Positions 1-64,000 of a stretch of 64,000 bases of DNA are shown piece by piece (position 1 is the first letter of the stretch; every line of letters starts with the position of its first letter). Where the stretch lies: assembly GCF_001447355.1 (NCBI RefSeq), contig NZ_JXBW01000011.1:1-64000 (forward strand), written 5' to 3'. The position numbers and the translations under genes were made by a program. This DNA comes from Alicyclobacillus tolerans (GTDB lineage Bacteria; Bacillota; Bacilli; Alicyclobacillales; Alicyclobacillaceae). Below the pieces are notes generated by a model, which worked only from the letters and a program-made list of their open reading frames with translations, did not search any database and was not told where the DNA came from.

Positions 1-220
1 TGTCGATTCTATCGTGGCCATCTACAAACACGTTCAGGAATACGCTCAATCCGCCCCCCTTGCCACACCTAGGATAGGTTTCACTTTTATCCTTGCAATA
101 ATCACCATCTTTCTTTCACTTTACTACATAATACAACCGCCGCCTTCGATAAGGCGGCGGCAATTATGGGATGCTCCGTTATCTATCTGGATGAAGCTAT
201 GCGTTAGACTCAAACGTTGA
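1..220 (+). CDS. Possible C-terminal end of a membrane protein, cut by the left edge
   Basis: An open frame enters from the left edge (first full codon at base 2) and stops at 220. It encodes one clear hydrophobic segment (FTFILAIITIFLSLYYII) followed by a short basic tail. It has no recognisable domain. The last third of the frame runs through the inverted repeat at 137-160, which looks like the terminator of the minus-strand gene ending at 210, and the frame overlaps that gene by 11 bases. Either it is the tail of a real membrane protein or a chance reading frame; the hairpin overlap makes me lean to chance. Confidence 0.22.
   Translation, partial: VDSIVAIYKHVQEYAQSAPLATPRIGFTFILAIITIFLSLYYIIQPPPSIRRRQLWDAPLSIWMKLCVRLKR
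137..160 (-). terminator. Intrinsic terminator of the Gfo/Idh operon
   Basis: Perfect 10-bp stem (CCGCCGCCTT / AAGGCGGCGG) with a 4-base loop. Read on the minus strand it is followed by a T-rich stretch (TTGTATTATG). It lies about 50 bases downstream of the stop codon at 210. Confidence 0.75.
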
Positions 221-1403
221 AGGAGTCGCTCATATTGAGCACAGCACCATCCGCGGTCGGTTTAACGAATTGGGAACTTTTGATGAGTTCCTGCAGGATA
301 CTTTCGTACTCATCGGCGTCAAATGGCACATCGATCATCTGCTTTGTAAACGATGACAGCATGATCCCGTTCGCCAACTGGAGCCCGTTAAGACCTTCCG
401 TACCATAGGCAATGAGTGGTTCAGACGAACCGAGAATGGCGTTGAAAAAGCGATCCGCGACGACGTGGTGTCCAGTCGGCACCTTGGTGTTTACCGGGAT
501 TTCCGTGTACCAATTCTCCACATGAGCAAATCCTAGTTTTGATTCCGCAGAGAACTTGAACATGGACTCGCGATTTCGATGGAATACAATCTTTGCATCC
601 TCGTAAACCACCTTTCCGTGTTCCCCGACAATCTCCAGGCGATTCGTGCCAGGCGACTCGCCTGTCGTGACGATAAAGTGACCTATCATGCCGTTTTCGT
701 GTTCAAAGTACGCCGTGACTTCGTCCTCTACCTCGATCCTATGGTATTTACCGATGTGGGCAAAGCCGCTGATACGCAAAGGAAGGCCGAACAGCCATTG
801 GTACATGTCGAGATTGTGCGGGCACTGGTTTGTTAGAATGCCGCCTCCTTCGCCCGCCCACGTGGCACGCCAACTTCCGCTGTCGTAGTACGCTTGTGTG
901 CGAAACCAAGTTGTGTTGATCCATGTGACACGCGTTAAGCGACCGAGATCGCCGTGGTCGATAAGGTCTTTTAATTTTTGATAAAACGGATACGTTCGTT
1001 CCTGAAACATGATGCCAAATTGCAGATCGGGCTTTCTGCGCTTTGCGTCTTCGTAAGCATCGATCATCTTTTTTGCGTCGTTCAAATGAACAGCGAGTGG
1101 CTTTTCGCAAAGCACATGGATGCCGCGGGCGAAGGCGTCGATCGCGACAGGGACATGTGCGTAATGAGGTACGGCGATGATGACGGCGTCCAGTCCACTG
1201 TGATCGAACAGATCTAGATGATTGTAGTAAGGAGTTGTTCCGTAACGTCTGGCGAACGCATCCGCATGCTCGCGGACGACGTCGCACACGCCCACAACCT
1301 CGACGTGATCCATGTCCGATAAGTACGACATATGTGTCGTTCCGATATTGCCGAGACCCACCAGTCCGACTTTCACTGTACCGCTTCCATGTGATGCCGT
1401 CAT
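210..1403 (-). CDS. Gfo/Idh/MocA-family NAD(P)-dependent oxidoreductase
   Basis: About 397 residues. The N-terminal Rossmann fold carries VGLVGLGNIG, and the family lysine lies in the CEKPLAV motif near residue 100. The C-terminal half has the expected alpha/beta substrate domain. The family oxidises sugars, inositols and related polyols with NAD(P)+; the substrate here cannot be read from sequence. I chose ATG at 1403 because GGGGAG lies 9 bases upstream; the TTG at 1412 abuts that site. It follows the TIM-barrel isomerase by 17 bases, so the two form an operon, a common pairing in sugar and inositol catabolism. LigC, the semialdehyde dehydrogenase of the protocatechuate 4,5-pathway, belongs to the same superfamily, but nothing in the sequence singles out that role. 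Confidence 0.85.
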   Translation of the reverse strand: MTASHGSGTVKVGLVGLGNIGTTHMSYLSDMDHVEVVGVCDVVREHADAFARRYGTTPYYNHLDLFDHSGLDAVIIAVPHYAHVPVAIDAFARGIHVLCEKPLAVHLNDAKKMIDAYEDAKRRKPDLQFGIMFQERTYPFYQKLKDLIDHGDLGRLTRVTWINTTWFRTQAYYDSGSWRATWAGEGGGILTNQCPHNLDMYQWLFGLPLRISGFAHIGKYHRIEVEDEVTAYFEHENGMIGHFIVTTGESPGTNRLEIVGEHGKVVYEDAKIVFHRNRESMFKFSAESKLGFAHVENWYTEIPVNTKVPTGHHVVADRFFNAILGSSEPLIAYGTEGLNGLQLANGIMLSSFTKQMIDVPFDADEYESILQELIKSSQFVKPTADGAVLNMSDSFNV

Positions 1404-1420
1404 CCTTTTCAACTCCCCTT

Positions 1421-2236
1421 TTATTCCAAATTGGCCAAGTAGTCCTGTAAAATCGCTAGATGCTTGGGTAATGCCGTTTCAGCTGCTTCGATTTCCGGGT
1501 GCCACTTGCGCTCCCATTCGATACACAGGACTCCATCGTAGCCATGAGCGACAAGTGTCTGGACGATCTCGCGAACAGGCACCTCCCCTTGGTTGAATGC
1601 GACCAATTGCCACCCGTCACCGACTCTGCGTGCGTCCTTGAGGTGGACGTGCCGCAATGTCTCCCTCAAATTTTCGAAGGTCTCAGCGACGGTTTCACCC
1701 ATGCGGTATGGGTGATGAGTGTCCCACAGGGCACCGAGTGCCGAACTTCCCACTTGCGAGACGACATCGCGAACCAAACTGGAACGCGAAAAGTCGTCGT
1801 GCGTCTCAAGCAGGACGGCAACACCTAATGCCTCTGCTCGTGGAGCCACTTGTGCCAATGAGTCCGCCACATAAGCAACCGCTTGTGCATCACATAAATG
1901 ATCCCCACGAAAGGTTCCGCCAAATGTCCTCACAAAGGGTACCTCGAGGCGTGCTGCCAGCTCTATGTACTGCAGCAACTCCTTCACGTTTCGCCGCCGC
2001 TCCCCTTCATCGGCCGTTGCAAACTTCGTGGACGCCCCGATCCCGACCATCTCAACGCCGCTATCGACTGCAAGACGTTTGAGTCGCTGCTGCACGTCTC
2101 TGTCAAGTTCCGGAGAGATGACTTCGCCGTCCAAAAGGCGAATCTCAACACCGTCAAATCCGAATTGAACGGCCTTTGCAAATACTTCTTCGATGGACCA
2201 CTCGGGACACGCGAGATTGGAATATGCAATGCGCAT
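1421..2236 (-). CDS. Sugar phosphate isomerase/epimerase-like TIM-barrel protein
   Basis: 271 residues of the AP-endonuclease-2 TIM-barrel superfamily (IolE/IolI-like). Visible landmarks are the N-terminal MRIAYSNLACPEW strand, LLETHDDF and LWDTHHPYRMGE in the middle, HVHLKDARR, and CIEWERKWHPE near the C terminus; these supply the Glu/Asp/His metal ligands. Likely isomerises or epimerises a sugar, inosose or keto-acid substrate acting with the downstream dehydrogenase. The ATG at 2236 is preferred over 2242: GGAGG is 9 bases from the former and only 3 from the latter. First gene of a two-gene operon with a cre-like site about 90 bases upstream. 3-Dehydroshikimate dehydratases share this fold, so a link to the nearby aromatic genes is possible but unproven. 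Confidence 0.82.
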   Translation of the reverse strand: MRIAYSNLACPEWSIEEVFAKAVQFGFDGVEIRLLDGEVISPELDRDVQQRLKRLAVDSGVEMVGIGASTKFATADEGERRRNVKELLQYIELAARLEVPFVRTFGGTFRGDHLCDAQAVAYVADSLAQVAPRAEALGVAVLLETHDDFSRSSLVRDVVSQVGSSALGALWDTHHPYRMGETVAETFENLRETLRHVHLKDARRVGDGWQLVAFNQGEVPVREIVQTLVAHGYDGVLCIEWERKWHPEIEAAETALPKHLAILQDYLANLE

Positions 2237-2322
2237 GCACATGTTCCTCCCTGTTTGTTCAATCTAACACCAAGGTTTGCGTCCTTACTTAACAGAACAT
2301 ATGCCACATGCAAAGAGAAAAG

Positions 2323-2337
2323 AGTAAGCGCTTCCTA
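2323..2337 (-). promoter_or_regulatory. Candidate cre (CcpA) site upstream of the isomerase/dehydrogenase operon
   Basis: Minus strand reads TAGGAAGCGCTTACT, one mismatch from the Bacillus cre consensus WTGNAANCGNWNNCW, with the palindromic core AAGCGCTT. It lies about 90 bases upstream of the start at 2236. A sigma-A promoter could not be pinned down with confidence. The rest of 2237-2526 shows no gene. Confidence 0.55.
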
Positions 2338-2526
2338 CGAGGTTTGACAACCACACAGTACTAAACGATATGGATTGGACACCGAAAAAGAGGGCTTCCC
2401 CACACAACAAGTTATAAGGAAACTGAATACTGCGCCTTTTCAAACTAAAAATCCGAGCTCATCATCCGGCGCTATCCTTTACTATGCCGATAGTTTGGTC
2501 CAAAAAATTACGAGAACCACTAGCCA

Positions 2527-3366
2527 TCATAGCCTTTGCTCCAGCCGCGACACCTTTACCAGTTCCAGTATTTTTTGCGCCGTTTCCTCAATGGCGCGAT
2601 CCGTCACGTCAATAAGCGGGCAACCGAGATCCCGTACTACGGTTTCAGCATACAGAAGCTCTTCTTCGATCCGCCGTCGGTCCGCGTACTGGGCGTGCAT
2701 AGGCAATCCCATGTGCCGCAGGCGTTCACTCCGAATACGGATCATGTTGTCCACACTCATGGTAAAACCCACGATGCGTTCGCGGGGAATTTGCCGCAAC
2801 TCGCTGGGGAGGCGTACCTCTGGCACCAGGGGTAAATTTGCGACACGCACACCTTTGTGTGCAAGAAACACACTGACTGGCGTCTTCGAAGTGCGCGATA
2901 CGCCAAGTAAAACGATATCTGCGTTTAACAATGCGCGTGGATCTCGGCCATCATCCGCTTTCACGGCGAACTCGATGGCATCCACGCGCTTAAAATACTC
3001 GTCGTTGAGCGTATGCAGAAGGCCTGGCTGGCGCTTTGGATGACCGTGAAAGGTATCGATAAACGCTTGCATCATCGGCCCCATAATGTCGACGACACGA
3101 ACGCCGCGGCGAATGCTTTCCACTTTCATCATTTCGCGAAGTTCAGGCTGTACGAGCGTATATGCGATGAAGCCGCCCGAACGCTCGGCAGCTTCGACGA
3201 CATCTCGAATTTCGTCTTCCGTCCGCAGTTGTGCATATCGCACAATGTGCACGCGCCGCATGTCAAATTGGTGGATTGCCGCTTGTACGACCGCTTCCGC
3301 AGTATCGCCAAGCGAATCGGAACACACGTAAATGGTTTGCGCCTCGGCGCGCCAGGCCTCGGTCAT
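2527..3366 (-). CDS. ppsR: Pyruvate,phosphate dikinase regulatory protein (PPDK kinase/phosphorylase)
   Basis: 279 residues, DUF299/YqfL family. These bifunctional enzymes phosphorylate with ADP, and dephosphorylate with Pi, the threonine next to the catalytic histidine of PPDK. The P-loop GVSRTSKTP is present near residue 155, preceded by the family signature AIEFAVKADDGRDPR and followed by VPLVPEV. ATG at 3366 overlaps the regulator stop as ATGA with GGGGGA 10 bases upstream; ATGs at 3372 and 3384 are alternatives. The target, ppdK, is the neighbouring gene upstream of the regulator, which supports the function strongly. Confidence 0.92.
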   Translation of the reverse strand: MTEAWRAEAQTIYVCSDSLGDTAEAVVQAAIHQFDMRRVHIVRYAQLRTEDEIRDVVEAAERSGGFIAYTLVQPELREMMKVESIRRGVRVVDIMGPMMQAFIDTFHGHPKRQPGLLHTLNDEYFKRVDAIEFAVKADDGRDPRALLNADIVLLGVSRTSKTPVSVFLAHKGVRVANLPLVPEVRLPSELRQIPRERIVGFTMSVDNMIRIRSERLRHMGLPMHAQYADRRRIEEELLYAETVVRDLGCPLIDVTDRAIEETAQKILELVKVSRLEQRL

Positions 3367-4016
3367 CGCCATGTTGTCCCCCATTCCGCGACCAACCGTG
3401 CCAGGGTGGTCTTTGTGATGCGGCCCACGACAAGCGGCCGCATATCGTCCCTCTCATGCATATGTACAACAGGCAGGCTATCCACCTTATATTCGATCAT
3501 CCGTTTGGCGGCATCCACCACTCGATCCGCCGGCGTCACAGTCTCGATATTCGGGTAGCGCGTCATGACCATGCCAACCGGCAGCGTTGTAGCATTGGCA
3601 TTGCCTAGAGTAAATTTCAACATGTCTTTGCGCGACACTACACCTTGAAGCCCACCGTCATCGTCGGCCACAATAAGTCCGCCGACGTCTTCCAAAAACA
3701 TGGTGATGACAGCGTCGTGCACAGTCGTCGTCTCACGAACGATGACGGGCAGCGATTGGACATCGGCCACGCGCAAGGTGTCCCACGGTGCCTTTTCGCC
3801 GTTTGTACTCTCTTCACCAAGGAAATAGCCGACGCGCGGCTTGGCGTCTAACTTCCCAAGCATGACGAGCAAGGACAGATCGGATCGCAAGGTTGGGCGG
3901 CTGACGCCGAGCATCTCAGCGAGTTGGTCGCCCGTAATCGGCTGGTGCGTCCGCACGAGCCGAAGAATTTGCTGTTGACGAGGTGTGAGTTCGATGCTTC
4001 TCAGCTCCTCCAACAA
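3363..4016 (-). CDS. ccpN: CcpN-type transcriptional repressor (HTH plus two CBS domains)
   Basis: 217 residues. N-terminal winged HTH (residues about 10-60, including QLAEMLGVSRPTLRSDLSLL) with the family signature KPRVGYFLG, then two CBS domains that in CcpN sense nucleotides. In B. subtilis CcpN represses gluconeogenic genes under glycolytic conditions and is co-transcribed with yqfL, the same linkage as here. The start is doubtful. An in-frame stop lies at 4031, so only TTG at 4016 or 4013 is available upstream, with a weak Shine-Dalgarno. The B. subtilis protein aligns from the CTG at about 4004 (LRSIELTPRQ), just after GGAGGAG. A strong hairpin ends 4 bases before the start. Confidence 0.86.
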   Translation of the reverse strand: MLEELRSIELTPRQQQILRLVRTHQPITGDQLAEMLGVSRPTLRSDLSLLVMLGKLDAKPRVGYFLGEESTNGEKAPWDTLRVADVQSLPVIVRETTTVHDAVITMFLEDVGGLIVADDDGGLQGVVSRKDMLKFTLGNANATTLPVGMVMTRYPNIETVTPADRVVDAAKRMIEYKVDSLPVVHMHERDDMRPLVVGRITKTTLARLVAEWGTTWR

Positions 4017-4019
4017 CGT

Positions 4020-4049
4020 ACGGCCTGGCTACACGAACTGCCAGGCCGT
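4020..4049 (-). terminator. Hairpin between ppdK and ccpN
   Basis: Perfect 10-bp stem (ACGGCCTGGC / GCCAGGCCGT) with a 10-base loop. There is no T tract on the minus strand after it, and it ends only 3 bases before the ccpN start. It may attenuate or process ppdK read-through, or protect mRNA ends, rather than be a plain terminator. Confidence 0.5.
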
Positions 4050-4120
4050 CCAAGATGGCCTCTTCGCCACCATTGTACACCATGTCTATGTTTTGCGGCG
4101 CAATCGTTTTACACACCTAG

Positions 4121-6811
4121 TCAGCCGATCCGCTCGTTCTGCAGGGCCGCCTGTGCCGCCGCAATGCGCGCCACCGGGATGCGGAACGGCGAGCAACTCA
4201 CGTAGTCGAGTCCAAGTTCCTCACAGAACGCAATCGAGGCTGGGTCTCCCCCATGTTCGCCGCAAACCCCCGTTTTCAAATCGGGACGTCGTGACTTTCC
4301 TGATTCGACTGCCCATCGTATTAACCGTCCAACCCCACGCGTATCCAGTGTTTCAAACGGATTCGAAGAAAGGATATCGCGATCGAAATAGACGTTGAGG
4401 AACTTCCCCTCTGCATCGTCGCGACTAAACGCGAATGTCATCTGCGTCAAATCGTTCGTTCCAAACGAGAAGAACGATGCATCTTCCGCAATTTCGTCTG
4501 CTGTCAAGGCGGCGCGTGGCACCTCAATCATCGTTCCGATCCGGAAATCGATCGTCACACCCAGCCGTTCCATCACAGCCTGCCCGACCCGTTCCATACG
4601 TTCGCGCAAGTGGCGCAACTCCTTCGTCGAACCGATGAGTGGAAGCATGACCTCCAACTCGACCTGAATACCACTTTCAACGGCTCGTGCCACGGCTGTC
4701 ACGATAGCTTCCATTTGCATGTCGTAAATCTCAGGGTAGACGATGCCAAGGCGAGAGCCGCGCAGCCCCATCATCGGATTGGCTTCGCGCAAGTAGCGAG
4801 CTTGGCGCAGCAATTGTTCGACCTCGGCGATCTCGCTTGCACTCGCAGCCTGTGCCCGCAACCGCCCAAGTCTTGCGGCCAGTTCTTCTTCCCGTGGCAA
4901 AAACTCGTGTAAAGGCGGATCGAGCAGGCGGATCGTGACAGGAAGTCCGTCCATCGCGCGGAAAATCTCGGTAAAGTCTGCCACTTGCAGCGGCAGGAGT
5001 TCGTCCAAAGCCGCCTTTCGCTCCACAGCATCGGTCGCCAGAATCATCCGCTGTACCAGCGGTACGCGAGCGGGTGATAAGAACATGTGCTCCGTGCGGC
5101 AGAGGCCGATGCCTTCCGCACCAAATTCGCGAGCACGGCGCGCATCTTCAGGTGTGTCGGCATTCGCCCGGACGCGCAAGCGGCGAACTTGGTCGGCGAT
5201 GGCAAGCAATTCATTGAGCTCGTTTGCCATTTGCGCTTCGGCGAGCGTACCTTGGCCAATAAACACCATCCCCATGCCGCCATCGACGGAAACCCAATCG
5301 CCCTCGCGAAGCATGACTTCACCGGCACAAAGCGTGAGCTCTTCCAGGTCAATGCGAAGATCATCGCAGCCGCAGACGGCAGGCTTGCCGATGCCACGAG
5401 CGACGACCGCTGCATGGCTGGTCATTCCGCCGTGCAGCGTCACGACGCCTTCAGCTGCAAGCACGCCGTGGATGTCTTCAGGCGTCGTCTCCGGCCTCAC
5501 CAAAATCACCCGTTCCCCACGCCCCGCCCACGCGACAGCCGTATCAGCGTCAAAGACGATACGCCCGACGGCCGCTCCGGGCGAGGCTGGCAAGCCTTTT
5601 GTGAGAACAGCAAGCCCATCCGTGGATTGTAGCCGCCTGTAGAGCAGTTGTCGCAAATGCTGTGCATCGACGCGAAGTAACGCTTCTTGCGGCTGTATAA
5701 GTCCTTCGTGCACCATGTCGATCGCGATTTTGACTGCGGCCTGTGCCGTACGTTTGCCGTTTCGCGTCTGAAGTACATATAACCTGCCGCACTCGACCGT
5801 GAATTCGACATCTTGCATGTCGCGAAACCTGGTTTCCAACTGGTGTGCAACGGTTATCAGCGAATGATACACCGTCGGCATTTTCATCGCCAACTCTGCG
5901 ATAGGTTGCGGTGTGCGCGTGCCGGCGACAACTTCCTCACCTTGAGCGTTGACAAGGAATTCTCCGAAGAGCGCCCGTTCGCCGGTTGCAGGGTGGCGCG
6001 TGAAGATGACGCCTGTGCCACTGTCTTCACCCATATTGCCAAAGACCATTGCCTGTACGTTGACGGCGGTGCCAAGATCCTCGCTCAAGTTATGCAACTT
6101 TCGGTACACCATTGCGCGTTGGCTGCGCCACGAACGAAAGACCGCTTCAATAGCCAGTCGCAACTGTGTGTGTACGTCCTGCGGGAACGGTTCGCCGACG
6201 CGCTCGGCATACACGCGCAGACATGTGGCGACAACTTCCTTCCAGGCGTCGGCTGCCAAATCGCCTTCGAACTTGCAACCGTGGCGTGCCTTTGCACTCT
6301 GCAAGACGTGTTCGAACGGATCGAGCGGCACGTGAAAAACGACATTTGCGAACATTTGTATGAGACGACGATAGGAGTCGTAGGCAAAAGCGGGGTTTTG
6401 CGACTGGTACGCCAAAGCGCGAACCGTTACATCGTTGAGACCTAAATTGAGGATGGTATCCATCATACCGGGCATCGACACGGGGGCCCCGGAGCGCACA
6501 GAGACCAACAGAGGATGAAATGCATCCCCAAACCGCTTGCCCGCCGTTCGTTCGAGGCGCAACATGGCCATGGAAACATCGCTTTGCAGATAGTCGGGCA
6601 AACGTTCGCCTGCTTCCCAAAACGCCTTGCAAGCTTCGGTGGTAATCGTAAAGCCAGGTGGCACAGGCAATCCCCACTGCACCATTTGGGCAAGATTTGC
6701 GCCTTTTCCGCCAAGCCTGGTGCGATCGCGCGGATCGGCCTGATCAAACGCATAGACCCAAACGGAACGAGCCTGTTGCTCCTGTATGGTGACATCGTCG
6801 ATTCTTTCCAT
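4121..6811 (-). CDS. ppdK: Pyruvate, phosphate dikinase
   Basis: 896 residues, full length for the family. Catalyses ATP + Pi + pyruvate to PEP + AMP + PPi, reversibly, in the cytosol. N-terminal ATP-grasp domain (about 1-350) with the GTGVIFTRHPATGE signature; swivelling phosphohistidine domain with GGMTSHAA (catalytic His about residue 466, the preceding Ser/Thr being the regulatory site); C-terminal PEP/pyruvate TIM barrel with GVCGEHGGDP (active-site Cys about 850). ATG at 6811 has GGGAGGG 6 bases upstream. It is followed by ccpN and the PPDK regulator on the same strand and diverges from glpX, so both directions of the PEP/pyruvate node sit together with their control proteins. Confidence 0.97.
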   Translation of the reverse strand: MERIDDVTIQEQQARSVWVYAFDQADPRDRTRLGGKGANLAQMVQWGLPVPPGFTITTEACKAFWEAGERLPDYLQSDVSMAMLRLERTAGKRFGDAFHPLLVSVRSGAPVSMPGMMDTILNLGLNDVTVRALAYQSQNPAFAYDSYRRLIQMFANVVFHVPLDPFEHVLQSAKARHGCKFEGDLAADAWKEVVATCLRVYAERVGEPFPQDVHTQLRLAIEAVFRSWRSQRAMVYRKLHNLSEDLGTAVNVQAMVFGNMGEDSGTGVIFTRHPATGERALFGEFLVNAQGEEVVAGTRTPQPIAELAMKMPTVYHSLITVAHQLETRFRDMQDVEFTVECGRLYVLQTRNGKRTAQAAVKIAIDMVHEGLIQPQEALLRVDAQHLRQLLYRRLQSTDGLAVLTKGLPASPGAAVGRIVFDADTAVAWAGRGERVILVRPETTPEDIHGVLAAEGVVTLHGGMTSHAAVVARGIGKPAVCGCDDLRIDLEELTLCAGEVMLREGDWVSVDGGMGMVFIGQGTLAEAQMANELNELLAIADQVRRLRVRANADTPEDARRAREFGAEGIGLCRTEHMFLSPARVPLVQRMILATDAVERKAALDELLPLQVADFTEIFRAMDGLPVTIRLLDPPLHEFLPREEELAARLGRLRAQAASASEIAEVEQLLRQARYLREANPMMGLRGSRLGIVYPEIYDMQMEAIVTAVARAVESGIQVELEVMLPLIGSTKELRHLRERMERVGQAVMERLGVTIDFRIGTMIEVPRAALTADEIAEDASFFSFGTNDLTQMTFAFSRDDAEGKFLNVYFDRDILSSNPFETLDTRGVGRLIRWAVESGKSRRPDLKTGVCGEHGGDPASIAFCEELGLDYVSCSPFRIPVARIAAAQAALQNERIG

Positions 6812-6933
6812 GACCAGCCCTCCCTATCGTTCAAACATGAAATGCTGAATTGCATGAATGATTGGTACCATAGAAATAACACACTTTTAATTATGACGCA
6901 ATATTTACGATGATGCGTTGATTTAGACACAAG

Positions 6934-6945
6934 TATGATGTCATA
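6934..6945. promoter_or_regulatory. Palindrome in the ppdK/glpX divergent region
   Basis: TATGATGTCATA forms a TATGA-N2-TCATA inverted repeat within an AT-rich 236-base divergent region. A possible ppdK promoter on the minus strand is TTGCGT, 17 bases, TATTTC, starting about 6890. The palindrome may be an operator for either gene. It matches the published CcpN motif only partly, so no regulator is assigned. Confidence 0.3.
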
Positions 6946-7047
6946 ATAAAAAAAACAACAGGATGGTCTGTTTCGCGAATACATCTGAATGATGCGATGC
7001 GCAGCTTACATTGAATGGGGTTTAGCGTCTGGGAGGGAAATCTGAAC

Positions 7048-8016
7048 ATGGAGAGAGAATTAGCACTCGAGTTGGTTCGCGTAACGGAAGCTGCCGCGCT
7101 TGCGTCCTGCTCGTTTGTTGGCCGCGGTCACTGCGACGGCGCGGATGGAGCTGCCACCGAGGCCATGCGAGAAATGCTGAAATCGGTGGACATTCGCGGC
7201 ACCGTCGTGATCGGTGAAGGTGAAATGGACGAGGCACCCATGCTTGCGCAAGGCGAACAGGTAGGTAACGGGCAGGGGCCAGATGTCGATGTCGCCGTCG
7301 ATCCGATAGAAGGCACTACGATGTTGGCGAAAGCCCTGCCCAATGCCATGTCTGTCGCGGCCATCGCGCCGCAGGGCCAACTCCTGACTGCACCTGATAT
7401 ATATATGGAAAAACTCGCTTGCGGTCCACGTCTGCGCGGTCTGCTCTCACTCGATGCCCCTCTTCCCGTGACCCTGCAAAAAGCCGCGCAAGCGCTCGGC
7501 AAACCGCTCCAAGAGTTGACCATTGCGGTCCTTGAGCGCGATCGGCATCGCGAACATATCGAGCTTGCTCGCCGCCTTGGTGTGCGCGTCAAACTGCTGG
7601 CCGGTGGCGACGTGATTGGCGCCATCGCAACGGCATTGCCACGCGGTGGCACCGACCTATACATCGGCTCCGGCGGCGCGCCCGAAGGCGTACTGGCAGC
7701 CGTCGCGCTACGTTGCCTCGGCGGCGACTTTCAAGGGCGGCTTTTGCCAGAAACGAGAGAACAGCGCGATCGCTGCCTAAAGCTTGGCATCAAGGACCCA
7801 ACACGAACCTTGCAATTGCACGATCTCGCAGGAAATGACGACGCCATTTTTGCGGCGACCGGCATTACGGATGGGGATTGGTTAAACGGAGTAACGCGCG
7901 AAGGCGACTACCTACACACGCATTCGGTTGTGTTGCGTGCCGGCACCGGCACCATCCGCCACGTGAATGCGATTCACCATCGCCCGCTGCAAGTTCGCCT
8001 TGCGCAATCGGGATGA
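7048..8016 (+). CDS. glpX: Fructose-1,6-bisphosphatase class II
   Basis: 322 residues. Hydrolyses fructose 1,6-bisphosphate to fructose 6-phosphate, the committed step of gluconeogenesis, with Mg2+ or Mn2+. Family motifs seen are VIGEGEMDEAPML, the metal-binding VDPIEGTT, and GSGGAPEGVLAA. ATG at 7048 is chosen because GGGAGGG lies 10 bases upstream; an in-frame start further upstream at 7015 has no ribosome site. Divergent from ppdK and monocistronic, ending at the strong hairpin at 8031. Placement beside ppdK/ccpN/ppsR suggests coordinated control of gluconeogenic flux. Confidence 0.95.
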   Translation: MERELALELVRVTEAAALASCSFVGRGHCDGADGAATEAMREMLKSVDIRGTVVIGEGEMDEAPMLAQGEQVGNGQGPDVDVAVDPIEGTTMLAKALPNAMSVAAIAPQGQLLTAPDIYMEKLACGPRLRGLLSLDAPLPVTLQKAAQALGKPLQELTIAVLERDRHREHIELARRLGVRVKLLAGGDVIGAIATALPRGGTDLYIGSGGAPEGVLAAVALRCLGGDFQGRLLPETREQRDRCLKLGIKDPTRTLQLHDLAGNDDAIFAATGITDGDWLNGVTREGDYLHTHSVVLRAGTGTIRHVNAIHHRPLQVRLAQSG

Positions 8017-8030
8017 AGAAAACTAGAACA

Positions 8031-8076
8031 AATAGCCTGCTGCTGGCCATCACGACTCGCCAGCCAGCAGGCTATT
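8031..8076. terminator. Bidirectional terminator between glpX and the DUF1932 gene
   Basis: Long stem (AATAGCCTGCTG.TGGC against GCCA.CCAGCAGGCTATT) with an 11-base loop, between two convergent genes that end at 8016 and 8085. The minus strand continues TTGTTCTAGTTTTC. Confidence 0.8.
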
Positions 8077-8084
8077 CTCGCTTG

Positions 8085-8951
8085 TCACTCCACGCCGTTT
8101 GCCAAGCGACGGATGGCGTCCTGCGGTGAACGCGAACTTGCCGCTGGCCACGCTTGTTGCCGATCCGCCGACCAATGCAAGCGTTTTGCCGCTCCCTCTG
8201 CCACAAGCGGATCGATGCCTGCGCTTTTCAAAGTTTTGACTGCCTCGTCCATCTCGTGCGCCCGCCGTTCACCGTGCTGTAAGTTGCGCTCGACGAGATA
8301 CCATGCCAGCGTTGAAAGTTGGTGCTGGGGAAAAGATGCGTCGAGCGAAGCCAGCATATCTGCGGTGACCCCGTACCTTTCTGCGGCGACAAGCGCCTCG
8401 ATGAACAAGGCCTCCAGGCCTTTGAGCACGGTGCTTCGGCACATCTTCAACGCGGCTCCGGATCCAATCTCTCCGGCCAAGACCGAAATCTTGCACCCAT
8501 ATGGGCGAAGGGCTGCGGCAAAAGCCTCGGCTCCCGGCCCGTCGGCGATCATTGGCACGCGATGGCGATGGGGTCCCACGGCTGACATTACAGCGACAGA
8601 GGCAAACCATGCACCAGCTTGCGCTCGATGCACGACTTCCCCAATTTCGCGCTTCACGGCTGGCGAACAGGAGTTCAGATCGGCATACACCTGCCCGGGC
8701 TGTAAATACGGCGCAATGGTACGTGCCACGTCTGCCGCGACGCTCGCCGTGACCATGGACAAAACCACATCGGCTTGTGCACAAGCATCCTTGGCACTGT
8801 CGAGAAGCTGGACGCCAGCCGCCAGTGCGCGCCCTTCCATACTGCCGTTCTGCATGGCATCATACGCAACCATCTGTGCCAGGCCTGCTTCATGTAGGCC
8901 CAGTGCGATGGTCGACGCCGCTTCACCAAACCCGATGAAACCTAGTCGCAC
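8085..8951 (-). CDS. NAD(P)-dependent oxidoreductase, 6PGDH-type NAD domain plus DUF1932
   Basis: 288 residues. N-terminal Rossmann domain of the 6-phosphogluconate/3-hydroxyisobutyrate dehydrogenase type (LGFIGFGEAA, then VVLSMVTASVA), a central GSGAALKMCRSTVLKGLEAL helix carrying the catalytic-lysine position, and a C-terminal DUF1932 helical domain. GTG start 6 bases after GGGAGGGTGA; it overlaps the aldolase gene by 10 bases. Last gene of the dioxygenase operon. By position it is the obvious candidate to oxidise a ring-cleavage semialdehyde or hemiacetal, a job done by the unrelated LigC in the 4,5-protocatechuate pathway; that role is inference. A hydroxyacid dehydrogenase acting on a side product is the alternative. 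Confidence 0.8.
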   Translation of the reverse strand: MRLGFIGFGEAASTIALGLHEAGLAQMVAYDAMQNGSMEGRALAAGVQLLDSAKDACAQADVVLSMVTASVAADVARTIAPYLQPGQVYADLNSCSPAVKREIGEVVHRAQAGAWFASVAVMSAVGPHRHRVPMIADGPGAEAFAAALRPYGCKISVLAGEIGSGAALKMCRSTVLKGLEALFIEALVAAERYGVTADMLASLDASFPQHQLSTLAWYLVERNLQHGERRAHEMDEAVKTLKSAGIDPLVAEGAAKRLHWSADRQQAWPAASSRSPQDAIRRLANGVE

Positions 8952-9649
8952 GGCTCACCCTCCCATTCGGATTGAGAGACCCAGGTCACGCCCATCGTTT
9001 TCAGTTTGTCGCGCAGACCGTAAATTTCCAACCCCAATTCACCACTCTGCAGGCGGGCGCGCGTTTTTTCCTCTTTTTCGATCCGCTGCTGTGCCAATCG
9101 TGCAATTTCTGCGGCACGTTCTTGTGGAACGCACACGACGCCGTCGGCATCTGCAACGATGATATCGCCAGGCCGAACCATCACACCTGCGCAGACGACG
9201 GGTACGTTCACGCTGCCAGGCGTCGCCTTCACCGTGCCCTGAGCGCTGACGGCGCGCGACCATACGGGAAAATGTAGCGCTGTCAAATCCGCCACATCGC
9301 GCACGCCTGCTTCGATGATGAGCCCCGTCACGCCATGCGCTTGCATCGAAGTCGCGAGCAGTTCACCAAACATGCCGTCGGTGGACGGCGACGTGGTTGT
9401 GACAACGACCAGGTCTCCGGGTTCAGAGACATCTAGTGAAGCGTGAATCATGACGTTGTCGCCAGGGTGGCTCAATACGGTGACCGCTGTGCCAAATGCT
9501 TTAGCGTCAGGGTAAATAGGACGCATGTACGGCAGCATGAGACCACTTCGCCCCATTGCCTCGTGTAACGTTGCGACCGAGTAACTTCCAATTCGCGCCA
9601 CGAGGTCTCGATCCGGACGACGAATGTTGGTTACAATCACGGGTTTCAT
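8942..9649 (-). CDS. RraA-family aldolase, 4-carboxy-4-hydroxy-2-oxoadipate aldolase-like
   Basis: 235 residues of the RraA/HMG-CHA aldolase superfamily (LigK, GalC, ProA). Such class II aldolases split 4-carboxy-4-hydroxy-2-oxoadipate into pyruvate and oxaloacetate with a divalent metal. Signature segments are SYSVATLHEAMGR, the GLIIEAGVRDVADL loop with the catalytic Arg-Asp, and VRPGDIIVADADGVVCVP. I start at ATG 9649 (GGAGGTGCG upstream); the longer frame has no ribosome site. It overlaps the GalB-like gene stop as ATGA, so the two are translationally coupled. The pairing with a GalB-type hydratase strongly favours the CHA aldolase role over a ribonuclease-regulator (RraA) role. Confidence 0.84.
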   Translation of the reverse strand: MKPVIVTNIRRPDRDLVARIGSYSVATLHEAMGRSGLMLPYMRPIYPDAKAFGTAVTVLSHPGDNVMIHASLDVSEPGDLVVVTTTSPSTDGMFGELLATSMQAHGVTGLIIEAGVRDVADLTALHFPVWSRAVSAQGTVKATPGSVNVPVVCAGVMVRPGDIIVADADGVVCVPQERAAEIARLAQQRIEKEEKTRARLQSGELGLEIYGLRDKLKTMGVTWVSQSEWEGEPCD

Positions 9650-10362
9650 ACGAACGCACCTCCGACCGATGGGAAGACGCGTTGATAAGCTTCCGCGTAC
9701 ACGATGGGCTGCCCGGAATTGCGCCCTGCCTGAACACCGCGCCGCTTTGCGACGTCGGTGTAATACGCCCAAAGATGTTCCTGCGCCTGCATGCACTCCA
9801 TAGCTTGGAGCTTCTTGTCGAAGACCGATGTGATATCGAGGAGTAGATCAATGCGAAATTGGCACTGTTCTGGTTGGTGTGGTTCGAAGGAGTATAACTG
9901 CGGCGCGCCAATGGGAGGATAGTCCGATGGATACCCGTGGGCCTGTGCCAGAATGCGCGCTTCGCGAACCAGTTCTGCCGTGCGTGGGTGATCGGCGTTG
10001 TACGGATCGAGAAAGGTATGCGTAAGGATAACGTCTGGGCGATGAGCACGGATCTCTTGAACCAGGCCGTCACGAAGCTCCGGCGTAACGTCGATTGGAT
10101 AGTCGCCAACGTCAAAGAACCGAATGTCTGCACCGAGAATGGCCGCCGCCTGTTCCGCTTCCGCACGGCGGATGGCCTTGATCTCCTCCAGGATCTTCCC
10201 GTCTTTCCACAGGCGGGCCGACTCACCGCGTTCGCCAAAGCTTAAGCAGAGCACCCGCACTTTCCAACCTTGTGAACTATGCAGCGCAATGGCGCCACCT
10301 GCCCGCCACACGAAATCGGCTGCATGGGCACTGACGACAAATAGTGTTCCGGGTTGTGACAT
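9646..10362 (-). CDS. galB: PIG-L/LmbE-family protein, GalB-like 4-oxalomesaconate hydratase
   Basis: 238 residues of the LmbE zinc-hydrolase fold. Instead of the AHPDD motif of typical deacetylases it has SAHAADFVWRAGGAIAL, the form I recall in Pseudomonas putida GalB, which hydrates 4-oxalomesaconate to 4-carboxy-4-hydroxy-2-oxoadipate in gallate catabolism. GERGESARLW and THTFLDPYNADHPRT follow. ATG at 10362 lies 8 bases after GAGGAGGA. The downstream ATGA-overlapping gene encodes the aldolase for the GalB product. An MshB/BshB-like deacetylase role is unlikely given the motif and context, although a bacillithiol deacetylase is missing from the bshA locus at 56 kb. Confidence 0.82.
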   Translation of the reverse strand: MSQPGTLFVVSAHAADFVWRAGGAIALHSSQGWKVRVLCLSFGERGESARLWKDGKILEEIKAIRRAEAEQAAAILGADIRFFDVGDYPIDVTPELRDGLVQEIRAHRPDVILTHTFLDPYNADHPRTAELVREARILAQAHGYPSDYPPIGAPQLYSFEPHQPEQCQFRIDLLLDITSVFDKKLQAMECMQAQEHLWAYYTDVAKRRGVQAGRNSGQPIVYAEAYQRVFPSVGGAFV

Positions 10363-10421
10363 CTTCTTCGTCCTCCTCACAGTCTCTATATAAGAAAAAT
10401 AGATGTACAAGTGCGACGACA

Positions 10422-11327
10422 TTACAACGAAACCAAGCGGGCTGGGTTGTCGACGAGCATCCTGCGCACATCTGCTTCCGAAACGGATGCGGCAAGCAAT
10501 CTTTCGGCATAGTCGATGAGTCCATCCACGATGCCGGGATTCGTTTTTTGGCCGAGGTCTGTCGATAACAGCGTGCGCTCCGGACCCACCGCGCGGATCG
10601 CCTCATACAGCTGATCCCATGTGCATTTGTTGGTGTAGAACGTCGTGTAACAGTGTTCAATGGTCGCCCCCATCTCTGCAAGACGCACCTGATCGGCAAT
10701 AGAAAGCGCCTCCGAAGGGAACAAGGCGTGCGTGACAATCACGCGATCGACGCCAATTTCACGCGCCGCTTCAACCACCGCAAAAATTTCATCGCGGGCC
10801 AAGTGACCTGTGGCGAGCACCATCTTGTATTGGCGAATGAGTTCAAGGCAGGCCCGCACATCGTCGCGTATTTGTCCGCGCTCATCGAGCACGGACAGTG
10901 GTGCAGTCGCGATGCCTTGCGCCCGCACTTCTTCTTGAATGCGCACCCAAAATGGCAAATGTGCGGCTCCGCGGGCCTTTTGCTTCTCTGGGCTCTCATT
11001 GGCTGCATCGACCGTCGGCAACCATACAATGCGGGCACCGGCGCGCCCTGCAATGTCGACGACGACAGGATTAAAACCGCCCACCGTGTGATTCAGCGCG
11101 ATCGCGCCGATGACGTCGACGCCCGGTACGACGGAGGAAACCACTTTCGCTCGCTCAACCGTCGGAAAATAGTGCGATTTGAGCGCAAAACCTCGCCAGC
11201 CGATGGCATTGAACTGATGTGCGAGTGTCACGTCGTCGATGCTGCGCTCCACTAGATCCGGCCAGACGTGAACGTGTAAATCATACGCTCCTGCCAACAG
11301 GCGGATGATGTGTTCGGATTGAGGCAT
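10422..11327 (-). CDS. DUF6282 TIM-barrel metal-dependent hydrolase-like protein
   Basis: 301 residues. The N terminus has DLHVHVWPD, an H-x-H metal motif typical of amidohydrolase-like barrels; later come ATGHLARDE, VTHALFPSE and STDLGQKTNPG, which supply further His and Asp positions at barrel-strand ends. I place it in DUF6282, a family of unknown function as far as I know. ATG at 11327, with AAGGGTGGG upstream. Gene order places it between the regulator and the GalB-like hydratase. In the 4,5-protocatechuate pathway the step before the hydratase is a pyrone lactonase (LigI, an amidohydrolase), so a lactonase or hydrolase role is a reasonable guess only. Confidence 0.72.
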   Translation of the reverse strand: MPQSEHIIRLLAGAYDLHVHVWPDLVERSIDDVTLAHQFNAIGWRGFALKSHYFPTVERAKVVSSVVPGVDVIGAIALNHTVGGFNPVVVDIAGRAGARIVWLPTVDAANESPEKQKARGAAHLPFWVRIQEEVRAQGIATAPLSVLDERGQIRDDVRACLELIRQYKMVLATGHLARDEIFAVVEAAREIGVDRVIVTHALFPSEALSIADQVRLAEMGATIEHCYTTFYTNKCTWDQLYEAIRAVGPERTLLSTDLGQKTNPGIVDGLIDYAERLLAASVSEADVRRMLVDNPARLVSL

Positions 11328-11377
11328 GAAATGAAGCCCACCCTTTCTGAAAATAAGAAGTACAATTATGCAGACAA

Positions 11378-11391
11378 AATTGTTGACAATT
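11378..11391. promoter_or_regulatory. Candidate GntR-family operator
   Basis: AATTGT-TG-ACAATT is a perfect 6+2+6 palindrome in the 95-base gap between the GntR gene and the DUF6282 gene. A related half-site pair TTGT-N3-ACAA lies near the dioxygenase promoter at 13149-13159. TTGT..ACAA cores are common in FadR-subfamily operators, so autoregulation by the neighbouring GntR protein is likely. Confidence 0.5.
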
Positions 11392-11422
11392 CAGGGTGTG
11401 ACAAAGAAAACCATCTGCGAGG

Positions 11423-12070
11423 TCAGGGCCCTGACCTCATCTTGCGCAACGTATCACAAACATGCGACAGATGTTTGCGCATCGCTTGCTCTGCAGCATC
11501 CGCGTCGCGCCCCGCAATGGCCTGCACAATGGCGGTGTGCTCCAGGAGCGAGGGATGCGAGCGGCCAGGGGCAAGAATGGTTCGATATTGGTAGCGGACG
11601 TTTTGTGAGTTGAGCGTATCGAGCAGTCGGCGCGCCGTCGAGTGGCGAGACATCTCGGCAATCGTGCGGTGCAATCGGGCATTACCCTCTGAATACGAAA
11701 CGAGATCTCCCTCTTCGAATTTTTCACGCATCCATCCCAAGAGTTCCTCAATTTTGTCGATCTCGTCATCAGTTGCACGCTCTGCCGCGTAGCGAGCAAT
11801 GATGCATTCCAGCGCCATGCGTACCTCCAAAATCTCGACCGCTTCCTCGTGGGATACGTGGCGCACACGCGCACCGCGATAGCGCTCGCGTTCAACCAAT
11901 CCCTCTTGTTCCAGGCGCGCCAATACCGTGCGCACCGTCGCGCGGCTCGCCCCGAGCCAACGCGCCAAGTCCATTTCCACCAGGCGCTGTGCCGGCATCA
12001 ACGTACCGTCGACAATCGCCGTCCGCAGTTTTCGATAGCATTCGTCTTCTGTGTACCCCTGGCTCTGCAT
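11423..12070 (-). CDS. GntR-family transcriptional regulator, FadR (FCD) subfamily
   Basis: About 215 residues. N-terminal winged HTH (YRKLRTAIVDGTLMPAQRL, then WLGASRATVRTVLARLEQE) and a C-terminal all-helical FCD ligand domain with the usual Arg/His metal or ligand pocket (ARLHRTIAEMSRH, then KHLSHVCDTLR). The start is uncertain: ATG at 12070, TTG at 12076 (better spaced from AAGGCGGTG), or TTG at 12100. It sits second in the dioxygenase operon, 49 bases or fewer downstream of the dioxygenase stop, so it probably controls this operon in response to an aromatic acid or a ring-cleavage product. Confidence 0.87.
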   Translation of the reverse strand: MQSQGYTEDECYRKLRTAIVDGTLMPAQRLVEMDLARWLGASRATVRTVLARLEQEGLVERERYRGARVRHVSHEEAVEILEVRMALECIIARYAAERATDDEIDKIEELLGWMREKFEEGDLVSYSEGNARLHRTIAEMSRHSTARRLLDTLNSQNVRYQYRTILAPGRSHPSLLEHTAIVQAIAGRDADAAEQAMRKHLSHVCDTLRKMRSGP

Positions 12071-12119
12071 TTCCAAGAGCCGGCACCGCCTTTCCGACAA
12101 CTTCTGCTTTTATGCACAG

Positions 12120-13067
12120 TTATACCACAGGCGTGCCGTAATGATGGAAACTTTCTACGGTCTTGTTACCCCAGGCCTGCCCACGTGCGCGCTCTTCCTC
12201 CGTCCACGTGATGGGCTGCCAATCCGGGGCGAGCACGAGGTAGCCGCCGGAACAGATTTCGATCCGGTTGCCTCCAGGTTCGTAAACATATACAAAGTAA
12301 GTCTGGTTAATTGCGTGTTTGCTTGGGGCGAACTCAATGAAAACACCAGCGTCGACAAACAAGTCGGCTGCGCGCCAAATGGCTTCGTTGGTATCGACGC
12401 GAAAGGCGATGTGGTGCAGGCGGCCACGCGCACCTGTGGCATCCTGAGTATAGACGAGGTCGTAAGATTTATTGGTGCAGCGATACCACACGCCCGGACG
12501 GCGACCATTGTTGAGCTGGATCTGCTCTGTGAGGCGCAGACCGAGGTACTTCTCGACAAAATCGCCGTCTGCCTCGGCATGCGAGGATAGATAGTTGACA
12601 TGATCCATAGTCTTGACTCCGACGCCGCGACCGGTAAACTTCTGTGGCTGATTCTTAAGTGTTGGTCGCAGGTCTGCGGATGGCTGGTAATGCTCGGTCT
12701 CATAATAGAGTTCCATAAGGTGGCCGTCCGGACCATGAAACGCGTACGCGCGTCCATGTCCGACATCGCCTTCATGCCACCTGCCCTCAATCCCAGCCAT
12801 GGTAACAGCCTGCACACGCCGTTCTAACGCGGCCTCGCTCGCGGCGCGCAAAGCCGTGTGGCCCACGCCGGCGTGGTCAGACTCTGTCAATTTGATGGAA
12901 TAGCGTTCATAGTCTCCAAAGCAACGCAAATACACCGATTGCCCTTGCCGAGCGACTTCTTCCATGCCCAGGACTTCACGAAAAAACCAGAGGCTTTCAT
13001 CAGGCTTTGGAGTCAGCAGTTCGACGTGGCCCACATGGGCAATATCGAAACACAAGTCATTGCTCAC
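12120..13067 (-). CDS. Extradiol ring-cleavage dioxygenase, VOC type (catechol 2,3-dioxygenase-like)
   Basis: 315 residues with two vicinal-oxygen-chelate modules. The N-terminal module starts HVGHVELLTPKPDESLWFF; the catalytic C-terminal module has the Fe(II) or Mn(II) ligands His in KTMDHVNYL, His in LHHIAFRV and Glu in GNRIEI. Cleaves a catechol-type ring next to the hydroxyls with O2. The substrate is not readable; homoprotocatechuate, catechol and substituted catechols are all cleaved by relatives. GTG start at 13067 with a modest GGTGA. First gene of the 13.07-8.09 kb operon. The genome also encodes an unrelated class III enzyme (19589-20401) for protocatechuate, so this enzyme probably handles a different diol. 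Confidence 0.88.
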   Translation of the reverse strand: MSNDLCFDIAHVGHVELLTPKPDESLWFFREVLGMEEVARQGQSVYLRCFGDYERYSIKLTESDHAGVGHTALRAASEAALERRVQAVTMAGIEGRWHEGDVGHGRAYAFHGPDGHLMELYYETEHYQPSADLRPTLKNQPQKFTGRGVGVKTMDHVNYLSSHAEADGDFVEKYLGLRLTEQIQLNNGRRPGVWYRCTNKSYDLVYTQDATGARGRLHHIAFRVDTNEAIWRAADLFVDAGVFIEFAPSKHAINQTYFVYVYEPGGNRIEICSGGYLVLAPDWQPITWTEEERARGQAWGNKTVESFHHYGTPVV

Positions 13068-13146
13068 ACCGTTTCACCATCCTGTTCCAAGACGGCAACC
13101 TGTCGCCGTCTGCAAGGCATTCACCCGCTTCTGTTTTGATACGCAA

Positions 13147-13162
13147 TATTGTATGACAAAAT
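13147..13162. promoter_or_regulatory. Second candidate GntR-type site downstream of the dioxygenase promoter
   Basis: TTGT-ATG-ACAA inverted repeat (13149-13159) just downstream of the predicted -10 box of the dioxygenase operon, where a bound repressor would block transcription. It resembles the palindrome at 11378 but with a 3-base spacer. Confidence 0.38.
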
Positions 13163-13175
13163 AGTATGCAACTTC

Positions 13176-13204
13176 ATTCTGCATGTACAGAGGTCATTTG
13201 TCAA
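13176..13204 (-). promoter_or_regulatory. Sigma-A promoter of the dioxygenase operon
   Basis: On the minus strand, a perfect TTGACA -35 (13199-13204), 17-base spacer and CAGAAT -10 (13176-13181). About 110 bases upstream of the dioxygenase start. Confidence 0.6.
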
Positions 13205-13240
13205 CGCTTTCTTGAGCGCTCCACATGGGTGACATAAGAG

Positions 13241-13280
13241 AATAGACGACTGCCGTCGTGTACATGGACAGTCGTCTATT
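13241..13280 (-). terminator. Terminator of the pra operon
   Basis: Perfect 12-bp stem AATAGACGACTG / CAGTCGTCTATT with a 16-base loop, beginning 18 bases after the praH stop; the minus strand continues CTCTTATGTC. It separates the pra operon from the next dioxygenase operon. Confidence 0.72.
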
Positions 13281-13298
13281 ACGCTATTGTTCAGGGAG

Positions 13299-14243
13299 TT
13301 ATGTGTGTGTCAAACCGAACAGATTGCGTACCGCTCCATCGTCAAACCCGATAGGCGGCCACGCCTTCAAATCAAATGGATAGTCTGAACCGGGTAGCAC
13401 ACGTTCCTTTCCGGCGACGCTGCAAAGCAATTGCAACGCCTCCGCCGACCACAGCACGCTGTCGTACCAAAAGCGCCGCATATAGCTGGCTGGTTCGTCG
13501 TTCAGGCGCGCCTTGATCTGCGGCCAAACCTCGTATCCTTTGTTCAGACGCCCTAATTGGTATGGCAGAAAACCGCCGCCGTGCGCCAACAGGACACGCA
13601 TGTTAGGATATCGATCGAGAATGCCACCAAGGATCAGATCAAGCGCTGAAATGGTCGTCTCCCACGGAACGCCAATCAGATTGGGCATCATGAGTCGTTG
13701 AATCCGTTTGTCGGTATTCAACAGCGGATGAAGAAAGACAATGGCTCCCAAACGATCAGCGACGGACCACAATTCCGCAAAGCGTTCGTCGCTGAGTGGA
13801 ATGTCACCGACGCCAGGACCGACGATGGCTCCTTTAAGCCCCCGTGCCATAGCCCTTTCAAGTTCATGACAAGCTGCATCTGGATCGTTTAACGGCAGCG
13901 TCGCCAAACCTGAGAGATGAGTGCGGTGGCTAGCTACGACACATGCTAAAGCTTCGTTATAAATCGCCGCAAGCTGTTTCGTCACTTCTGGCTCGACGTC
14001 ATAAAGGAACAATTGCGGAACCGGTGAAACAAGGGTGTGTTCGATGCCGTTGGCCGACTGATCCGCGAGGTACAAATCGAGATCGTAAAACGCGCGTTTC
14101 AGCTCGAATGACCACTTCCCGCCAACCGTCAGAAACGGTTCCTTGTCAGGCACTCTTTGCTCCCATACCGCATCGATGGCGCTAGTGGTCTTTAACCAGT
14201 CGAGAACCTCGTGTGGGATCCAATGCGAATGAACATCATACAT
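13299..14243 (-). CDS. praH: 5-Carboxy-2-hydroxymuconate-6-semialdehyde decarboxylase (ACMSD-like amidohydrolase)
   Basis: 314 residues, amidohydrolase-2 family related to 2-amino-3-carboxymuconate semialdehyde decarboxylase. Metal ligands visible are H-x-H in YDVHSHWIP, FLHPLLN, LAHGGGFLPYQ and PGSDYPFD. In the 2,3-protocatechuate pathway this enzyme decarboxylates the ring-cleavage product to 2-hydroxymuconate-6-semialdehyde, which needs no cofactor. Last gene of the praABEGFDCH run, 30 bases after the tautomerase gene. Assignment rests on family plus exact gene order; from sequence alone, other ACMSD-like decarboxylases or hydrolases would fit. Confidence 0.82.
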   Translation of the reverse strand: MYDVHSHWIPHEVLDWLKTTSAIDAVWEQRVPDKEPFLTVGGKWSFELKRAFYDLDLYLADQSANGIEHTLVSPVPQLFLYDVEPEVTKQLAAIYNEALACVVASHRTHLSGLATLPLNDPDAACHELERAMARGLKGAIVGPGVGDIPLSDERFAELWSVADRLGAIVFLHPLLNTDKRIQRLMMPNLIGVPWETTISALDLILGGILDRYPNMRVLLAHGGGFLPYQLGRLNKGYEVWPQIKARLNDEPASYMRRFWYDSVLWSAEALQLLCSVAGKERVLPGSDYPFDLKAWPPIGFDDGAVRNLFGLTHT

Positions 14244-14273
14244 GCCGTATCACCATCTCTTTAAAAGCCATGT

Positions 14274-14465
14274 TCAGGGCGAGGAGTCGGCCTTTGAAAC
14301 GCCGCCAACCGCCCAGTTTGCTTTGGGCATTTCGTAAAGCAGCACGCGCACAGCATCCGGCTGAACACCAAGTGTGCGAACGACGGCGTCCGTCACTTCC
14401 CGAATCAGTGCTCGTTTGGTCTCCGCGGATCGACCCTCAAGAATACTCATCTGTACTAATGGCAT
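14274..14465 (-). CDS. praC: 4-Oxalocrotonate tautomerase
   Basis: 63 codons, the usual size of 4-OT. After removal of Met the protein starts with the catalytic Pro1; Arg11 and Arg39 are both in place, and position 50 is Trp where Phe is usual. Converts 2-hydroxymuconate to 2-oxo-3-hexenedioate (4-oxalocrotonate). Small hexamer-forming enzyme. It lies after the decarboxylase gene across a 72-base gap that contains a GC-rich hairpin. Confidence 0.93.
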   Translation of the reverse strand: MPLVQMSILEGRSAETKRALIREVTDAVVRTLGVQPDAVRVLLYEMPKANWAVGGVSKADSSP

Positions 14466-14500
14466 GTCAAGACGCTCCTTTTATGAAACCCATCGTTAAG

Positions 14501-14523
14501 GAGGGGGCAAATAAGGCCCCCTC
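14501..14523 (-). other. Intra-operon hairpin between praD and praC
   Basis: Perfect 8-bp stem GAGGGGGC / GCCCCCTC with a 7-base loop and no T tract on either side. It may reduce read-through or stabilise an mRNA end, lowering expression of praC and praH relative to upstream genes. Confidence 0.45.
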
Positions 14524-14537
14524 GTTCGCGTGCAGGT

Positions 14538-15311
14538 TTATTGGCCAACCGTAAGTTCGATCTCGCCCATCCCTTCGAAGGAGACAGAGATCCGATCTCC
14601 ATCGTGAATGTAGATTGCCTCTGTAATGCCTCCGGTTAAGACAACCATACCGGGTTCCACAGCTTTACCGATGCGACTGAGCATCCGCACCTGCTCTACA
14701 ACGGAGCGCACTGGGTGGCCGAGAACGGCGGCACCGGCCCCGGTCTGCTCAACCTCTCCGTTTCGCCGCATAACGACACCAACTTGGTCAAGCGCAATTT
14801 GATAGGGCGAATATGCCTGCTCGGCGAGATAGAATTTCGCGCTGGACGCGTTGTCGGCGACGACGTCGACGAGCGTGAAGGAAAAATTTTTGTAACGGCT
14901 GTCGATGATTTCGACCGCAGGAACCACACACTCGGTCGCGAGCCAGACATCGCGGGGCAGGATCTTGTCGCCTTCCAGGCGGTGCTTGAAAATAAAAGCG
15001 AGTTCTGGCTCAACGCGCGGATGAATGAGCCCCGTGAGCGACACGTGAGGATCATATAACTCCATGCCGTCGAGCAGATGCCCGAAAATAGGCTCATCGA
15101 CACCAACTGATTGCTGCTTCGCCTTGCTCGTTAAACCCATCTTCCATCCGACAAGCTTTTGGCCTTCGTTCATGTACTTGCCCATGCAGAGCTGTTGGAT
15201 TTCGTACGCATCCTCGACAGACAGTCCTTCGTACCGAAGTGTCAGCTTTTCCAACTCGGCAGCGGACGTTTGATGTCGGTATAACTCGTCTGCAATCGCT
15301 TGTAAATTCAT
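14538..15311 (-). CDS. praD: 4-Oxalocrotonate decarboxylase (hydratase/decarboxylase family)
   Basis: 257 residues of the 2-oxopent-4-enoate hydratase / 4-oxalocrotonate decarboxylase family. Motifs include VGWKMGLTSKAKQQSVGVD, the metal-binding RVEPELAFI, VPAVEIIDSRY and TGAGAAVLGHP. The decarboxylase converts 4-oxalocrotonate to 2-hydroxypenta-2,4-dienoate with a divalent metal. ATG at 15311 lies 8 bases after GGAGG. The paralogue at 17269-18078 is the partner hydratase; in related systems the two form a complex. Which paralogue is which is assigned from gene order, not from diagnostic residues. Confidence 0.8.
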   Translation of the reverse strand: MNLQAIADELYRHQTSAAELEKLTLRYEGLSVEDAYEIQQLCMGKYMNEGQKLVGWKMGLTSKAKQQSVGVDEPIFGHLLDGMELYDPHVSLTGLIHPRVEPELAFIFKHRLEGDKILPRDVWLATECVVPAVEIIDSRYKNFSFTLVDVVADNASSAKFYLAEQAYSPYQIALDQVGVVMRRNGEVEQTGAGAAVLGHPVRSVVEQVRMLSRIGKAVEPGMVVLTGGITEAIYIHDGDRISVSFEGMGEIELTVGQ

Positions 15312-15345
15312 CGGTCCATCCTCCCAGAGCCTATCGGACAATCTA

Positions 15346-16365
15346 TTACTCCTGTCGATGTGCGATTTCGTACGCGACGTCGACAATCATATCTTCCTGC
15401 CCGCCCACCACGCGGCGATTGCCAAGTTCGACAAGGACGTCGCGAACATCGACGGAAAATTGTTCCGCCGCGCGCTGCGCGTGCAGCAAGAAGCTCGAAT
15501 AGACGCCAGCATAGCCCAACGTGAGTGCTGTGCGGTCGGTGATGATGGGCCGATGCATGCGCGGGCGCACGACATCTTCTGCAGCGTCCATGGCCGGATA
15601 CAGCGATACACCTGTGTCAATGCCGTACTTTTCGCTTGCTGCGACGAATACCTCAAGTGGTGTGTTGCCAGCGCCAGCACCCAAACCACCAAGGCTTGCA
15701 TCGATGCGATACGCGCCTTCTTCGACCGCCGCGATGGAATTGGCGACAGACACGCCCAGATTGTTGTGGGCATGAAAACCGACTTGCACGTCGTCTGGCA
15801 AAGCATTGCGCAGTGCCGATACCTTGCGGCGCACCTCATCCATCAACATGGCACCTGCCGAATCGACGATGTAGACGGCGTGTGCGCCGTACGATGCCAT
15901 TTTCTTTGCCTCTTCCACCAGCCGCTCGACATCGGTCATGTGCGACATCATCAAAAAACCAACAACATCGAGGCCCAACTTGCGACCCTCTTCGATGTGC
16001 TGTGCAGAAATGTCCGCCTCGGTCGAATGGGTAGCTACACGCACGCCGCGAATACCATACTCGACGGCCCGTTTAAGATCTTCCACCGTACCGATCCCCG
16101 GCAACAGGAGCGCCACGACCTTCGCGTTTTGAACCGCGCCGCACACCGCCTGCAGATAATCCGCTTCCGTTTCTTTTGAAAATCCATATTGCACCGAGCT
16201 ACCCCCGAGCCCATCGCCATGCGCCGCCTCGATCAGCGCGACCCCGGTGCTATCCAAGGCCGACGCGATTGCACGGGCATCTTCGACACTGAACTGATGG
16301 CGCACGGCGTGCATCCCGTCGCGCAGAGTGACATCCGTCACTTCAATCCGATATTTGTAGGCCAT
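15346..16365 (-). CDS. praF: 4-Hydroxy-2-oxovalerate aldolase
   Basis: 339 residues, DmpG/BphI family, HMGL-like TIM barrel. DVTLRDGMHAVRHQFS carries the catalytic Arg, Asp and His; GFHAHNNLGVS holds the metal-binding His pair. Splits 4-hydroxy-2-oxovalerate into pyruvate and acetaldehyde, which is channelled to the partner dehydrogenase. ATG at 16365 has GAGGAGGGA 7 bases upstream. It directly follows the acetaldehyde dehydrogenase gene, the usual arrangement of this bifunctional complex. Confidence 0.95.
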   Translation of the reverse strand: MAYKYRIEVTDVTLRDGMHAVRHQFSVEDARAIASALDSTGVALIEAAHGDGLGGSSVQYGFSKETEADYLQAVCGAVQNAKVVALLLPGIGTVEDLKRAVEYGIRGVRVATHSTEADISAQHIEEGRKLGLDVVGFLMMSHMTDVERLVEEAKKMASYGAHAVYIVDSAGAMLMDEVRRKVSALRNALPDDVQVGFHAHNNLGVSVANSIAAVEEGAYRIDASLGGLGAGAGNTPLEVFVAASEKYGIDTGVSLYPAMDAAEDVVRPRMHRPIITDRTALTLGYAGVYSSFLLHAQRAAEQFSVDVRDVLVELGNRRVVGGQEDMIVDVAYEIAHRQE

Positions 16366-16378
16366 AAATGTTCCCTCC

Positions 16379-17263
16379 TCACTGGTTGACCGTAGCCCGG
16401 TGCTTGGCATACTCCTCAGCGAACTTGACTGCAGCCGCCGTCATGATGTCGAGGTTTCCTGCATAGACCGGCAAATAATCGCCGAGGCCTTCGACCTCAA
16501 TGGAGACGCTGACCAAGTTGTCGCGAAAAATCGGTTCGCGATTGAGGCGATAACCTGGAACATAGGTCTGCACGTGGCTCACCATTTCGCGAATGGACGC
16601 AAGAACCTTTTGCCTTGTCTCCTCTGATGCGTCGTCCATCAAACAATAAATGGTATCTCGCATCAAAATGGGCGGTTCAGCCGGATTGAGGATGATAATC
16701 GCTTTGCCGCGACGAGCCTTGCCGATGGTTTCAATGGCCCGTGAAGTCGTCTCCGTAAACTCATCGATGTTTGCTCGTGTCCCTGGGCCGGCGCTCTTAC
16801 TCGCAATAGTCGCAACGATCTCGGCATACGACACGCCGACTACACGGCTGACCGCATATACGATAGGAACAGTTGCCTGGCCGCCACACGTGACCATATT
16901 GACATTTGGAGATTCAAGATGCTCCTGCAAATTCACCGCCGCGATCACGTACGGTCCGCGCGCGGCAGGCGTCAAGTCGACGGCCTGGATTCCTGCCTCG
17001 CGTAACAATTTCGCATGACGCACGTGTGCTTTCGCACTTGTTGCATCGAAAACGATATCCGGACGCACCCCGGCTTTAAGCATGGCAGCCAAGCCTTCCG
17101 CAGAGATTTCGAGACCGGCGTTTTTCGCACGGCGCAGCCCGTCCGACTCCGGATCGATGCCAATCATCCACCGTGGTTCAATCCATTCGCTACGCTGTAA
17201 CTTCACCATCAAATCAGTGCCGATGTTGCCCGATCCGACAATCGCAGCTGCTAATTTTGTCAT
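16379..17263 (-). CDS. praG: Acetaldehyde dehydrogenase (acylating)
   Basis: 294 residues, DmpF/BphJ family. Rossmann motif [15 protein letters not shown] at the N terminus and active-site Cys in [15 protein letters not shown]. Converts acetaldehyde, NAD+ and CoA to acetyl-CoA, receiving the toxic aldehyde through a tunnel from the aldolase encoded next door. ATG at 17263 is preferred: GGGGGTG lies 6 bases before it, whereas ATG at 17278 has none. The hydratase gene ends 6 bases upstream. Confidence 0.95.
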
Positions 17264-17268
17264 ATTGG

Positions 17269-18078
17269 TCACCCCCATGAAGACTCAGACAAGTTCGCCT
17301 TGGCCAGGGTGAATTCGACACGCCCCAATCGGCCGAAGGAAAGTGCGACATGATCGCCGGACCGCACGGGTACTGCGGCGCTGACCGCACCAGAGAGCAC
17401 AATGTCACCCGCACGCAAGGTCGTGCCCAAAGACGCCAACTTATTCGCCAACCAGGCCACCGCAATTGCTGGATGCCCCATCACAGCGGCTCCCGCCCCG
17501 GTCTCCACGACTTCGCCATTGACTTTGAGCACTGCCCCACAGGTCGTTAGATTGGTATCACCAACCGGCGTCGGTTCGTCCCCTAATACAAAACAACCAG
17601 CCGATGCATTGTCTGCGATGGTGTCTGCCAAACGAATTTTCCAGTCGGCGATTCGACTGTCGATAACTTCGAGCGCAGGTACGACAGCGCGTGTCGCACG
17701 CAAGACGGCATCAGCGTCGACATGCGGCCCTGGTAGATCCTCTGCCAGCACAAACGCCAGTTCGGGCTCAACCTTCGGTTGAATCAGAGGAAAGTCGACA
17801 ATGTCGCGAGAACGGTACTGCATCGAGGCAAATAGATGTCCAAAGTCGGGCTCGTTGACGCCGAGCATGCGCTGCATCGGCTTACTCGTCAGTCCAATCT
17901 TATGACCCACGACGCGATCGCCAGCTTGTTGCTTCTTGTGGGCATTCAGCAATTGGATTTGGTACGCAACTTCCATCGACATGTCGGGATATCGTTCTGT
18001 CAACGGCGGGATCGTGCGCAACGCACGCTCCGCCGCAAACAGTTCAGCCGCCAAATCTTCCATTTGAAATACCGACAT
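17269..18078 (-). CDS. praE: 2-Hydroxypenta-2,4-dienoate (2-oxopent-4-enoate) hydratase
   Basis: 269 residues, same family as the gene at 14538 but clearly diverged. Motifs [43 protein letters not shown] and [11 protein letters not shown]. Adds water to 2-hydroxypenta-2,4-dienoate to give 4-hydroxy-2-oxovalerate. ATG at 18078 with GGGGTGATG upstream. It lies directly before the dehydrogenase/aldolase pair, as expected for the hydratase that feeds them; the split of roles with praD is by position. Confidence 0.82.
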
Positions 18079-18091
18079 CACCATCACCCCG

Positions 18092-19528
18092 TTACAACTT
18101 GATGCAGACATTTTTCAATTCCGAGAAGAACTCGAAGCTGTGTACTCCGCCCTCGCGGCCGATACCACTTTGTTTCATGCCGCCAAAAGGCGTGCGCAGA
18201 TCGCGTAGGAACCATGTATTCACCCAAATCACGCCCGCTTCGATCTCGCCAGCGACACGATGTGCCCGCTTCAGATTGGACGTCCAGATGGTAGCCCCTA
18301 AGCCGTAATTTGTGTCGTTGGCGATGGCAATGACTTCTTCTTCTGTGTCGAACGGTTGAATGGTCACAACAGGACCAAAGACCTCTTGGCGCGTGATTTC
18401 ACACGAAGAGTCGACGTCGACGATGATGGTGGGCTCGAAAAACGCGCCGTGTTTCAGATGTTCAGGGCGCTTACCGCCAATCAGGATGCGGCCGCCCTGT
18501 TCGACCGCACGTCGCACGAATCCTTCGACGCGCTCCAGGTGTTCGAAAGAGATAAGAGCGCCGACGTTCGTATTTGGATCAAGCGGATCGCCAACAACGA
18601 GTTGTGCGGTCTTCTCGACCAACCCGGCGACGAAGCGGTCATACAATGGACGCTCGACATAAATGCGCGAGCCACATAAACACACTTCACCCTGGTTGAC
18701 AAAGCTGGAGCGAATCGTCGTCGTCAAAGCATCTTCGAGATCACAATCCGCAAAGACGATGTTCGGGTTTTTGCCGCCGAGTTCCAAAGATAGGCGCTTG
18801 AGCGACGAAGCTGCAGATTTCATCACGGCTTTGCCTGTCGTCGTCTCACCCGTAAGCGAGATCAGATCGACATCTGGATGTTCGGTCAAGGCAGATCCGG
18901 CAGCGTCTGGGCCGAAGCCGTGCACAACGTTGACAACGCCATCTGGCACACCTGCCTTTTGGCAGATTTCAGCCAATTTCGTCGCCGTCATCGGCGTCAA
19001 TTCGGCCGGCTTGATCACGCAGGTATCGCCTGCGGCCAAACACGGCGCAACCTTCCATGTCAACAAAAACAAAGGCAAGTTCCACGGTGAAATAAGGCCC
19101 GCCACACCGACTGGTCTGCGCAGGGCGTAGTTCAGCGCGACGCCCTCCATTTCGAACGCCTCTGTGCTCATGCCTTTCACAAAGTCGGCAAAAAAACGAA
19201 AATTGTAAGCCGACCGTGGGATGTCGAGACTCTTTGCCAGTGATAGCGGCTTGCCGGTGTCCGTCGTCTCAAGAAGAGCCAATTCATCCAGATTTTCTTC
19301 GATCAAATCGGCGATCCGATGCATAATGGCAGCTCGTTCTGCCGCGGATGTCTTGCCCCACGTCTTAAACGCTCGGCGTGCAGCGGCGACAGCCTGATCG
19401 ATTTCCGCTTTGCCACCTTCCGCAACAACACCGATCTTTTCACCGGTTGCTGGGTTAAAATTGTCAAATGTGCGGCCGTCTTGCGACTCGCAAAATGTGC
19501 CGTCGATAAAATGCAATACCTTTTCCAT
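18092..19528 (-). CDS. praB: 2-Hydroxymuconate-6-semialdehyde dehydrogenase
   Basis: 478 residues of the aldehyde dehydrogenase superfamily, XylG/DmpC type. NAD site ISPWNLPLFLLTWK and GFGPDAAGSAL, catalytic Glu in LELGGKNPN, catalytic Cys in NQGEVCLCGS, and C-terminal FGGMKQSGIGREGG. Oxidises 2-hydroxymuconate semialdehyde to 2-hydroxymuconate with NAD+. ATG at 19528 with GGGAG 7 bases upstream; the 60-base gap to praA suggests co-transcription. Confidence 0.93.
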   Translation of the reverse strand: MEKVLHFIDGTFCESQDGRTFDNFNPATGEKIGVVAEGGKAEIDQAVAAARRAFKTWGKTSAAERAAIMHRIADLIEENLDELALLETTDTGKPLSLAKSLDIPRSAYNFRFFADFVKGMSTEAFEMEGVALNYALRRPVGVAGLISPWNLPLFLLTWKVAPCLAAGDTCVIKPAELTPMTATKLAEICQKAGVPDGVVNVVHGFGPDAAGSALTEHPDVDLISLTGETTTGKAVMKSAASSLKRLSLELGGKNPNIVFADCDLEDALTTTIRSSFVNQGEVCLCGSRIYVERPLYDRFVAGLVEKTAQLVVGDPLDPNTNVGALISFEHLERVEGFVRRAVEQGGRILIGGKRPEHLKHGAFFEPTIIVDVDSSCEITRQEVFGPVVTIQPFDTEEEVIAIANDTNYGLGATIWTSNLKRAHRVAGEIEAGVIWVNTWFLRDLRTPFGGMKQSGIGREGGVHSFEFFSELKNVCIKL

Positions 19529-19588
19529 ACGTTCTCCCTCACCTGTGTTCGTGTTGTGATTGCAAAAATAGAATGCGCCGAAAACCAA

Positions 19589-20401
19589 TCAGACAACGTC
19601 GGCATAACGCATCGTGAGAACAGGATTACCCGATCCCGATGACGGACCGTAACCGTGCAGTTCTCCAGTAAACTGCTTGCGCAGCACGCCAAGTAAGACA
19701 GCAACGTGCCGCCCTCCAGACTCGACGCCTGCAGCTCGCACATACGATGGCAGCATAGAAACCGCGGAAGCCTTGTCTCCGTTGACAAGGTATTGGCAAA
19801 ACTCGCGGTCAAGCGCCTGCTCTGTGATGTTTGGCCACAGTTCCGGCCCCCGACCGAGGTTGTGCGCAAGCGCGCCACTGGCGAGAAATACGACACGCAA
19901 TGGGCTGTTGAGGAATACTTCCCCCATCACTTCGCCCCATCGAATCGACTCGTCGAGTGAGGCCGCCCAGCAGACGGACAAATCCACAACCGGGATGTCG
20001 GGACGCTTGAGCAAATAACGAAGTGGCACAACGGTGCCGTAGTCCCAGATGTAGGTCGGATCATCAATCCCAACAACCTGAAGTCCGGCAGCCTTCCCTG
20101 CTTCCACCAGCTGACGCCCCAGTTCCGGGTGTCCAGGGTGATTGTATGCAACGTCGGTAATTAAATCCGGGCACTCGACTGCGGTCAAAACGCCTTGATG
20201 CGAAGGCGTAATGTCGACATAATGGATGAAGCTAGACATCCAGTGACACGAGATGAGCACGATGACATCTGGGTTGACCTCATCGATGATGTCAGCGCAT
20301 TTCAACATGGCGTCCACCATCGGTTTTTGAAATTCAGGGATTCGATCCCGATGGCAAATGCGCGGTGTGTGCGGCGTGATCATCGCCAGTTCAAGACTCA
20401 T
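19589..20401 (-). CDS. praA: Protocatechuate 2,3-dioxygenase, class III (LigB-type) extradiol enzyme
   Basis: 270 residues of the LigB superfamily, unrelated to the VOC-type enzyme at 12120. The N terminus has MITPHTPRICHRD, followed by VLISCHW and VAYNHPGHPELG; the conserved His residues bind Fe(II). The central LASGALAHNLGRGPELWP contains the general-base His. Opens protocatechuate between C2 and C3 to 5-carboxy-2-hydroxymuconate-6-semialdehyde. ATG at 20401 has GGAGG 8 bases upstream. First gene of the operon; the substrate is supported by the adjacent 4-hydroxybenzoate hydroxylase and ACMSD-like decarboxylase, matching the pra set known from Paenibacillus. Confidence 0.85.
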   Translation of the reverse strand: MSLELAMITPHTPRICHRDRIPEFQKPMVDAMLKCADIIDEVNPDVIVLISCHWMSSFIHYVDITPSHQGVLTAVECPDLITDVAYNHPGHPELGRQLVEAGKAAGLQVVGIDDPTYIWDYGTVVPLRYLLKRPDIPVVDLSVCWAASLDESIRWGEVMGEVFLNSPLRVVFLASGALAHNLGRGPELWPNITEQALDREFCQYLVNGDKASAVSMLPSYVRAAGVESGGRHVAVLLGVLRKQFTGELHGYGPSSGSGNPVLTMRYADVV

Positions 20402-20499
20402 GGCGACTTCCTCCCTTTTTCACATATCGGTGCAGCCTACCGACAGCAATGGTCGTCCTTGTGCCGCGACGCGACGCTTCGGTGTAACGCCTCGCATTG

Positions 20500-20528
20500 A
20501 TCGTAGCACTAGGCAAACGGTTACAATA
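20500..20528 (-). promoter_or_regulatory. Promoter of the praA operon
   Basis: Minus strand: TATTGT (-35, 20523-20528), 17-base spacer, TACGAT (-10, 20500-20505). The -35 is poor, as expected for an activated promoter, and lies exactly 6 bases downstream of the 19-bp palindrome at 20535. The leader to praA is about 90 bases. Confidence 0.55.
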
Positions 20529-20534
20529 CAATCT

Positions 20535-20553
20535 TGTTTCTCTATGCGGAACA
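20535..20553. promoter_or_regulatory. Candidate PraR operator (praA/praR intergenic)
   Basis: TGTTTC-N7-GGAACA near-palindrome, 19 bp, identical at 17 of 19 positions to the site at 22696 upstream of praI. Both sites lie 6 bp upstream of their -35 box. Best explained as the binding site of the adjacent IclR-type regulator. Confidence 0.65.
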
Positions 20554-20621
20554 GCGCGAACCTCATGTCTCAAAAGCTCGATTGCCAAAAATTCTATCCG
20601 TCCTCGAGGAGGGACACCATC

Positions 20622-21407
20622 ATGGAGCGTCAAGCGGCAGATTATAGAACTTTGTCATCGCTAAAAAATGCTTTGCACGCATTGAAGTGCTTTACTCCTG
20701 AAGATCCGGAACTTGGTATCACGCAGATAGCGGATAAGCTCGGATTATCGAAAAGCACTGTCCACCGCGTCATGACGACGCTCGCCGAAGAAGGATTTGT
20801 ACGGCGCGATGAACAGACGCACAGATACCGCCTGGGACTTTCCGTCCTCAGCCTGGGTGGCATCATTATGTCGAATCTCGAAATATGCCGGGAAGGACAG
20901 CATCTCCTTGAGGAATTCGTCAATCGCTTTGACGAAACCGTTCATCTTGCAGTGCTCGAAGATTACGCAACAGTCTATGTGAGCAAGCTGGAGTGCAAGC
21001 ACCCAGTGCAGATTGCCACGCACCTTGGCCGAAAAAATCCTTTGCACTGCACCAGTTCGGGCAAGGTCATCCTCGCCTACCAGGACAGCACCGTGATTGA
21101 CGAGGTGATCCGGCGCGGGTTGCGCGCAATGACGCCAAACACCATTACCCATCCCGACATACTGCGGCAGCTTTTGTCCCAAATTCGGAAAGACGGGTAC
21201 GCGTTTAGCCAAAGTGAATTGCGCGAAGGTGTTCACTCCGTCGCCGCCCCAGTACGAGATTACACGCGGCAGGTCATTGGCGCTGTCACCGCGGTCGGGC
21301 CCGCTGCGCGGTTTACGCCCGAAAAAATGAAATCGCTGGCCAAGACGCTGGTGTCCATCAGCAAGGAAATCTCGCATCGACTCGGGTATTACGAACGAAC
21401 CCGTTGA
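20622..21407 (+). CDS. praR: IclR-family transcriptional regulator of the pra genes
   Basis: 261 residues. N-terminal winged HTH (about 25-75: ITQIADKLGLSKSTVHRVM) and a C-terminal IclR effector domain (about 85-255) with KNPLHCTSSGKVILAY, SQSELREGVHSVAAPVRD and a GAVTAVGPAARF strand. IclR members such as PcaU, PobR and PcaR regulate aromatic catabolism and bind small aromatic acids. ATG at 20622 has GAGGAGGG 8 bases upstream. Divergent from praA across a 220-base region and convergent with praI (stops 4 bases apart). The shared 19-bp palindrome upstream of both praA and praI points to activation of both units. Confidence 0.9.
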   Translation: MERQAADYRTLSSLKNALHALKCFTPEDPELGITQIADKLGLSKSTVHRVMTTLAEEGFVRRDEQTHRYRLGLSVLSLGGIIMSNLEICREGQHLLEEFVNRFDETVHLAVLEDYATVYVSKLECKHPVQIATHLGRKNPLHCTSSGKVILAYQDSTVIDEVIRRGLRAMTPNTITHPDILRQLLSQIRKDGYAFSQSELREGVHSVAAPVRDYTRQVIGAVTAVGPAARFTPEKMKSLAKTLVSISKEISHRLGYYERTR

Positions 21408-21411
21408 CGCA

Positions 21412-22689
<1,278 letters not shown>

Positions 22690-22695
22690 CCATAA

Positions 22696-22714
22696 TGTTT
22701 CTATATCCGGAACA
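22696..22714. promoter_or_regulatory. Candidate PraR operator upstream of praI
   Basis: TGTTTCTATATCCGGAACA, a near-palindrome matching the praA/praR site at 17 of 19 positions, centred about 51 bases upstream of the predicted praI start site, an activator-like position. Confidence 0.65.
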
Positions 22715-22722
22715 CTTTTTTG

Positions 22723-22752
22723 AAAAATGGCGCGATCGGTAGCGATCGCGCC
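22723..22752 (-). terminator. Intrinsic terminator of the S9 peptidase gene
   Basis: Perfect 10-bp stem GGCGCGATCG / CGATCGCGCC with a 4-base loop, followed on the minus strand by ATTTTT; 10 bases after the stop at 22763. Confidence 0.9.
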
Positions 22753-22762
22753 TGAGCCCCTA

Positions 22763-24556
22763 TTATGGGCAGCGATGTTCATCTAAGAAGTCGACAATGC
22801 GCTTGTACGCTGCAATCTCATTGTCCTTTTTCATGAAACCATGCCCTTCGTCAGGAAAGACGATATATTCGACTTCTCTGCCTTGGTTGCGCAGAGCCGC
22901 AACGATTTGATCCGACTCGGCCTGGACGACGCGTGGATCGTTCGCGCCTTGAATGACAAGCATCGGTTTCGTCATGCCGTCTAGGTAGGTAATCGGCGAA
23001 TCTTGAATCAACCGTTCACGATCCGCCGGATCGTCCGGATCGCCTAACCACTGTTTCATCATGGGCTTCCAGTGGTCTGGAACCGATTTGGCAAATGTGA
23101 TCAGATTGCATGGCCCAAAGATGTCGACACAGGCTTGGAAGTAATCTGCATGGCGACCGTGCAAAAGCAGAGTCATGTAGCCACCATAACTGCCGCCGAC
23201 CAAAAACAGCCGGCTTCTGTCCGCCATCCCTTGACGAATCAGCCACTCTATGCTCGCGACCATGTCCAAGCGAGGACCTTCTCCCCAATCGCGCTCGACC
23301 ATCTTCATAAACTTCGCGCCATAATCGCTGCTCCCACGAAAGTTCGGCGCAAATACGTTGTAGCCGCGGAGTAATAGAAATTGGAAAAACGGACGAAACG
23401 TCTTGCGTTCGGACGCTTGTGGCCCGCCATGCGGCCAGACGACCGTATATCCGTTGGCGACCGCAGGGTTAGCCTGAAACCACAAAGCCTCAAGTTCCAA
23501 ACCATCGTATGATGGAAAGCGGACAACCTCGGCCGGCACTAACTCTGATTCAGCAACACCCATCACGCGATTGCCGGTTAACGACGTCCACGAACCGTCC
23601 GTCTTGCGCACGTATAAATTCGAAGGTGCAATATCGCGCATCGCGCGCACGTACAAGGCACCGCTCTCCCCAATGTGCATCTCGGCGATCACGTCGGCGG
23701 GACAGGCAATCGGCGTGGCCTCAAAGTTCCTCAGATCGATCTGGAACAACGCATCCCGAACGCCATAACTGACCGAGACATAGGCCACGTTCGCTGGTTC
23801 GTGGACAACCAGTTGCTCTGCGCCGCCCCGTTCCGGTTTCCACACCTTTTCAAATTCCCCTGTATCCAAGTCGAAACGTGCGACATATGCGTCATCCTCG
23901 CCGTAATTCGTCGTGAAAACAATTTGCCGTCCGACATATTGCAAGGAGGAGACCACATGAACGACGCCTTCATCTGGTGTCAAACACCGACGTTGGTCAC
24001 CTTCATGTACATGGGCCACCACGTAGGTGTTGGCATAGGTCGAGAACGTGACAAAGCTCGATTCGTCTTTTGCGACATCGGCTAAAAATGTCGGCGCTTT
24101 CGAACCTTCGTATAAAGTCGTTTCTGAATCTGCTTCCAAGTCGTACACATAGCCGTTTAGATACATGTGATTGTCCTTATCGGAACAATAGTAGATGCGG
24201 TTTCCATCGTTAGAAATCGATGCGAGGTAATGGCGGCGACCCGGAGCCGTACGAATGGGTTGCAACGCACCGCCGTGGGGTGACACAAGGTACATTTGTA
24301 CATTTTCGTCGCCGTCGTTGTCAAATCCAACAAGTACATAGCGCCCTACCGGATCAAAGCGTATGTACGCCGGCGTTTGGTCTTGCGTCGTAAGCGGATA
24401 CGGGTAATGCTGACCGAGATCAATCCCCCACACGTTATATTTGCCACTCAGGTTTGTCGAGAACGCGATGCGCGACTCGTCCTTGCTGACGGCAAACGAT
24501 GTGATGGAGTACGTACGAAAAAGTTGTTCTGCGTCTGGCTTGGGTATCTGAATCAT
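22763..24556 (-). CDS. S9-family serine peptidase (acylaminoacyl-peptidase-like)
   Basis: 597 residues. N-terminal beta-propeller (about 1-340) with repeated blade strands, and a C-terminal alpha/beta-hydrolase domain with nucleophile GGSYGGY, Asp in IQGANDPRV and His in FPDEGHGF, the classic S9 triad. No signal peptide, so cytosolic. Cleaves short peptides or N-acyl amino acids from peptides. ATG at 24556 with AGGAGGT upstream. Transcribed alone, bounded by a strong terminator. Confidence 0.92.
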   Translation of the reverse strand: MIQIPKPDAEQLFRTYSITSFAVSKDESRIAFSTNLSGKYNVWGIDLGQHYPYPLTTQDQTPAYIRFDPVGRYVLVGFDNDGDENVQMYLVSPHGGALQPIRTAPGRRHYLASISNDGNRIYYCSDKDNHMYLNGYVYDLEADSETTLYEGSKAPTFLADVAKDESSFVTFSTYANTYVVAHVHEGDQRRCLTPDEGVVHVVSSLQYVGRQIVFTTNYGEDDAYVARFDLDTGEFEKVWKPERGGAEQLVVHEPANVAYVSVSYGVRDALFQIDLRNFEATPIACPADVIAEMHIGESGALYVRAMRDIAPSNLYVRKTDGSWTSLTGNRVMGVAESELVPAEVVRFPSYDGLELEALWFQANPAVANGYTVVWPHGGPQASERKTFRPFFQFLLLRGYNVFAPNFRGSSDYGAKFMKMVERDWGEGPRLDMVASIEWLIRQGMADRSRLFLVGGSYGGYMTLLLHGRHADYFQACVDIFGPCNLITFAKSVPDHWKPMMKQWLGDPDDPADRERLIQDSPITYLDGMTKPMLVIQGANDPRVVQAESDQIVAALRNQGREVEYIVFPDEGHGFMKKDNEIAAYKRIVDFLDEHRCP

Positions 24557-24673
24557 CAGAACGACCTCCTGCGGCGGCCCCAAGGATATTCGGAGCACAC
24601 ACGCCGTGAATTTTCACTGTCGCTCTGATTCTAGCACAACAACATCACAACCCGAGCAGTGTGACGAGGAATA

Positions 24674-26056
24674 TCACACCGAAGGATTCCATGATGCACA
24701 CTTTTGCACGAACTGTTTGGCCATCTTAGGATTTGACGGAAAATAGATATGCGTGTAGCCGGCGATCACGCTACCCTTGCTGAATCCTTCCGGACGTCGG
24801 TTTTCACCTTGCCGGACAACATAGGCTGGCGCCAGGCTATCATCCCGAGCGGCAATCCGCGAGTAGTGAAATTCGTGTCCACGCAACTGTCCACCCACAC
24901 CGTCGAGCAACCCCCCCGGTGCCATTTCGACCTCACGATAGCCAAACCCCGCCAAGCGCTCGGTCATTTCTACAGACACCGGCAACACACCCGCCATGGC
25001 AAACCGTTTTCCCGCCCTATCGATGATGGCGTCAGCGAGTAACATCATACCACCACATTCGGCCCAAACCGGCATCCCCGCTGTCACTGCGGCACGCAGG
25101 CTGGCAAAGGCTTTGTCGGCCTGCGTCAAACGCGCCAAGTGTACCTCTGGGAAGCCACCTCCAAGATATAGCCCATGTGCGCCCTGTGGCACAGGTTCGT
25201 TTGCCAAAGGCCGAAACGGCAACAGTTCCGCTCCATAGAAGCGAAGCAAATCCAGATTCTCTTGATAATAAAAGTTGAACGCCTCATCTTGTGCAATCGC
25301 GATCCTGGTCGTCGGCGTTGTCGCGGCTCCCGCAAATAATCGAGGTGCCTGAGCTGTCCACGCGTTCGCTGTGTGCGCAAGTCGGGACACCTCTTCAATG
25401 TTCACCGTCCGTTCGAGACTTAGCGCCAGCCCATCCAGCCATTCGTCGAGACTCTTTTGTTCCGCAGCAGGAACCAAGCCAAGATGGCGCTCGGGAAGCG
25501 TTAAATCTGCGTTCGTCGGTAGATAGCCGACCACTGGCACACCACATGAAGACTCAATGGCCGTCCGCACAAGCGCAAAATGCCCCGCTCCCGCCACTCG
25601 GTTTGCGATCACGCCAGCGATCTTCACCTGCGGATCAAACGTTTGAAAGCCGTGCACCAGCGCGGCAGCGCTCCGAGCGCTCGCTGCTGCGTCGATGACG
25701 AGGAGCACCGGCGCCTCAAGTAGCGTGCAAACGGCCGCAGTGCTACCCATGTTGGACAACGGATCCTTGCCGTCAAACAAACCCATCACGCCTTCGATGA
25801 CCGAGATGTCGCTCGTTTGGCTGGCGCGATCAAAGATTTCGCGCACGATGTCTGCATGTGTCATCCATGTATCGAGGTTATACCCCGCACGTCCGGTTGC
25901 TACCGCGTGATACGAAGGATCGATATAATCTGGACCAACCTTAAAGCCCTGAACGCGCAGTCCGCCTCGAGACAATGCGCGCATCAGGGCAATGGCAATC
26001 GTCGTCTTGCCGACACCGCTATGGGTGCCGGCGACAACTAAACGAGGGCGATTCAT
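24674..26056 (-). CDS. cbiA: Cobyrinate a,c-diamide synthase
   Basis: 460 residues. P-loop GTHSGVGKTT in the N-terminal dethiobiotin-synthetase-like domain and a C-terminal class I glutamine amidotransferase domain with nucleophile Cys in AECGGMMLLADAI and a late His in RGHEFHYS. Amidates the a and c side chains of cobyrinate using glutamine and ATP in anaerobic-type B12 synthesis. ATG at 26056, 6 bases after GGAGGT. No other cobalamin gene is nearby, so it stands apart from any cbi operon; it may serve salvage or the rest of the pathway may lie elsewhere. Hydrogenobyrinate or F430-type paralogues are less likely. Confidence 0.9.
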   Translation of the reverse strand: MNRPRLVVAGTHSGVGKTTIAIALMRALSRGGLRVQGFKVGPDYIDPSYHAVATGRAGYNLDTWMTHADIVREIFDRASQTSDISVIEGVMGLFDGKDPLSNMGSTAAVCTLLEAPVLLVIDAAASARSAAALVHGFQTFDPQVKIAGVIANRVAGAGHFALVRTAIESSCGVPVVGYLPTNADLTLPERHLGLVPAAEQKSLDEWLDGLALSLERTVNIEEVSRLAHTANAWTAQAPRLFAGAATTPTTRIAIAQDEAFNFYYQENLDLLRFYGAELLPFRPLANEPVPQGAHGLYLGGGFPEVHLARLTQADKAFASLRAAVTAGMPVWAECGGMMLLADAIIDRAGKRFAMAGVLPVSVEMTERLAGFGYREVEMAPGGLLDGVGGQLRGHEFHYSRIAARDDSLAPAYVVRQGENRRPEGFSKGSVIAGYTHIYFPSNPKMAKQFVQKCASWNPSV

Positions 26057-26091
26057 CACGTGACCTCCGAATTTGGCTTCAAGTGATCAGA

Positions 26092-26826
26092 TCACTGATA
26101 GCCACGACTCCACTTGTAATATTGCACAGCCGGGCGGTATACGCACATCAATAACCCAACAATCCCGACGAAGCGGAACAGTGGTACAATCGCGTGACAA
26201 GCCACAAAGACAAGCATCGCAAAGTATTGTTCACCAATAATAAAGCCGCGAAACGGCACAAAACTCCGAAGGCGCTGGGCCCGCCCAAAGCCGGTCATGC
26301 GCCCGGTCTCGGGCGCTGTCGATGACGCCAACGCGCCATCCGGGGTTGCCGCGACCGCTCGCGGCTTAAAGTGAATCTGCCCGTAGTATTCGAGCAAGTA
26401 TAGGCTGAACAACGCGATCACGGCCCATTTCCACACTGTCAGATCGCGATCGTGAAAGCGAGTGTAACCATAAGCCAAGCTGAAATATATCGCAAATTCC
26501 TTGATCCGATCCGATACCTGATCCAGCCAGCCGCCAACAGGCGAAAACTGTTGTTTATAACGCGCGAGCTGACCATCTGCGCAATCGAACACATACGAAA
26601 CCTGAACGAAGACGAGACCAGCAACAACATAAGGACGCAGGCCAACGGCAAAACCTACGCAGCCGATCAGACATAAAAACATGGAAAACAGCGTAATTTC
26701 ATTCGGTTTAATGCGCGTGTTGCGAATCAAATACACGAGCCGAATCGACAGCGGATAATAAATGTAATTTGTCCAGACATCGATGGGCCGTTTGGCGCAT
26801 GCATTGATCTTTGCAAGCTCAGACAT
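26092..26826 (-). CDS. CDP-alcohol phosphatidyltransferase-family membrane enzyme
   Basis: 244 residues with about six hydrophobic segments. The family signature DG-x2-AR-x8-G-x3-D-x3-D is complete (DCADGQLARYKQQFSPVGGW, then LDQVSDR). Such enzymes transfer a phospho-alcohol from a CDP-linked donor to an acceptor alcohol or lipid in the membrane. ATG at 26826 overlaps the cytidylyltransferase gene by 8 bases, so donor synthesis and use are probably coupled. The product is unknown: inositol-phosphate, glycerol-phosphate or a phosphodiester head group are options. Confidence 0.85.
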   Translation of the reverse strand: MSELAKINACAKRPIDVWTNYIYYPLSIRLVYLIRNTRIKPNEITLFSMFLCLIGCVGFAVGLRPYVVAGLVFVQVSYVFDCADGQLARYKQQFSPVGGWLDQVSDRIKEFAIYFSLAYGYTRFHDRDLTVWKWAVIALFSLYLLEYYGQIHFKPRAVAATPDGALASSTAPETGRMTGFGRAQRLRSFVPFRGFIIGEQYFAMLVFVACHAIVPLFRFVGIVGLLMCVYRPAVQYYKWSRGYQ

Positions 26827-27571
26827 GCGCGTTCTCCTCCTCGGCGTCCACCAAGTGCTGGACAACCTGTTCCGTCGCAAACGCGTAGTCTTCGGGAAAG
26901 TCGATCTCGACACATGGCAACCCTGTGATGTCGACAGGGATCATATCGGATTTATCGGCCATGGCATCCAGCGCGTACTCGAAGAACTTCATCTCGTTCC
27001 CAGCGACGGCGAGATCCAGCACCTGCTGCCGAAAACGGCGGGCGAAGTCACCTGTAAATTTTGCAACACCAATGAACTCACCTTCGCAGTGTTCTGGATT
27101 GAGATGTTTGCCAATCTCAGCGACTCGACCGTGCTCGACGACGACTTTCACCTCTTCGTCGCGACATTGCTTTTTATCAATAGCGAGGAACCCGCCATCG
27201 ATACCTGCCTGCAAACGCTGAAGAATCCGCTTGTCGTACACGACATCGGCATTCATATAGTAAAAATCGCCATCCCACACGAGTAGAGCTTCTTTCAGTG
27301 AGAACAAGGTGTTCGTTCGCTCGTACGCGGGATTTTCGACATAGCGGACAGAAAATGACGGATGGTGAAGTTTGATATGTTCTTGAATCATTTCCTTGCG
27401 GTACCCGACGACCACAACTAAATCGGAGACACCAACAGCTTGTAAGGCTTCGAGCTGCCAATCCAAAATCGCTTTAGGACCGACTTTAAGTAGGCATTTC
27501 GGACGATCCTCCGTTAGCGGACGCAAACGGGTTGACATCCCAGCGGCCAAGATCACGGCGATTGGTTTCAT
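26819..27571 (-). CDS. Nucleotidyltransferase, probable phospho-alcohol cytidylyltransferase
   Basis: 250 residues of the NTP-transferase (GlmU/LicC/IPCT) family. N-terminal AVILAAGMSTRLRPLTEDRP with the nucleotide-binding Arg/Lys residues, PKCLLKVG, and metal Asp in YYMNADVVYD. It most resembles enzymes that make CDP-choline or CDP-inositol. The overlap with a CDP-alcohol transferase makes CTP the likely donor. ATG at 27571 or TTG at 27577 are both usable with GGGGGAA upstream. Hexose-1-phosphate nucleotidyltransferase activity is the main alternative. Confidence 0.8.
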   Translation of the reverse strand: MKPIAVILAAGMSTRLRPLTEDRPKCLLKVGPKAILDWQLEALQAVGVSDLVVVVGYRKEMIQEHIKLHHPSFSVRYVENPAYERTNTLFSLKEALLVWDGDFYYMNADVVYDKRILQRLQAGIDGGFLAIDKKQCRDEEVKVVVEHGRVAEIGKHLNPEHCEGEFIGVAKFTGDFARRFRQQVLDLAVAGNEMKFFEYALDAMADKSDMIPVDITGLPCVEIDFPEDYAFATEQVVQHLVDAEEENAHV

Positions 27572-27658
27572 AATCAAACGATTCCCCCATGAATCGACAG
27601 GTTTTGTCTATCTAGTTATCTCGGCAACAAGATCGATAAATTACTATAATTCACACCA

Positions 27659-27684
27659 CCTCAAAAAAGGTTCAATTTTTGAGG
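27659..27684. other. AT-rich hairpin in the 27572-27964 intergenic region
   Basis: Perfect 9-bp stem CCTCAAAAA / TTTTTGAGG with an 8-base loop, about 90 bases upstream of the cytidylyltransferase. No T tract follows on either strand in a clear terminator layout. The other parts of this gene-free 393-base region hold the glnA control region (27864-27916) and otherwise nothing I can name. Confidence 0.35.
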
Positions 27685-27863
27685 CAAAATGAATATAGAC
27701 GGCTTTAAGCAGCCATTCGTTCACCCGAAATCTACGGTTACCAGATTTCGATAAAGTGTAATTCGTGTCGAATATGACGCAAATCGGTCGAACGGTCAAC
27801 ATGGTGATGACGTCATGACAACCTTTTATTTGACAAAGTACCACGGTTTTTTTGACAATTAGA

Positions 27864-27880
27864 TGTGAGGTTTTCTTACA
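27864..27880. promoter_or_regulatory. GlnR/TnrA box upstream of glnA
   Basis: TGTGA-N7-TTACA fits the consensus TGTNAN7TNACA exactly. It is centred about 51 bases upstream of the transcription start predicted from the promoter at 27888-27916, next to the -35 box. Confidence 0.8.
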
Positions 27881-27887
27881 TAAAGCG

Positions 27888-27916
27888 TTGACGCATCTCT
27901 CTGGTGTTTCTATAAT
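27888..27916 (+). promoter_or_regulatory. Sigma-A promoter of glnA
   Basis: TTGACG (-35), 17-base spacer, perfect TATAAT (-10). About 45 bases from the predicted start site to the TTG start codon at 27965. Confidence 0.85.
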
Positions 27917-27964
27917 GTTTGCAGTCAGATGCAGATACGTTCATTCTTTAGGGGGAGTGGAACT

Positions 27965-29386
27965 TTGACACCGCGCGACGTTTTAGAACTAATGAAGCAA
28001 CACAATGTGGAAATGGTCGATTTTCGCATTGTTGACGTACCGGGCCGTCAACATCACGTAACCATACCGGCCGTTGAAGTTGATGAAGACATGTTGACCA
28101 ATGGCATCGCCTTCGACGGATCGAGCATTCAAGGTTTTCGTGGAATTGAAGACAGCGACATGGTGATGCGACCTGTCTTGGAGACAGCATTTGTCGATCC
28201 GTTTATGGCTGCCCCCACTTTGGCTGTATCGTGCAATGTGTTTGAGCCTAATGGCACACGTTTTGAACGCGATCCTCGTTATATCGCTGAAAAAGCGGAA
28301 GCGTATCTGGCGTCCAGCGGCATTGCGACGACAGCATACTTTGGTCCTGAACTCGAATTCTTTATCTTTGACGACGTGCGCTTTGAGTCGAGCAATCGCG
28401 GCGCTTTCTACGCTGTTGATTCCGAGGAAGCGATGTGGAACACGGGGAATGGTGAAAAGAACCTCGGTTATCAAGTGAAAAACAAGGGTGGCTACTTCCC
28501 TGTCCCTCCTATCGATACTCAGCAGGACATCCGCACAGAAATGGTTAAAGAATTGATGAACGCAGGTATTCGCGTCGAACGTCACCATCATGAGGTCGCA
28601 ACCGCAGGGCAGGCGGAAATCAACTTCCGTTTCAATACCCTCACACGTACGGCTGACACCGTGATGACCTATAAATACATCATCCGCAACGTAGCGCGGA
28701 AATACGGAAAAACGGTCACCTTCATGCCAAAACCCGTATTCGGTGATAACGGTTCGGGTATGCACGTTCACCAAAGCCTGTTCGACGGTGATACGCCGCT
28801 CTTTTTTGAACAAGACCGTTACGGAAACATGAGCGACATCGCCCTTCACTATATCGCAGGCATTTTGCACCACGCACCCGCAATTCTGGCTTTCTCGAAT
28901 CCGAGTACGAATTCGTATAAGCGTTTGGTTCCAGGTTATGAAGCACCTGTAAATTTGGTCTTTTCAAAGGGCAATCGCAGCGCTGCCGTTCGCGTCCCGG
29001 TCGCCGTCGTTTCGCCAAAAACAGCACGTATTGAGTTCCGCACTCCGGACTGCACAGCCAACCCATATCTTGCATTCGCAGCTATGTTGATGGCCGGTAT
29101 CGACGGCATTCGTCGCAAGCTGGATCCGACGGCACTTGGCTATGGCCCCATCAACAAGAACATCTACGAGTTGGACGCGGACGAAAAGGCAAAAATCCGC
29201 AGCGTTCCAGGTTCGTTGGAAGAATCTTTGCAGGCTCTGGAAGCAGATTACGAATTCCTTCTCGAAGGCGGAGTCTTTACGAAGGACTTTATCCACGCTT
29301 GGATCGACTTTAAGCGTACGAATGAGGTTGCCCCCATGCACCTGCGTCCGCATCCATACGAGTTCCAACTCTATTACGACCTATAA
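27965..29386 (+). CDS. glnA: Glutamine synthetase type I (GSI-beta-like)
   Basis: 473 residues. N-terminal beta-grasp then catalytic domain with AFDGSSIQGFRGIEDSDM, NGSGMHVHQSLF, NPSTNSYKRLVPGYEAPV and the C-terminal NIYEL segment. The GGYFPVPPIDTQQDIRTEM region is of the longer GSI-beta type rather than the GSI-alpha form of B. subtilis, and the tyrosine of NIYEL corresponds to the enterobacterial adenylylation site. TTG at 27965 is 7 bases after GGGGGAG; the ATG at 27929 is only the first in-frame codon and lacks a ribosome site. Monocistronic, no glnR beside it, but a consensus GlnR/TnrA box overlooks its promoter. Confidence 0.96.
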   Translation: MTPRDVLELMKQHNVEMVDFRIVDVPGRQHHVTIPAVEVDEDMLTNGIAFDGSSIQGFRGIEDSDMVMRPVLETAFVDPFMAAPTLAVSCNVFEPNGTRFERDPRYIAEKAEAYLASSGIATTAYFGPELEFFIFDDVRFESSNRGAFYAVDSEEAMWNTGNGEKNLGYQVKNKGGYFPVPPIDTQQDIRTEMVKELMNAGIRVERHHHEVATAGQAEINFRFNTLTRTADTVMTYKYIIRNVARKYGKTVTFMPKPVFGDNGSGMHVHQSLFDGDTPLFFEQDRYGNMSDIALHYIAGILHHAPAILAFSNPSTNSYKRLVPGYEAPVNLVFSKGNRSAAVRVPVAVVSPKTARIEFRTPDCTANPYLAFAAMLMAGIDGIRRKLDPTALGYGPINKNIYELDADEKAKIRSVPGSLEESLQALEADYEFLLEGGVFTKDFIHAWIDFKRTNEVAPMHLRPHPYEFQLYYDL

Positions 29387-29409
29387 TCTAGAGCGAGCTT
29401 CTCGTGTAC

Positions 29410-29438
29410 AATCACCCGCCATCATGTGGCGGGTGATT
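29410..29438. terminator. Terminator shared by glnA and the DUF84 gene
   Basis: Perfect 12-bp stem AATCACCCGCCA / TGGCGGGTGATT with a 5-base loop between two convergent genes; weak T-rich tails on both strands. Confidence 0.82.
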
Positions 29439-29489
29439 TGCTACTCTGCCCAAGGCCCGTCTTCTTTCACGAATGCGCGATAACTTCGC

Positions 29490-30017
29490 TCATCGATACA
29501 TAAGAGGTGCTAAAGCACACAGCAAAGCGTCACGAAACATGTCCGCCCTGCGAACGGCTCCCCGTGTCAGAATGCCAATGGTTCCTTCCTGCTTACGAAC
29601 CCCGCGCCTTCCGGCCCATGTGTCGATGACGTCGCCAAGTTCCTTGCCGTTGTCCAATTCGCTCGCAATCTCGCGTGGAAGCGGAAGCCTTAAGCCACCG
29701 CCAAGGCCTTCTTGCCCCGAGTGCGTGATCGCACACGCCCAATTGCACAAGAACATTCCCCACTCCGTCCGCTGAATACCGCCCTCCAGACCAATACCGA
29801 CATCCGCTTGTCCTTGCCGCAACGCTGCTAATGCGCGATTGCGTGCTCCCTGCAAGGTTTCCTTATCCGTTTGCGGTTGCGCCGACACACCCGAAGGCAC
29901 ATCTATGGATACGATCTCAACGGGTATCGCAAGGGCTGCAAAGGCGAGCTCAACGGCTTTCATTTTCGCAGGATTGGTCGATCCAACTGCTATCTTCCAT
30001 ATATCCCTGGTTTCCAT
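29490..30017 (-). CDS. DUF84 inosine/xanthosine triphosphatase
   Basis: 175 residues, YjjX family. N-terminal AVGSTNPAKMKAVE, DVPSGVSAQPQTDKETLQGA and DVGIGLEGGI are diagnostic. Hydrolyses non-canonical purine nucleotides (ITP, XTP) to keep them out of nucleic acids; cytosolic dimer. ATG at 30017 with AAGGGGGA upstream. Monocistronic, convergent with glnA. Confidence 0.88.
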   Translation of the reverse strand: METRDIWKIAVGSTNPAKMKAVELAFAALAIPVEIVSIDVPSGVSAQPQTDKETLQGARNRALAALRQGQADVGIGLEGGIQRTEWGMFLCNWACAITHSGQEGLGGGLRLPLPREIASELDNGKELGDVIDTWAGRRGVRKQEGTIGILTRGAVRRADMFRDALLCALAPLMYR

Positions 30018-30164
30018 TTGTGTTCCCCCTTGTTGATTCGACCATCAACCATTGTAGCACGAGCGCAAGCTGCTCTTTCTTCAACACCCGTCTAGCCAAT
30101 ATTCGAGAAGCCAAGATTGCGGTATGATAGACATGCGTTTTCCCTACTCAGGAGGTTGCGATTG

Positions 30165-31430
30165 TTGAATACCGAAACGCTTCGATACGATGTGGTCATC
30201 GTCGGCGGCGGCAGCGCCGGCGTGGCGGCGGCGGTGGGCGCTGCCAGTTTAGGAGCGAACACGCTGCTCCTTGAAAAGAATCCATACTTCGGTGGTGCGG
30301 CTACACATTCTTCGGTGCTGACCATCTGTGGCTTATTTGCCCAACAAGAGCCTCTGCTGCAAGTGGTCGGCGGCGTTGGCCAAAGATTTCTCGAGAAACT
30401 GCGGGATTTGGGGCGGTACGATGGGCCGATTCGAAATCCGGGATCCGGCAACGTGATCGTTTTGCTCGATGGAGAAACGACCAAATATGCATTCGATCAG
30501 CTGGTGCTGGAGGCTGGTGTGACGCCGCGCTTACACACAACCGTTATCGGAGCCGAAGTTGACAGTCAGCAGCGTCTTCGCTCCATCACGTGTTTTCAGC
30601 ATGGCGGCACGTTTCGAATTGAGGCGGAGGCTTTCGTGGATGCGAGTGGAGAGGCCGACTTGGCTGCATTTTGCGGCAATCAGGTGCGTTTTGGCGACGA
30701 CGAAGGCCACGTCCAGGCGGGTACGCTCGTGATGCAATTTGGCGGGGTCTCGCCTGATATCGCACTCCACCGGCATCAGTTTACCGCAGCGATTTGGCAA
30801 GCAAAGCGCGCTGGCGTTGAAGATTTGACTAAGGACAGAGGGATGGTTGTCCGCTTAACGGGGTCCCATCATGTGCTTGCATTGTTTGCAGACGAACGGG
30901 TGGATGGACTCGACAGCGCGAGCTTGACGGCGGCAGAGATGTCTGCACGCCGCCAGGCGTGGGCCTATCTCGATGCCTTTCGCAAATACGTCCCTGGCTT
31001 TAAAGACGCCTTTCTCGTACAGACCGGACCCGCCATTGGCGTGCGGGAGACGCGGCACATTGACGGCGAATACCGATTGGCTGGTGAAGAAGCGCTGGCG
31101 GGAGCCCGTTTTCCGGATGCCATCGCGCGTGGCGGCTGGCCCGTCGAGATTCACGAACCTGGTGAGGCAGCGCGCTACAAGCACATTCAGGATAAGTCGT
31201 ATTACGAGATACCCCTACGCTCGCTGAAGGCCAAACAGGTTGAAAATCTCTGGTGCGCGGGAAGAGTCATTGATTGTGACCGCATTGCGTTTGCTTCTGC
31301 CCGCGTGATGGGTACTGCGTTTGCTACCGGGCACGCTGCCGGTATTGCTGCTGCGCTGTATGCAGGGCTCGGCGAGGCGAATGCCCGCGACGTGCGGAAA
31401 GAACTTATTCGACAAAACGCCATTGTCTAA
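30165..31430 (+). CDS. FAD-dependent oxidoreductase (FAD_oxidored family)
   Basis: About 421 residues. N-terminal dinucleotide fold VVIVGGGSAGVAAAVGAAS with a following LLLEKNPYFGGAA, a second FAD segment VDASGEADLAAFCGN, and C-terminal CAGRVIDCDRIAFASARVMGT. Members include putative glucose-inhibited-division-like and sugar or carotenoid-like oxidoreductases; the substrate is unknown. Start is TTG at 30165 or 30162 (both suit AGGAGG at 30150-30155); no ATG is available. Bracketed by intergenic regions, so probably monocistronic. A TATGAT hexamer at 30123 could be its -10 box. Confidence 0.8.
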   Translation: MNTETLRYDVVIVGGGSAGVAAAVGAASLGANTLLLEKNPYFGGAATHSSVLTICGLFAQQEPLLQVVGGVGQRFLEKLRDLGRYDGPIRNPGSGNVIVLLDGETTKYAFDQLVLEAGVTPRLHTTVIGAEVDSQQRLRSITCFQHGGTFRIEAEAFVDASGEADLAAFCGNQVRFGDDEGHVQAGTLVMQFGGVSPDIALHRHQFTAAIWQAKRAGVEDLTKDRGMVVRLTGSHHVLALFADERVDGLDSASLTAAEMSARRQAWAYLDAFRKYVPGFKDAFLVQTGPAIGVRETRHIDGEYRLAGEEALAGARFPDAIARGGWPVEIHEPGEAARYKHIQDKSYYEIPLRSLKAKQVENLWCAGRVIDCDRIAFASARVMGTAFATGHAAGIAAALYAGLGEANARDVRKELIRQNAIV

Positions 31431-31435
31431 CGTAT

Positions 31436-31470
31436 AAGGGGCACAGTGCCTTCTGACCACTGTGCCCCTT
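31436..31470. terminator. Bidirectional terminator after the FAD oxidoreductase
   Basis: Perfect 13-bp stem AAGGGGCACAGTG / CACTGTGCCCCTT with a 9-base loop, between convergent genes ending at 31430 and 31487; plus strand continues ATTCATCT. Confidence 0.85.
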
Positions 31471-31486
31471 ATTCATCTCCCCGTTC

Positions 31487-32755
31487 TCACGCGATCAACT
31501 GGATGCCCATATAAAGGCCAAACACCATGATGACGAGCGAGATTGCGCGCACGATATGCTTGTAAATCCCTTGCATTCTCCATTCTTTAGGTAAAGCCTT
31601 CGCCTCAAGCAACAATAAGAATCCCAAGACGATAGGTAACAGCAACGAGTTCATCACTTCTGTATCGACTGCCAAGTTGATCAGGTTGATGCCGCTAAAG
31701 ACAAGGATGGCACCGCCGATGTGTGCGCAGGTGTAAATCGTGTAAAAACCTTTGGCGTCACGCCACTTCGCGTTCATACTGTGACGAATGCCTGTGACCT
31801 CGCCAATCCCCCAGGCACCAGCCAGAGACACGACGAGCGCCGCGACAAAGCTTGCACCAAGCATGCCCATACCGAAAATTAACTTCGCTCCGACAGGCCC
31901 AAGAAACGGCATCAGACCGTGTGAAATTTGCGTCACCGTCGACAGTGGTTGTGAAGGATTCACGCGCCCCACCGTCGCCGCGATCATGATGACCACGGCA
32001 ATCATGACCACTTGCGTTAAAATCGATCCGACGAGCGTATCCACCCTTGCGAGCTTGAGGTACTTTTTAGTCATTCGCCGATCGACGACAGCCGATTGTT
32101 GATAAAAAATCATCCACGGCATGATCACAGCACCCACATTCGCTGCAAGTAGAAACATGTAGCTTGAGTGACCGATTGGAATGGTCGCGAGTCCTTGCAG
32201 TAAGGCATGCCCGGATGGATGAGCCATGATAGCCGCAGGAACGAGCAAAAGTTCAAAAAGGCCCATAGCGATACCGATCCGCTCGACGCGCTTGTAGCTT
32301 CCAGTGAGGCCTAGTGCAATCAGCAGAATGGTCGCTACCGAAACCGTGTAATCAGGTGAAATGCCAAACAGTTCCCCCACCCCGGCGATCCCGGCAAACT
32401 CGGTCACCAGTGCGCCGATGGCAGAAAGGAACAGAGTGGAGACCGAAATCCACGCCCACCCTCGACCGAAGTGCTTGTGAATGAGTTCCCCGTGCCCCTG
32501 CCCCGTGATGACACCCAAGCGCACCGTAATTTCCTGAACCAAATATACGATTGGGATCAGGACGAGCTGTGGGAGAACCATGGAATAGCCCCATTCAGCT
32601 CCAGACTGCGCGGCCGTGATAATGCATCCCGCATCCGTGTTCGCCAGCATGACAATGACACCAGGCCCAAATATGGCGAGCATACGCAAGAAACGCCGCG
32701 CCCGTGAATGTTTCGACGCGACCTGCGATATCACGAGTGATTCTGTATGATTCAT
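31487..32755 (-). CDS. Nramp-family divalent metal transporter with altered binding motif
   Basis: 422 residues with about 11 membrane segments of the SLC11/Nramp fold. The canonical TM1 motif D-P-G-N reads D-A-G-C (residues 41-44) and TM6 A-x-x-M-P-H reads A-V-I-M-P-W. The metal-binding Asp and Met are therefore kept while Asn and His are lost. Proton-coupled Mn2+/Fe2+ uptake is usual for the family; the altered site could shift selectivity, as in the Nramp-related Mg2+ transporters. A DtxR/IdeR-like palindrome overlaps the predicted -10 region, which argues for Mn or Fe. ATG at 32755 with AAGGAG upstream. Confidence 0.88.
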   Translation of the reverse strand: MNHTESLVISQVASKHSRARRFLRMLAIFGPGVIVMLANTDAGCIITAAQSGAEWGYSMVLPQLVLIPIVYLVQEITVRLGVITGQGHGELIHKHFGRGWAWISVSTLFLSAIGALVTEFAGIAGVGELFGISPDYTVSVATILLIALGLTGSYKRVERIGIAMGLFELLLVPAAIMAHPSGHALLQGLATIPIGHSSYMFLLAANVGAVIMPWMIFYQQSAVVDRRMTKKYLKLARVDTLVGSILTQVVMIAVVIMIAATVGRVNPSQPLSTVTQISHGLMPFLGPVGAKLIFGMGMLGASFVAALVVSLAGAWGIGEVTGIRHSMNAKWRDAKGFYTIYTCAHIGGAILVFSGINLINLAVDTEVMNSLLLPIVLGFLLLLEAKALPKEWRMQGIYKHIVRAISLVIMVFGLYMGIQLIA

Positions 32756-32833
32756 GATGATGACTCCTTGCTATCGCGGCATGATGTTGGTTTATGATAT
32801 TGAATGTCGAAGGTTTGTATGTTCTTGATACTG

Positions 32834-32853
32834 TAGTTAGTCTAACCTAACTA
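32834..32853. promoter_or_regulatory. DtxR-family (MntR/IdeR-like) operator upstream of the Nramp gene
   Basis: TAGTTAG-N6-CTAACTA perfect inverted repeat. The minus strand contains TTAGGTTAGACTAAC, close to the DtxR/IdeR box TWAGGTTAGSCTAACCTWA (about 15 of 19). It covers the predicted -10 of the Nramp promoter and lies 43 bases before csaA. Confidence 0.68.
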
Positions 32854-32875
32854 GAAACTTGATTACAATAGTCAA
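32848..32875 (-). promoter_or_regulatory. Possible promoter of the Nramp transporter gene
   Basis: Minus strand: TTGACT (-35, 32870-32875), 16-base spacer, TAGTTA (-10, 32848-32853). The -10 lies inside the palindrome, fitting metal-dependent repression. Confidence 0.48.
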
Positions 32876-32895
32876 CTATGTGAGGTGGCGAAAAC

Positions 32896-33225
32896 ATGAC
32901 GACAATTGACGATTTTCAAAAGCTGGACATTCGTATTGGAACCATTGTGGAAGCTCGGCATTTTCCAGAGGCGCGTAAGCCAGCCATTCAATTGCGAATT
33001 GATTTCGGCGATATTGGTATGAAGTCGTCGAGTGCGCAGATTACGCGCCGCTATGATCCAGATACTTTGGTAGGTCGGCAAGTTGTAGCGATTGTGAATC
33101 TCCCGCCCCGCAGGATTGCGGGCTTTGTGTCGGAGGTATTGGTGCTTGGCGGCATTCCAGAGGATGGTGACGTCGTTTTGCTCCGACCAGACACTGTTGT
33201 ACCAAACGGAACCCCTATCGCTTAA
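32896..33225 (+). CDS. csaA: CsaA-type tRNA-binding-domain protein
   Basis: 109 residues, a stand-alone tRNA-binding OB fold. FQKLDIRIGTIVEARHFPEARKP, SSAQITRRYDPDTLVGRQVV and NLPPRRIAGFVSEVLVLG are diagnostic. CsaA is described as a secretion-associated chaperone and binds tRNA in vitro. ATG at 32896 with GAGGTGG upstream. The stop codon sits in the loop of the following hairpin. Divergent from the Nramp transporter. Confidence 0.92.
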   Translation: MTTIDDFQKLDIRIGTIVEARHFPEARKPAIQLRIDFGDIGMKSSSAQITRRYDPDTLVGRQVVAIVNLPPRRIAGFVSEVLVLGGIPEDGDVVLLRPDTVVPNGTPIA

Positions 33226-33238
33226 GCCGATAGGGGTT
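33210..33238. terminator. Terminator hairpin after csaA
   Basis: Perfect 11-bp stem AACCCCTATCG / CGATAGGGGTT with a 7-base loop holding the csaA stop region; between convergent genes. Confidence 0.72.
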
Positions 33239-33244
33239 CGTGGT

Positions 33245-34201
33245 TTATATAGGGGTCTTGCTATGTTCCGCCCCCGTCGCGACGGTCGTCGACGACGGCG
33301 AACCGGGATAAAAGTAACCGTAGAAATCATACATTTGGTGACGGTCATACACCGATTCGTCTGGGGTCGGATTAGGAATATCGATTTCAACGCCAAGGGA
33401 TGATCCATAATGGCTGAACACATCGCCATCATAATGATAATCCTTGACGACTGACGCCTGTTGTAATTTGGGACGAAAACCTGTACCAATCGAGTTAAAC
33501 ACAGTAACTCCAGCTATTTTCCAATTGGGATATGCATTCTGATCGTCCAAGTATACCTTTTGGGCGAGCCATCCACCCATCGAGTGTCCGGTCAAAATGA
33601 CATCTCCAGAAGGAACATTGGCCTCTTTACAAACTTGCTTAAAAAACTGTTCTGCTGGCTGAAGTTGTTCAATTATATTCGGTACACTCAAATAAATCCC
33701 AGCGTCAGCAACCAAATCCATGACGTTGTCGGTTCCCCGATAGGCAATCACAACGGTATTTCCTCGTTGAAATGCGACGGCGTAGAAACCTGCGCTTGCT
33801 TCTAAGTCATCGACATCGAGAATCTTCCACCCAGCGAGATCGGAAAAAAAGAAACGATTCGCTTGAGTGTAAGGAAGATGCCAGTCGATTTGATTGACCT
33901 TATCGACTTGCTCGTAAATTCCTGGTGGACCTTGTTTAACAGCCGCCAGGTCTTCGAGCGTGAGCAACGAATCGCCTACATATTCATCGAGGTTCGAATA
34001 TGATAAATCGGTCATCTTCATCAATACACCGTCATAGATGCCGTCCGTTTGCTGCAGTTTTGCATCCGCATCCACATGGACATCCGGCTCTGACATCGAC
34101 TTGACGACAGCATTGACGGTTAAAAAACGAAATGGGATGACGAGCAGCACAGACGCCACACTAAACGCCAGCAGGCGTTTCCAATACGATACGGACTTCA
34201 T
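33245..34201 (-). CDS. Membrane-anchored or secreted lipase-like alpha/beta hydrolase
   Basis: 318 residues. An N-terminal hydrophobic segment (about 9-32) follows MKSVSYWKRL, so the protein is exported or anchored. The rest resembles DUF2974/class 3 lipases: the oxyanion-side motif VIAYRGTDNVMDL and nucleophile elbow ILTGHSMGGWLAQ (Ser), with a late Asp/His region around NPTPDES. Probably an extracellular esterase or lipase. ATG at 34201 gives the clean export signal; the frame opens further upstream without a ribosome site. Some members of the family act on phospholipids, so substrate is unclear. Confidence 0.8.
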   Translation of the reverse strand: MKSVSYWKRLLAFSVASVLLVIPFRFLTVNAVVKSMSEPDVHVDADAKLQQTDGIYDGVLMKMTDLSYSNLDEYVGDSLLTLEDLAAVKQGPPGIYEQVDKVNQIDWHLPYTQANRFFFSDLAGWKILDVDDLEASAGFYAVAFQRGNTVVIAYRGTDNVMDLVADAGIYLSVPNIIEQLQPAEQFFKQVCKEANVPSGDVILTGHSMGGWLAQKVYLDDQNAYPNWKIAGVTVFNSIGTGFRPKLQQASVVKDYHYDGDVFSHYGSSLGVEIDIPNPTPDESVYDRHQMYDFYGYFYPGSPSSTTVATGAEHSKTPI

Positions 34202-34416
34202 GCGCTCGTTCCACTCCTCACTTTCCTGTACCCGTATGCCACGTGTCACAGTATACCACATGTTGTCCGACAAAAAGACGGCACACATAATACACCATCC
34301 AAAATAAAGTTTTCCATATATCGACCCGTATAAACACAAAGATGGCCGATCTGTCATGAAGCGACGAATCGACCGTGAGGGATATTCAGGTACCGTCTGT
34401 GCACATCATGCTATTG

Positions 34417-34656
34417 CTATATATGGAATTTGCGTGTCTTTGAAAGGAGGCGATCAGAAAGTAGTTGAGAATCGAGGAAATCGCGAGGACTGATGGTCGG
34501 CGTGGCGACAGTACTATCGGCAGCAAACGTGAGAAACAGGCGCTTGGGTTTGCCATATTGCGCAATGACGCTCGACTTGGTCATGCCGTGACGCGTCATG
34601 CAATGTACCGATGTGAGTTCCTGAAGCAACTCATTGCAAATCGGACAGGTGACCAT
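34417..34656 (-). CDS. Small C2H2 zinc-finger-like protein
   Basis: 79 residues. The N terminus is CPIC-x10-H-x4-H (Cys4, Cys7, His18, His23) followed by GMTKSSVIAQYGKPKR, which resembles the single zinc finger of MucR/Ros-type and phage-borne regulators. The C-terminal half is unstructured-looking and Ser/Thr rich. ATG at 34656 lies 7 bases after GGGGGA. It may bind DNA or be a small partner protein; no function is known to me. Stands alone between the lipase and murF. Confidence 0.62.
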   Translation of the reverse strand: MVTCPICNELLQELTSVHCMTRHGMTKSSVIAQYGKPKRLFLTFAADSTVATPTISPRDFLDSQLLSDRLLSKTRKFHI

Positions 34657-34837
34657 CTAGCATTCCCCCTATATCGCCAAAACCATCGAAAATCAGGCGA
34701 AAATTTGAGCGCTGCAGACACCGAGTTGTATATCTCTAGTTTATCGAAAAAACAGACGAACATATACAGAATTTTTGTTAATCTTTTATGACTCCTAATC
34801 CATATTTATCCTTATCATTCGATACACGATATATCCT

Positions 34838-34872
34838 ATACAAAACGGCCTCACCATGAGGCCGTTTTGTAT
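34838..34872 (-). terminator. Intrinsic terminator of murF
   Basis: Perfect 16-bp stem ATACAAAACGGCCTCA / TGAGGCCGTTTTGTAT with a 3-base loop. The minus strand ends with TTTTGTAT, so the T tract is part of the stem. Confidence 0.9.
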
Positions 34873-36245
34873 TACGTATGCACTTCTGGAGACAATGCTG
34901 CAACCATGCGTTCCAACTGCATACCACGGGACGCCTTGACCAAAACGGTCGCCTCCTCAGGCAAGAATGACGGAAGCGCCGACAATGCACCTTCCACCGT
35001 CGGTATATGCAAAACGTGCGGGACGCCAGCAGCAGTGGCGGCTTCCGCCATCCAGTGCGCCATCTTCCCCACTGCCAAAAGCCTATCGACGCCCAACCTG
35101 CCAACTGCCTCCCCGACCTCCTTATGACCGGATTCGGCGTGATCGCCAAGTTCGTACATATCGCCAAGGATGGCGACGCGTTGACCTGGCGGTGCAATGT
35201 GCTGCAATACCTCAAGGCTCGCTTGCATCGACGATGGACTTGCGTTGTAGCAGTCGTCGATCACAGTCAAACGAGTCCCTTTCAGGATTCGCAAACGCCC
35301 CGTCGACGCCTCGACGCGAGCGAGTGGCGCGACCATATCGCTGAGACTGAGGCCGACAGTAAGACCAACCGCGATCGCGGCGAGCGCATTGGCGACATTG
35401 TGCAGTCCAAAAGTCGGGATGTGAAACGACCGTTCTTCGTTACGCCAGTGTACGCGAAAATGCATGCCGTCTTCCGCCCAAGTGACATCGTCGGCACGGA
35501 CATCCGCGTCCTCCGCAAACCCATACCATGTGATAGGAGCTCGCGATTTGGATGCGATTCGGCAAAGCCACGGATCGTCTCGGTTGAGAATGCCTCTTCC
35601 GTGCTTGGGCAGAGCCTCGAGCAGTTCCCCCTTTGCCCTGGCGATGCCCTCTTGGCTGCCAAGCAATTCGATATGACTGTACCCAATGTTCGTGATCACG
35701 CCGATTGTGGGTTGTGCAATTTCACATAAACGCTGAATTTGCCCGAATCCACGCATCCCCATCTCAAGAACGATGGAACGGTGTCGAGCTTGCCGCTGTA
35801 GAATGGTTAGGGGTAAGCCCAATTCGTTGTTGCGGTTAGCCGGTGTGAACAGACAATCCCCCATCGCGCCAAGTACCGCAGCAACCATCTCTTTTGTCGT
35901 CGTCTTGCCGTTGCTGCCCGTGATGCCGACAACGGGACCCGAGAACTGTTGGCGTTCGTGCTCAGCCATCATCTGTACAGCCAAAAGTGCATCTCGCACG
36001 CGCAGGATGGAGCCGCCGGCGGCCTTGACGTTTTCTGTCACAATCGCTACACTGGCTCCGCGAGAAAACGCGTCTTCGACAAACTGGTGGCCATTGACGC
36101 GCTGCCCCACGAATGCGACAAACGCGTCTTGAGGTTGCACTTCGCGGTGATCGACGGCAATACCGGTCACCAACGCACTTGAGTCACCTGCCACGTCGTC
36201 GCACGCGAGCAGACGGCACAGTTCTTCAACGGAAATGGGTGTCAT
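34872..36245 (-). CDS. murF: UDP-N-acetylmuramoyl-tripeptide--D-alanyl-D-alanine ligase
   Basis: 457 residues, Mur ligase fold. ATP loop GITGSNGKTTTKE near residue 110, LELGMRGFGQI-type central signature (VLEMGMRGFGQI), and C-terminal domain with VIDDCYNASPSSMQASL. Adds D-Ala-D-Ala to UDP-MurNAc-tripeptide with ATP, the last cytosolic step of the peptidoglycan precursor. ATG at 36245 with AAAGGA upstream. Divergent from ddl, which makes its D-Ala-D-Ala substrate, so shared regulation from the 48-base intergenic region is likely. Confidence 0.96.
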   Translation of the reverse strand: MTPISVEELCRLLACDDVAGDSSALVTGIAVDHREVQPQDAFVAFVGQRVNGHQFVEDAFSRGASVAIVTENVKAAGGSILRVRDALLAVQMMAEHERQQFSGPVVGITGSNGKTTTKEMVAAVLGAMGDCLFTPANRNNELGLPLTILQRQARHRSIVLEMGMRGFGQIQRLCEIAQPTIGVITNIGYSHIELLGSQEGIARAKGELLEALPKHGRGILNRDDPWLCRIASKSRAPITWYGFAEDADVRADDVTWAEDGMHFRVHWRNEERSFHIPTFGLHNVANALAAIAVGLTVGLSLSDMVAPLARVEASTGRLRILKGTRLTVIDDCYNASPSSMQASLEVLQHIAPPGQRVAILGDMYELGDHAESGHKEVGEAVGRLGVDRLLAVGKMAHWMAEAATAAGVPHVLHIPTVEGALSALPSFLPEEATVLVKASRGMQLERMVAALSPEVHT

Positions 36246-36293
36246 ACGTCCATTCCTTTCGCAAGTTCATTTAAACCAAAGGAGTTGCGGCTC

Positions 36294-37451
36294 GTGTCAG
36301 GCAAACGCATGAAAGTTGGCGTGATTTTTGGTGGAAAATCGGGAGAGCATGAGGTTTCCCTGCAGTCCGCGAAGTCTGTAATGGATGCCCTAGATCCTCT
36401 TCAGTATACCATTATTCCCATCGGTATCACGAGAGACGGGCGCTGGCAGGTTGGGAAAGGCGCTATGAAAGCCCTGGAAACCGCCCAAGTGGCTGCTGTT
36501 GAGAGCAAGGGGACAACGACACAATTGCCCAAAAACTATATCAACTCAACCATCGGCGGTTTGACTCCGGCCTCCGCGACTCGCTCTGTAGATCTGTTAC
36601 CGCCAGCGCTTGTCAACGAAATTGATGTCGCTATTCCCGTTTTACACGGCACATACGGTGAAGATGGCTCCATTCAAGGATTGCTGGAGTTGGTTGGCGT
36701 TCCTTACGTCGGTGCAGGCATTTTGGCTTCCGCCGTCGGCCTGGATAAAATCGCCATGAAACAAATGTTCGCAGCCGTTGGGATTCCCCAAGTTCAATAT
36801 GTTGCCTGCACCCGTAGTCAGTGGCGTACAAACCCAGAAGAATTGCTCGACACGGTGGAAGGGCAGCTCGCTTACCCTTGCTTTGTGAAACCCGCAAATC
36901 TCGGCTCCAGCGTCGGCATTTCGAAAGCGAAGTCACGCGAGGAATTGGCGAAGGCGATTGCGTTGGCGGCCCAGTACGACCGCAAGATCATTGTCGAACA
37001 AGGACTGGATGTGCGCGAAGTCGAGGTCGCAGTGCTTGGCAACGATGCGCCGATGGTCTCGGTCGCCGGTGAGATTATCCCTTCCAATGAGTTTTATGAC
37101 TATGAAGCCAAGTATGTGGGCGGCAATTCCAAGCTCATTATCCCTGCCGATTTGACGGATGAACAACGAGAACAGGTTGAACACTATGCCGTAGAAGCGT
37201 TCCAGGCCATTGATTGTTCAGGCTTGGCTCGAGTCGACTTTTTCATCGAACGTGCAAGCGGCCGCGTGCTGGTCAACGAAATCAACACGATGCCAGGCTT
37301 TACCCGCTACAGCATGTACCCCAAACTCTGGGAAGCAACTGGCATGTCGTACAGTAAACTGCTCGATCATCTGATTCAGCTGGCGCTCGAACGACATGCC
37401 GAGCGCGAACAGACCATCCACACGTACGAAAAGCGCGATGAAACGCGGTAA
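36294..37451 (+). CDS. ddl: D-alanine--D-alanine ligase
   Basis: 385 residues, ATP-grasp. N-terminal VGVIFGGKSGEHEVSLQSA, IPVLHGTYGEDGSIQGLLEL, central CFVKPANLGSSVGISK and C-terminal VLVNEINTMPGFTRYSMYPKL. Joins two D-Ala with ATP for peptidoglycan. GTG at 36294, 9 bases after AAAGGAG; the frame opens at 36285 but that TTG has no ribosome site. Divergent from murF. A short charged C-terminal tail (HAEREQTIHTYEKRDETR) is longer than in many homologues. Confidence 0.96.
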   Translation: MSGKRMKVGVIFGGKSGEHEVSLQSAKSVMDALDPLQYTIIPIGITRDGRWQVGKGAMKALETAQVAAVESKGTTTQLPKNYINSTIGGLTPASATRSVDLLPPALVNEIDVAIPVLHGTYGEDGSIQGLLELVGVPYVGAGILASAVGLDKIAMKQMFAAVGIPQVQYVACTRSQWRTNPEELLDTVEGQLAYPCFVKPANLGSSVGISKAKSREELAKAIALAAQYDRKIIVEQGLDVREVEVAVLGNDAPMVSVAGEIIPSNEFYDYEAKYVGGNSKLIIPADLTDEQREQVEHYAVEAFQAIDCSGLARVDFFIERASGRVLVNEINTMPGFTRYSMYPKLWEATGMSYSKLLDHLIQLALERHAEREQTIHTYEKRDETR

Positions 37452-37463
37452 CGCGAATAACGC

Positions 37464-37500
37464 AAAGGCTGGTACCTTGTTCTCGGTACCAGCCTTTTTT
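37464..37500 (+). terminator. Intrinsic terminator of ddl (shared with dnaD)
   Basis: 13-bp stem AAGGCTGGTACC / GGTACCAGCCTT with an 8-base loop and a run of T on the plus strand; dnaD ends 6 bases beyond on the other strand. Confidence 0.93.
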
Positions 37501-37506
37501 ACACCA

Positions 37507-38274
37507 TCAGCCGTCCGGAAACAACTGATAGAAGTTTGCATACCTCTCGTCGCGCACCTGTTCGCGATCCGCTGACTTTGGTTTCGTAGGCGCTGCGGCC
37601 TTATTCCTTGCCCCAACCGACTTGCGCCCAGAATCGGCTTCACTTCGTGCAGCCTTATCCCGATACTGTTGTCGATAGTTATCCAAATCTTGACGCGATT
37701 GGATATTGTGTCGTTGCCAGTCAAACAAGATGCGATCGATATAACGAAAGCTATACTTATTGGCGAGTACGGATTCCTTCAAGGCCTCGATGACCAGCCA
37801 CTCTGGATAACCGTTTTCGCCAAGCCAAGTACGCAGTTGATCGCACTCCATTGCCGAAAGCGGCCTGCCGAACTCCTCTTCAAACAATGTAAGAGGGTCT
37901 TTGCGGAACTGGCGAACCTCCTTCTTCGAGGTTTTACCGCGAATTCTGTCCCATAACGGCTGCAAGTCAAAATAGGTGACATGCGCTCCGTGTTCATCGA
38001 ACTTCTCGCCAATTGCAAGGTATCCCTCTAACACCAAACGCTCGACACAGCCCATCACTTCTTTGCTCGACATACCACAGAGGTCTCCCAAATCCTGCGG
38101 CGAGAGTTCGGTGGTACCGCGAACTTGACCATTGGCCAGGATTTGCAAGAGCACGACCAATTCGTGCGCATGCAAGCAAATGTGCGCATGTGTCGTGAGC
38201 AGATCGTATGGAACTGCCACGAAGGGGGTGCTTAAGAAGTCGCCGTTCGCAATATGCCGACCCGATGTTTGCAT
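37507..38274 (-). CDS. dnaD: DnaD replication initiation protein
   Basis: 255 residues. N-terminal winged-helix DDBH1 domain (about 25-120: PYDLLTTHAHICLHAHELVVLL, then LSPQDLGDLCGMSSKEVM), and C-terminal DDBH2 domain (about 135-205) with EEEFGRPLSAMECDQLRTWL and the YxxxIL-type DNA-binding segment SFRYIDRILFDW. Basic, disordered tail. Remodels oriC DNA with DnaA and DnaB during helicase loading. ATG at 38274, 7 bases after GGGGGAG. Immediately downstream of asnS, as in B. subtilis. Confidence 0.93.
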   Translation of the reverse strand: MQTSGRHIANGDFLSTPFVAVPYDLLTTHAHICLHAHELVVLLQILANGQVRGTTELSPQDLGDLCGMSSKEVMGCVERLVLEGYLAIGEKFDEHGAHVTYFDLQPLWDRIRGKTSKKEVRQFRKDPLTLFEEEFGRPLSAMECDQLRTWLGENGYPEWLVIEALKESVLANKYSFRYIDRILFDWQRHNIQSRQDLDNYRQQYRDKAARSEADSGRKSVGARNKAAAPTKPKSADREQVRDERYANFYQLFPDG

Positions 38275-38297
38275 CTGCGCACTCCCCCTGTCATTCC

Positions 38298-39593
38298 TCA
38301 CGGATATAGCCGATAAAGCGTCCGCGGAAACGCGATCGCCTCGCGGATGTGTTCCAAGCCGCAAATCCATGCGATTGTCCGCTCCAAGCCCAATCCGAAA
38401 CCAGAGTGCGGAACGGAACCATATCGGCGCAAATCCAAGTACCAAGCATATGTGTCTCTTGGCAAGTGGTGTTCTTCAAACCTAGCATTGAGAAGCTCGT
38501 AATCGGCAATGCGCTGGCTACCACCCACGATTTCTCCATAGCCTTCTGGAGCGAGCATATCCGCGCACAGAACAACCTCGGGGCGCAGAGGATCTGGCTG
38601 CATGTAAAATGCCTTAATCTTCGTTGGGTAGCGCTCGATGAACAGCGGTTGATCATACTGCCCTGCCAGTGCCGTCTCGTGCGGAGCTCCAAAATCGTCG
38701 CCCCACTCGATGTCGAAACCGTTCTTGCGCAACCACGCAATGGCGTCATCATAACTCATTCTTGGAAACGACCCAGGTACCTTGGCCAATTTTTCGACAT
38801 CGCGGCCGAGCGTATGCAGTTCAGCTTCACAGTGATGCAGTACGTGCTCGACGACGTGCGACACCAATTGTTCTTGAATCCGCAAGTTCTCGTCGTGATC
38901 GACGTATGCCATCTCCGGTTCGACCATCCAGAACTCGATTAAATGGCGCCGCGTCTTTGACTTCTCGGCACGGAAACAAGGGCCAAACGAGTAGACACGC
39001 CCAAGCGACATCGCGGCCGCCTCCATGTACATCTGGCCACTCTGTGTCAGATACGCCTCTTCGTCAAAGTACTTGGTCTGAAACAATTCAGTCGTATCTT
39101 CGCAGGATGAAGGTGTCAGGATGGGCGGATCGACACGTGTAAAACCACGGTTGTCGAGAAAGTCGAAAATGGCACGTTGCACCTCAGCCCGAACGCGCAT
39201 GATGGCGCGTTGACGAGGAACGCGAAGCCAAAGGTGGCGGTGATCCATGAGAAAATCAACGCCGTGCTCCTTGTGTGTAATCGGGTATTCCTGCGCAATC
39301 TGGACGATCTCGATGCCTTCAACGTCCAACTCATAACCGCCCGGCGCACGGTCGTCTTGGCGCACCAAACCGGATACGCGACAGGAGGATTCCTGCGTCA
39401 GTAAGCCACTGCGCTCAAAGATTTCGGGACTAACCGCCGACTTGACGACGACACACTGCACCAAGCCTGTCCCATCGCGAACCTGTAAAAAGTGAATCTT
39501 GCCACTGGATCGCTTGTTGTACAGCCATCCTTCAATCGTGACTGACGATCCGACATGTTGATGTAATTGGCCAATGTTCACAACTTGGGCCAC
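38298..39593 (-). CDS. asnS: Asparaginyl-tRNA synthetase
   Basis: 431 residues, class IIb. N-terminal anticodon-binding OB fold (about 1-115: [20 protein letters not shown]), catalytic core with motif 2 [17 protein letters not shown] and motif 3 [12 protein letters not shown]. Charges tRNA-Asn. GTG at 39593 is chosen: GGAGGG lies 7 bases upstream and the resulting N terminus matches homologues; the ATG at 39608 overlaps that Shine-Dalgarno. A TATAAT -10 at 39639 lies just upstream. I see no T-box-like leader; the hairpin there is the upstream gene terminator. Confidence 0.96.
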
Positions 39594-39638
39594 ACACGTT
39601 CCCTCCATGGGCTTGGGATATGCCCGATACTCGTACCG

Positions 39639-39644
39639 ATTATA
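39639..39644 (-). promoter_or_regulatory. -10 box of the asnS promoter
   Basis: Minus strand TATAAT, 46 bases upstream of the GTG start, directly after the T tract of the upstream terminator. The -35 is poor (TGGACT at 19 bases spacing), so assignment rests mainly on the -10. Confidence 0.4.
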
Positions 39645-39645
39645 A

Positions 39646-39687
39646 CAAAAAAATAGACCCGACAGTCCACCAAAGGAACAGTCGGGT
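39646..39687 (-). terminator. Terminator after the FtsH-like protease gene
   Basis: Minus strand ACCCGAC / GTCGGGT 7-bp stem with an inner 3-bp extension, followed by CTATTTTTTT. Lies 32 bases after the stop at 39719. Confidence 0.85.
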
Positions 39688-39718
39688 GCGCCTCGCTGTT
39701 GACTGAAGAACACGCAGT

Positions 39719-41257
39719 TTACATCGTCGGCGAGGCTTCGATTGCCTGCGTGACATTCGCGACTGCTGCCGACGTTAACACCTGTGGTTGCATGCTCTGC
39801 ATCCATCGGCGGAACTCGGAGCCGTCGACGCTCTCCTCGCGTACGACGTGCTCTGCAAAGCGTTCAATGTCGCTGCGATACGGTTGCAAAATGTCGCGCG
39901 TAATACGTTCTTGTTCGGCCAGAATATGCCGCACTTCTTTTTCCAGTATTTGCTCTGGCAGGTGCTCCTCGTCGACGATGCCCAACCGCGACAAACCACA
40001 ACGCACCATCGTGCGTGCGAGTGAAGACGCCTGCACGAAGTCGTTTTGAGCACCGGTGCTGCGATTGCCATAGTGGAGTTCTTCCGCTAAACAGCCAGCC
40101 AGCGCCACGTTAATCTGCTGGGCCAACTGTTCTTTGGTATAGAGATACTGGTCGTCTTCCGGAATTTGCCGGACAAAGCCCAAAGCATTGCCCCGCGGCG
40201 CGATTGTGATATGAGAAACCGTTCCTGGCCGCATCAACTCACTGACGATGGCATGACCAAGTTCGTGCACGGCAACCCGCCGCAACTCCTCATCGGTCGG
40301 ACGACGCCCCGTCTTCTCGCCCATCAAGACCTTGTCGACGGCGTCGCGGAACATCTCCTGTGTCACCTGTTGCTCGTTTCGCCGCAAGGCAATAATGGCC
40401 GCCTCGTTGACCAAGGCCTCAAGCTGTGCTCCTGAAAAACCGTACGTTTCGCGCGCAATATGCTCTAAGTCGACATCCTTGGCGAGTGGTTTATTCCTCG
40501 TCAAAATGCGCAGAATATGCAAACGCCCTTCTTTGTCGGGCAGATCCACTTTGATTTGGCGATCAAAGCGGCCGGGGCGCAACAAAGCCGAGTCCAGAAT
40601 ATCGGGTCGGTTCGTCGCAGCCATCACCAATACGAACGGACTTTGGGTCGTACTCATACCGTCCATCTCCGTCAGCAACTGGTTCAGGGTCTGATCGTAT
40701 TCCTGATGGCTGTGCTGGCCTCGTTTTCCGCCGACGACATCGATCTCGTCGACAAAAATAATGGCACTGTCCTTGTTTTCCCGTTTTGCCAACGCCCGTG
40801 CACGCCGGAACAAGTCGCGCACGCGCTGAGCACCGACGCCGACGTACATCTCGACAAACTCGGAACCTGAAGCAGATAAAAAGACAGAATCGGTATACGT
40901 CGCTGCTGCCTTTGCCATCAACGTCTTACCTGTTCCCGGAGGGCCCGTCAACAGAATACCCTTAATCGGGCGAATACCCAGCGATTGGATGCGATCCCGA
41001 TACCGCAAAAAGTCGAGTGCCTCTCTCAACTCGTGCTTCGCCGACTCCTGCCCACCAATCTCGTCGAATGAAATGTTGGGTCGAGCGGTTGTCTCACGAG
41101 CGGTGGGTGCTGCGGCGTTACGGCGATCCATCACGACCCACAAGAGAACGCCTAATCCAATGAGAAAGAGAATGGGCAAAATTTGCACGACGTGCAACAT
41201 GCCGAGAAACGCGAGAACGGCGATCCCAGCGCCAATCAACCACTCCTTAATCATCAC
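39719..41257 (-). CDS. Short FtsH-like membrane AAA+ zinc metalloprotease
   Basis: 512 residues against 600-650 for standard FtsH. Two adjacent hydrophobic segments (about 6-45) with almost no extracytoplasmic loop; AAA module with Walker A GPPGTGKT, Walker B IIFVDEID and [22 protein letters not shown]; protease domain with HELGH and a downstream Asp ligand in [12 protein letters not shown] at 41257 overlaps the stop of the upstream membrane-protein gene as GTGA, implying coupled translation and perhaps a complex. It sits between ypmB and asnS, where B. subtilis has aspB. Probably a paralogue with a specialised substrate rather than the housekeeping FtsH. Confidence 0.88.
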
Positions 41258-41793
41258 GATGAAGCACCCCCTTGATGTATGGTATATGGGATAACGCGAT
41301 ATAGATAATGGTTGCCTTTGGCCAATTGTACGTAAATATATTGGTTATCCATCGTAATACGTGCCTCAATGCCGTCTTTGGCAGCGAGTTGATTGACCTG
41401 AGAAACCATTTGCGTGTAATTTTCTTTCGCAATGCCCTCTTGGATGTAAAATTCGAACGAGCTCTCGAATATCTGTGTCAGTGAGCCCTCACGTCCGTCC
41501 GTTAGGCGAACTGTCACATTGCTCCCAAGTCGATTTTCGATCTCGTTTGAAATGTCGTGATAGGTCTCTTGTAAATCACCATTCTTGAGCTTTTGAAATG
41601 GGCCGAGTTGAACTTGCACGATATCGGGGCTTCCGGTTGAAATGTCTACCGTCTGAACGCCGGCGACAGACTGCAGGCTACGCTTGAGAGGATTCAACAG
41701 ATTATAGTGTTGGTACGCCTGCCATCCGCCAAATAATATCGCAAGGACGACGACGGCGACGACAAAAATCGGCAACAGTCGAACACGGGACAA
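41254..41793 (-). CDS. Membrane-anchored protein of unknown function, coupled to the FtsH-like protease
   Basis: 179 residues. One N-terminal transmembrane anchor (LPIFVVAVVVLAILFGGW, about 7-24) and a soluble, mixed alpha/beta domain that would face outside the membrane. No family recognised. TTG start at 41793 (GAGG close upstream); no ATG is available near. Its last four bases (GTGA) are the first codon of the short FtsH-like protease, which almost lacks an extracytoplasmic domain of its own. A role as adaptor or substrate-presenting partner is an inference. Confidence 0.68.
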   Translation of the reverse strand: MSRVRLLPIFVVAVVVLAILFGGWQAYQHYNLLNPLKRSLQSVAGVQTVDISTGSPDIVQVQLGPFQKLKNGDLQETYHDISNEIENRLGSNVTVRLTDGREGSLTQIFESSFEFYIQEGIAKENYTQMVSQVNQLAAKDGIEARITMDNQYIYVQLAKGNHYLYRVIPYTIHQGGASS

Positions 41794-41889
41794 GTGCCTC
41801 GCCCCTTTCTACATGGTTTGTGGCCGAAACAAGTATACCATGCACGCGAACGTGTGTTCAGGCGTACATTCTTCCCGCACTTCCATATG

Positions 41890-42399
41890 TCATTGCGATT
41901 GCAGTTGATATTTCCATAATACGCGGCCAGTCACGGCATCGAGATACAGAAACGTCAACTTTGAGCCAGTCGTCCCTTTGATCTCATAAACAAGATGTTG
42001 GCTCGCAGGCAACGTGTCAGCTGCCTCAGCTGTTACATAGCCAAGCGACGTCGCTTGGAGTTTTACGCCCAACGCCTTGGCCGTGGCTGCGACTTTGCTT
42101 GGTGAAAGGATATTCGCTGCAGGAACTGCATACGACTCGTGCACCGTGGGCAGATAAAACGCATACCATTCCCGATGAAAGGCGTCTGTTCCTTGAAATA
42201 CATCCTCCAGTCCTGACGCAGTGAACACGTGGTACGCTTGCAAGTGATCAATAGGCGTATGGTTCAACACGAACTGCGCCGCCGTCTGTTCCGCAGCCCA
42301 ATTTGTAGACAAGTTGCGCCATAGCCAGGCGACTACCGCAGCACCCATCATGATCAGGATGGCAGGTACGGTAACCGCCCAAACTTTCCAGTTCTTCAT
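41890..42399 (-). CDS. ypmB: YpmB-like membrane-anchored protein (DUF5590/PepSY-like)
   Basis: 169 residues. N-terminal transmembrane helix (about 7-27), then a DUF5590 domain with PepSY-like repeats (HLVYEIKGTTGSKLTFLYLD, then TGRVLWKYQLQSQ). Function unknown; conserved in bacilli next to ypmA. ATG at 42399 overlaps the ypmA stop as ATGA, so translation is coupled and no separate ribosome site is needed. Confidence 0.82.
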   Translation of the reverse strand: MKNWKVWAVTVPAILIMMGAAVVAWLWRNLSTNWAAEQTAAQFVLNHTPIDHLQAYHVFTASGLEDVFQGTDAFHREWYAFYLPTVHESYAVPAANILSPSKVAATAKALGVKLQATSLGYVTAEAADTLPASQHLVYEIKGTTGSKLTFLYLDAVTGRVLWKYQLQSQ

Positions 42400-42587
42400 T
42401 CGAGGTCAGTCCGATACAGCGTAATCTGCATTTTATCTGGCGATCCTTCCGATTTCGACAGTCCAAAAATGACGTCTTTGTCCTTTAAATTTCGATTCAA
42501 AAAATCAATCAGCAGGTAGAGATCCTCCGACTTGTCACATACGTAGGTCGCGTAAACATGCAGTTTTGACTCCAAACGTTCCACCAT
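42396..42587 (-). CDS. ypmA: YpmA-like small protein (DUF4264)
   Basis: 63 residues. LESKLHVYATYVCDKSEDLY and FLNRNLKDKDVIFGLSK match the small DUF4264 protein YpmA of bacilli. Function unknown. ATG at 42587 lacks a clear Shine-Dalgarno; GTG at 42584 is alternative. Starts 9 bases after surE ends and overlaps ypmB. Confidence 0.82.
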   Translation of the reverse strand: MVERLESKLHVYATYVCDKSEDLYLLIDFLNRNLKDKDVIFGLSKSEGSPDKMQITLYRTDLE

Positions 42588-42596
42588 CCGTGTTGA

Positions 42597-43355
42597 TCAA
42601 ATTTCATTCGTCCATTCCGCCAGAAACGACTCGTCCGTAAATCGATAGCGGAGCGGAGTCAGGCTAATTCGACCGGATCGCACGACGCCAAGGTCGACCA
42701 ACCCTTTGCCAATTTCATCGATAATATCTCCACCATAACGATAAACTTGCTCGCCGTCGGCGTCCAGTTCGGGCGTGAAGACATCGTGGTACCGTCGCAC
42801 GCCAAGCTTCGTCCAAATGACATCCTCTTGCCGCCAAACCTTGCCCTCTCCAACATATGGGATGTTGACACTGATGAACGTATCCGCAGGAAAGGCAACA
42901 GGCATGAGCATGCGCACAACTTCGGCACTGGCCTGTGCTGCAGCTGCAAAATCGAACGGCGGCCCGACGTGCGAGAGCGCAATGGCCTTGACACCTTGCA
43001 AAGCCGCCTCTCCCGCAATGGCGACCGTGCCCGAATACAGTACGTCCGTCGCCAAATTGGCCCCGGCATTGATCCCAGAGAGAACCAAATCGAACGGCGT
43101 TTCCGGGTGGATGGTCGCGAGCGCCCACTTGCAGCAGTCGACGGGCGTCCCGGACACGGCGTAAGCGGCCTTAGCACCCGCGACCTGCGCCTTTGCGACG
43201 CGCAACCTGCGGTGCAGGCTGATCCCGTGGCTCGACGCGCTGCGCTGTCGATCCGGCGCTACTACAATCACTTCGCCAAATTGCGCCGCGACTTGGGTCA
43301 AGGCGGCAATCCCTTGCGCTTCTACACCATCGTCGTTACTGATCAGTATGCGCAT
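42597..43355 (-). CDS. surE: 5'/3'-Nucleotidase SurE
   Basis: 252 residues. N-terminal RILISNDDGVEAQGI with the metal-binding Asp-Asp, VVAPDRQRSASSH, VSGTPVDCCKWAL, and LVLSGINAGANLATDVLYSGTV. Hydrolyses nucleoside monophosphates (and polyphosphate in some species) in stationary-phase stress. ATG at 43355 with GAGGAGA upstream. First gene of the run surE-ypmA-ypmB. Confidence 0.94.
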   Translation of the reverse strand: MRILISNDDGVEAQGIAALTQVAAQFGEVIVVAPDRQRSASSHGISLHRRLRVAKAQVAGAKAAYAVSGTPVDCCKWALATIHPETPFDLVLSGINAGANLATDVLYSGTVAIAGEAALQGVKAIALSHVGPPFDFAAAAQASAEVVRMLMPVAFPADTFISVNIPYVGEGKVWRQEDVIWTKLGVRRYHDVFTPELDADGEQVYRYGGDIIDEIGKGLVDLGVVRSGRISLTPLRYRFTDESFLAEWTNEI

Positions 43356-43442
43356 GCAATGTCTCCTCTCCTGCCATGAATCATGCAACATACGGCCTGA
43401 TGCCGTGCCCATACTACAAGTACTTCAGCGGGAGGTGGTGTT

Positions 43443-43622
43443 ATGACAACCGGTAACCACCCGCGCGAGGCTGAGCCAGCGCGGACGAGACAGGCAATCG
43501 CCGAATGGGAACTATCCTTCTGGACGTACGCTCTGGTCGAACACGCCGTCTCCCGCTGTTGTGATGACCTTCGCCTGCGCAATGGCGAACCGACGGAGCC
43601 ATGGCCGCGGGCCGACACATGA
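43443..43622 (+). CDS. Possible 59-residue protein of unknown function
   Basis: ATG at 43443 follows GGAGGT by 6 bases, an excellent ribosome site. The product is acidic/basic mixed with a central amphipathic stretch (QAIAEWELSFWTYALVEHAV), two adjacent Cys and a Pro-rich end. No family recognised. It is the only plus-strand gene between surE and mtaD and ends inside a hairpin at 43610. A chance frame cannot be excluded, but the strong ribosome site favours a real small gene. Confidence 0.45.
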   Translation: MTTGNHPREAEPARTRQAIAEWELSFWTYALVEHAVSRCCDDLRLRNGEPTEPWPRADT

Positions 43623-43635
43623 TATTCTGTCGGCC
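43610..43635. terminator. Hairpin between the small gene and mtaD
   Basis: Perfect 8-bp stem GGCCGACA / TGTCGGCC with a 10-base loop, spanning the stop of the small gene, 7 bases beyond the mtaD stop. No T tract, so termination is likely inefficient. Confidence 0.45.
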
Positions 43636-43641
43636 GGGCTC

Positions 43642-44952
43642 TTACGGTTGCAGTCGATCGCGCAGTCGTTTTACTTCATAAGCCACGCGCTCTGTATCGA
43701 TGGCGAGCGGCTCGCCGTTCTGCACAACCATTTCACCTGCTACAAACACGTCGCGCACATCCTCGGCTCCCACGGCATACACGACGTCAGACAGCAAGTT
43801 GTGTTGCGGTAGCATGCGCGGAGATTTCCCGTCGAGCAGCACCATATCGCATGGCGAGCCGACCCGCAAGGCGCCGGCGCCTTGGGTTTGAAAACAAGCG
43901 GCTGCTCCCATTTCCGAAGCCATGCGGAAAGCCGTAGCCGCGTTGACGCACTGGGCATCTTCATGGATGCCCTTGTGAAGTATCGCGGCCAGGCGCATTT
44001 CTTCAAACATATCCAGGTTATTGTTGCTCGCTGCCCCATCCGTACCAAGTCCCACAATCAAACCCCGCTCGAGCATCCTTGGCAATGGTGCCACGCCAGA
44101 GCCAAGCTTCAAGTTGCTCTGCGGATTATGTGCGACGTGTACGGCGTTTGCTCGCATAATCTCAATATCGTCGTCAGTCACGTGAACGCAATGCGCCGCA
44201 AGCGTAGGTACCCGAAACAATCCTGCACGCTCGGCGAGCGCAATCGGGGTCAAGCCCGTTTTTCCTAAGCAATCGTCGACTTCAACTCGCGTCTCCGACA
44301 AGTGGATCTGCAGGCCCACACCCAGTTCCAACGCAAGCTCGGCAATCTCGCGCAAATAGTTTTCCGGACAGGTGTATGGCGCGTGCGGGCCTAGCGTAAC
44401 CTGAATGCGGCCATCACAAGCCCCGTGCCAATTCGCGACGAAATCGCGACTACGCCGAATACCGTTTTCGCGATCCGCTTCATCGAGGCCGACGACACCA
44501 ACTGACAGTACGCCGCGAATACCAGATTCGGCCACAGCCTGCGCCGCTCGATCCATCATCATATACATGTCGGTGTACGTCGTGGTACCCGAGGTCAGCA
44601 TTTCCCAACTGGCAAGCAGCGTTCCCCAGTAGATGCACTCCTCCGTTAAGCGCGCCTCGATCGGGAAAATCCGATCATGTAACCAGGACATCAGCGGCAT
44701 GTCGTCGCCAGCCCCGCGCAGCAGGGTCATCGCCGCGTGACCGTGCGTATTGACCAGCCCCGGAATCGCCACGCGATCACCTTTTCGTACATAGCGATCT
44801 ACGCGCTGCCCTGTCTTTGGCACATACGGACCGACCCCGATTTCGCGTATGATACCATCTTCGACAACAAAGTGTACCGGTTCGGTATACACCGTGTCGG
44901 CATCAATTACAGCCTTGCCCACTTCGATCACGGTGACAATTGGTCGTGTCAT
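43642..44952 (-). CDS. mtaD: 5-Methylthioadenosine/S-adenosylhomocysteine deaminase
   Basis: 436 residues, amidohydrolase family. Zn ligands in GLVNTHGHAAMTLLRG (H-x-H), IHLSETRVEVDD and GLGTDGAASNNNLDMF; TLGPHAPYTC is typical of MtaD. Deaminates MTA and SAH to the inosine forms. ATG at 44952 with AGGGAGC upstream. Co-directional with mtnA and mtnP. Having both a phosphorylase and a deaminase acting on MTA in one operon suggests two disposal branches. Confidence 0.9.
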   Translation of the reverse strand: MTRPIVTVIEVGKAVIDADTVYTEPVHFVVEDGIIREIGVGPYVPKTGQRVDRYVRKGDRVAIPGLVNTHGHAAMTLLRGAGDDMPLMSWLHDRIFPIEARLTEECIYWGTLLASWEMLTSGTTTYTDMYMMMDRAAQAVAESGIRGVLSVGVVGLDEADRENGIRRSRDFVANWHGACDGRIQVTLGPHAPYTCPENYLREIAELALELGVGLQIHLSETRVEVDDCLGKTGLTPIALAERAGLFRVPTLAAHCVHVTDDDIEIMRANAVHVAHNPQSNLKLGSGVAPLPRMLERGLIVGLGTDGAASNNNLDMFEEMRLAAILHKGIHEDAQCVNAATAFRMASEMGAAACFQTQGAGALRVGSPCDMVLLDGKSPRMLPQHNLLSDVVYAVGAEDVRDVFVAGEMVVQNGEPLAIDTERVAYEVKRLRDRLQP

Positions 44953-44984
44953 ATTCTATAGCTCCCTTGTGACAATCGCTCCTC

Positions 44985-46016
44985 TTAGCGACAATCGCCT
45001 GCGGCGATTTCGGTGAGCGACTCTATGTATGGTGGTTTGGCCACACCCCACTCGGTGATGATGCCCGTGATCAGCTCCCCTGGGGTGACGTCGAAAGCCA
45101 GGTGCCGCGCGGAAGCACCATTTGGTGCAATTGGACGACCGAATATATGCGTCACTTCGTTTGCGTGCCGCTCTTCAATCGGAATTTCCTTCCCCGTCGC
45201 GGTTGCCAGGTCGAGCGTCGTGGTCGGAGCCGCGACGTAGAATGGGATACCATGGTACTGTGCAAGGACGGCCAGCGTATAGGTGCCAATCTTATTCGCC
45301 GTATCGCCGTTTCGTGCAATTCTATCCGCGCCGACCACCACCGCGTCGACCCATCCTTGCGCCATCGCGTATCCTGCTGTGGAATCGGTGATGATATCGA
45401 ACGGAATTCCTTCTTCTGCAAGTTCGTACGCCGTCAACCGAGCACCCTGCAGATATGGGCGCGTTTCATCGACATAGACGTGGCGCAGTATGCCCCGCTC
45501 ATGTAACGCCCGGATCACGCCGAGAGCCGTTCCATACTCGACGGTGGCCAACGATCCCGTATTACAGTGTGTGAGGATGCGCCCCCCATGTTGCGCGATC
45601 ACGTCGGCACCGAACGCACCAATACGGCGGTTGGTCGCTACGTCGGCGTCGGCAATTGCCACCGCCTTGGCATACAACGCATCAGCTATTGCATCATCCG
45701 CGGTCTGTTCGAGAACGGCCAGCATCGCGTCGAGCGCCTGTGCCAAATTCACAGCCGTCGGACGCGCCGAACGCAACCGTGTCGCCGCGGCATGCAGTTT
45801 TTCGAGCAACTGTGGATCTCCTTGCAAACGGCGTGCTTCTGCGGCCAATCCAAACGCCGCAGCCGCGCCGATGGCAGGCGCACCGCGCACCTTCATGTCG
45901 CGAATGGCGGCCGCGACCTCGTCCGCGGATGTGAACGTCTCCCAAACTGATTCGTGGGGCAGTTTGGTTTGATCAAGCAGTTCGACCTGCCCCTGAGCCC
46001 AACGAATTGCTCTCAT
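44985..46016 (-). CDS. mtnA: S-methyl-5-thioribose-1-phosphate isomerase
   Basis: 343 residues, eIF2B-related fold. MKVRGAPAIGAAAAFGLA, catalytic Cys in THCNTGSLATVEYGTALG and Asp in GADRIARNGDTANKIGTY. Converts methylthioribose-1-phosphate to the ribulose form; relatives also isomerise 5-deoxyribose-1-phosphate. ATG at 46016 overlaps the mtnP stop (ATGA) and has GGGGAGG upstream. No later methionine-salvage genes (mtnBDKW) are in the window. Confidence 0.95.
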   Translation of the reverse strand: MRAIRWAQGQVELLDQTKLPHESVWETFTSADEVAAAIRDMKVRGAPAIGAAAAFGLAAEARRLQGDPQLLEKLHAAATRLRSARPTAVNLAQALDAMLAVLEQTADDAIADALYAKAVAIADADVATNRRIGAFGADVIAQHGGRILTHCNTGSLATVEYGTALGVIRALHERGILRHVYVDETRPYLQGARLTAYELAEEGIPFDIITDSTAGYAMAQGWVDAVVVGADRIARNGDTANKIGTYTLAVLAQYHGIPFYVAAPTTTLDLATATGKEIPIEERHANEVTHIFGRPIAPNGASARHLAFDVTPGELITGIITEWGVAKPPYIESLTEIAAGDCR

Positions 46017-46816
46017 TGGCCGTCCTCCCCGACGAGCGGTAGCTGACCACCAACGGCGTGCTGACAAGCACACGTTCGGTCTCCTGTGTCATTTGCAATC
46101 CAAGTCAGGAACAACTGGCGAATCTGATCGACATTTGCTCGCATCGAGGCTACCACTTCTTCGTGCGTCAACGGCTGTCCTGCAAACCCGGCAGCCCAAT
46201 TTGTCACCATGCATACGGTGGCATAGCACAACTCAGCTTCCTTTGCGAGCACCGCTTCCGGCATGCTCGTCATGCCGACGAGGTCTCCGCCAAAGCGCGC
46301 ATACATGCCGATTTCCGCTTTCGTTTCAAAACGCGGGCCTTCGGAGCACACGTAAACGCCACCGTGATGCACGGCGATACCGAGCTGTCCCGCTACATCT
46401 CGTAGACCATGGCGCAAGCGTGCGCAGTATGGATCCGACACGTCGACGTGAACGACCGGCCCTTCGTCAAAAAACGTCGAAATTCTCCCCTTCGTCATGT
46501 CGATCGCATCGTCGACAATGACCAAATTTCCCGGGCGAAAGCGGCGATTCAAAGAACCGACAGCTGCCGTCGCCAAGACCTGCTCGACGCCAAGTTGTTT
46601 TAAGGCCATGATGTTGGCGCGGTAGTTCACGCGGTGGGGCGGCGTATTGTGTTTCGTGCCATGGCGAGCCAAAAACGCAATCTGTTTGCCTTGGTATTCT
46701 CCGATGGTCGCAAGCGCATCGCCGTAAGGCGTATGTATCGTCGTTTGTTCGGCGTTTGCCAAATCGCCGGCCTGGTAGACGCCGGTGCCGCCGATGATGG
46801 CGTATTTGATAGACAT
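46013..46816 (-). CDS. mtnP: S-methyl-5'-thioadenosine phosphorylase
   Basis: 267 residues of the PNP/MTAP family. IIGGTGVYQAGDL (phosphate loop), FLARHGTKHNTPPHRVNYRA and GGDLVGMTSMPEAVLAKE. Phosphorolyses MTA to adenine and methylthioribose-1-phosphate, the substrate of MtnA encoded next. ATG at 46816. First gene of mtnP-mtnA-mtaD. Confidence 0.94.
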   Translation of the reverse strand: MSIKYAIIGGTGVYQAGDLANAEQTTIHTPYGDALATIGEYQGKQIAFLARHGTKHNTPPHRVNYRANIMALKQLGVEQVLATAAVGSLNRRFRPGNLVIVDDAIDMTKGRISTFFDEGPVVHVDVSDPYCARLRHGLRDVAGQLGIAVHHGGVYVCSEGPRFETKAEIGMYARFGGDLVGMTSMPEAVLAKEAELCYATVCMVTNWAAGFAGQPLTHEEVVASMRANVDQIRQLFLTWIANDTGDRTCACQHAVGGQLPLVGEDGQ

Positions 46817-46875
46817 GTAGGGTCACTCCTCACATTTCCTGTCCACGATTATACTTGAGCAAAGTCATCTTGTCG

Positions 46876-47766
46876 TCATCGTTGACTGTTTAACATCCTA
46901 GCGATCGTCGCGGCGCTGGCTGGTGCTACCGCTTCGGTCATCAAATCGCCGAACTGTGCGACACGCGCAGGCACGTTGCGAATGGTGAAATCCTGAGGTA
47001 GACAACCGCCCTCCAACTCGCTCCAGTGAATAGGTGTCGATACCGTTGCCAAAGGTGTCGCCCGCACGCTGTATGCAGCAATGAGCGTTCGCGTGGGACC
47101 ATGCTGAGGGGCGTCGACATACACCTTGTCTCCCCTTTCTTTGATCAATCTCGCCGTCGTCGCGATACGTGGCCAACGCCCCTCGACGTACCGCGCAACA
47201 AATCGGACGATGCGCCGCGAATCCTCATAAGCTATCGGTTCCAAAAGTGGCACAAATACCTGCAAACCAGATGCGCCAGAGGTTTTGACGACGCTTGGCA
47301 AAGCAAGTTCCGACAAGGTGTCGCGCACGTAGAACGCCGTTTTTCGTACCTTCTCAAAATCCGATGTATCGCTCGGGTCGAGATCGAAGGACAAAACGCG
47401 GGGCCTAGGATCGGATAAGCGATGCAATTCGGCGTGGAACTCGATGGTGCCCAGATTGGCATAAAACAACAATGTAGCGACATCTTCGATCACGATTTCC
47501 CGCTTGCCACCCTCCACTTCTCGATACGGGATGTACGAGGGTGCCCCCGAAGGCACGTGTCGCTGGTAAAAACGGTGCCCAGCAATGCCGTCGGGACAGC
47601 GGACGAGTGTAATCCTGCGATCCCGCAAGTAACTGAGCAGATACGGCGCCATTTGGACAAGATATTCGAGATAAGCCAGCTTTGTGGCAGGCGGATCGGT
47701 GAATAAAAGTTTGTCGGGATGTGTGATACGCACCGGCGCTTCGGCCTCTAAAATCAGCGGTTGCAC
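46876..47766 (-). CDS. ligD: LigD-type DNA polymerase/primase domain protein (NHEJ)
   Basis: 296 residues, a stand-alone archaeo-eukaryotic-primase-type polymerase (LigD PolDom). ITHPDKLLFTDPPATK, CPDGIAGHRFYQRH, IEFHAELHRLSDPRP, metal motif LSFDLDPSD and KTSGASGLQVFVPL. Fills or extends ends with ribonucleotides during non-homologous end joining. GTG at 47766, 9 bases after GAGGAGG. Divergent from the ligase gene; Ku follows on the minus strand beyond it. No ligase or phosphoesterase domain, so the classic fused LigD is split here. Confidence 0.92.
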   Translation of the reverse strand: MQPLILEAEAPVRITHPDKLLFTDPPATKLAYLEYLVQMAPYLLSYLRDRRITLVRCPDGIAGHRFYQRHVPSGAPSYIPYREVEGGKREIVIEDVATLLFYANLGTIEFHAELHRLSDPRPRVLSFDLDPSDTSDFEKVRKTAFYVRDTLSELALPSVVKTSGASGLQVFVPLLEPIAYEDSRRIVRFVARYVEGRWPRIATTARLIKERGDKVYVDAPQHGPTRTLIAAYSVRATPLATVSTPIHWSELEGGCLPQDFTIRNVPARVAQFGDLMTEAVAPASAATIARMLNSQR

Positions 47767-47842
47767 ATTCGTCTTCCTCCTCGCACGCCATAGCGTGCCC
47801 CCCATCTTTCTCTCCAAACAGTCGCGAAAGGGGTCAACGTTT

Positions 47843-48790
47843 ATGGAACTTTTTCGGCCGTTTGAGCCTGTGCAGACCGATACGCTACCAACCGGGAGCA
47901 ACTGGATTGGTCAAGTCAAATGGGATGGTGTGCGCATCGTTGCCCATGCCCGGGAGGGACAAGTGAACTTGGTGAATCGCCACGGTCGAGACCGCACCAA
48001 GGCGTATCCGGAACTCGTCGACGCCCTGGCGCCACTTGCTCGCCAAGGCTGTATCCTCGACGGCGAGGTTGTCGCCTTCGCCCACGGCAAACCGTCGTTT
48101 TACCGCGTTTTGCAGCGCGATCGGGCGCGCCATTCTGCCAATGTTCAGGTACTCTGCAGTCAGTTGCCCATCGTCTACATGGTCTTTGACATCGTTTGGT
48201 CCAGAGGACGTCCCTTGCACGACTTGCCTTTTGCAGACAGACAGGAGCATTTGACCACCATCCTTAAGGAGAACGAGTTTGTCCGCCTTGTCACGTGCGA
48301 GCCCGACACCGAAAGTTTGTGGCGTGCCGTTTGTGATATCGGCATGGAAGGGATTGTTGTCAAGGACGTAACGAGCACATATCAGTTTGGCGGGAAGGAC
48401 CGGCGTTGGCAGAAACGCAAACACCGCCGCAATGCGGCGGCCGTCATTGGTGGCGTGGCAGTAAAAGATGGACAATACAGCGCCCTATTGCTCGGCGTTT
48501 ACGACGGACGTGGACAGCTGCAATATATTGGTCGCACAGGCGCGGGCGCTTTGGGCACTCGGCAATGGGTCGAGCTGATGCAACAAGCTCTTGCTCATTC
48601 CTCGACAAGCTGTCCATTTGCACATTTGCCGGCGCGCATGCCACGCGAGGTCATCTGGACCATGCCCATCATTTCTGTAAAGATTTCGTTTCTCGAATGG
48701 ACCCCAGATGGCACACTGCGCCAGCCTTTGCTCCAGGGCGTACTCGAAATCGATCCTGAGATGTGCACGATGGATGGCGCAGACGCATAG
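47843..48790 (+). CDS. ATP-dependent DNA ligase (NHEJ-associated)
   Basis: 315 residues. Adenylation domain with motif I VKWDGVRI (nucleophile Lys), DGEVVAFAHGKPSF (motif III region), EGIVVKD (motif IV) and a basic QKRKHRRN (motif V), then an OB-fold domain. Seals nicks with ATP. ATG at 47843, 9 bases after AAAGGGG. Located between the LigD polymerase gene (divergent) and ku (convergent), so all three NHEJ activities are encoded side by side as separate proteins. Confidence 0.93.
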   Translation: MELFRPFEPVQTDTLPTGSNWIGQVKWDGVRIVAHAREGQVNLVNRHGRDRTKAYPELVDALAPLARQGCILDGEVVAFAHGKPSFYRVLQRDRARHSANVQVLCSQLPIVYMVFDIVWSRGRPLHDLPFADRQEHLTTILKENEFVRLVTCEPDTESLWRAVCDIGMEGIVVKDVTSTYQFGGKDRRWQKRKHRRNAAAVIGGVAVKDGQYSALLLGVYDGRGQLQYIGRTGAGALGTRQWVELMQQALAHSSTSCPFAHLPARMPREVIWTMPIISVKISFLEWTPDGTLRQPLLQGVLEIDPEMCTMDGADA

Positions 48791-48816
48791 TAATGCCGAT
48801 TTTCGGGGTCTGCAAA

Positions 48817-48848
48817 CAAAAAACCGACATGCGGTCGTGCATGCCGGT
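48817..48848 (-). terminator. Intrinsic terminator of ku
   Basis: Minus strand ACCGGCATGC / GCATGTCGGT 10-bp stem (one G-U pair) with a 6-base loop followed by TTTTTT; between convergent ligase and ku genes. Confidence 0.85.
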
Positions 48849-48864
48849 CGTTGCAACGCTGGCG

Positions 48865-49683
48865 TTAGGAAGTCTTGCGCTTCTTGCGCTTTGTGTCGGG
48901 AGCGGATTTTTGCGCCATCTTGATGCTTTTTTGCAGGGCTTCCATAAGGCTGATAACATCTGCTGACGCGGGTGCCGCTGCAGGTGCCTGCACGACGGCA
49001 TCCTCGTGGGCGCGCTTTTGCTCGACGAGTTGCTCGATGGCGAGTCTGCGCTCGTCGACAAACTGCGCCGGATCGAACGGTTTGGCGAGTTGATCGATGA
49101 GTTGGACGGCAACTTTAAGCTCTTCCTCGGCGACCGGCACGGGATCACCCGCATAGGGCAGTTCCGCCCGCGAGCGGATATCCTGTGGCCAGACGAGCGA
49201 GTGTGCAACAAGTGTGTCGTCGACAACGCGAATGCATGCCATAGCTTCAGTTGCGCGCAACACCATCTTGGCGATGGCCACTTTGCTCGTGTCGCGCAGG
49301 GCCGCGACGAGCAGTGCGTACGCTTTGCGACCGTTGGCCTCAGGCGCCAAGTAGTAGGATGCATCGAAATACAGTGGATCAATTTCTGCTGCACTCGCGA
49401 ATTGCACGATATCAATGGTTTGCGATCGCGCCTTTTCCAGTGCAGCCAGTTCTTCTTCTTCGACCACGACGAACTGACCTTTGGCATACTCAAAGCCCTT
49501 GACGATGTCGGCAGCCTCGACGTCTACCTGGCAAACTGGGCAGCGCTTTTGGTACGCAATCGGCGATTTACACGCTTTGTGCAACTGCCGAAAGTGAATG
49601 CTCTGCGACTCGGTGGCCTTGTACATGCGCACAGGCACATTGACGAGGCCAAAGCTGATGGAGCCGCGCCACATCGTATGCAT
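48865..49683 (-). CDS. ku: Non-homologous end joining protein Ku
   Basis: 272 residues. Core Ku bridge-and-barrel domain from MWRGSISFGLVNVPVRMY, KRCPVCQVDVEAADIVKGFEY, then PLYFDASYYLAPE; C-terminal tail ends with a Lys-rich segment (KRKKRKTS) typical of DNA-binding Ku tails. Binds and bridges double-strand ends and recruits the ligase and polymerase encoded nearby. ATG at 49683 with GGAGGTG upstream. Confidence 0.96.
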   Translation of the reverse strand: MHTMWRGSISFGLVNVPVRMYKATESQSIHFRQLHKACKSPIAYQKRCPVCQVDVEAADIVKGFEYAKGQFVVVEEEELAALEKARSQTIDIVQFASAAEIDPLYFDASYYLAPEANGRKAYALLVAALRDTSKVAIAKMVLRATEAMACIRVVDDTLVAHSLVWPQDIRSRAELPYAGDPVPVAEEELKVAVQLIDQLAKPFDPAQFVDERRLAIEQLVEQKRAHEDAVVQAPAAAPASADVISLMEALQKSIKMAQKSAPDTKRKKRKTS

Positions 49684-49718
49684 GCCATCACCTCCGGACA
49701 AACCGTCCCCACCTGTCC

Positions 49719-52586
49719 CTAGCTTGATTGACGGGCGGATCGAATATGCTTATCCGTCGCTGAAGATGATCCCAAAAACGCCTCAATCTGCGTTAGAATG
49801 TCCCGTTCTGGTGCGACGATAGGCCTGATCCCGGGCAGTGACTGGACAAAAGCGGAGCCGTAGCGCTGCGTGACCAAGCGCTTGTCATAGACCACGACGA
49901 CGCCCTTATCCTGACGCGTCCGGATGAGGCGGCCAAAGCCCTGGCGAAAGCGCACGACGGCTTCCGGCAAGCTCGACACCCAAAATGGACTGCCTCCTGT
50001 TTGCTCGATCTTTTCGTGGCGCGCCTGTGTAACCGGATGGGTCGGCGGTGCAAACGGCAGGCGAACGATGACCAACGTCGTCAACTGGTCGCCGGGCAAG
50101 TCGATACCTTCCCAAAATGACTGGGCACCAAACATGACACTCTCGGGTTGATTGCGAAAAGCCTCCAGGATGGCTGCACGACTTCCATCGACATCCTGTG
50201 CAAACAACTGCATGCCTGCCTGACGCAAGGGTTGCCGCAATACATGGGCGGTCTCCTTCAACATTTGATGACTTGTAAACAAGGCGAGGAGTCTACCGCG
50301 GCTGACGCGCGCCAGTTGCAAAAGCGAGTCGCCCAGCCACAAAGCCGCTTCTTCCGCAGCCATCTTGGCGAGTTCAGGAACGTCGCTTGGCACGCACAAG
50401 CGAGCCTGTGTGCCATAATGAAATGGCGATGCCACCGATGCACTAAGCAAGTTGCCGGCGGTAGCTGCCGCAGTCAATCCGAGTTGCCGCGTCACGTAGT
50501 CGAAACTGCCGCGTACCGACAATGTGGCCGACGTCAAAATGACGCGATCGAGCGGATCAAACAAGGCTTTTTGCAGTGTTTCGGCGACATCGATGGGGGC
50601 TTTATGAACGCTCCAACGCGGGCGCATTGTGCCCCGGCGCTCGACCCATGTCACCATACCAGGCAAGTCTTCCACTGTACTCGCAAGCAGCCGTACACTG
50701 TCTAGCCAAGTGCCAAGAAATCCTGCGGCGTCGACGATGCGCCCTGCCTCGTCGTCGGTCGCCGCACCCTTGGCAAGCTCCTGCAAGGCCTGGCGTAGAC
50801 GCTCGAGGCCGGCAAGAGGAACCTCAGCCTCTTCCAGGACTCGCACAAACCCTCGGTAGGCGTCTGTCTCCAGCCATTGCGCTGTCAAGCGAAACTCCGA
50901 TTTGCCCTCAGGCACGAGCGATCCGACCTGCGCAAACGCGGCATCGACCGCCTGCTGCACGACCTCGACCCATTCACTGGCGAGCTGTAATTTTTCGACG
51001 ATACCGCCAGGCGTCGTGTGCGACTCGGCCAGGCGGTTCGCCAACTCCGAAAGTACCCCATGTTTACCGCGATCGCGTGTGAGCCGGTGCGCAAGCGCCG
51101 CTAGCTGCGCACTGTGCACCTCACTGCCAAGGTGCGATGTCGCCTGTTCCTCGAGATGGTGGGCCTCGTCGACAACCAACGCGCTATACTTTGGCAACAC
51201 CCTGTGGTCGGCTTTTAAGTCGGACATCAACAGCGAGTGATTCGTCACGACAACGTGTGCATCCTGTGCAGCTGTCTTGGCGCGAAAATAATAGCAAGGG
51301 TGGAAAAAGGGGCACCGTTTGTTGATACACGACTCCGTCTCGCTTTGTACGCGTGCCCAAATGTTGCTCGGCACCGAACTTGCGGAAAGGTTTTCGCGAG
51401 TGCCGTCCTTGGTTTCGGTGAGCCACACAAGCAACGACATCAGGCTCTCGATTTCGTTTTGCGGACTGACAAATGTCAATAAAGATGACTCTGTCCGCAC
51501 CTTGCGCAGGCACACGTAGTTGCGCCTGCCCTTTTGCACGGCGAGGCGGAGCGTGCCGCCAAATAAGCGTTGCAGCGTCGGGAAATCGCGCCGCTCAATC
51601 TGATCCTGCAAGGCGATCGTGTGCGTGCTGACGACGACAGGTTCACCACGGGTCACCGCATACATGGCCGCAGGTACGAGGTACGCCATCGACTTGCCGG
51701 TGCCAGTTCCGGCTTCGACCAAGGCGTGCTTGCCCTCGGCGAAGGCCTGGCTGACCTTCTCCAACATCTCAAGCTGTCCCTTGCGCGGTTCGTAGCCGTC
51801 GAGAATTTGACTCAGCAAACCGCCCGGCCCGAGCAATGCCCGCGCGCGATCCGCTATCTCTTCCACGCGCAATGCTTCAAGTGGAGAGCTTGGTACTCGC
51901 AGATCCGCGTTTCCTTCCGCACTCGGTCGCGTAAAGGCGAGACCGTCGCGCTCGACAATGTTGTCGTGCTCAGAGGCCGCGTTCGTTTTCACGCTTTGCA
52001 TGACGGCGTGGAACCAATCTGCAGTGGCAGGCGAGTACAGCGCGGCCATCTGAGTTAACCGCTCGAGCACCGAAATGGGCAATTTCTGCGCCTTCTCGGC
52101 CAAACGCACGAACAATTTGGCCGTAGCTTCTGCATCTGCCAAGGCTCTGTGCGCAGACGTTTGAGCAATCGCTAAGCGGCGTGCTAAATATTCCAGGCGG
52201 TGACTGTGCAGGCGTGGGGCCAAAACGCGTCCTAGGTTCAGGGTGCAAATCCCATCTCCAGAAGTCAACGAATATCCGACCTGTTCGCACTTGCGTTGTA
52301 AAAAGGCTCGGTCAAAGACCAGGTTATGTGCGACCATAGGCATTTCGCCAATAAACGCCAACAGCGCCGGGATGACATCCGTCAACCCCGGCGCCTGTTC
52401 GACCATAGCCATCGAAATTCCCGTCAATTCCTCGATGTCAGGCGGTATCGGCCGCGATGGGCGAACAAACGTCTGGTACCTGTCGACGATCTCGCCATCC
52501 ACGAGCCGCACAGCGCCAATTTCAACAATGTCGTCGACGACCGGATCGAGTCCAGTCGTTTCGATGTCAACCACTACATAATCCAC
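49719..52586 (-). CDS. dinG: DinG-type 3'-5' exonuclease/helicase-like protein
   Basis: 955 residues. N-terminal DnaQ-like exonuclease (1-180: YVVVDIETTGLDP, VAHNLVFDRAFL, HRALADAEATAKLF) fused to an XPD-like SF2 helicase: Walker A EAGTGTGKSMAY, DEAH box VVDEAHHLEEQ, C-terminal QSFWEGIDLPG. Four Cys in the region ESCINKRCPFFHPCYYF and an upstream YVCLRK could bind a 4Fe-4S cluster, unlike some Gram-positive homologues that have lost it. GTG at 52586 with GAAGG upstream. Nuclease acting on single-stranded DNA or RNA in repair. Confidence 0.93.
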   Translation of the reverse strand: MDYVVVDIETTGLDPVVDDIVEIGAVRLVDGEIVDRYQTFVRPSRPIPPDIEELTGISMAMVEQAPGLTDVIPALLAFIGEMPMVAHNLVFDRAFLQRKCEQVGYSLTSGDGICTLNLGRVLAPRLHSHRLEYLARRLAIAQTSAHRALADAEATAKLFVRLAEKAQKLPISVLERLTQMAALYSPATADWFHAVMQSVKTNAASEHDNIVERDGLAFTRPSAEGNADLRVPSSPLEALRVEEIADRARALLGPGGLLSQILDGYEPRKGQLEMLEKVSQAFAEGKHALVEAGTGTGKSMAYLVPAAMYAVTRGEPVVVSTHTIALQDQIERRDFPTLQRLFGGTLRLAVQKGRRNYVCLRKVRTESSLLTFVSPQNEIESLMSLLVWLTETKDGTRENLSASSVPSNIWARVQSETESCINKRCPFFHPCYYFRAKTAAQDAHVVVTNHSLLMSDLKADHRVLPKYSALVVDEAHHLEEQATSHLGSEVHSAQLAALAHRLTRDRGKHGVLSELANRLAESHTTPGGIVEKLQLASEWVEVVQQAVDAAFAQVGSLVPEGKSEFRLTAQWLETDAYRGFVRVLEEAEVPLAGLERLRQALQELAKGAATDDEAGRIVDAAGFLGTWLDSVRLLASTVEDLPGMVTWVERRGTMRPRWSVHKAPIDVAETLQKALFDPLDRVILTSATLSVRGSFDYVTRQLGLTAAATAGNLLSASVASPFHYGTQARLCVPSDVPELAKMAAEEAALWLGDSLLQLARVSRGRLLALFTSHQMLKETAHVLRQPLRQAGMQLFAQDVDGSRAAILEAFRNQPESVMFGAQSFWEGIDLPGDQLTTLVIVRLPFAPPTHPVTQARHEKIEQTGGSPFWVSSLPEAVVRFRQGFGRLIRTRQDKGVVVVYDKRLVTQRYGSAFVQSLPGIRPIVAPERDILTQIEAFLGSSSATDKHIRSARQSS

Positions 52587-52665
52587 GTTGGGCCTTCACC
52601 CCAAATCCGTGAGTTCAAGTTCCTCACTCCATTGTAGCAAACGGACTTGGGCGTGGACACAACAT

Positions 52666-53970
52666 TTAAAGGCTTGGCACTGATTGCTGTTTTGTCGGAA
52701 CCTCGCCAATGAAGAGATCTTTTTCACGTGCCAACATCTGTTGATAGCGGCGAGCGAGCATCCGTGACGCGGCGTGTGATGACGCCGCAGCCTGTCCGAG
52801 AAACTCTTCGGCTTCCTCGAACCGCCCCCGACGCATCGCGAGCCGCCCTGCAAGCAAGGCAACCACCGGCGGCACATCATGGCTCTGAGCGAGTTGTCTT
52901 TGCACGATGACTTCTGCCCGGGCTTCATTTCCTTGTAAGTACAAACACACGGCGAGCAGTGTCGCCGCGTCGTCGCGGTTTTGTTCAAGTGTCAAACACT
53001 GTTTACATAGGGTAGTAGCGCGCCCAATATTGCCTGCGGCAAAGGCGCACAGAGCCAGTACATAATAACCAGTGGCAAAGACGGCCGGATTGTGTAAACA
53101 CCGCTGTGCCAAGTTGGCGGCATCTTGGCTTCGCCCCGCGGCAATCAGCAACGAGGCGGCCAATTGTACATGGTGCGCAGACTCTGTAGCCGCCATGGCG
53201 ACGCTCGAACAAAGGTCTCCGGCACCTTCGCGATCGCCAGCCATCAATGTCGCGAGGGCAAGGCCAAGCAACGCCTCCGCCTCTTTCCGACGTTGATACG
53301 CGCGGAGAAAACAACGCTGAGCCATCGCCCACTGGCGAAGCCGAAGGTGGCAAACGCCGAGGTTGTACCACACATCCACCCTGTCGGCATCGGTGTCGAG
53401 AAGATCGAACAATCGATCGATGGCCGCATGCCAATCTCGTTTGGCCGCGGCCAATTGCACGCCAACCTCCAGCACCGCTTGCCGTTCAATGGCATCGGAT
53501 GCCCGTTGCGAAGCCTCCGCCAGCATCCTCTCGGCTTCCTGCAAGCGACCGTTTGCCAGATGGCTCAGCGCAAGATAGATGCGCGTGCCTGCAGATTCGT
53601 CACCCTCTTGTGTAACCGCTTTGCCGAATGCCTGCGCAGCCTGTTCGTACATGTGCAGGTCGTAGTAGGCGAGGCCCTTGCGCAGTTCGCACGCGTTTGC
53701 GAATTGCCACACGGCGAGATCGTCCGCGATGGCCATGCCATCGAACCAACTACCGCTATCTGTGGTCGACTCCTGTAGGCTCAACTCGGCATACGTTTGT
53801 TCAATCAACTCGTCTAATTCCATCCACGCGTCAAGCGCCTGATTGGCCAACTCGCGCAAAGACCCTAAAGTATCGACCAATTGCTCGCGCTGTTGCCCCG
53901 TTGCCGCCGGCAGCAAAGCCCGCAACTCACCGACCGCCTGAACAATCGCATCAAACTCCACATATTGCAC
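52666..53970 (-). CDS. Tetratricopeptide-repeat protein of unknown function
   Basis: 434 residues, Ala/Leu/Gln rich. Coiled, helical N terminus (about 1-65) then some eight TPR-like helix pairs, for example GLAYYDLHMYEQAAQAFGKA, LGVCHLRLRQWAMAQRCFL and GRLAMRRGRFEEAEEFLGQA. No enzymatic motif or membrane segment. GTG at 53970, 6 bases after AAGGGGGA. Sits between birA and dinG, where B. subtilis has panBCD. Presumably a protein-interaction scaffold. Confidence 0.75.
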   Translation of the reverse strand: MQYVEFDAIVQAVGELRALLPAATGQQREQLVDTLGSLRELANQALDAWMELDELIEQTYAELSLQESTTDSGSWFDGMAIADDLAVWQFANACELRKGLAYYDLHMYEQAAQAFGKAVTQEGDESAGTRIYLALSHLANGRLQEAERMLAEASQRASDAIERQAVLEVGVQLAAAKRDWHAAIDRLFDLLDTDADRVDVWYNLGVCHLRLRQWAMAQRCFLRAYQRRKEAEALLGLALATLMAGDREGAGDLCSSVAMAATESAHHVQLAASLLIAAGRSQDAANLAQRCLHNPAVFATGYYVLALCAFAAGNIGRATTLCKQCLTLEQNRDDAATLLAVCLYLQGNEARAEVIVQRQLAQSHDVPPVVALLAGRLAMRRGRFEEAEEFLGQAAASSHAASRMLARRYQQMLAREKDLFIGEVPTKQQSVPSL

Positions 53971-54044
53971 AGATCTTCCCCCTTGTTCCGCTCTGCCTAG
54001 CGTCTGTCAAGGGGCACCAATTATGCACAAACCCTGCTTCGGGA

Positions 54045-55049
54045 TCACCGTAGCTTCTCGCTACCCGAGAACAACACCTCGCCACTATGAAGTTGCCGCA
54101 CATTCCCATCGGCAAGCTCGACAAGCAGGCTTCCCTGGTCATCGACATCGACGGCTTTGCCACGGACAATTTCGTTGCCAATCGCCACCTCGACGTCGCG
54201 ACCGATGGTTTGGCAGTGTGCGAGCCACTCGCGGCGGACGCTTGCAAACCCTTCACCCATCGCAAGCCTCCGGTACAATCTGTCTAGCTCCGCCAAAATC
54301 GCCGCCAGCACACGCGGTCGCTCAAGGGCAAAGCCGCAAGCACTCAAGATAGTCGTCGCGCGGTGGCGAATCTCCTCGGGCAGCTGTTCTTCCGAAAAGT
54401 TGGCGTTGATGCCGATGCCAATCACAGCGTGATCGACCCATTCGCCATCCGCTCGCATCTGCGCAAGAATGCCACAAACCTTTTTCCCGGCCACCAAAAT
54501 GTCGTTGGGCCATTTGAACTCCGCAGAAACGCCGCTTTCCGCCAGTGCGCGCCACACCGCAAGACTGGCGAGCAACGTCAGATCGGGTGCCTGATGAAGC
54601 GCACACGGTTGGCGAACGAGCACGCTAAACCACATGCCCCCCCGCGGCGAAACCCAAGCGCGCTCGCGCCTTCCCTTGCCCCCCGTCTGCACGGCGGCCG
54701 TGACAACCGAACCGTGTGGCAGGCCCTGCGCAGCCCACTCCAGTGCGGTGACATTTGTCGATGCACGTTCGGCCGCCCAGAACAACGGTCGCCCTAATGA
54801 AGCTGTGAGCGGTAAGTGGGGCTCGACGAGCGGAGCCATCAGTTCGTCCGGAATGGTAACCGCACGATAGCCCACCCGAGGTGAGGCTGCAAAGGCAAAC
54901 CCCACCCGCTCAAGGGCTTTGATCTGTTTCCAGATAGCCGTGCGCGAAAGCCCAAGGGCATGACTCAATTCCTCCCCCGACACGGGACCTGCGGCTTTAG
55001 TAAACAGCGCAATTAAGCGATCTCGCACGGGATTTTCGTCGAAGTTCAT
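54045..55049 (-). CDS. birA: Bifunctional biotin--[acetyl-CoA-carboxylase] ligase / biotin repressor
   Basis: 334 residues. N-terminal winged HTH (about 5-60: SGEELSHALGLSRTAIWKQI), central BPL catalytic domain with the biotinyl-AMP loop GGKGRRERAW and FKWPNDILVAGKKVCGIL, and C-terminal SH3-like domain. Activates biotin with ATP, biotinylates BCCP-type proteins, and as biotinyl-AMP-bound dimer represses biotin genes. ATG at 55049 with GGAGGAG upstream; overlaps cca by 4 bases. Confidence 0.95.
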   Translation of the reverse strand: MNFDENPVRDRLIALFTKAAGPVSGEELSHALGLSRTAIWKQIKALERVGFAFAASPRVGYRAVTIPDELMAPLVEPHLPLTASLGRPLFWAAERASTNVTALEWAAQGLPHGSVVTAAVQTGGKGRRERAWVSPRGGMWFSVLVRQPCALHQAPDLTLLASLAVWRALAESGVSAEFKWPNDILVAGKKVCGILAQMRADGEWVDHAVIGIGINANFSEEQLPEEIRHRATTILSACGFALERPRVLAAILAELDRLYRRLAMGEGFASVRREWLAHCQTIGRDVEVAIGNEIVRGKAVDVDDQGSLLVELADGNVRQLHSGEVLFSGSEKLR

Positions 55050-56302
55050 GACTCCTCCCCCTTTTTCCCATGCAGCCGCACAAGTTCGCGAGCTGCCAGC
55101 GCCATGAGCGCATCGCGTGTATTGGCGACGTCACGAGAGAGCACTGCATCGCGCAGAATCGTCAACAAACGCCCGATGTCTTTGCCATTGGCACCAAGCG
55201 CCTGCAGCTCTCGGCCACTCACGGCGAGATCGGCCAGGGTCCACAGCGGCTGCTGTTCGATGGCCCGCCATGCATCGCGGACGACTTCGGGCGTACCGGC
55301 AAACAACCAGACGCATGCGCGGGCAGCCTCTTGAGCAACCTCGCGATCGGTGGCAAACAGATCGGTGACAGACCAACTTTGTGTGGAATCGCATGCGAGT
55401 CGTTGGATCAGTGTCGTAGCGGCTCGCAACCACAGCGCCTGCCGTCGCCCTAGCGCAAACTGCAACGCCAAGTGGTACGCGTGTTGGGGGCCGCCGTCGA
55501 TCATGGCGTACCAGAGCGCGAGCGCGGACAGACCAGTCGGTGGCGGGGTATCCACCTGCATCGAGCGATATCGTTGGCGAATCGCTGCGACAGCTATCGG
55601 CAACAGGGCAAGCGGGCCACCAATCGTTTGCCAAAGCGGACAACCTGTTAAAAGCTCGATTTGCCGATACCAATTCCCTTCGGTGAGCCGCAATAGCTCC
55701 TGGCCAATCCGCTCTTTGGCCACCGGGCGAATGGCATCGCATACCTCCCAGAGAGCAGCTTTCGTCGCAGGGGCGAGATCGAGATCATAAGTCACCGCAA
55801 AACGCAATGCGCGCATCAGACGCAGCCCATCTTCGCGAAAGCGCCGCTGCGGATCGCCGACACAGGCCAAGCGGCCGTGTTGCAAGTCGCTGCGCCCTCC
55901 GAACGGATCGACCAACTCGCCATCCATGGTGAGCGCCATTGCGTTCATGGTAAAGTCGCGCCGTGCGAGATCCGATTCCAAGCGGCTTTCGAACACGACA
56001 TATTGCGGATGCCTGCCGTCCAGATAGGGCCCATCGGAACGAAACGTCGTCACTTCAATCCAACCGTCTTCGGTGCCAACGGCCACCGTGCCATGGCGAA
56101 TCCCCGTGTCAATCGTGCGGGCAAAGAGACGTTTAATCTCCTCCGGCCGGGCACTCGTCGCGACATCGAGATCGTGCGGGGAGCGTCCCAACACGATGTC
56201 GCGCACTGCCCCTCCTACCAGATAACTGTCGTGTCCGGCGGCGGCAAGTGCTTTAAAGACCGGTTGCACGGCGGGGGGTACGGGCCATCGCCCATTTCTC
56301 AT
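55046..56302 (-). CDS. cca: CCA tRNA nucleotidyltransferase
   Basis: 418 residues, class II nucleotidyltransferase. DSYLVGGAVRDIVLGRSPHDLDVAT with the GG and DxD catalytic residues, RRDFTMNAMAL, and EDGLRLMRALRFAV. Adds or repairs the 3'-CCA of tRNAs. ATG at 56302 overlaps the bshA stop (ATGA). No HD domain seen, so a nucleotidyltransferase without phosphohydrolase activity. Confidence 0.95.
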   Translation of the reverse strand: MRNGRWPVPPAVQPVFKALAAAGHDSYLVGGAVRDIVLGRSPHDLDVATSARPEEIKRLFARTIDTGIRHGTVAVGTEDGWIEVTTFRSDGPYLDGRHPQYVVFESRLESDLARRDFTMNAMALTMDGELVDPFGGRSDLQHGRLACVGDPQRRFREDGLRLMRALRFAVTYDLDLAPATKAALWEVCDAIRPVAKERIGQELLRLTEGNWYRQIELLTGCPLWQTIGGPLALLPIAVAAIRQRYRSMQVDTPPPTGLSALALWYAMIDGGPQHAYHLALQFALGRRQALWLRAATTLIQRLACDSTQSWSVTDLFATDREVAQEAARACVWLFAGTPEVVRDAWRAIEQQPLWTLADLAVSGRELQALGANGKDIGRLLTILRDAVLSRDVANTRDALMALAARELVRLHGKKGEES

Positions 56303-57417
56303 TGGCTACATACCTCGCGATAAAGTTGTTCGTACTCCGCAACCTTGTCCGCAATGTGAAAATGTTCTACAGCGCGCCTGCGTGAAGCCTCGGCGAACCG
56401 TCGATAGAGCGCGCCGTCCGTCAACAGTCGGACAGCGTGGGCGGCCATTTCTTCGACATCCCCAATCGGCGATAGGAATCCAGTTTGCCCGTGCAATACG
56501 ACCTCCGGGATGCCGCCCGCGAACGTGCCGACCACTGGGATCTGGCATGCCATGGCTTCGAGCGCCACGAGCCCGAAACTTTCCTTCGAGGACGGCAACA
56601 GAAGCAAATCTGCCGCCGCGACAAGCGGCGCGACCTCGTCTTGTCTACCAAGAAAGTCCACCTTGTCACCTAAGCGCAGACGTTCAACTTGCTTGCGCGC
56701 TTCGTTGTACTCAGGGCCTTCGCCGACCATCACGAGGCGAGCGGCTACCTGTGTCTGCACACGCGCGAAGACGTCGATCACGTCTTGAATTCGCTTGACA
56801 GGCCGGAAGTTTGAAATATGTAAGAGCACACGCTCCCCTGGTCGCGCCAGTGATTTCCGGACCGATTGCCCACACTGGGGTTGAAAGACGTCCGGATCGA
56901 TAAAGTTGTACACGCAACGGATAGGCTTATTGGTCTCAAACAGCTCGCGCGTCTGTCCAATCAAACTCTCGCTGACGGCGGTCACCGCGTCGCTTCGCTC
57001 GATGCCGAGCTTAATGACCTGTTTAAGGCTCGTGTCCTGAGCCAGAACTGTCACATCGGTGCCGTGAAGCGTCGTGACAACCTTGGCCGGGTGGTGAGCC
57101 ATTTCCTGTGCAAGGTGCGCACACACGGCAAACGGGAGAGCGTAGTGCGCATGCAGCACGTCCAAGTGATGCTCGTCAATAACCTTCGCCATCAAAGCGG
57201 CCAGGGAGAAATCGTATGGTGGTGTGCGCAAAACGGGATACGTGACGGTGTCCATCTGGTGTATGTAAACGTGCTCCACGAATGTGCCGAGCCGGAACGG
57301 CACATCGGTGACGATAAAATGAACCTCATGCCCGCGCTTGGCGAGAGCCTTGCCCAACTCCGTCGCAACGGCGCCGGATCCACCCACCGTCGGATAACAA
57401 CTGATTCCGATCCGCAC
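56299..57417 (-). CDS. bshA: N-acetyl-alpha-D-glucosaminyl L-malate synthase (bacillithiol synthesis)
   Basis: 372 residues, GT4 glycosyltransferase. GISCYPTVGGSGAVATELGKAL at the N terminus (UDP/malate site), TTLHGTDVTVLAQD, and C-terminal LLLPSSKESFGLVALEAMAC with the E-x7-E motif. Makes GlcNAc-malate from UDP-GlcNAc and malate, the first step to bacillithiol. GTG at 57417 with AAGGGGGGAG upstream. The deacetylase gene bshB, usually next to it, is absent. Confidence 0.95.
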   Translation of the reverse strand: MRIGISCYPTVGGSGAVATELGKALAKRGHEVHFIVTDVPFRLGTFVEHVYIHQMDTVTYPVLRTPPYDFSLAALMAKVIDEHHLDVLHAHYALPFAVCAHLAQEMAHHPAKVVTTLHGTDVTVLAQDTSLKQVIKLGIERSDAVTAVSESLIGQTRELFETNKPIRCVYNFIDPDVFQPQCGQSVRKSLARPGERVLLHISNFRPVKRIQDVIDVFARVQTQVAARLVMVGEGPEYNEARKQVERLRLGDKVDFLGRQDEVAPLVAAADLLLLPSSKESFGLVALEAMACQIPVVGTFAGGIPEVVLHGQTGFLSPIGDVEEMAAHAVRLLTDGALYRRFAEASRRRAVEHFHIADKVAEYEQLYREVCSQ

Positions 57418-57465
57418 AAGTCTCCCCCCTTTTTGTTCGATCGCGATACATCCCTCGTTCTCGAT

Positions 57466-58191
57466 CTACCAGAGCAGGTGTTCGAGGCCATAAAGAACCT
57501 GGTTCAGTTCAACCACTCTGCGGCACGCAAGCAATACGCCAGGCATAAAGCTTTCGCGGCTTAACGAGTCGTGGCGGATGGTCAAGGTTTCCCCGACGCC
57601 CCCGAAAATGACTTCCTGATGGGCAACGAGCCCTGGTAGGCGCACGCTGTGAATCGGCACGTCGTAGTCGACACCCATCGCGTCGCGCGTGCGCAACGAC
57701 GTACCAGAGGGCATGTCCAGTTTTTGCGCGTGGTGAAGCTCAATGATTTCCGCCCGCTCCATCCAGCGTGCGGCCTCTTTCGCGAAGCGCATCATCAACA
57801 GTGCGCCGATGGCGAAGTTCGGACAAATGAGCCCGCCCAGCGATGCCTTGGCCGCCTCCGCCTGCCAACGTGCGATATCGGCATCGCTGTAGCCCGTCGC
57901 ACCGACCACAGGCCGGACATTCGCGGCGATGGCGAGATCGATGTGTCGCACGACAGACTTCGGTGTCGTCAGATCCAACCACACGTCTGGACGCTCTGTG
58001 TCGATGAGCGTTTGCGGATCGACATAAACCTGTCCGAATCTATCGAGGCTCTCCAGTACGCCCTCGTTTGCACGATGTACAAGCAAACCGGCGATGCTAA
58101 GCCCCTGTGCATTGGCAATCGCCTGCACCGCAGTACTACCCATGCGTCCCGTCGCACCAGCGATGGCGACGCGTATTGGATGGTCTGTCAC
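57466..58191 (-). CDS. dapB: 4-Hydroxy-tetrahydrodipicolinate reductase
   Basis: 241 residues, slightly shorter than the usual 265. VAIAGATGRMGSTAVQ binds NAD(P)H; catalytic His in EIIELHHAQKLDMPSGT, with the conserved Lys and Ser/Gly/Thr. Lysine/diaminopimelate synthesis, also needed for dipicolinate in spores. GTG at 58191. Its first 56 bases overlap the end of the TPR gene in another frame. Placed before bshA; the usual mgsA between them is missing. Confidence 0.94.
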   Translation of the reverse strand: MTDHPIRVAIAGATGRMGSTAVQAIANAQGLSIAGLLVHRANEGVLESLDRFGQVYVDPQTLIDTERPDVWLDLTTPKSVVRHIDLAIAANVRPVVGATGYSDADIARWQAEAAKASLGGLICPNFAIGALLMMRFAKEAARWMERAEIIELHHAQKLDMPSGTSLRTRDAMGVDYDVPIHSVRLPGLVAHQEVIFGGVGETLTIRHDSLSRESFMPGVLLACRRVVELNQVLYGLEHLLW

Positions 58192-58624
58192 CGTTCGATT
58201 CCTCGCTCTCTAGTACGTAGCTTTTCGCGACAAGTCTTTCATCAGCCCCAACGGTGGCCAACAATTGACTCGCTTCTGGATTGAGCGGATCGAGCACGGC
58301 AGCCTGTGCGAGTAAGCGCGTGGCCAAGGCTTTTCGTCCCCGCACGATAGCCCGGCGAGCGACGGCGACCATCCGCGACGCATGCACAGATTGCCAGTGT
58401 TCGGCATAAAATCGATTGCCTGGCGCAGTCAGCGCCGCCCGTTTGGCCCAGTGGTCAGCCAAGCGTAAGCGATCATTGCGACGCGCCGTGATCGATCCGC
58501 GATAATACAGTTCCGGATTGTCAGGGTTCGTCAAAATGGCGCGTGCGAACGCTTCGAGTGCAGCGTCGTACAACCCCAGGTAAATGTACGCATACGCCGA
58601 TTGAACAAACCGCTTCTCGTCCAT
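58136..58624 (-). CDS. Small tetratricopeptide-like protein
   Basis: 162 residues. Two or three TPR-like helix pairs (QSAYAYIYLGLYDAALEAFA, ILTNPDNPELYYRGSITARR, AIVRGRKALATRLLAQAAVL). ATG at 58624 has GGAGGTG 6 bases upstream. The final 18 codons overlap dapB out of frame and give a low-complexity tail, which may be a recent C-terminal extension. Function unknown; lies between ypjD and dapB. Confidence 0.68.
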   Translation of the reverse strand: MDEKRFVQSAYAYIYLGLYDAALEAFARAILTNPDNPELYYRGSITARRNDRLRLADHWAKRAALTAPGNRFYAEHWQSVHASRMVAVARRAIVRGRKALATRLLAQAAVLDPLNPEASQLLATVGADERLVAKSYVLESEESNGDRPSNTRRHRWCDGTHG

Positions 58625-58691
58625 GGAAATCACCTCCGTCCATCTTACGGAGGCGTACCGGACAAGGTGTGTACCAAAGCCTAAGGCGCAA

Positions 58692-59024
58692 TTAGGGTTG
58701 TTCCGGTTCCCCAATGCGCGTCCAGCGATCCTTATCGCGCGTTTCAAACTTCTCCATGACCGCTAAAAAGGCCTTCTCCATGTCAATGTCGAGCCGATTC
58801 GCAAGGCAGGTAAGGACGAACAATAAGTCTCCCAATTCAAGGGCAATGTCGCCTTCGGGTTCGTCTTTCTTCTTTGGCTTCTCGCCATAGTGATGGTTGA
58901 TCTCCCGTGCCAATTCGCCCAGTTCCTCGGCTAAGCGAACAACCAAGGTCATCGGCTTAAAGTAACCTTCGCGAAATTGGCTGATGTACGCGTCAACGCG
59001 ACTTTGAACTTCCTGCAAGTGCAT
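58692..59024 (-). CDS. ypjD: MazG-like nucleotide pyrophosphohydrolase YpjD
   Basis: 110 residues. Single MazG fold: RLAEELGELAREINHHYGEK with the EExxE metal motif and IALELGDLLFVLTCLANRLD with the second ExxD. Hydrolyses dNTPs or related nucleotides to the monophosphate and PPi. ATG at 59024 with AAGGGGGA upstream. First gene of the ypjD-to-dinG run. Confidence 0.93.
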   Translation of the reverse strand: MHLQEVQSRVDAYISQFREGYFKPMTLVVRLAEELGELAREINHHYGEKPKKKDEPEGDIALELGDLLFVLTCLANRLDIDMEKAFLAVMEKFETRDKDRWTRIGEPEQP

Positions 59025-59160
59025 CGTCCCGTCCCCCTTGACTCTTCATTATAGCGGACAAGCTTGCACAAACATAAAAGCGCCTGCTTGTCATAAGCAT
59101 GTAAGGACGATTTTGGACCAGCCCGGCATGCCGACTGGTTGCCAAGAAGGAGTGAATCGT

Positions 59161-60432
59161 TTGGGCAAAGAAAAAAAGGGGCGAGTTTTCACGGTCATCC
59201 TGGCGACCATGGCTGTCATCTTCACACTCGCCCTCGTCGTGTATCCAAAAGCGGGCTATGAAGCGGGTATGGAAGGGTTGAAAGTCTGTTGGGAGATCAT
59301 CATCCCATCGCTACTCCCATTTTTTATTGTCTCCGAATTATTGCTCGGATTGGGAGTTGTACGCGGCTTTGGGGTGTTGCTCGAACCACTGATGCGCCCA
59401 CTATTTAGCGTTCCTGGTGTTGGTGCGTTTGCTCTGTCGATGGGATTGGCCGCAGGTTACCCTATGGACGCTGTGATCACCGCCCGTTTCCGCGAAACCA
59501 ACCAATGTACGAGGATTGAAGGAGAGCGATTGCTTGCCTTCACGAACACAGCCGATCCGCTATTTATGTTTGGCGCAGTCGCCGTCGGCATGTTCAAGTC
59601 GCCAGCCTTAGGCGGTCTACTCGCTCTCGCACACTACATTTCATCGTTCCTCGTGGGTGTGGCTTTTAAGTTTTGGGGGCGCAAGGATCCCACACACCTA
59701 AAAGAAATGCAGGAGCGCGAAGAAGTCCGCGCCAAAGGCAACATTCTCGTTCGTGCATTCCAAGAAATGTTGGCCGCACGGGAACAAGATGGTCGTCCCT
59801 TTGGCAAACTTCTTGGCAATGCCGTGAGTGAGTCGGTCCAGACCATTCTTATGATCTCTGGGTTTATCGTGTTTTTTGCAGTGCTCATCGAGATTCTTCA
59901 CATCAGCGGCATTATGGCCGTGATCGGTTGGCCAGTCGCTTTAATTTACCATCTGTTTCATATCCACGGCGGGCTTGTCGGTCCAACGTTGGCAGGCGCG
60001 CTTGAATTGGACATCGGCAGCGCCCAGGCTGCAGCGGTCCACGCGCCACTGTTACAGCGACTCGCCCTCGTCAGCGGCATCATCGCATGGAGCGGGCTGA
60101 GCGTGCATGCACAGGTGGCAAGCGTATTGACAAACACAGATATTCGCATGAAACCGTATTTTATCGCTCGCTTTCTGCACGCATTTCTCGCTGCGCTCAT
60201 TACCGTCGTTCTCTACCTGTCTGGCATGGGCCGCGAAGCCGCACGAGCGATGGCGCCACTTACAGAGCACACAGCAGTGTTGACAGCGGAAGGAACGCAT
60301 TCGTTTTGGCAAATCGCTTCATCGGGGTTGTCTTTATGGTTGATGGGGTTGGTCGTCTTGCTCGCCTGTTCGTTTGTCTTTGCAATGGCGAAGCGCCTGC
60401 GCATCATCCGCTTTTACGCCCGCATCAAGTAA
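59161..60432 (+). CDS. ylbJ: Sporulation integral membrane protein YlbJ
   Basis: 423 residues, about 10 membrane segments with two internal Gate-type repeats (IIPSLLPFFIVSELLLGLGV, FALSMGLAAGYPMDAVITAR). YlbJ is needed for spore cortex formation in B. subtilis and is made in the mother cell. TTG at 59161 is 8 bases after AAGGAG; earlier in-frame starts lack a ribosome site. Monocistronic. I could not identify a sigma-E promoter with confidence. Strong evidence that the host forms spores. Confidence 0.92.
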   Translation: MGKEKKGRVFTVILATMAVIFTLALVVYPKAGYEAGMEGLKVCWEIIIPSLLPFFIVSELLLGLGVVRGFGVLLEPLMRPLFSVPGVGAFALSMGLAAGYPMDAVITARFRETNQCTRIEGERLLAFTNTADPLFMFGAVAVGMFKSPALGGLLALAHYISSFLVGVAFKFWGRKDPTHLKEMQEREEVRAKGNILVRAFQEMLAAREQDGRPFGKLLGNAVSESVQTILMISGFIVFFAVLIEILHISGIMAVIGWPVALIYHLFHIHGGLVGPTLAGALELDIGSAQAAAVHAPLLQRLALVSGIIAWSGLSVHAQVASVLTNTDIRMKPYFIARFLHAFLAALITVVLYLSGMGREAARAMAPLTEHTAVLTAEGTHSFWQIASSGLSLWLMGLVVLLACSFVFAMAKRLRIIRFYARIK

Positions 60433-60468
60433 GCTCCTAGCGTAAGAGAACAACACACGGTAAAATAG

Positions 60469-60499
60469 CCGGCTGCTCATGCCACGAGCCGCCGGTTTT
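60469..60499 (+). terminator. Intrinsic terminator of ylbJ
   Basis: CCGGC.GCTC / GAGC.GCCGG stem (one internal mismatch) with a 7-base loop and TTTT on the plus strand, 37 bases after the stop. Confidence 0.8.
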
Positions 60500-60571
60500 C
60501 GTATGGCTCTACAAAGGAACGGAACGGATGGTAAAGCTATGGCCCTGCCTGCCCCCTAGTCCTTATTCCCA

Positions 60572-60622
60572 ACGACGAAGGACGAACCCAGGGAAATCTG
60601 CCCCAGGTCCGCCCTTCGTCGT
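60572..60622. repeat. Long inverted repeat between ylbJ and uppP
   Basis: ACGACGAAGG / CCTTCGTCGT perfect 10-bp arms 31 bases apart, with additional GGAC/GTCC pairing inside. It lies 16 bases after the uppP stop and lacks a T tract. Possible mRNA-end structure or protein site; the rest of 60433-60637 holds only the ylbJ terminator. Confidence 0.5.
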
Positions 60623-60637
60623 ACGCTTGCTCCGCGC

Positions 60638-61447
60638 TCAGTGAACAAGCGGTGGAAACCAGCGGTGAGCGAACAGTTGATCGTACAGAATGAAAGCGGC
60701 AATTGCGAAGGTATACACAGCGAACACACGCATTTTGCAACGCGCCACCAGCCACGTCGTCCAGCGAACGGAGAAATATCCTGCGACCGCCGCCGCCAGC
60801 GCGCCCAACAGCATCTCCCCCCATGGTAACATCAACGCCTTTGCCGGTGCCTCGACGATATCGTCGAGCTTAACCAGCGTGCCGCCGAGAATCGCCGGAA
60901 TCGATAACAAAAACGAAAACCGCGTCGCCGCCATGCGATCCATGCCGCGCCATAAACCGCCGGCGATCGTCAACCCGGAACGGGACAGTGCTGGTAGGAT
61001 GGCGATGCCTTGCAATGTGCCAATCCACAGGCTATCGGCCAGCGCCATGGACGATTCAGTCTTTGGTCCGGCCTCAATGGAGTCGATCCACCACAAGATG
61101 ATGCCTGTCACGACGAACTCGAGGCCAATCGTCACGCCCGACTCAAACAGGTTATCAAACCATTCCTCACACAAGGCACCAATCACTGCGGTGGGCAGCA
61201 ACGCCACCAGGACCATCCACGTTACGCGAGACCTCGGGTGCTTCCACAACCAAACCACTTCTTTGCGCATCGCATATGCGACTGCCACCAACGTTCCGAT
61301 GTGTAGGAGCAAGATGAACAAGGTATCCTGTTCCACTTGCACGTGCATCAGTTTTTCGAATAACACGATATGGCCGGAACTGCTAATGGGCAAAAACTCT
61401 GTGATCCCTTGGACAATTCCCATGATCACTGCTTGAAGTGCGGTCAT
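60638..61447 (-). CDS. uppP: Undecaprenyl-diphosphatase
   Basis: 269 residues, BacA family, about 8 membrane helices. GIVQGITEFLPISSSGH with the catalytic Glu/Ser/His, and LPALSRSGLTIAGGL. Dephosphorylates undecaprenyl diphosphate so the carrier lipid can be reused in wall synthesis; overproduction gives bacitracin resistance. ATG at 61447 with AAGGAGG upstream. Divergent from the YkvI-like gene. Confidence 0.96.
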   Translation of the reverse strand: MTALQAVIMGIVQGITEFLPISSSGHIVLFEKLMHVQVEQDTLFILLLHIGTLVAVAYAMRKEVVWLWKHPRSRVTWMVLVALLPTAVIGALCEEWFDNLFESGVTIGLEFVVTGIILWWIDSIEAGPKTESSMALADSLWIGTLQGIAILPALSRSGLTIAGGLWRGMDRMAATRFSFLLSIPAILGGTLVKLDDIVEAPAKALMLPWGEMLLGALAAAVAGYFSVRWTTWLVARCKMRVFAVYTFAIAAFILYDQLFAHRWFPPLVH

Positions 61448-61624
61448 CCCAACATCCTCCTTGCGCGCCGCCGCAGCGCGAATCTACGGTTCTCTTCGGT
61501 CCCGCCCGACCAGGCTTGGACACGCAGTAGATGTATATTGGCGGCGCGCTAGGAACATGTCCACATCGTCATGATTCGGCGAGAGTGTCCATATAAATTC
61601 AGAAGGATTTGGGAGGGATGGACA

Positions 61625-62668
61625 ATGCGATCGCGATGGCTGACCCTGCAAGTTGCATGTGTATACATTGGCACGGTCGTTGGCGCGGGCTTTGCTTCAG
61701 GTCGGGAAATCTATCAATTCTTCGCGCAGTACGGCATGGTCGCCTACGCATCCATTGGACTTGTCACCCTCGTCTTCGCCTGGCTAGGTTATCGGCTAAT
61801 GGCCCTAGGCGCGAAACTGGGCGCCAAGTCGTTTCGCGATCTGACCACCTACGTGTTCCCGCCGCGGCTCGCGCAGGCGATGGATGGCGTGGTTTTGGTC
61901 ATGTTGTTCGGTACGACGGTGGCGATGCTGGCGGGTACGGGAGAACTGTTTCGCGAGCGCCTGGGGTTGCCATTCTCGCTTGGTGTGGTCATTGGCATCG
62001 CGGTAACGATGTGGACGATGATGTTTGGCATGAACGGGCTGCTCAAGGTCAATACCTTGATTGTCCCATCGTTGACGGCGTTTGTGCTATTTGTTACAGC
62101 ACACACCGCACTTTTCAGAAACGGCTTCGAACACGCGTTGCACCCGCTTGGAATTACCAATCAATTCGGGTTGCCGGTATGGTTGAATGCCTTGCTGTAC
62201 GCCTCATTAAACATCGGCTTATCCATTGGTGTGCTCGTGCCGTTAGGCGGGCAAATCCGCTCCCGCAAAGTGCTCTCGCAAGGGGCACTGCTTGGCGCCC
62301 TAGGACTAGGCGGTCTCCTCGCCTGTGTCGCCTTCAGCTTATTCGCTTACATGCCCCAGATTGGCGAATACGCCATCCCAATGGGCTATATTGCGGCGCA
62401 GTTCCCGACATGGCTCACCGCCCTATTTATCGCCGTTCTCTTTGGCGAAATCTATTCGACGCTCGTCGGCAACATCTACAGCATGGCGGCCACCGTTGCG
62501 CAATCGCGACGTCACGTGTTGGTTGCAAGCCTAATTTCGCTCGTGGCAGCAGGGCTGTTAAGCCACTTTGGCTTTCGCGCCATCGTGGCATATGCGTATA
62601 CCGCCTTCGGTTGGGTATCGCTTTGGTTCTTGTGCATGCTCGTCATGGCACGAGCAAGATTGCGGTAA
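61625..62668 (+). CDS. YkvI-like membrane transporter (APC superfamily)
   Basis: 347 residues, about 10 membrane segments. The N terminus YIGTVVGAGFASGREIYQFF resembles the unwound TM1 G-x-G-x-A-S-G motif of amino-acid transporters. The YkvI family is of uncertain substrate. ATG at 61625 with GGGAGGG 7 bases upstream. Possibly co-expressed with the YitT-like gene 81 bases downstream, although a -10 like TATAAT lies in that gap. Confidence 0.85.
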   Translation: MRSRWLTLQVACVYIGTVVGAGFASGREIYQFFAQYGMVAYASIGLVTLVFAWLGYRLMALGAKLGAKSFRDLTTYVFPPRLAQAMDGVVLVMLFGTTVAMLAGTGELFRERLGLPFSLGVVIGIAVTMWTMMFGMNGLLKVNTLIVPSLTAFVLFVTAHTALFRNGFEHALHPLGITNQFGLPVWLNALLYASLNIGLSIGVLVPLGGQIRSRKVLSQGALLGALGLGGLLACVAFSLFAYMPQIGEYAIPMGYIAAQFPTWLTALFIAVLFGEIYSTLVGNIYSMAATVAQSRRHVLVASLISLVAAGLLSHFGFRAIVAYAYTAFGWVSLWFLCMLVMARARLR

Positions 62669-62689
62669 ATTGACCCGACCCCGTATAAT
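62660..62689 (+). promoter_or_regulatory. Possible promoter of the YitT-family gene
   Basis: TTGCGG, 18-base spacer, perfect TATAAT at 62684-62689, 60 bases upstream of the ATG. The -35 overlaps the end of the previous gene. Confidence 0.42.
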
Positions 62690-62749
62690 ACCATGGAACT
62701 CAGGTGACATTGACTCGGTGATGAGCGATGTTTCGAAGGGGTCCAGAGG

Positions 62750-63625
62750 ATGGTTCAAAAATCGGTCCAATGGTTCATGATTGTCCTAGGCGCTTTCATT
62801 TATTCGCTTGGCCTCAACGGCTTTCTTGTCGCCAACCACCTCGCGGAAGGTGGCTTTGTCGGCGTCTCACTGCTGCTCTTGTACAAGTTGCATATTCAAG
62901 TTGGCGTGTCATTTTTCATCTTGAACATCCCGTTGCTTATTGTCGCCTGGCGGCTGTTTGGGCATGAATTTGTCCTCAAAACGGCGGTTGGGGTCATCGG
63001 CGTGTCCGTGTTCACGGAAGCGACAAGGCATCTACAAGTGCCGACGCACGATCCACTGCTCGCCGCGCTCTATGCCGGCGTGATCACAGGTATTGGCCTT
63101 GGCCTCATCTTTCGTACAGGGGGAACAACCGGAGGTTCGGACATCATCGCTCGCATCCTGCGCCACTACCGAGGGCTCGGCATGGGCAAAACCCTGTTCG
63201 CCATCGACTTCATCGTCATCCTGCTCGTCATGGTGATCATCGGCAAGGAAGTGGCGATGTACTCACTTGTCGCACTGTTTGTGTCAAGCCGCGTGATCGA
63301 CTTTGTGATTGAAGGGGCATCGAGCGGACGGGCGGTCATGATTGTGTCGGACAAACACGAAGAGATTGCGGACGAAATTCACAGGCAATTAGACCGCGGT
63401 ACGACCTTGCTACAAGCGCGCGGGGGCTACACAGGCACAGCTCGCCAGGTCATCTATTGTGTCGTGTCGCGGGACGAAGTCATGCGCGTCCAGCGAATCA
63501 TCTCGGCGGTCGATCCGACCGCATTCGTTACCGTCAACCCTGTACACGAAGTGTTGGGAGAAGGCTTTACATACGACGGAGAACCTTCATCCATTGCACG
63601 CCGTCGCCGTAAACTCTTTTCATGA
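62750..63625 (+). CDS. YitT-family membrane protein (DUF161 plus DUF2179)
   Basis: 291 residues. Five to six hydrophobic segments in the N-terminal DUF161 part (about 1-195, with FRTGGTTGGSDIIARIL), then a cytosolic DUF2179 domain (about 200-285: GTTLLQARGGYTGTARQVIY). Function unknown; common in bacilli, often in several copies. ATG at 62750 with GAAGGGG upstream. Ends at the shared terminator at 63679. Confidence 0.9.
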   Translation: MVQKSVQWFMIVLGAFIYSLGLNGFLVANHLAEGGFVGVSLLLLYKLHIQVGVSFFILNIPLLIVAWRLFGHEFVLKTAVGVIGVSVFTEATRHLQVPTHDPLLAALYAGVITGIGLGLIFRTGGTTGGSDIIARILRHYRGLGMGKTLFAIDFIVILLVMVIIGKEVAMYSLVALFVSSRVIDFVIEGASSGRAVMIVSDKHEEIADEIHRQLDRGTTLLQARGGYTGTARQVIYCVVSRDEVMRVQRIISAVDPTAFVTVNPVHEVLGEGFTYDGEPSSIARRRRKLFS

Positions 63626-63678
63626 TTAAGGGAGAGCAAGTGAGCCGGCCCGCGTGGATCGCACGCGACATCGGCAAA

Positions 63679-63704
63679 AGGTGTCCAGCCGCAGCCGGAC
63701 ACCT
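63679..63704. terminator. Bidirectional terminator between the YitT-family gene and ypiB
   Basis: AGGTGTCC / GGACACCT 8-bp stem with a partly paired GC loop; minus strand continues TTTT, plus strand GATTGTT. Convergent genes on both sides. Confidence 0.78.
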
Positions 63705-63736
63705 GATTGTTACAGAGTGCGATTTGCCACAGTGGT

Positions 63737-64000
63737 TTACAGAGATGAGGCGGCTGTCAATTCACCTTGATCAAACGCGATGAGCCGCTGGCTCGCGATG
63801 AGAAACGCCGCCCTGTCCCCCGAATCCAATGCATCGTCGACTGCTCGCATCAATTCCTCGCGGCGGTGGGCGCGCAAGGCCTGGTCAATGACCCACTCGG
63901 CCTGCAAGGATAGCATTTCGCGCATCGCCGGATCCATGTCCGTGCGCACGGGTTCTTCGAGAACTGACGCAAATTCAGGGCAAGATGAACGGTCTTTGAA
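63737..64000 (-). CDS. ypiB: YpiB-like UPF0302 protein with IDEAL domain, N terminus beyond the right edge
   Basis: Partial. The frame is open from the right edge with no stop. The visible 87 residues match the C-terminal part of B. subtilis YpiB as I recall it: FASVLEEPV is like its AAVLEEN, and RREELMRAVDDALDSGDRAA is an IDEAL motif. A GTG at 63949 is not the real start. In B. subtilis ypiB lies close to ypjD, as here. Regulatory or scaffold role, biochemical function unclear. Confidence 0.78.
   Translation of the reverse strand, partial: FKDRSSCPEFASVLEEPVRTDMDPAMREMLSLQAEWVIDQALRAHRREELMRAVDDALDSGDRAAFLIASQRLIAFDQGELTAASSL

Follow-up and report, generated by a model that had tools for sequence, protein, structure and literature searches.

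The question raised by this locus is which aromatic ring its genes open, and by which route. Within the window, by which is meant the whole stretch of 64,000 nucleotides of Alicyclobacillus tolerans DNA that was analysed, six co-directional genes had been proposed to form a non-canonical meta-cleavage operon; all six do lie on the minus strand, and their coordinates were confirmed. The features concerned are as follows.

12120-13067, minus strand: VOC dioxygenase (class I ring-cleavage type, Tyr202 clade); Glyoxalase 83.9 bits, TIGR03211
11423-12100, minus strand: GntR/FCD regulator; FCD 109.9 bits, GntR 54 bits
10422-11327, minus strand: DUF6282 protein, proposed pyrone-dicarboxylate lactonase; PF19799 224.3 bits, model and fold, slot argument
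9646-10362, minus strand: GalB-type hydratase (PIG-L); 5cgz 281 bits
8942-9649, minus strand: RraA/LigK, CHA aldolase; TIGR02798 and NF006731 cut-offs passed
8085-8951, minus strand: DUF1932 dehydrogenase, proposed semialdehyde dehydrogenase (LigC role); PF09130 63 bits against a cut-off of 25
13176-13204, minus strand: promoter-like site TTGACA-17-CAGAAT; 10/12 matches
13149-13159, no strand assigned: TTGTCATACAA, possible operator for the GntR/FCD regulator
8031-8051, minus strand: terminator-like hairpin
13299-20401: 2,3-type cleavage cluster, adjoining the operon
21412-22602: PobA

The six-gene set of this heat-loving bacterium, which is close to A. hesperidum, probably opens the ring of a plant-derived aromatic and turns it into ordinary metabolites; the chemistry would be that of a known route, with three steps falling to enzymes outside the textbook families, two of them of unassigned function. 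For some Alicyclobacillus genomes, catechol meta-cleavage has been discussed (PMC9296663). Our preferred reading, to which a probability of roughly 0.58 is given, is that the genes would encode every step of a protocatechuate-4,5-type meta-cleavage pathway, partly with non-orthologous enzymes. The VOC enzyme would open the ring of protocatechuate, or of a closely related carboxylated catechol, giving 4-carboxy-2-hydroxymuconate semialdehyde, whose cyclic hemiacetal would be converted by the DUF1932 protein and NAD(P)+ to 2-pyrone-4,6-dicarboxylate in a LigC-like step. The DUF6282 protein, with its amidohydrolase-type barrel, would then hydrolyse the lactone as LigI does, and the product would be hydrated by GalB and cleaved by LigK to pyruvate and oxaloacetate.

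It is the last two steps, GalB hydratase and LigK aldolase, that can be assigned from sequence, and both identities given in the original prediction held. The closest structure to the PIG-L protein is 5cgz (GalB), with 281 bits over query residues 28-253, the next structure reaching 41 bits, and the protein is thus firmly predicted to be a GalB-type 4-oxalomesaconate (4-carboxy-2-hydroxymuconate) hydratase. The RraA-family protein passes two curated cut-offs (TIGR02798, 305.5 vs. 304.5; NF006731, 341.8 vs. 179), and its assignment as LigK/HMG-CHA aldolase is equally firm.

Among the systems most similar to this operon is the protocatechuate 4,5 pathway, with LigAB, LigC, LigI, LigU, LigJ, and LigK in Sphingobium SYK-6 and Pmd in Comamonas. 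The likeness lies in the hydratase and LigK end and in the proposed order of dioxygenase, dehydrogenase, lactonase, hydratase, and aldolase. However, VOC, DUF1932, DUF6282, and GalB stand for LigAB, LigC, LigI, and LigJ. Indeed, it had been noted that the dioxygenase belongs to a different superfamily from LigAB and that LigC and LigI are missing: the operon encodes a VOC protein and no LigAB-type class II enzyme, DUF1932 takes the place of LigC, and the one LigI query used has no match in the genome. The gallate pathway of Pseudomonas putida (GalA, GalD, GalB, GalC) likewise has a GalB-type hydratase and a GalC/LigK aldolase, but the operon lacks a GalA-type dioxygenase and GalD and has an additional dehydrogenase and hydrolase. 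In the catabolic lum pathway for riboflavin (LumE, LumW, LumY, and LumX), extradiol cleavage is reported to lead to a pyrone, which a metal-dependent enzyme hydrolyses before a hydratase and an aldolase act (PMC12746152). The route proposed here has the same sequence of pyrone, pyrone hydrolase, hydratase, and aldolase, whereas the lum substrate and products are different and the lum hydratase is a cupin (PMC12746152).

The argument for the middle steps comes from related loci. That these genes travel together was borne out by a co-occurrence search, in which the VOC-DUF6282-GalB-LigK-DUF1932 set was present across phyla, in 16 of the 80 loci fetched; the hosts are Alicyclobacillus, Thermogemmatispora, Meiothermus, Thermus, and one Solibacter MAG (L072 and L080, in which VOC is truncated, were left out of one cross-phylum comparison). 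In sister operons from Acidobacteria, many of whose records are MAGs or short contigs, a LigB-type dioxygenase occupies the VOC slot, LigC or an SDR the DUF1932 slot, and LigJ the GalB slot, while DUF6282 and LigK are constant across operon types. Because enzymes of the classical pathway (LigC, LigJ, and the LigB-type dioxygenase, alongside LigK) fill the same slots, an independently assembled 4,5-type route, one of the options originally offered, is the best reading. Several observations count against it, among them the dehydrogenase slot, which is not strictly exclusive (DUF1932 with LigC in L125 and L136, and with an SDR in L093 and L107), and the 50 core loci, 11 of which are without a dioxygenase of the families searched and 14 without a dehydrogenase of the three families. 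The DUF1932 protein is found in all 16 VOC operons, and its Lys169, presumably the catalytic lysine, is conserved in 29/29 sequences. The literature found for DUF1932 was unrelated, a weak absence given that the search covered open-licence papers.

DUF6282 would be the pyrone-opening enzyme, and the hydrolase that the original prediction described as a TIM barrel was indeed modelled as one. According to the predicted structure and fold comparison, it is an amidohydrolase/lactonase-type metallo-TIM barrel with the His/His/Asp set of the amidohydrolase superfamily on strands 5, 6, and 8; H20, H175, H200, and D257 are invariant. Remote homology was rejected both with LigI (cog3618; hhalign E 0.17 over 44 columns) and with LigJ (hhalign E 0.89), each comparison being made with alignments of low diversity; that the DUF6282 and LigI profiles do not align counts against the 4,5 reading. 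LigI is also absent among the best 50 fold matches of the model, which excludes nothing. No literature on DUF6282 was found among open-licence papers, so this absence is weak.

One alternative is that DUF6282 is a tautomerase in the LigU/GalD role, with another, unseen enzyme opening the pyrone. Its constancy across operon types is what would be expected of a tautomerase, and no LigU-type gene is present in the operon, which in itself counts against the 4,5 reading. A single PrpF was found in the genome; it lies on a different contig in a tcu-like cluster (assigned as tcu by eye) and was for this reason rejected as the operon's LigU. Yet the hydrolase-type barrel and its invariant residues do not suit a tautomerase, and LigI would be left unreplaced in genomes without a LigI match, which makes this alternative highly improbable. 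In the window genome, one LigI query gave no match at E 0.01; the same query recovers its own record and has matches in 18 of 45 other genomes. Among 297 genomes of the Acidobacteria phylum, nine have a LigJ match, and neither LigC nor LigI was matched in the stretches around four of these (L179-L182). LigI-like genes outside the operon occur in four of seven LigC-LigJ genomes, another point against the 4,5 reading, and in the 12 stretches around the stronger LigI-like matches in Acidobacteria none of the other lig families modelled was found.

DUF6282 is not an obligatory partner of the dioxygenase, as seven genomes have close VOC homologues (73-75% identity) and no DUF6282 (G004, G006, G007, G012, G017, G026, and G032, of which G026 is 62% complete); this, too, counts against the 4,5 reading. 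The neighbours of these homologues vary. For example, the VOC-GntR-GalB-LigK genes of G007 lack both DUF6282 and DUF1932 as neighbours. In G001, G004, G006, G012, and G032, an alpha/beta hydrolase replaces DUF6282, flanked by a LigB-type dioxygenase on one side and GalB-LigK on the other, and demethylase-like and formaldehyde-dehydrogenase-like genes (named by eye) are near some of these. Such loci would suit a methylated or trihydroxylated acid as substrate, for example gallate or 3-O-methylgallate, the cleavage of which would give an ester or oxalomesaconate directly, so that DUF6282 would be a (methyl)esterase or other ring hydrolase rather than a pyrone lactonase. The absence of PobA from Thermogemmatispora and the 14 core loci without a dehydrogenase point the same way. 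However, a dehydrogenase would then be superfluous, yet all VOC operons have DUF1932, and DUF6282 is accompanied by LigC in seven operons; we regard a gallate-type substrate as distinctly unlikely.

The dioxygenase passes the catechol 2,3-dioxygenase profile TIGR03211 (332.4, cut-off 320.2), and its closest solved relative is deposited as 'Catechol 1,2-dioxygenase'; both points count against the 4,5 reading. As an HpaD enzyme it was rejected, its TIGR02295 score of 184.7 being far under the cut-off of 321.4. As in class I catechol 2,3- and homoprotocatechuate 2,3-dioxygenases, the metal triad (2-His-1-Glu; H156, H219, and E270) is kept, in all 26 clade members, together with the second-sphere residues His251 and Tyr260. 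Unlike homoprotocatechuate 2,3-dioxygenase, which has His200, the VOC protein is linked with LigK in operons and has Tyr202 where extradiol enzymes have their acid-base histidine. This tyrosine is present in 26/26 members in a comparison of proteins longer than 250 residues (L072 being thereby dropped), and outside the clade the position is histidine in 15 of 16 rows, or 13 of 14 without two duplicates. The FastTree node grouping the Tyr enzymes has a low support of 0.52. In homoprotocatechuate dioxygenase, the rate without His200 is reported to be vanishingly small (PMC10760822). The natural His-to-Tyr change thus touches on oxygen activation by extradiol enzymes.

A rival view would make VOC an ordinary catechol 2,3-dioxygenase giving 2-hydroxymuconate semialdehyde, which the 2,3 cluster also makes and processes, and DUF6282-GalB-LigK-DUF1932 a distinct gene set that handles a pyrone or tricarboxylic acid taken up from outside. 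The cluster, whose presence next door had been correctly predicted, adjoins the operon not only in the window but also in several relatives, and 19 of the family's 20 VOC genomes have its LigB-type dioxygenase; this co-occurrence counts against the 4,5 reading and makes it possible that, within the family, VOC feeds the 2,3 cluster. In addition to the passed TIGR03211 cut-off, L214 has VOC and GntR after a 2,3 cluster, with neither GalB nor LigK, and DUF6282-GalB-LigK occurs without VOC in L040, L041, and L056 and, adjoining transporter genes, in L144 and L147. Against this explanation, tyrosine replaces the catalytic histidine throughout the clade, DUF1932 is never missing from VOC operons, and in 34 family genomes a strong VOC match always comes with a strong LigK match. 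Moreover, the DmpG-type aldolase, present in the window genome, is absent at 1e-40 from seven of the eight genomes outside the family that have the whole set (Thermus brockianus has it). On balance, a plain catechol 2,3-dioxygenase appears unlikely.

The same data bear on the substrate. The adjoining 2,3-pathway had been read as a sign of a substrate other than simple protocatechuate, an argument that is not borne out, given that DmpG is mostly absent outside the family and PobA is found near VOC elsewhere: in Meiothermus (L143), the gene immediately upstream of VOC encodes 4-hydroxybenzoate hydroxylase, and on a Thermus oshimai plasmid one small gene separates the hydroxylase gene from the operon. 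Nonetheless, PobA was not found in four Thermogemmatispora genomes or in the Solibacter MAG, which counts against the 4,5 reading, and the substrate of the operon may thus be an undescribed catechol. The fuller form of the 4,5 reading is put forward tentatively, at somewhat below even odds: the Tyr-for-His VOC clade would perform 4,5-cleavage of protocatechuate, DUF1932 and DUF6282 would be an independently evolved means of making and opening 2-pyrone-4,6-dicarboxylate, and the set would be common to Bacillota, Chloroflexota, Deinococcota, and Acidobacteriota.

If this is true, a lignin-relevant pathway would have at least two unrelated forms for four of its five catalytic steps, and the automatic label 'catechol 2,3-dioxygenase' would be corrected. 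Functions would also be gained for DUF6282 and for the DUF1932 subfamily, and hence for the solved structure 3qsg, a close relative (293 bits) with the generic name 'NAD-binding phosphogluconate dehydrogenase-like protein'. Since 2-pyrone-4,6-dicarboxylate is a sought-after polymer building block, there would be a use for enzymes from thermophiles that form and open it.

The GntR protein is likely the local regulator. VOC and GntR are 19 bases apart, provided that GntR begins at the first TTG; about 95 bases separate GntR from DUF6282, and about 60 separate DUF6282 from PIG-L. The longest PIG-L reading frame starts at 10422, and the alternative ATG at 10362, preceded by GAGGAG, gives a 238-residue protein that is also the gene call in several relatives. 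PIG-L and LigK overlap by four bases (ATGA), and LigK and DUF1932 by ten. The TTGACA promoter, originally called clear, is present, but with 10/12 matches overall its -10 box, CAGAAT, is weaker than that word implies; promoter-like sites number three in the 600-base stretch vs. a mean of 0.7 in shuffles. As an operator common to all operons, TTGTCATACAA was set aside, as it was not found in the remaining upstream stretches compared; it does recur upstream of VOC in four loci besides the window (L069, L070, L071, and L073).

The operon is a real, widespread, partly non-orthologous variant of a known pathway, probably of the protocatechuate-4,5 type. It lies on contig C3 of the 2.81-Mb genome, where its six genes proved to be co-directional, as the original prediction had held, and where it has the following surroundings:

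8085-13067, minus strand: operon, in the order VOC dioxygenase, GntR/FCD regulator, DUF6282, PIG-L, RraA/LigK and DUF1932, flanked by a promoter-like site (10/12 matches) at the 5' end and a terminator-like hairpin at the 3' end
13299-20401, minus strand, upstream of the operon: 2,3-type meta-cleavage cluster whose dioxygenase is of the LigB family
between this cluster and the next gene, strand opposite to the operon: IclR regulator gene
21412-22602: 4-hydroxybenzoate 3-monooxygenase, PobA (NF006091, 600 bits over 351; TIGR02360, 532.2, slightly below its 538.7)

Because the 2,3-type cluster (within 13299-22602) adjoins the operon, two ring-cleavage routes lie side by side. The closest named organisms for the DUF6282 protein are Alicyclobacillus hesperidum (98%) and A. 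sacchari (90%), in a comparison from which records of this genome itself were possibly excluded.

Matches to DUF6282 at E 0.001 were found in 34 of 151 related genomes, and 31 exceed the cut-off. A wider scan (one genome per species, 84,980 species) yielded 283 relatives, of which the best 80 (L069-L148) were typed with profile models made from these loci, at score limits that we chose at visible gaps. Among these best 80 of 283, a core (LigK plus hydratase within 8 kb on the same strand) is present in 50 loci; among the remaining 30 are short contigs and loci where DUF6282 has a different setting, e.g., adjoining an aldehyde dehydrogenase. The predicted company of DUF6282, GalB and DUF1932 was searched for and found: the hydratase is GalB in 43 core loci and LigJ (label based on 2gwg, 536 bits) in seven, never both, and DUF1932 is present in 16/16 VOC operons vs. 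4/23 LigB-type operons. The core dioxygenase is VOC in 16 loci, LigB-type in 23, never both, and absent from 11. The LigB-type substrate is not settled, since gallate dioxygenase and LigB matched at 61 bits only, vs. 86 for phenylpropionate-catechol dioxygenase.

Two of the pathway's steps can be identified from sequence; two more are argued from their slot and, for DUF6282, also from the fold. The PIG-L protein is firmly assignable to GalB (5cgz, 281 bits; next structure, 41). As one study describes homologues of the aldolase in genomes without such clusters, LigK by itself would not settle the pathway. In the dehydrogenase slot, the core loci carry DUF1932 (21), SDR (7), LigC-type (7; label based on the PmdC structure 9azo, 268 bits), DUF1932 plus LigC (1) or none (14). 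The alternation is not strict, as DUF1932 accompanies LigC in L125 and L136 and SDR in L093 and L107. In L215 and L218, LigK is located elsewhere, yet DUF1932 remains with VOC. Its Lys169 is invariant in 29 sequences, and its closest solved structure, 3qsg, bears a generic name.

All 26 VOC clade members keep the metal triad (H156, H219, E270) and second-sphere His251 and Tyr260, but have Tyr202 where 13 of 14 distinct outside homologues (16 rows, two duplicates) have His. This column is that of His200 of homoprotocatechuate dioxygenase, which aligns with the His of L225. Tyr likewise occupies this position in the closest solved chain, 9wgj, which is titled 'Catechol 1,2-dioxygenase'. One study reports a vanishingly small rate for homoprotocatechuate dioxygenase without His200 (PMC10760822), and another lists His200 among three residues favouring extradiol over intradiol cleavage (PMC6308299). 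The label 'catechol 2,3-dioxygenase' is therefore unsafe for VOC, and its regiochemistry could conceivably be unusual. The sole outside exception (L223, 8872-9846; 51% identical, Tyr at the acid-base place) adjoins fumarylacetoacetase-like and flavin-reductase-like genes, named by eye, and perhaps represents another pathway of the same enzyme clade.

The least certain element is which compound undergoes ring cleavage. In favour of protocatechuate, PobA lies immediately upstream of VOC in Meiothermus (L143) and one small gene away from the operon on Thermus oshimai pTHEOS01, and no DmpG-type aldolase was found at 1e-40 in 7/8 VOC-operon genomes outside Alicyclobacillaceae. Against it, or leaving it open, stand the DmpG-type aldolase of T. 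brockianus, the 2,3-cluster dioxygenase in 19/20 family genomes with VOC and LigK, and seven genomes with a VOC homologue (73-75%) in which DUF6282 is absent. Likewise against it or leaving it open, PobA matched at 1e-60 in 13/22 genomes, with none in four Thermogemmatispora genomes, a Solibacter MAG, G032, G033, G016 and G161. In favour again, strong VOC and strong LigK occur together in 20/34 family genomes (LigK alone 1, VOC alone 0, neither 13); the remaining seven of 41 are without strong VOC. In 5/6 genomes read there is a second operon, in which an alpha/beta hydrolase occupies the place of DUF6282.

This second Alicyclobacillaceae operon (L233-L237, in G001, G004, G006, G012 and G032) comprises a LigB-type dioxygenase (320 aa), the hydrolase, GalB and LigK. 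Rieske demethylase-like, formaldehyde-dehydrogenase-like and RidA-like genes (named by eye) lie near some copies, and the operon may serve methoxylated aromatic acids.

Across 15 VOC operons, made up of 14 from the set of 16 and that of T. oshimai, the distances of the five genes are correlated (r 0.86-0.95; 0/2000 permutations as high per pair). Relative to A. hesperidum, Thermogemmatispora L074, of another phylum, shows identities of 81% (VOC), 69% (DUF6282), 78% (GalB), 61% (LigK) and 56% (DUF1932), and A. fructus of 77, 73, 89, 78 and 54%. With two genes nearer the foreign phylum and three nearer the congener, transfer of the whole gene set appears likely, with a mixed course.

Distant DUF6282 genes in L153, L246, L247 and L045 (the last by eye) have HpcH-type aldolase genes next in line, with a cupin gene nearby in L153, L246 and L045; this layout resembles LumW-LumX-LumY of riboflavin breakdown. 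The neighbours of another DUF6282 subfamily, named by eye, are GlcD/GlcF-like oxidase genes (L035, L036, L043) plus an MBL-fold-like gene in the first two of these loci. A single PrpF-family gene turned up in the Alicyclobacillus tolerans genome (contig C2, L183 8341-9507); it sits in a tricarballylate-utilisation-like cluster, named by eye, distant from the operon. A RidA-like gene, also by eye, recurs next to VOC or to the DUF6282 core (L040 14291-14671, L216 3366-3746, L217 6493-6891), and its product might handle a keto-enol intermediate.
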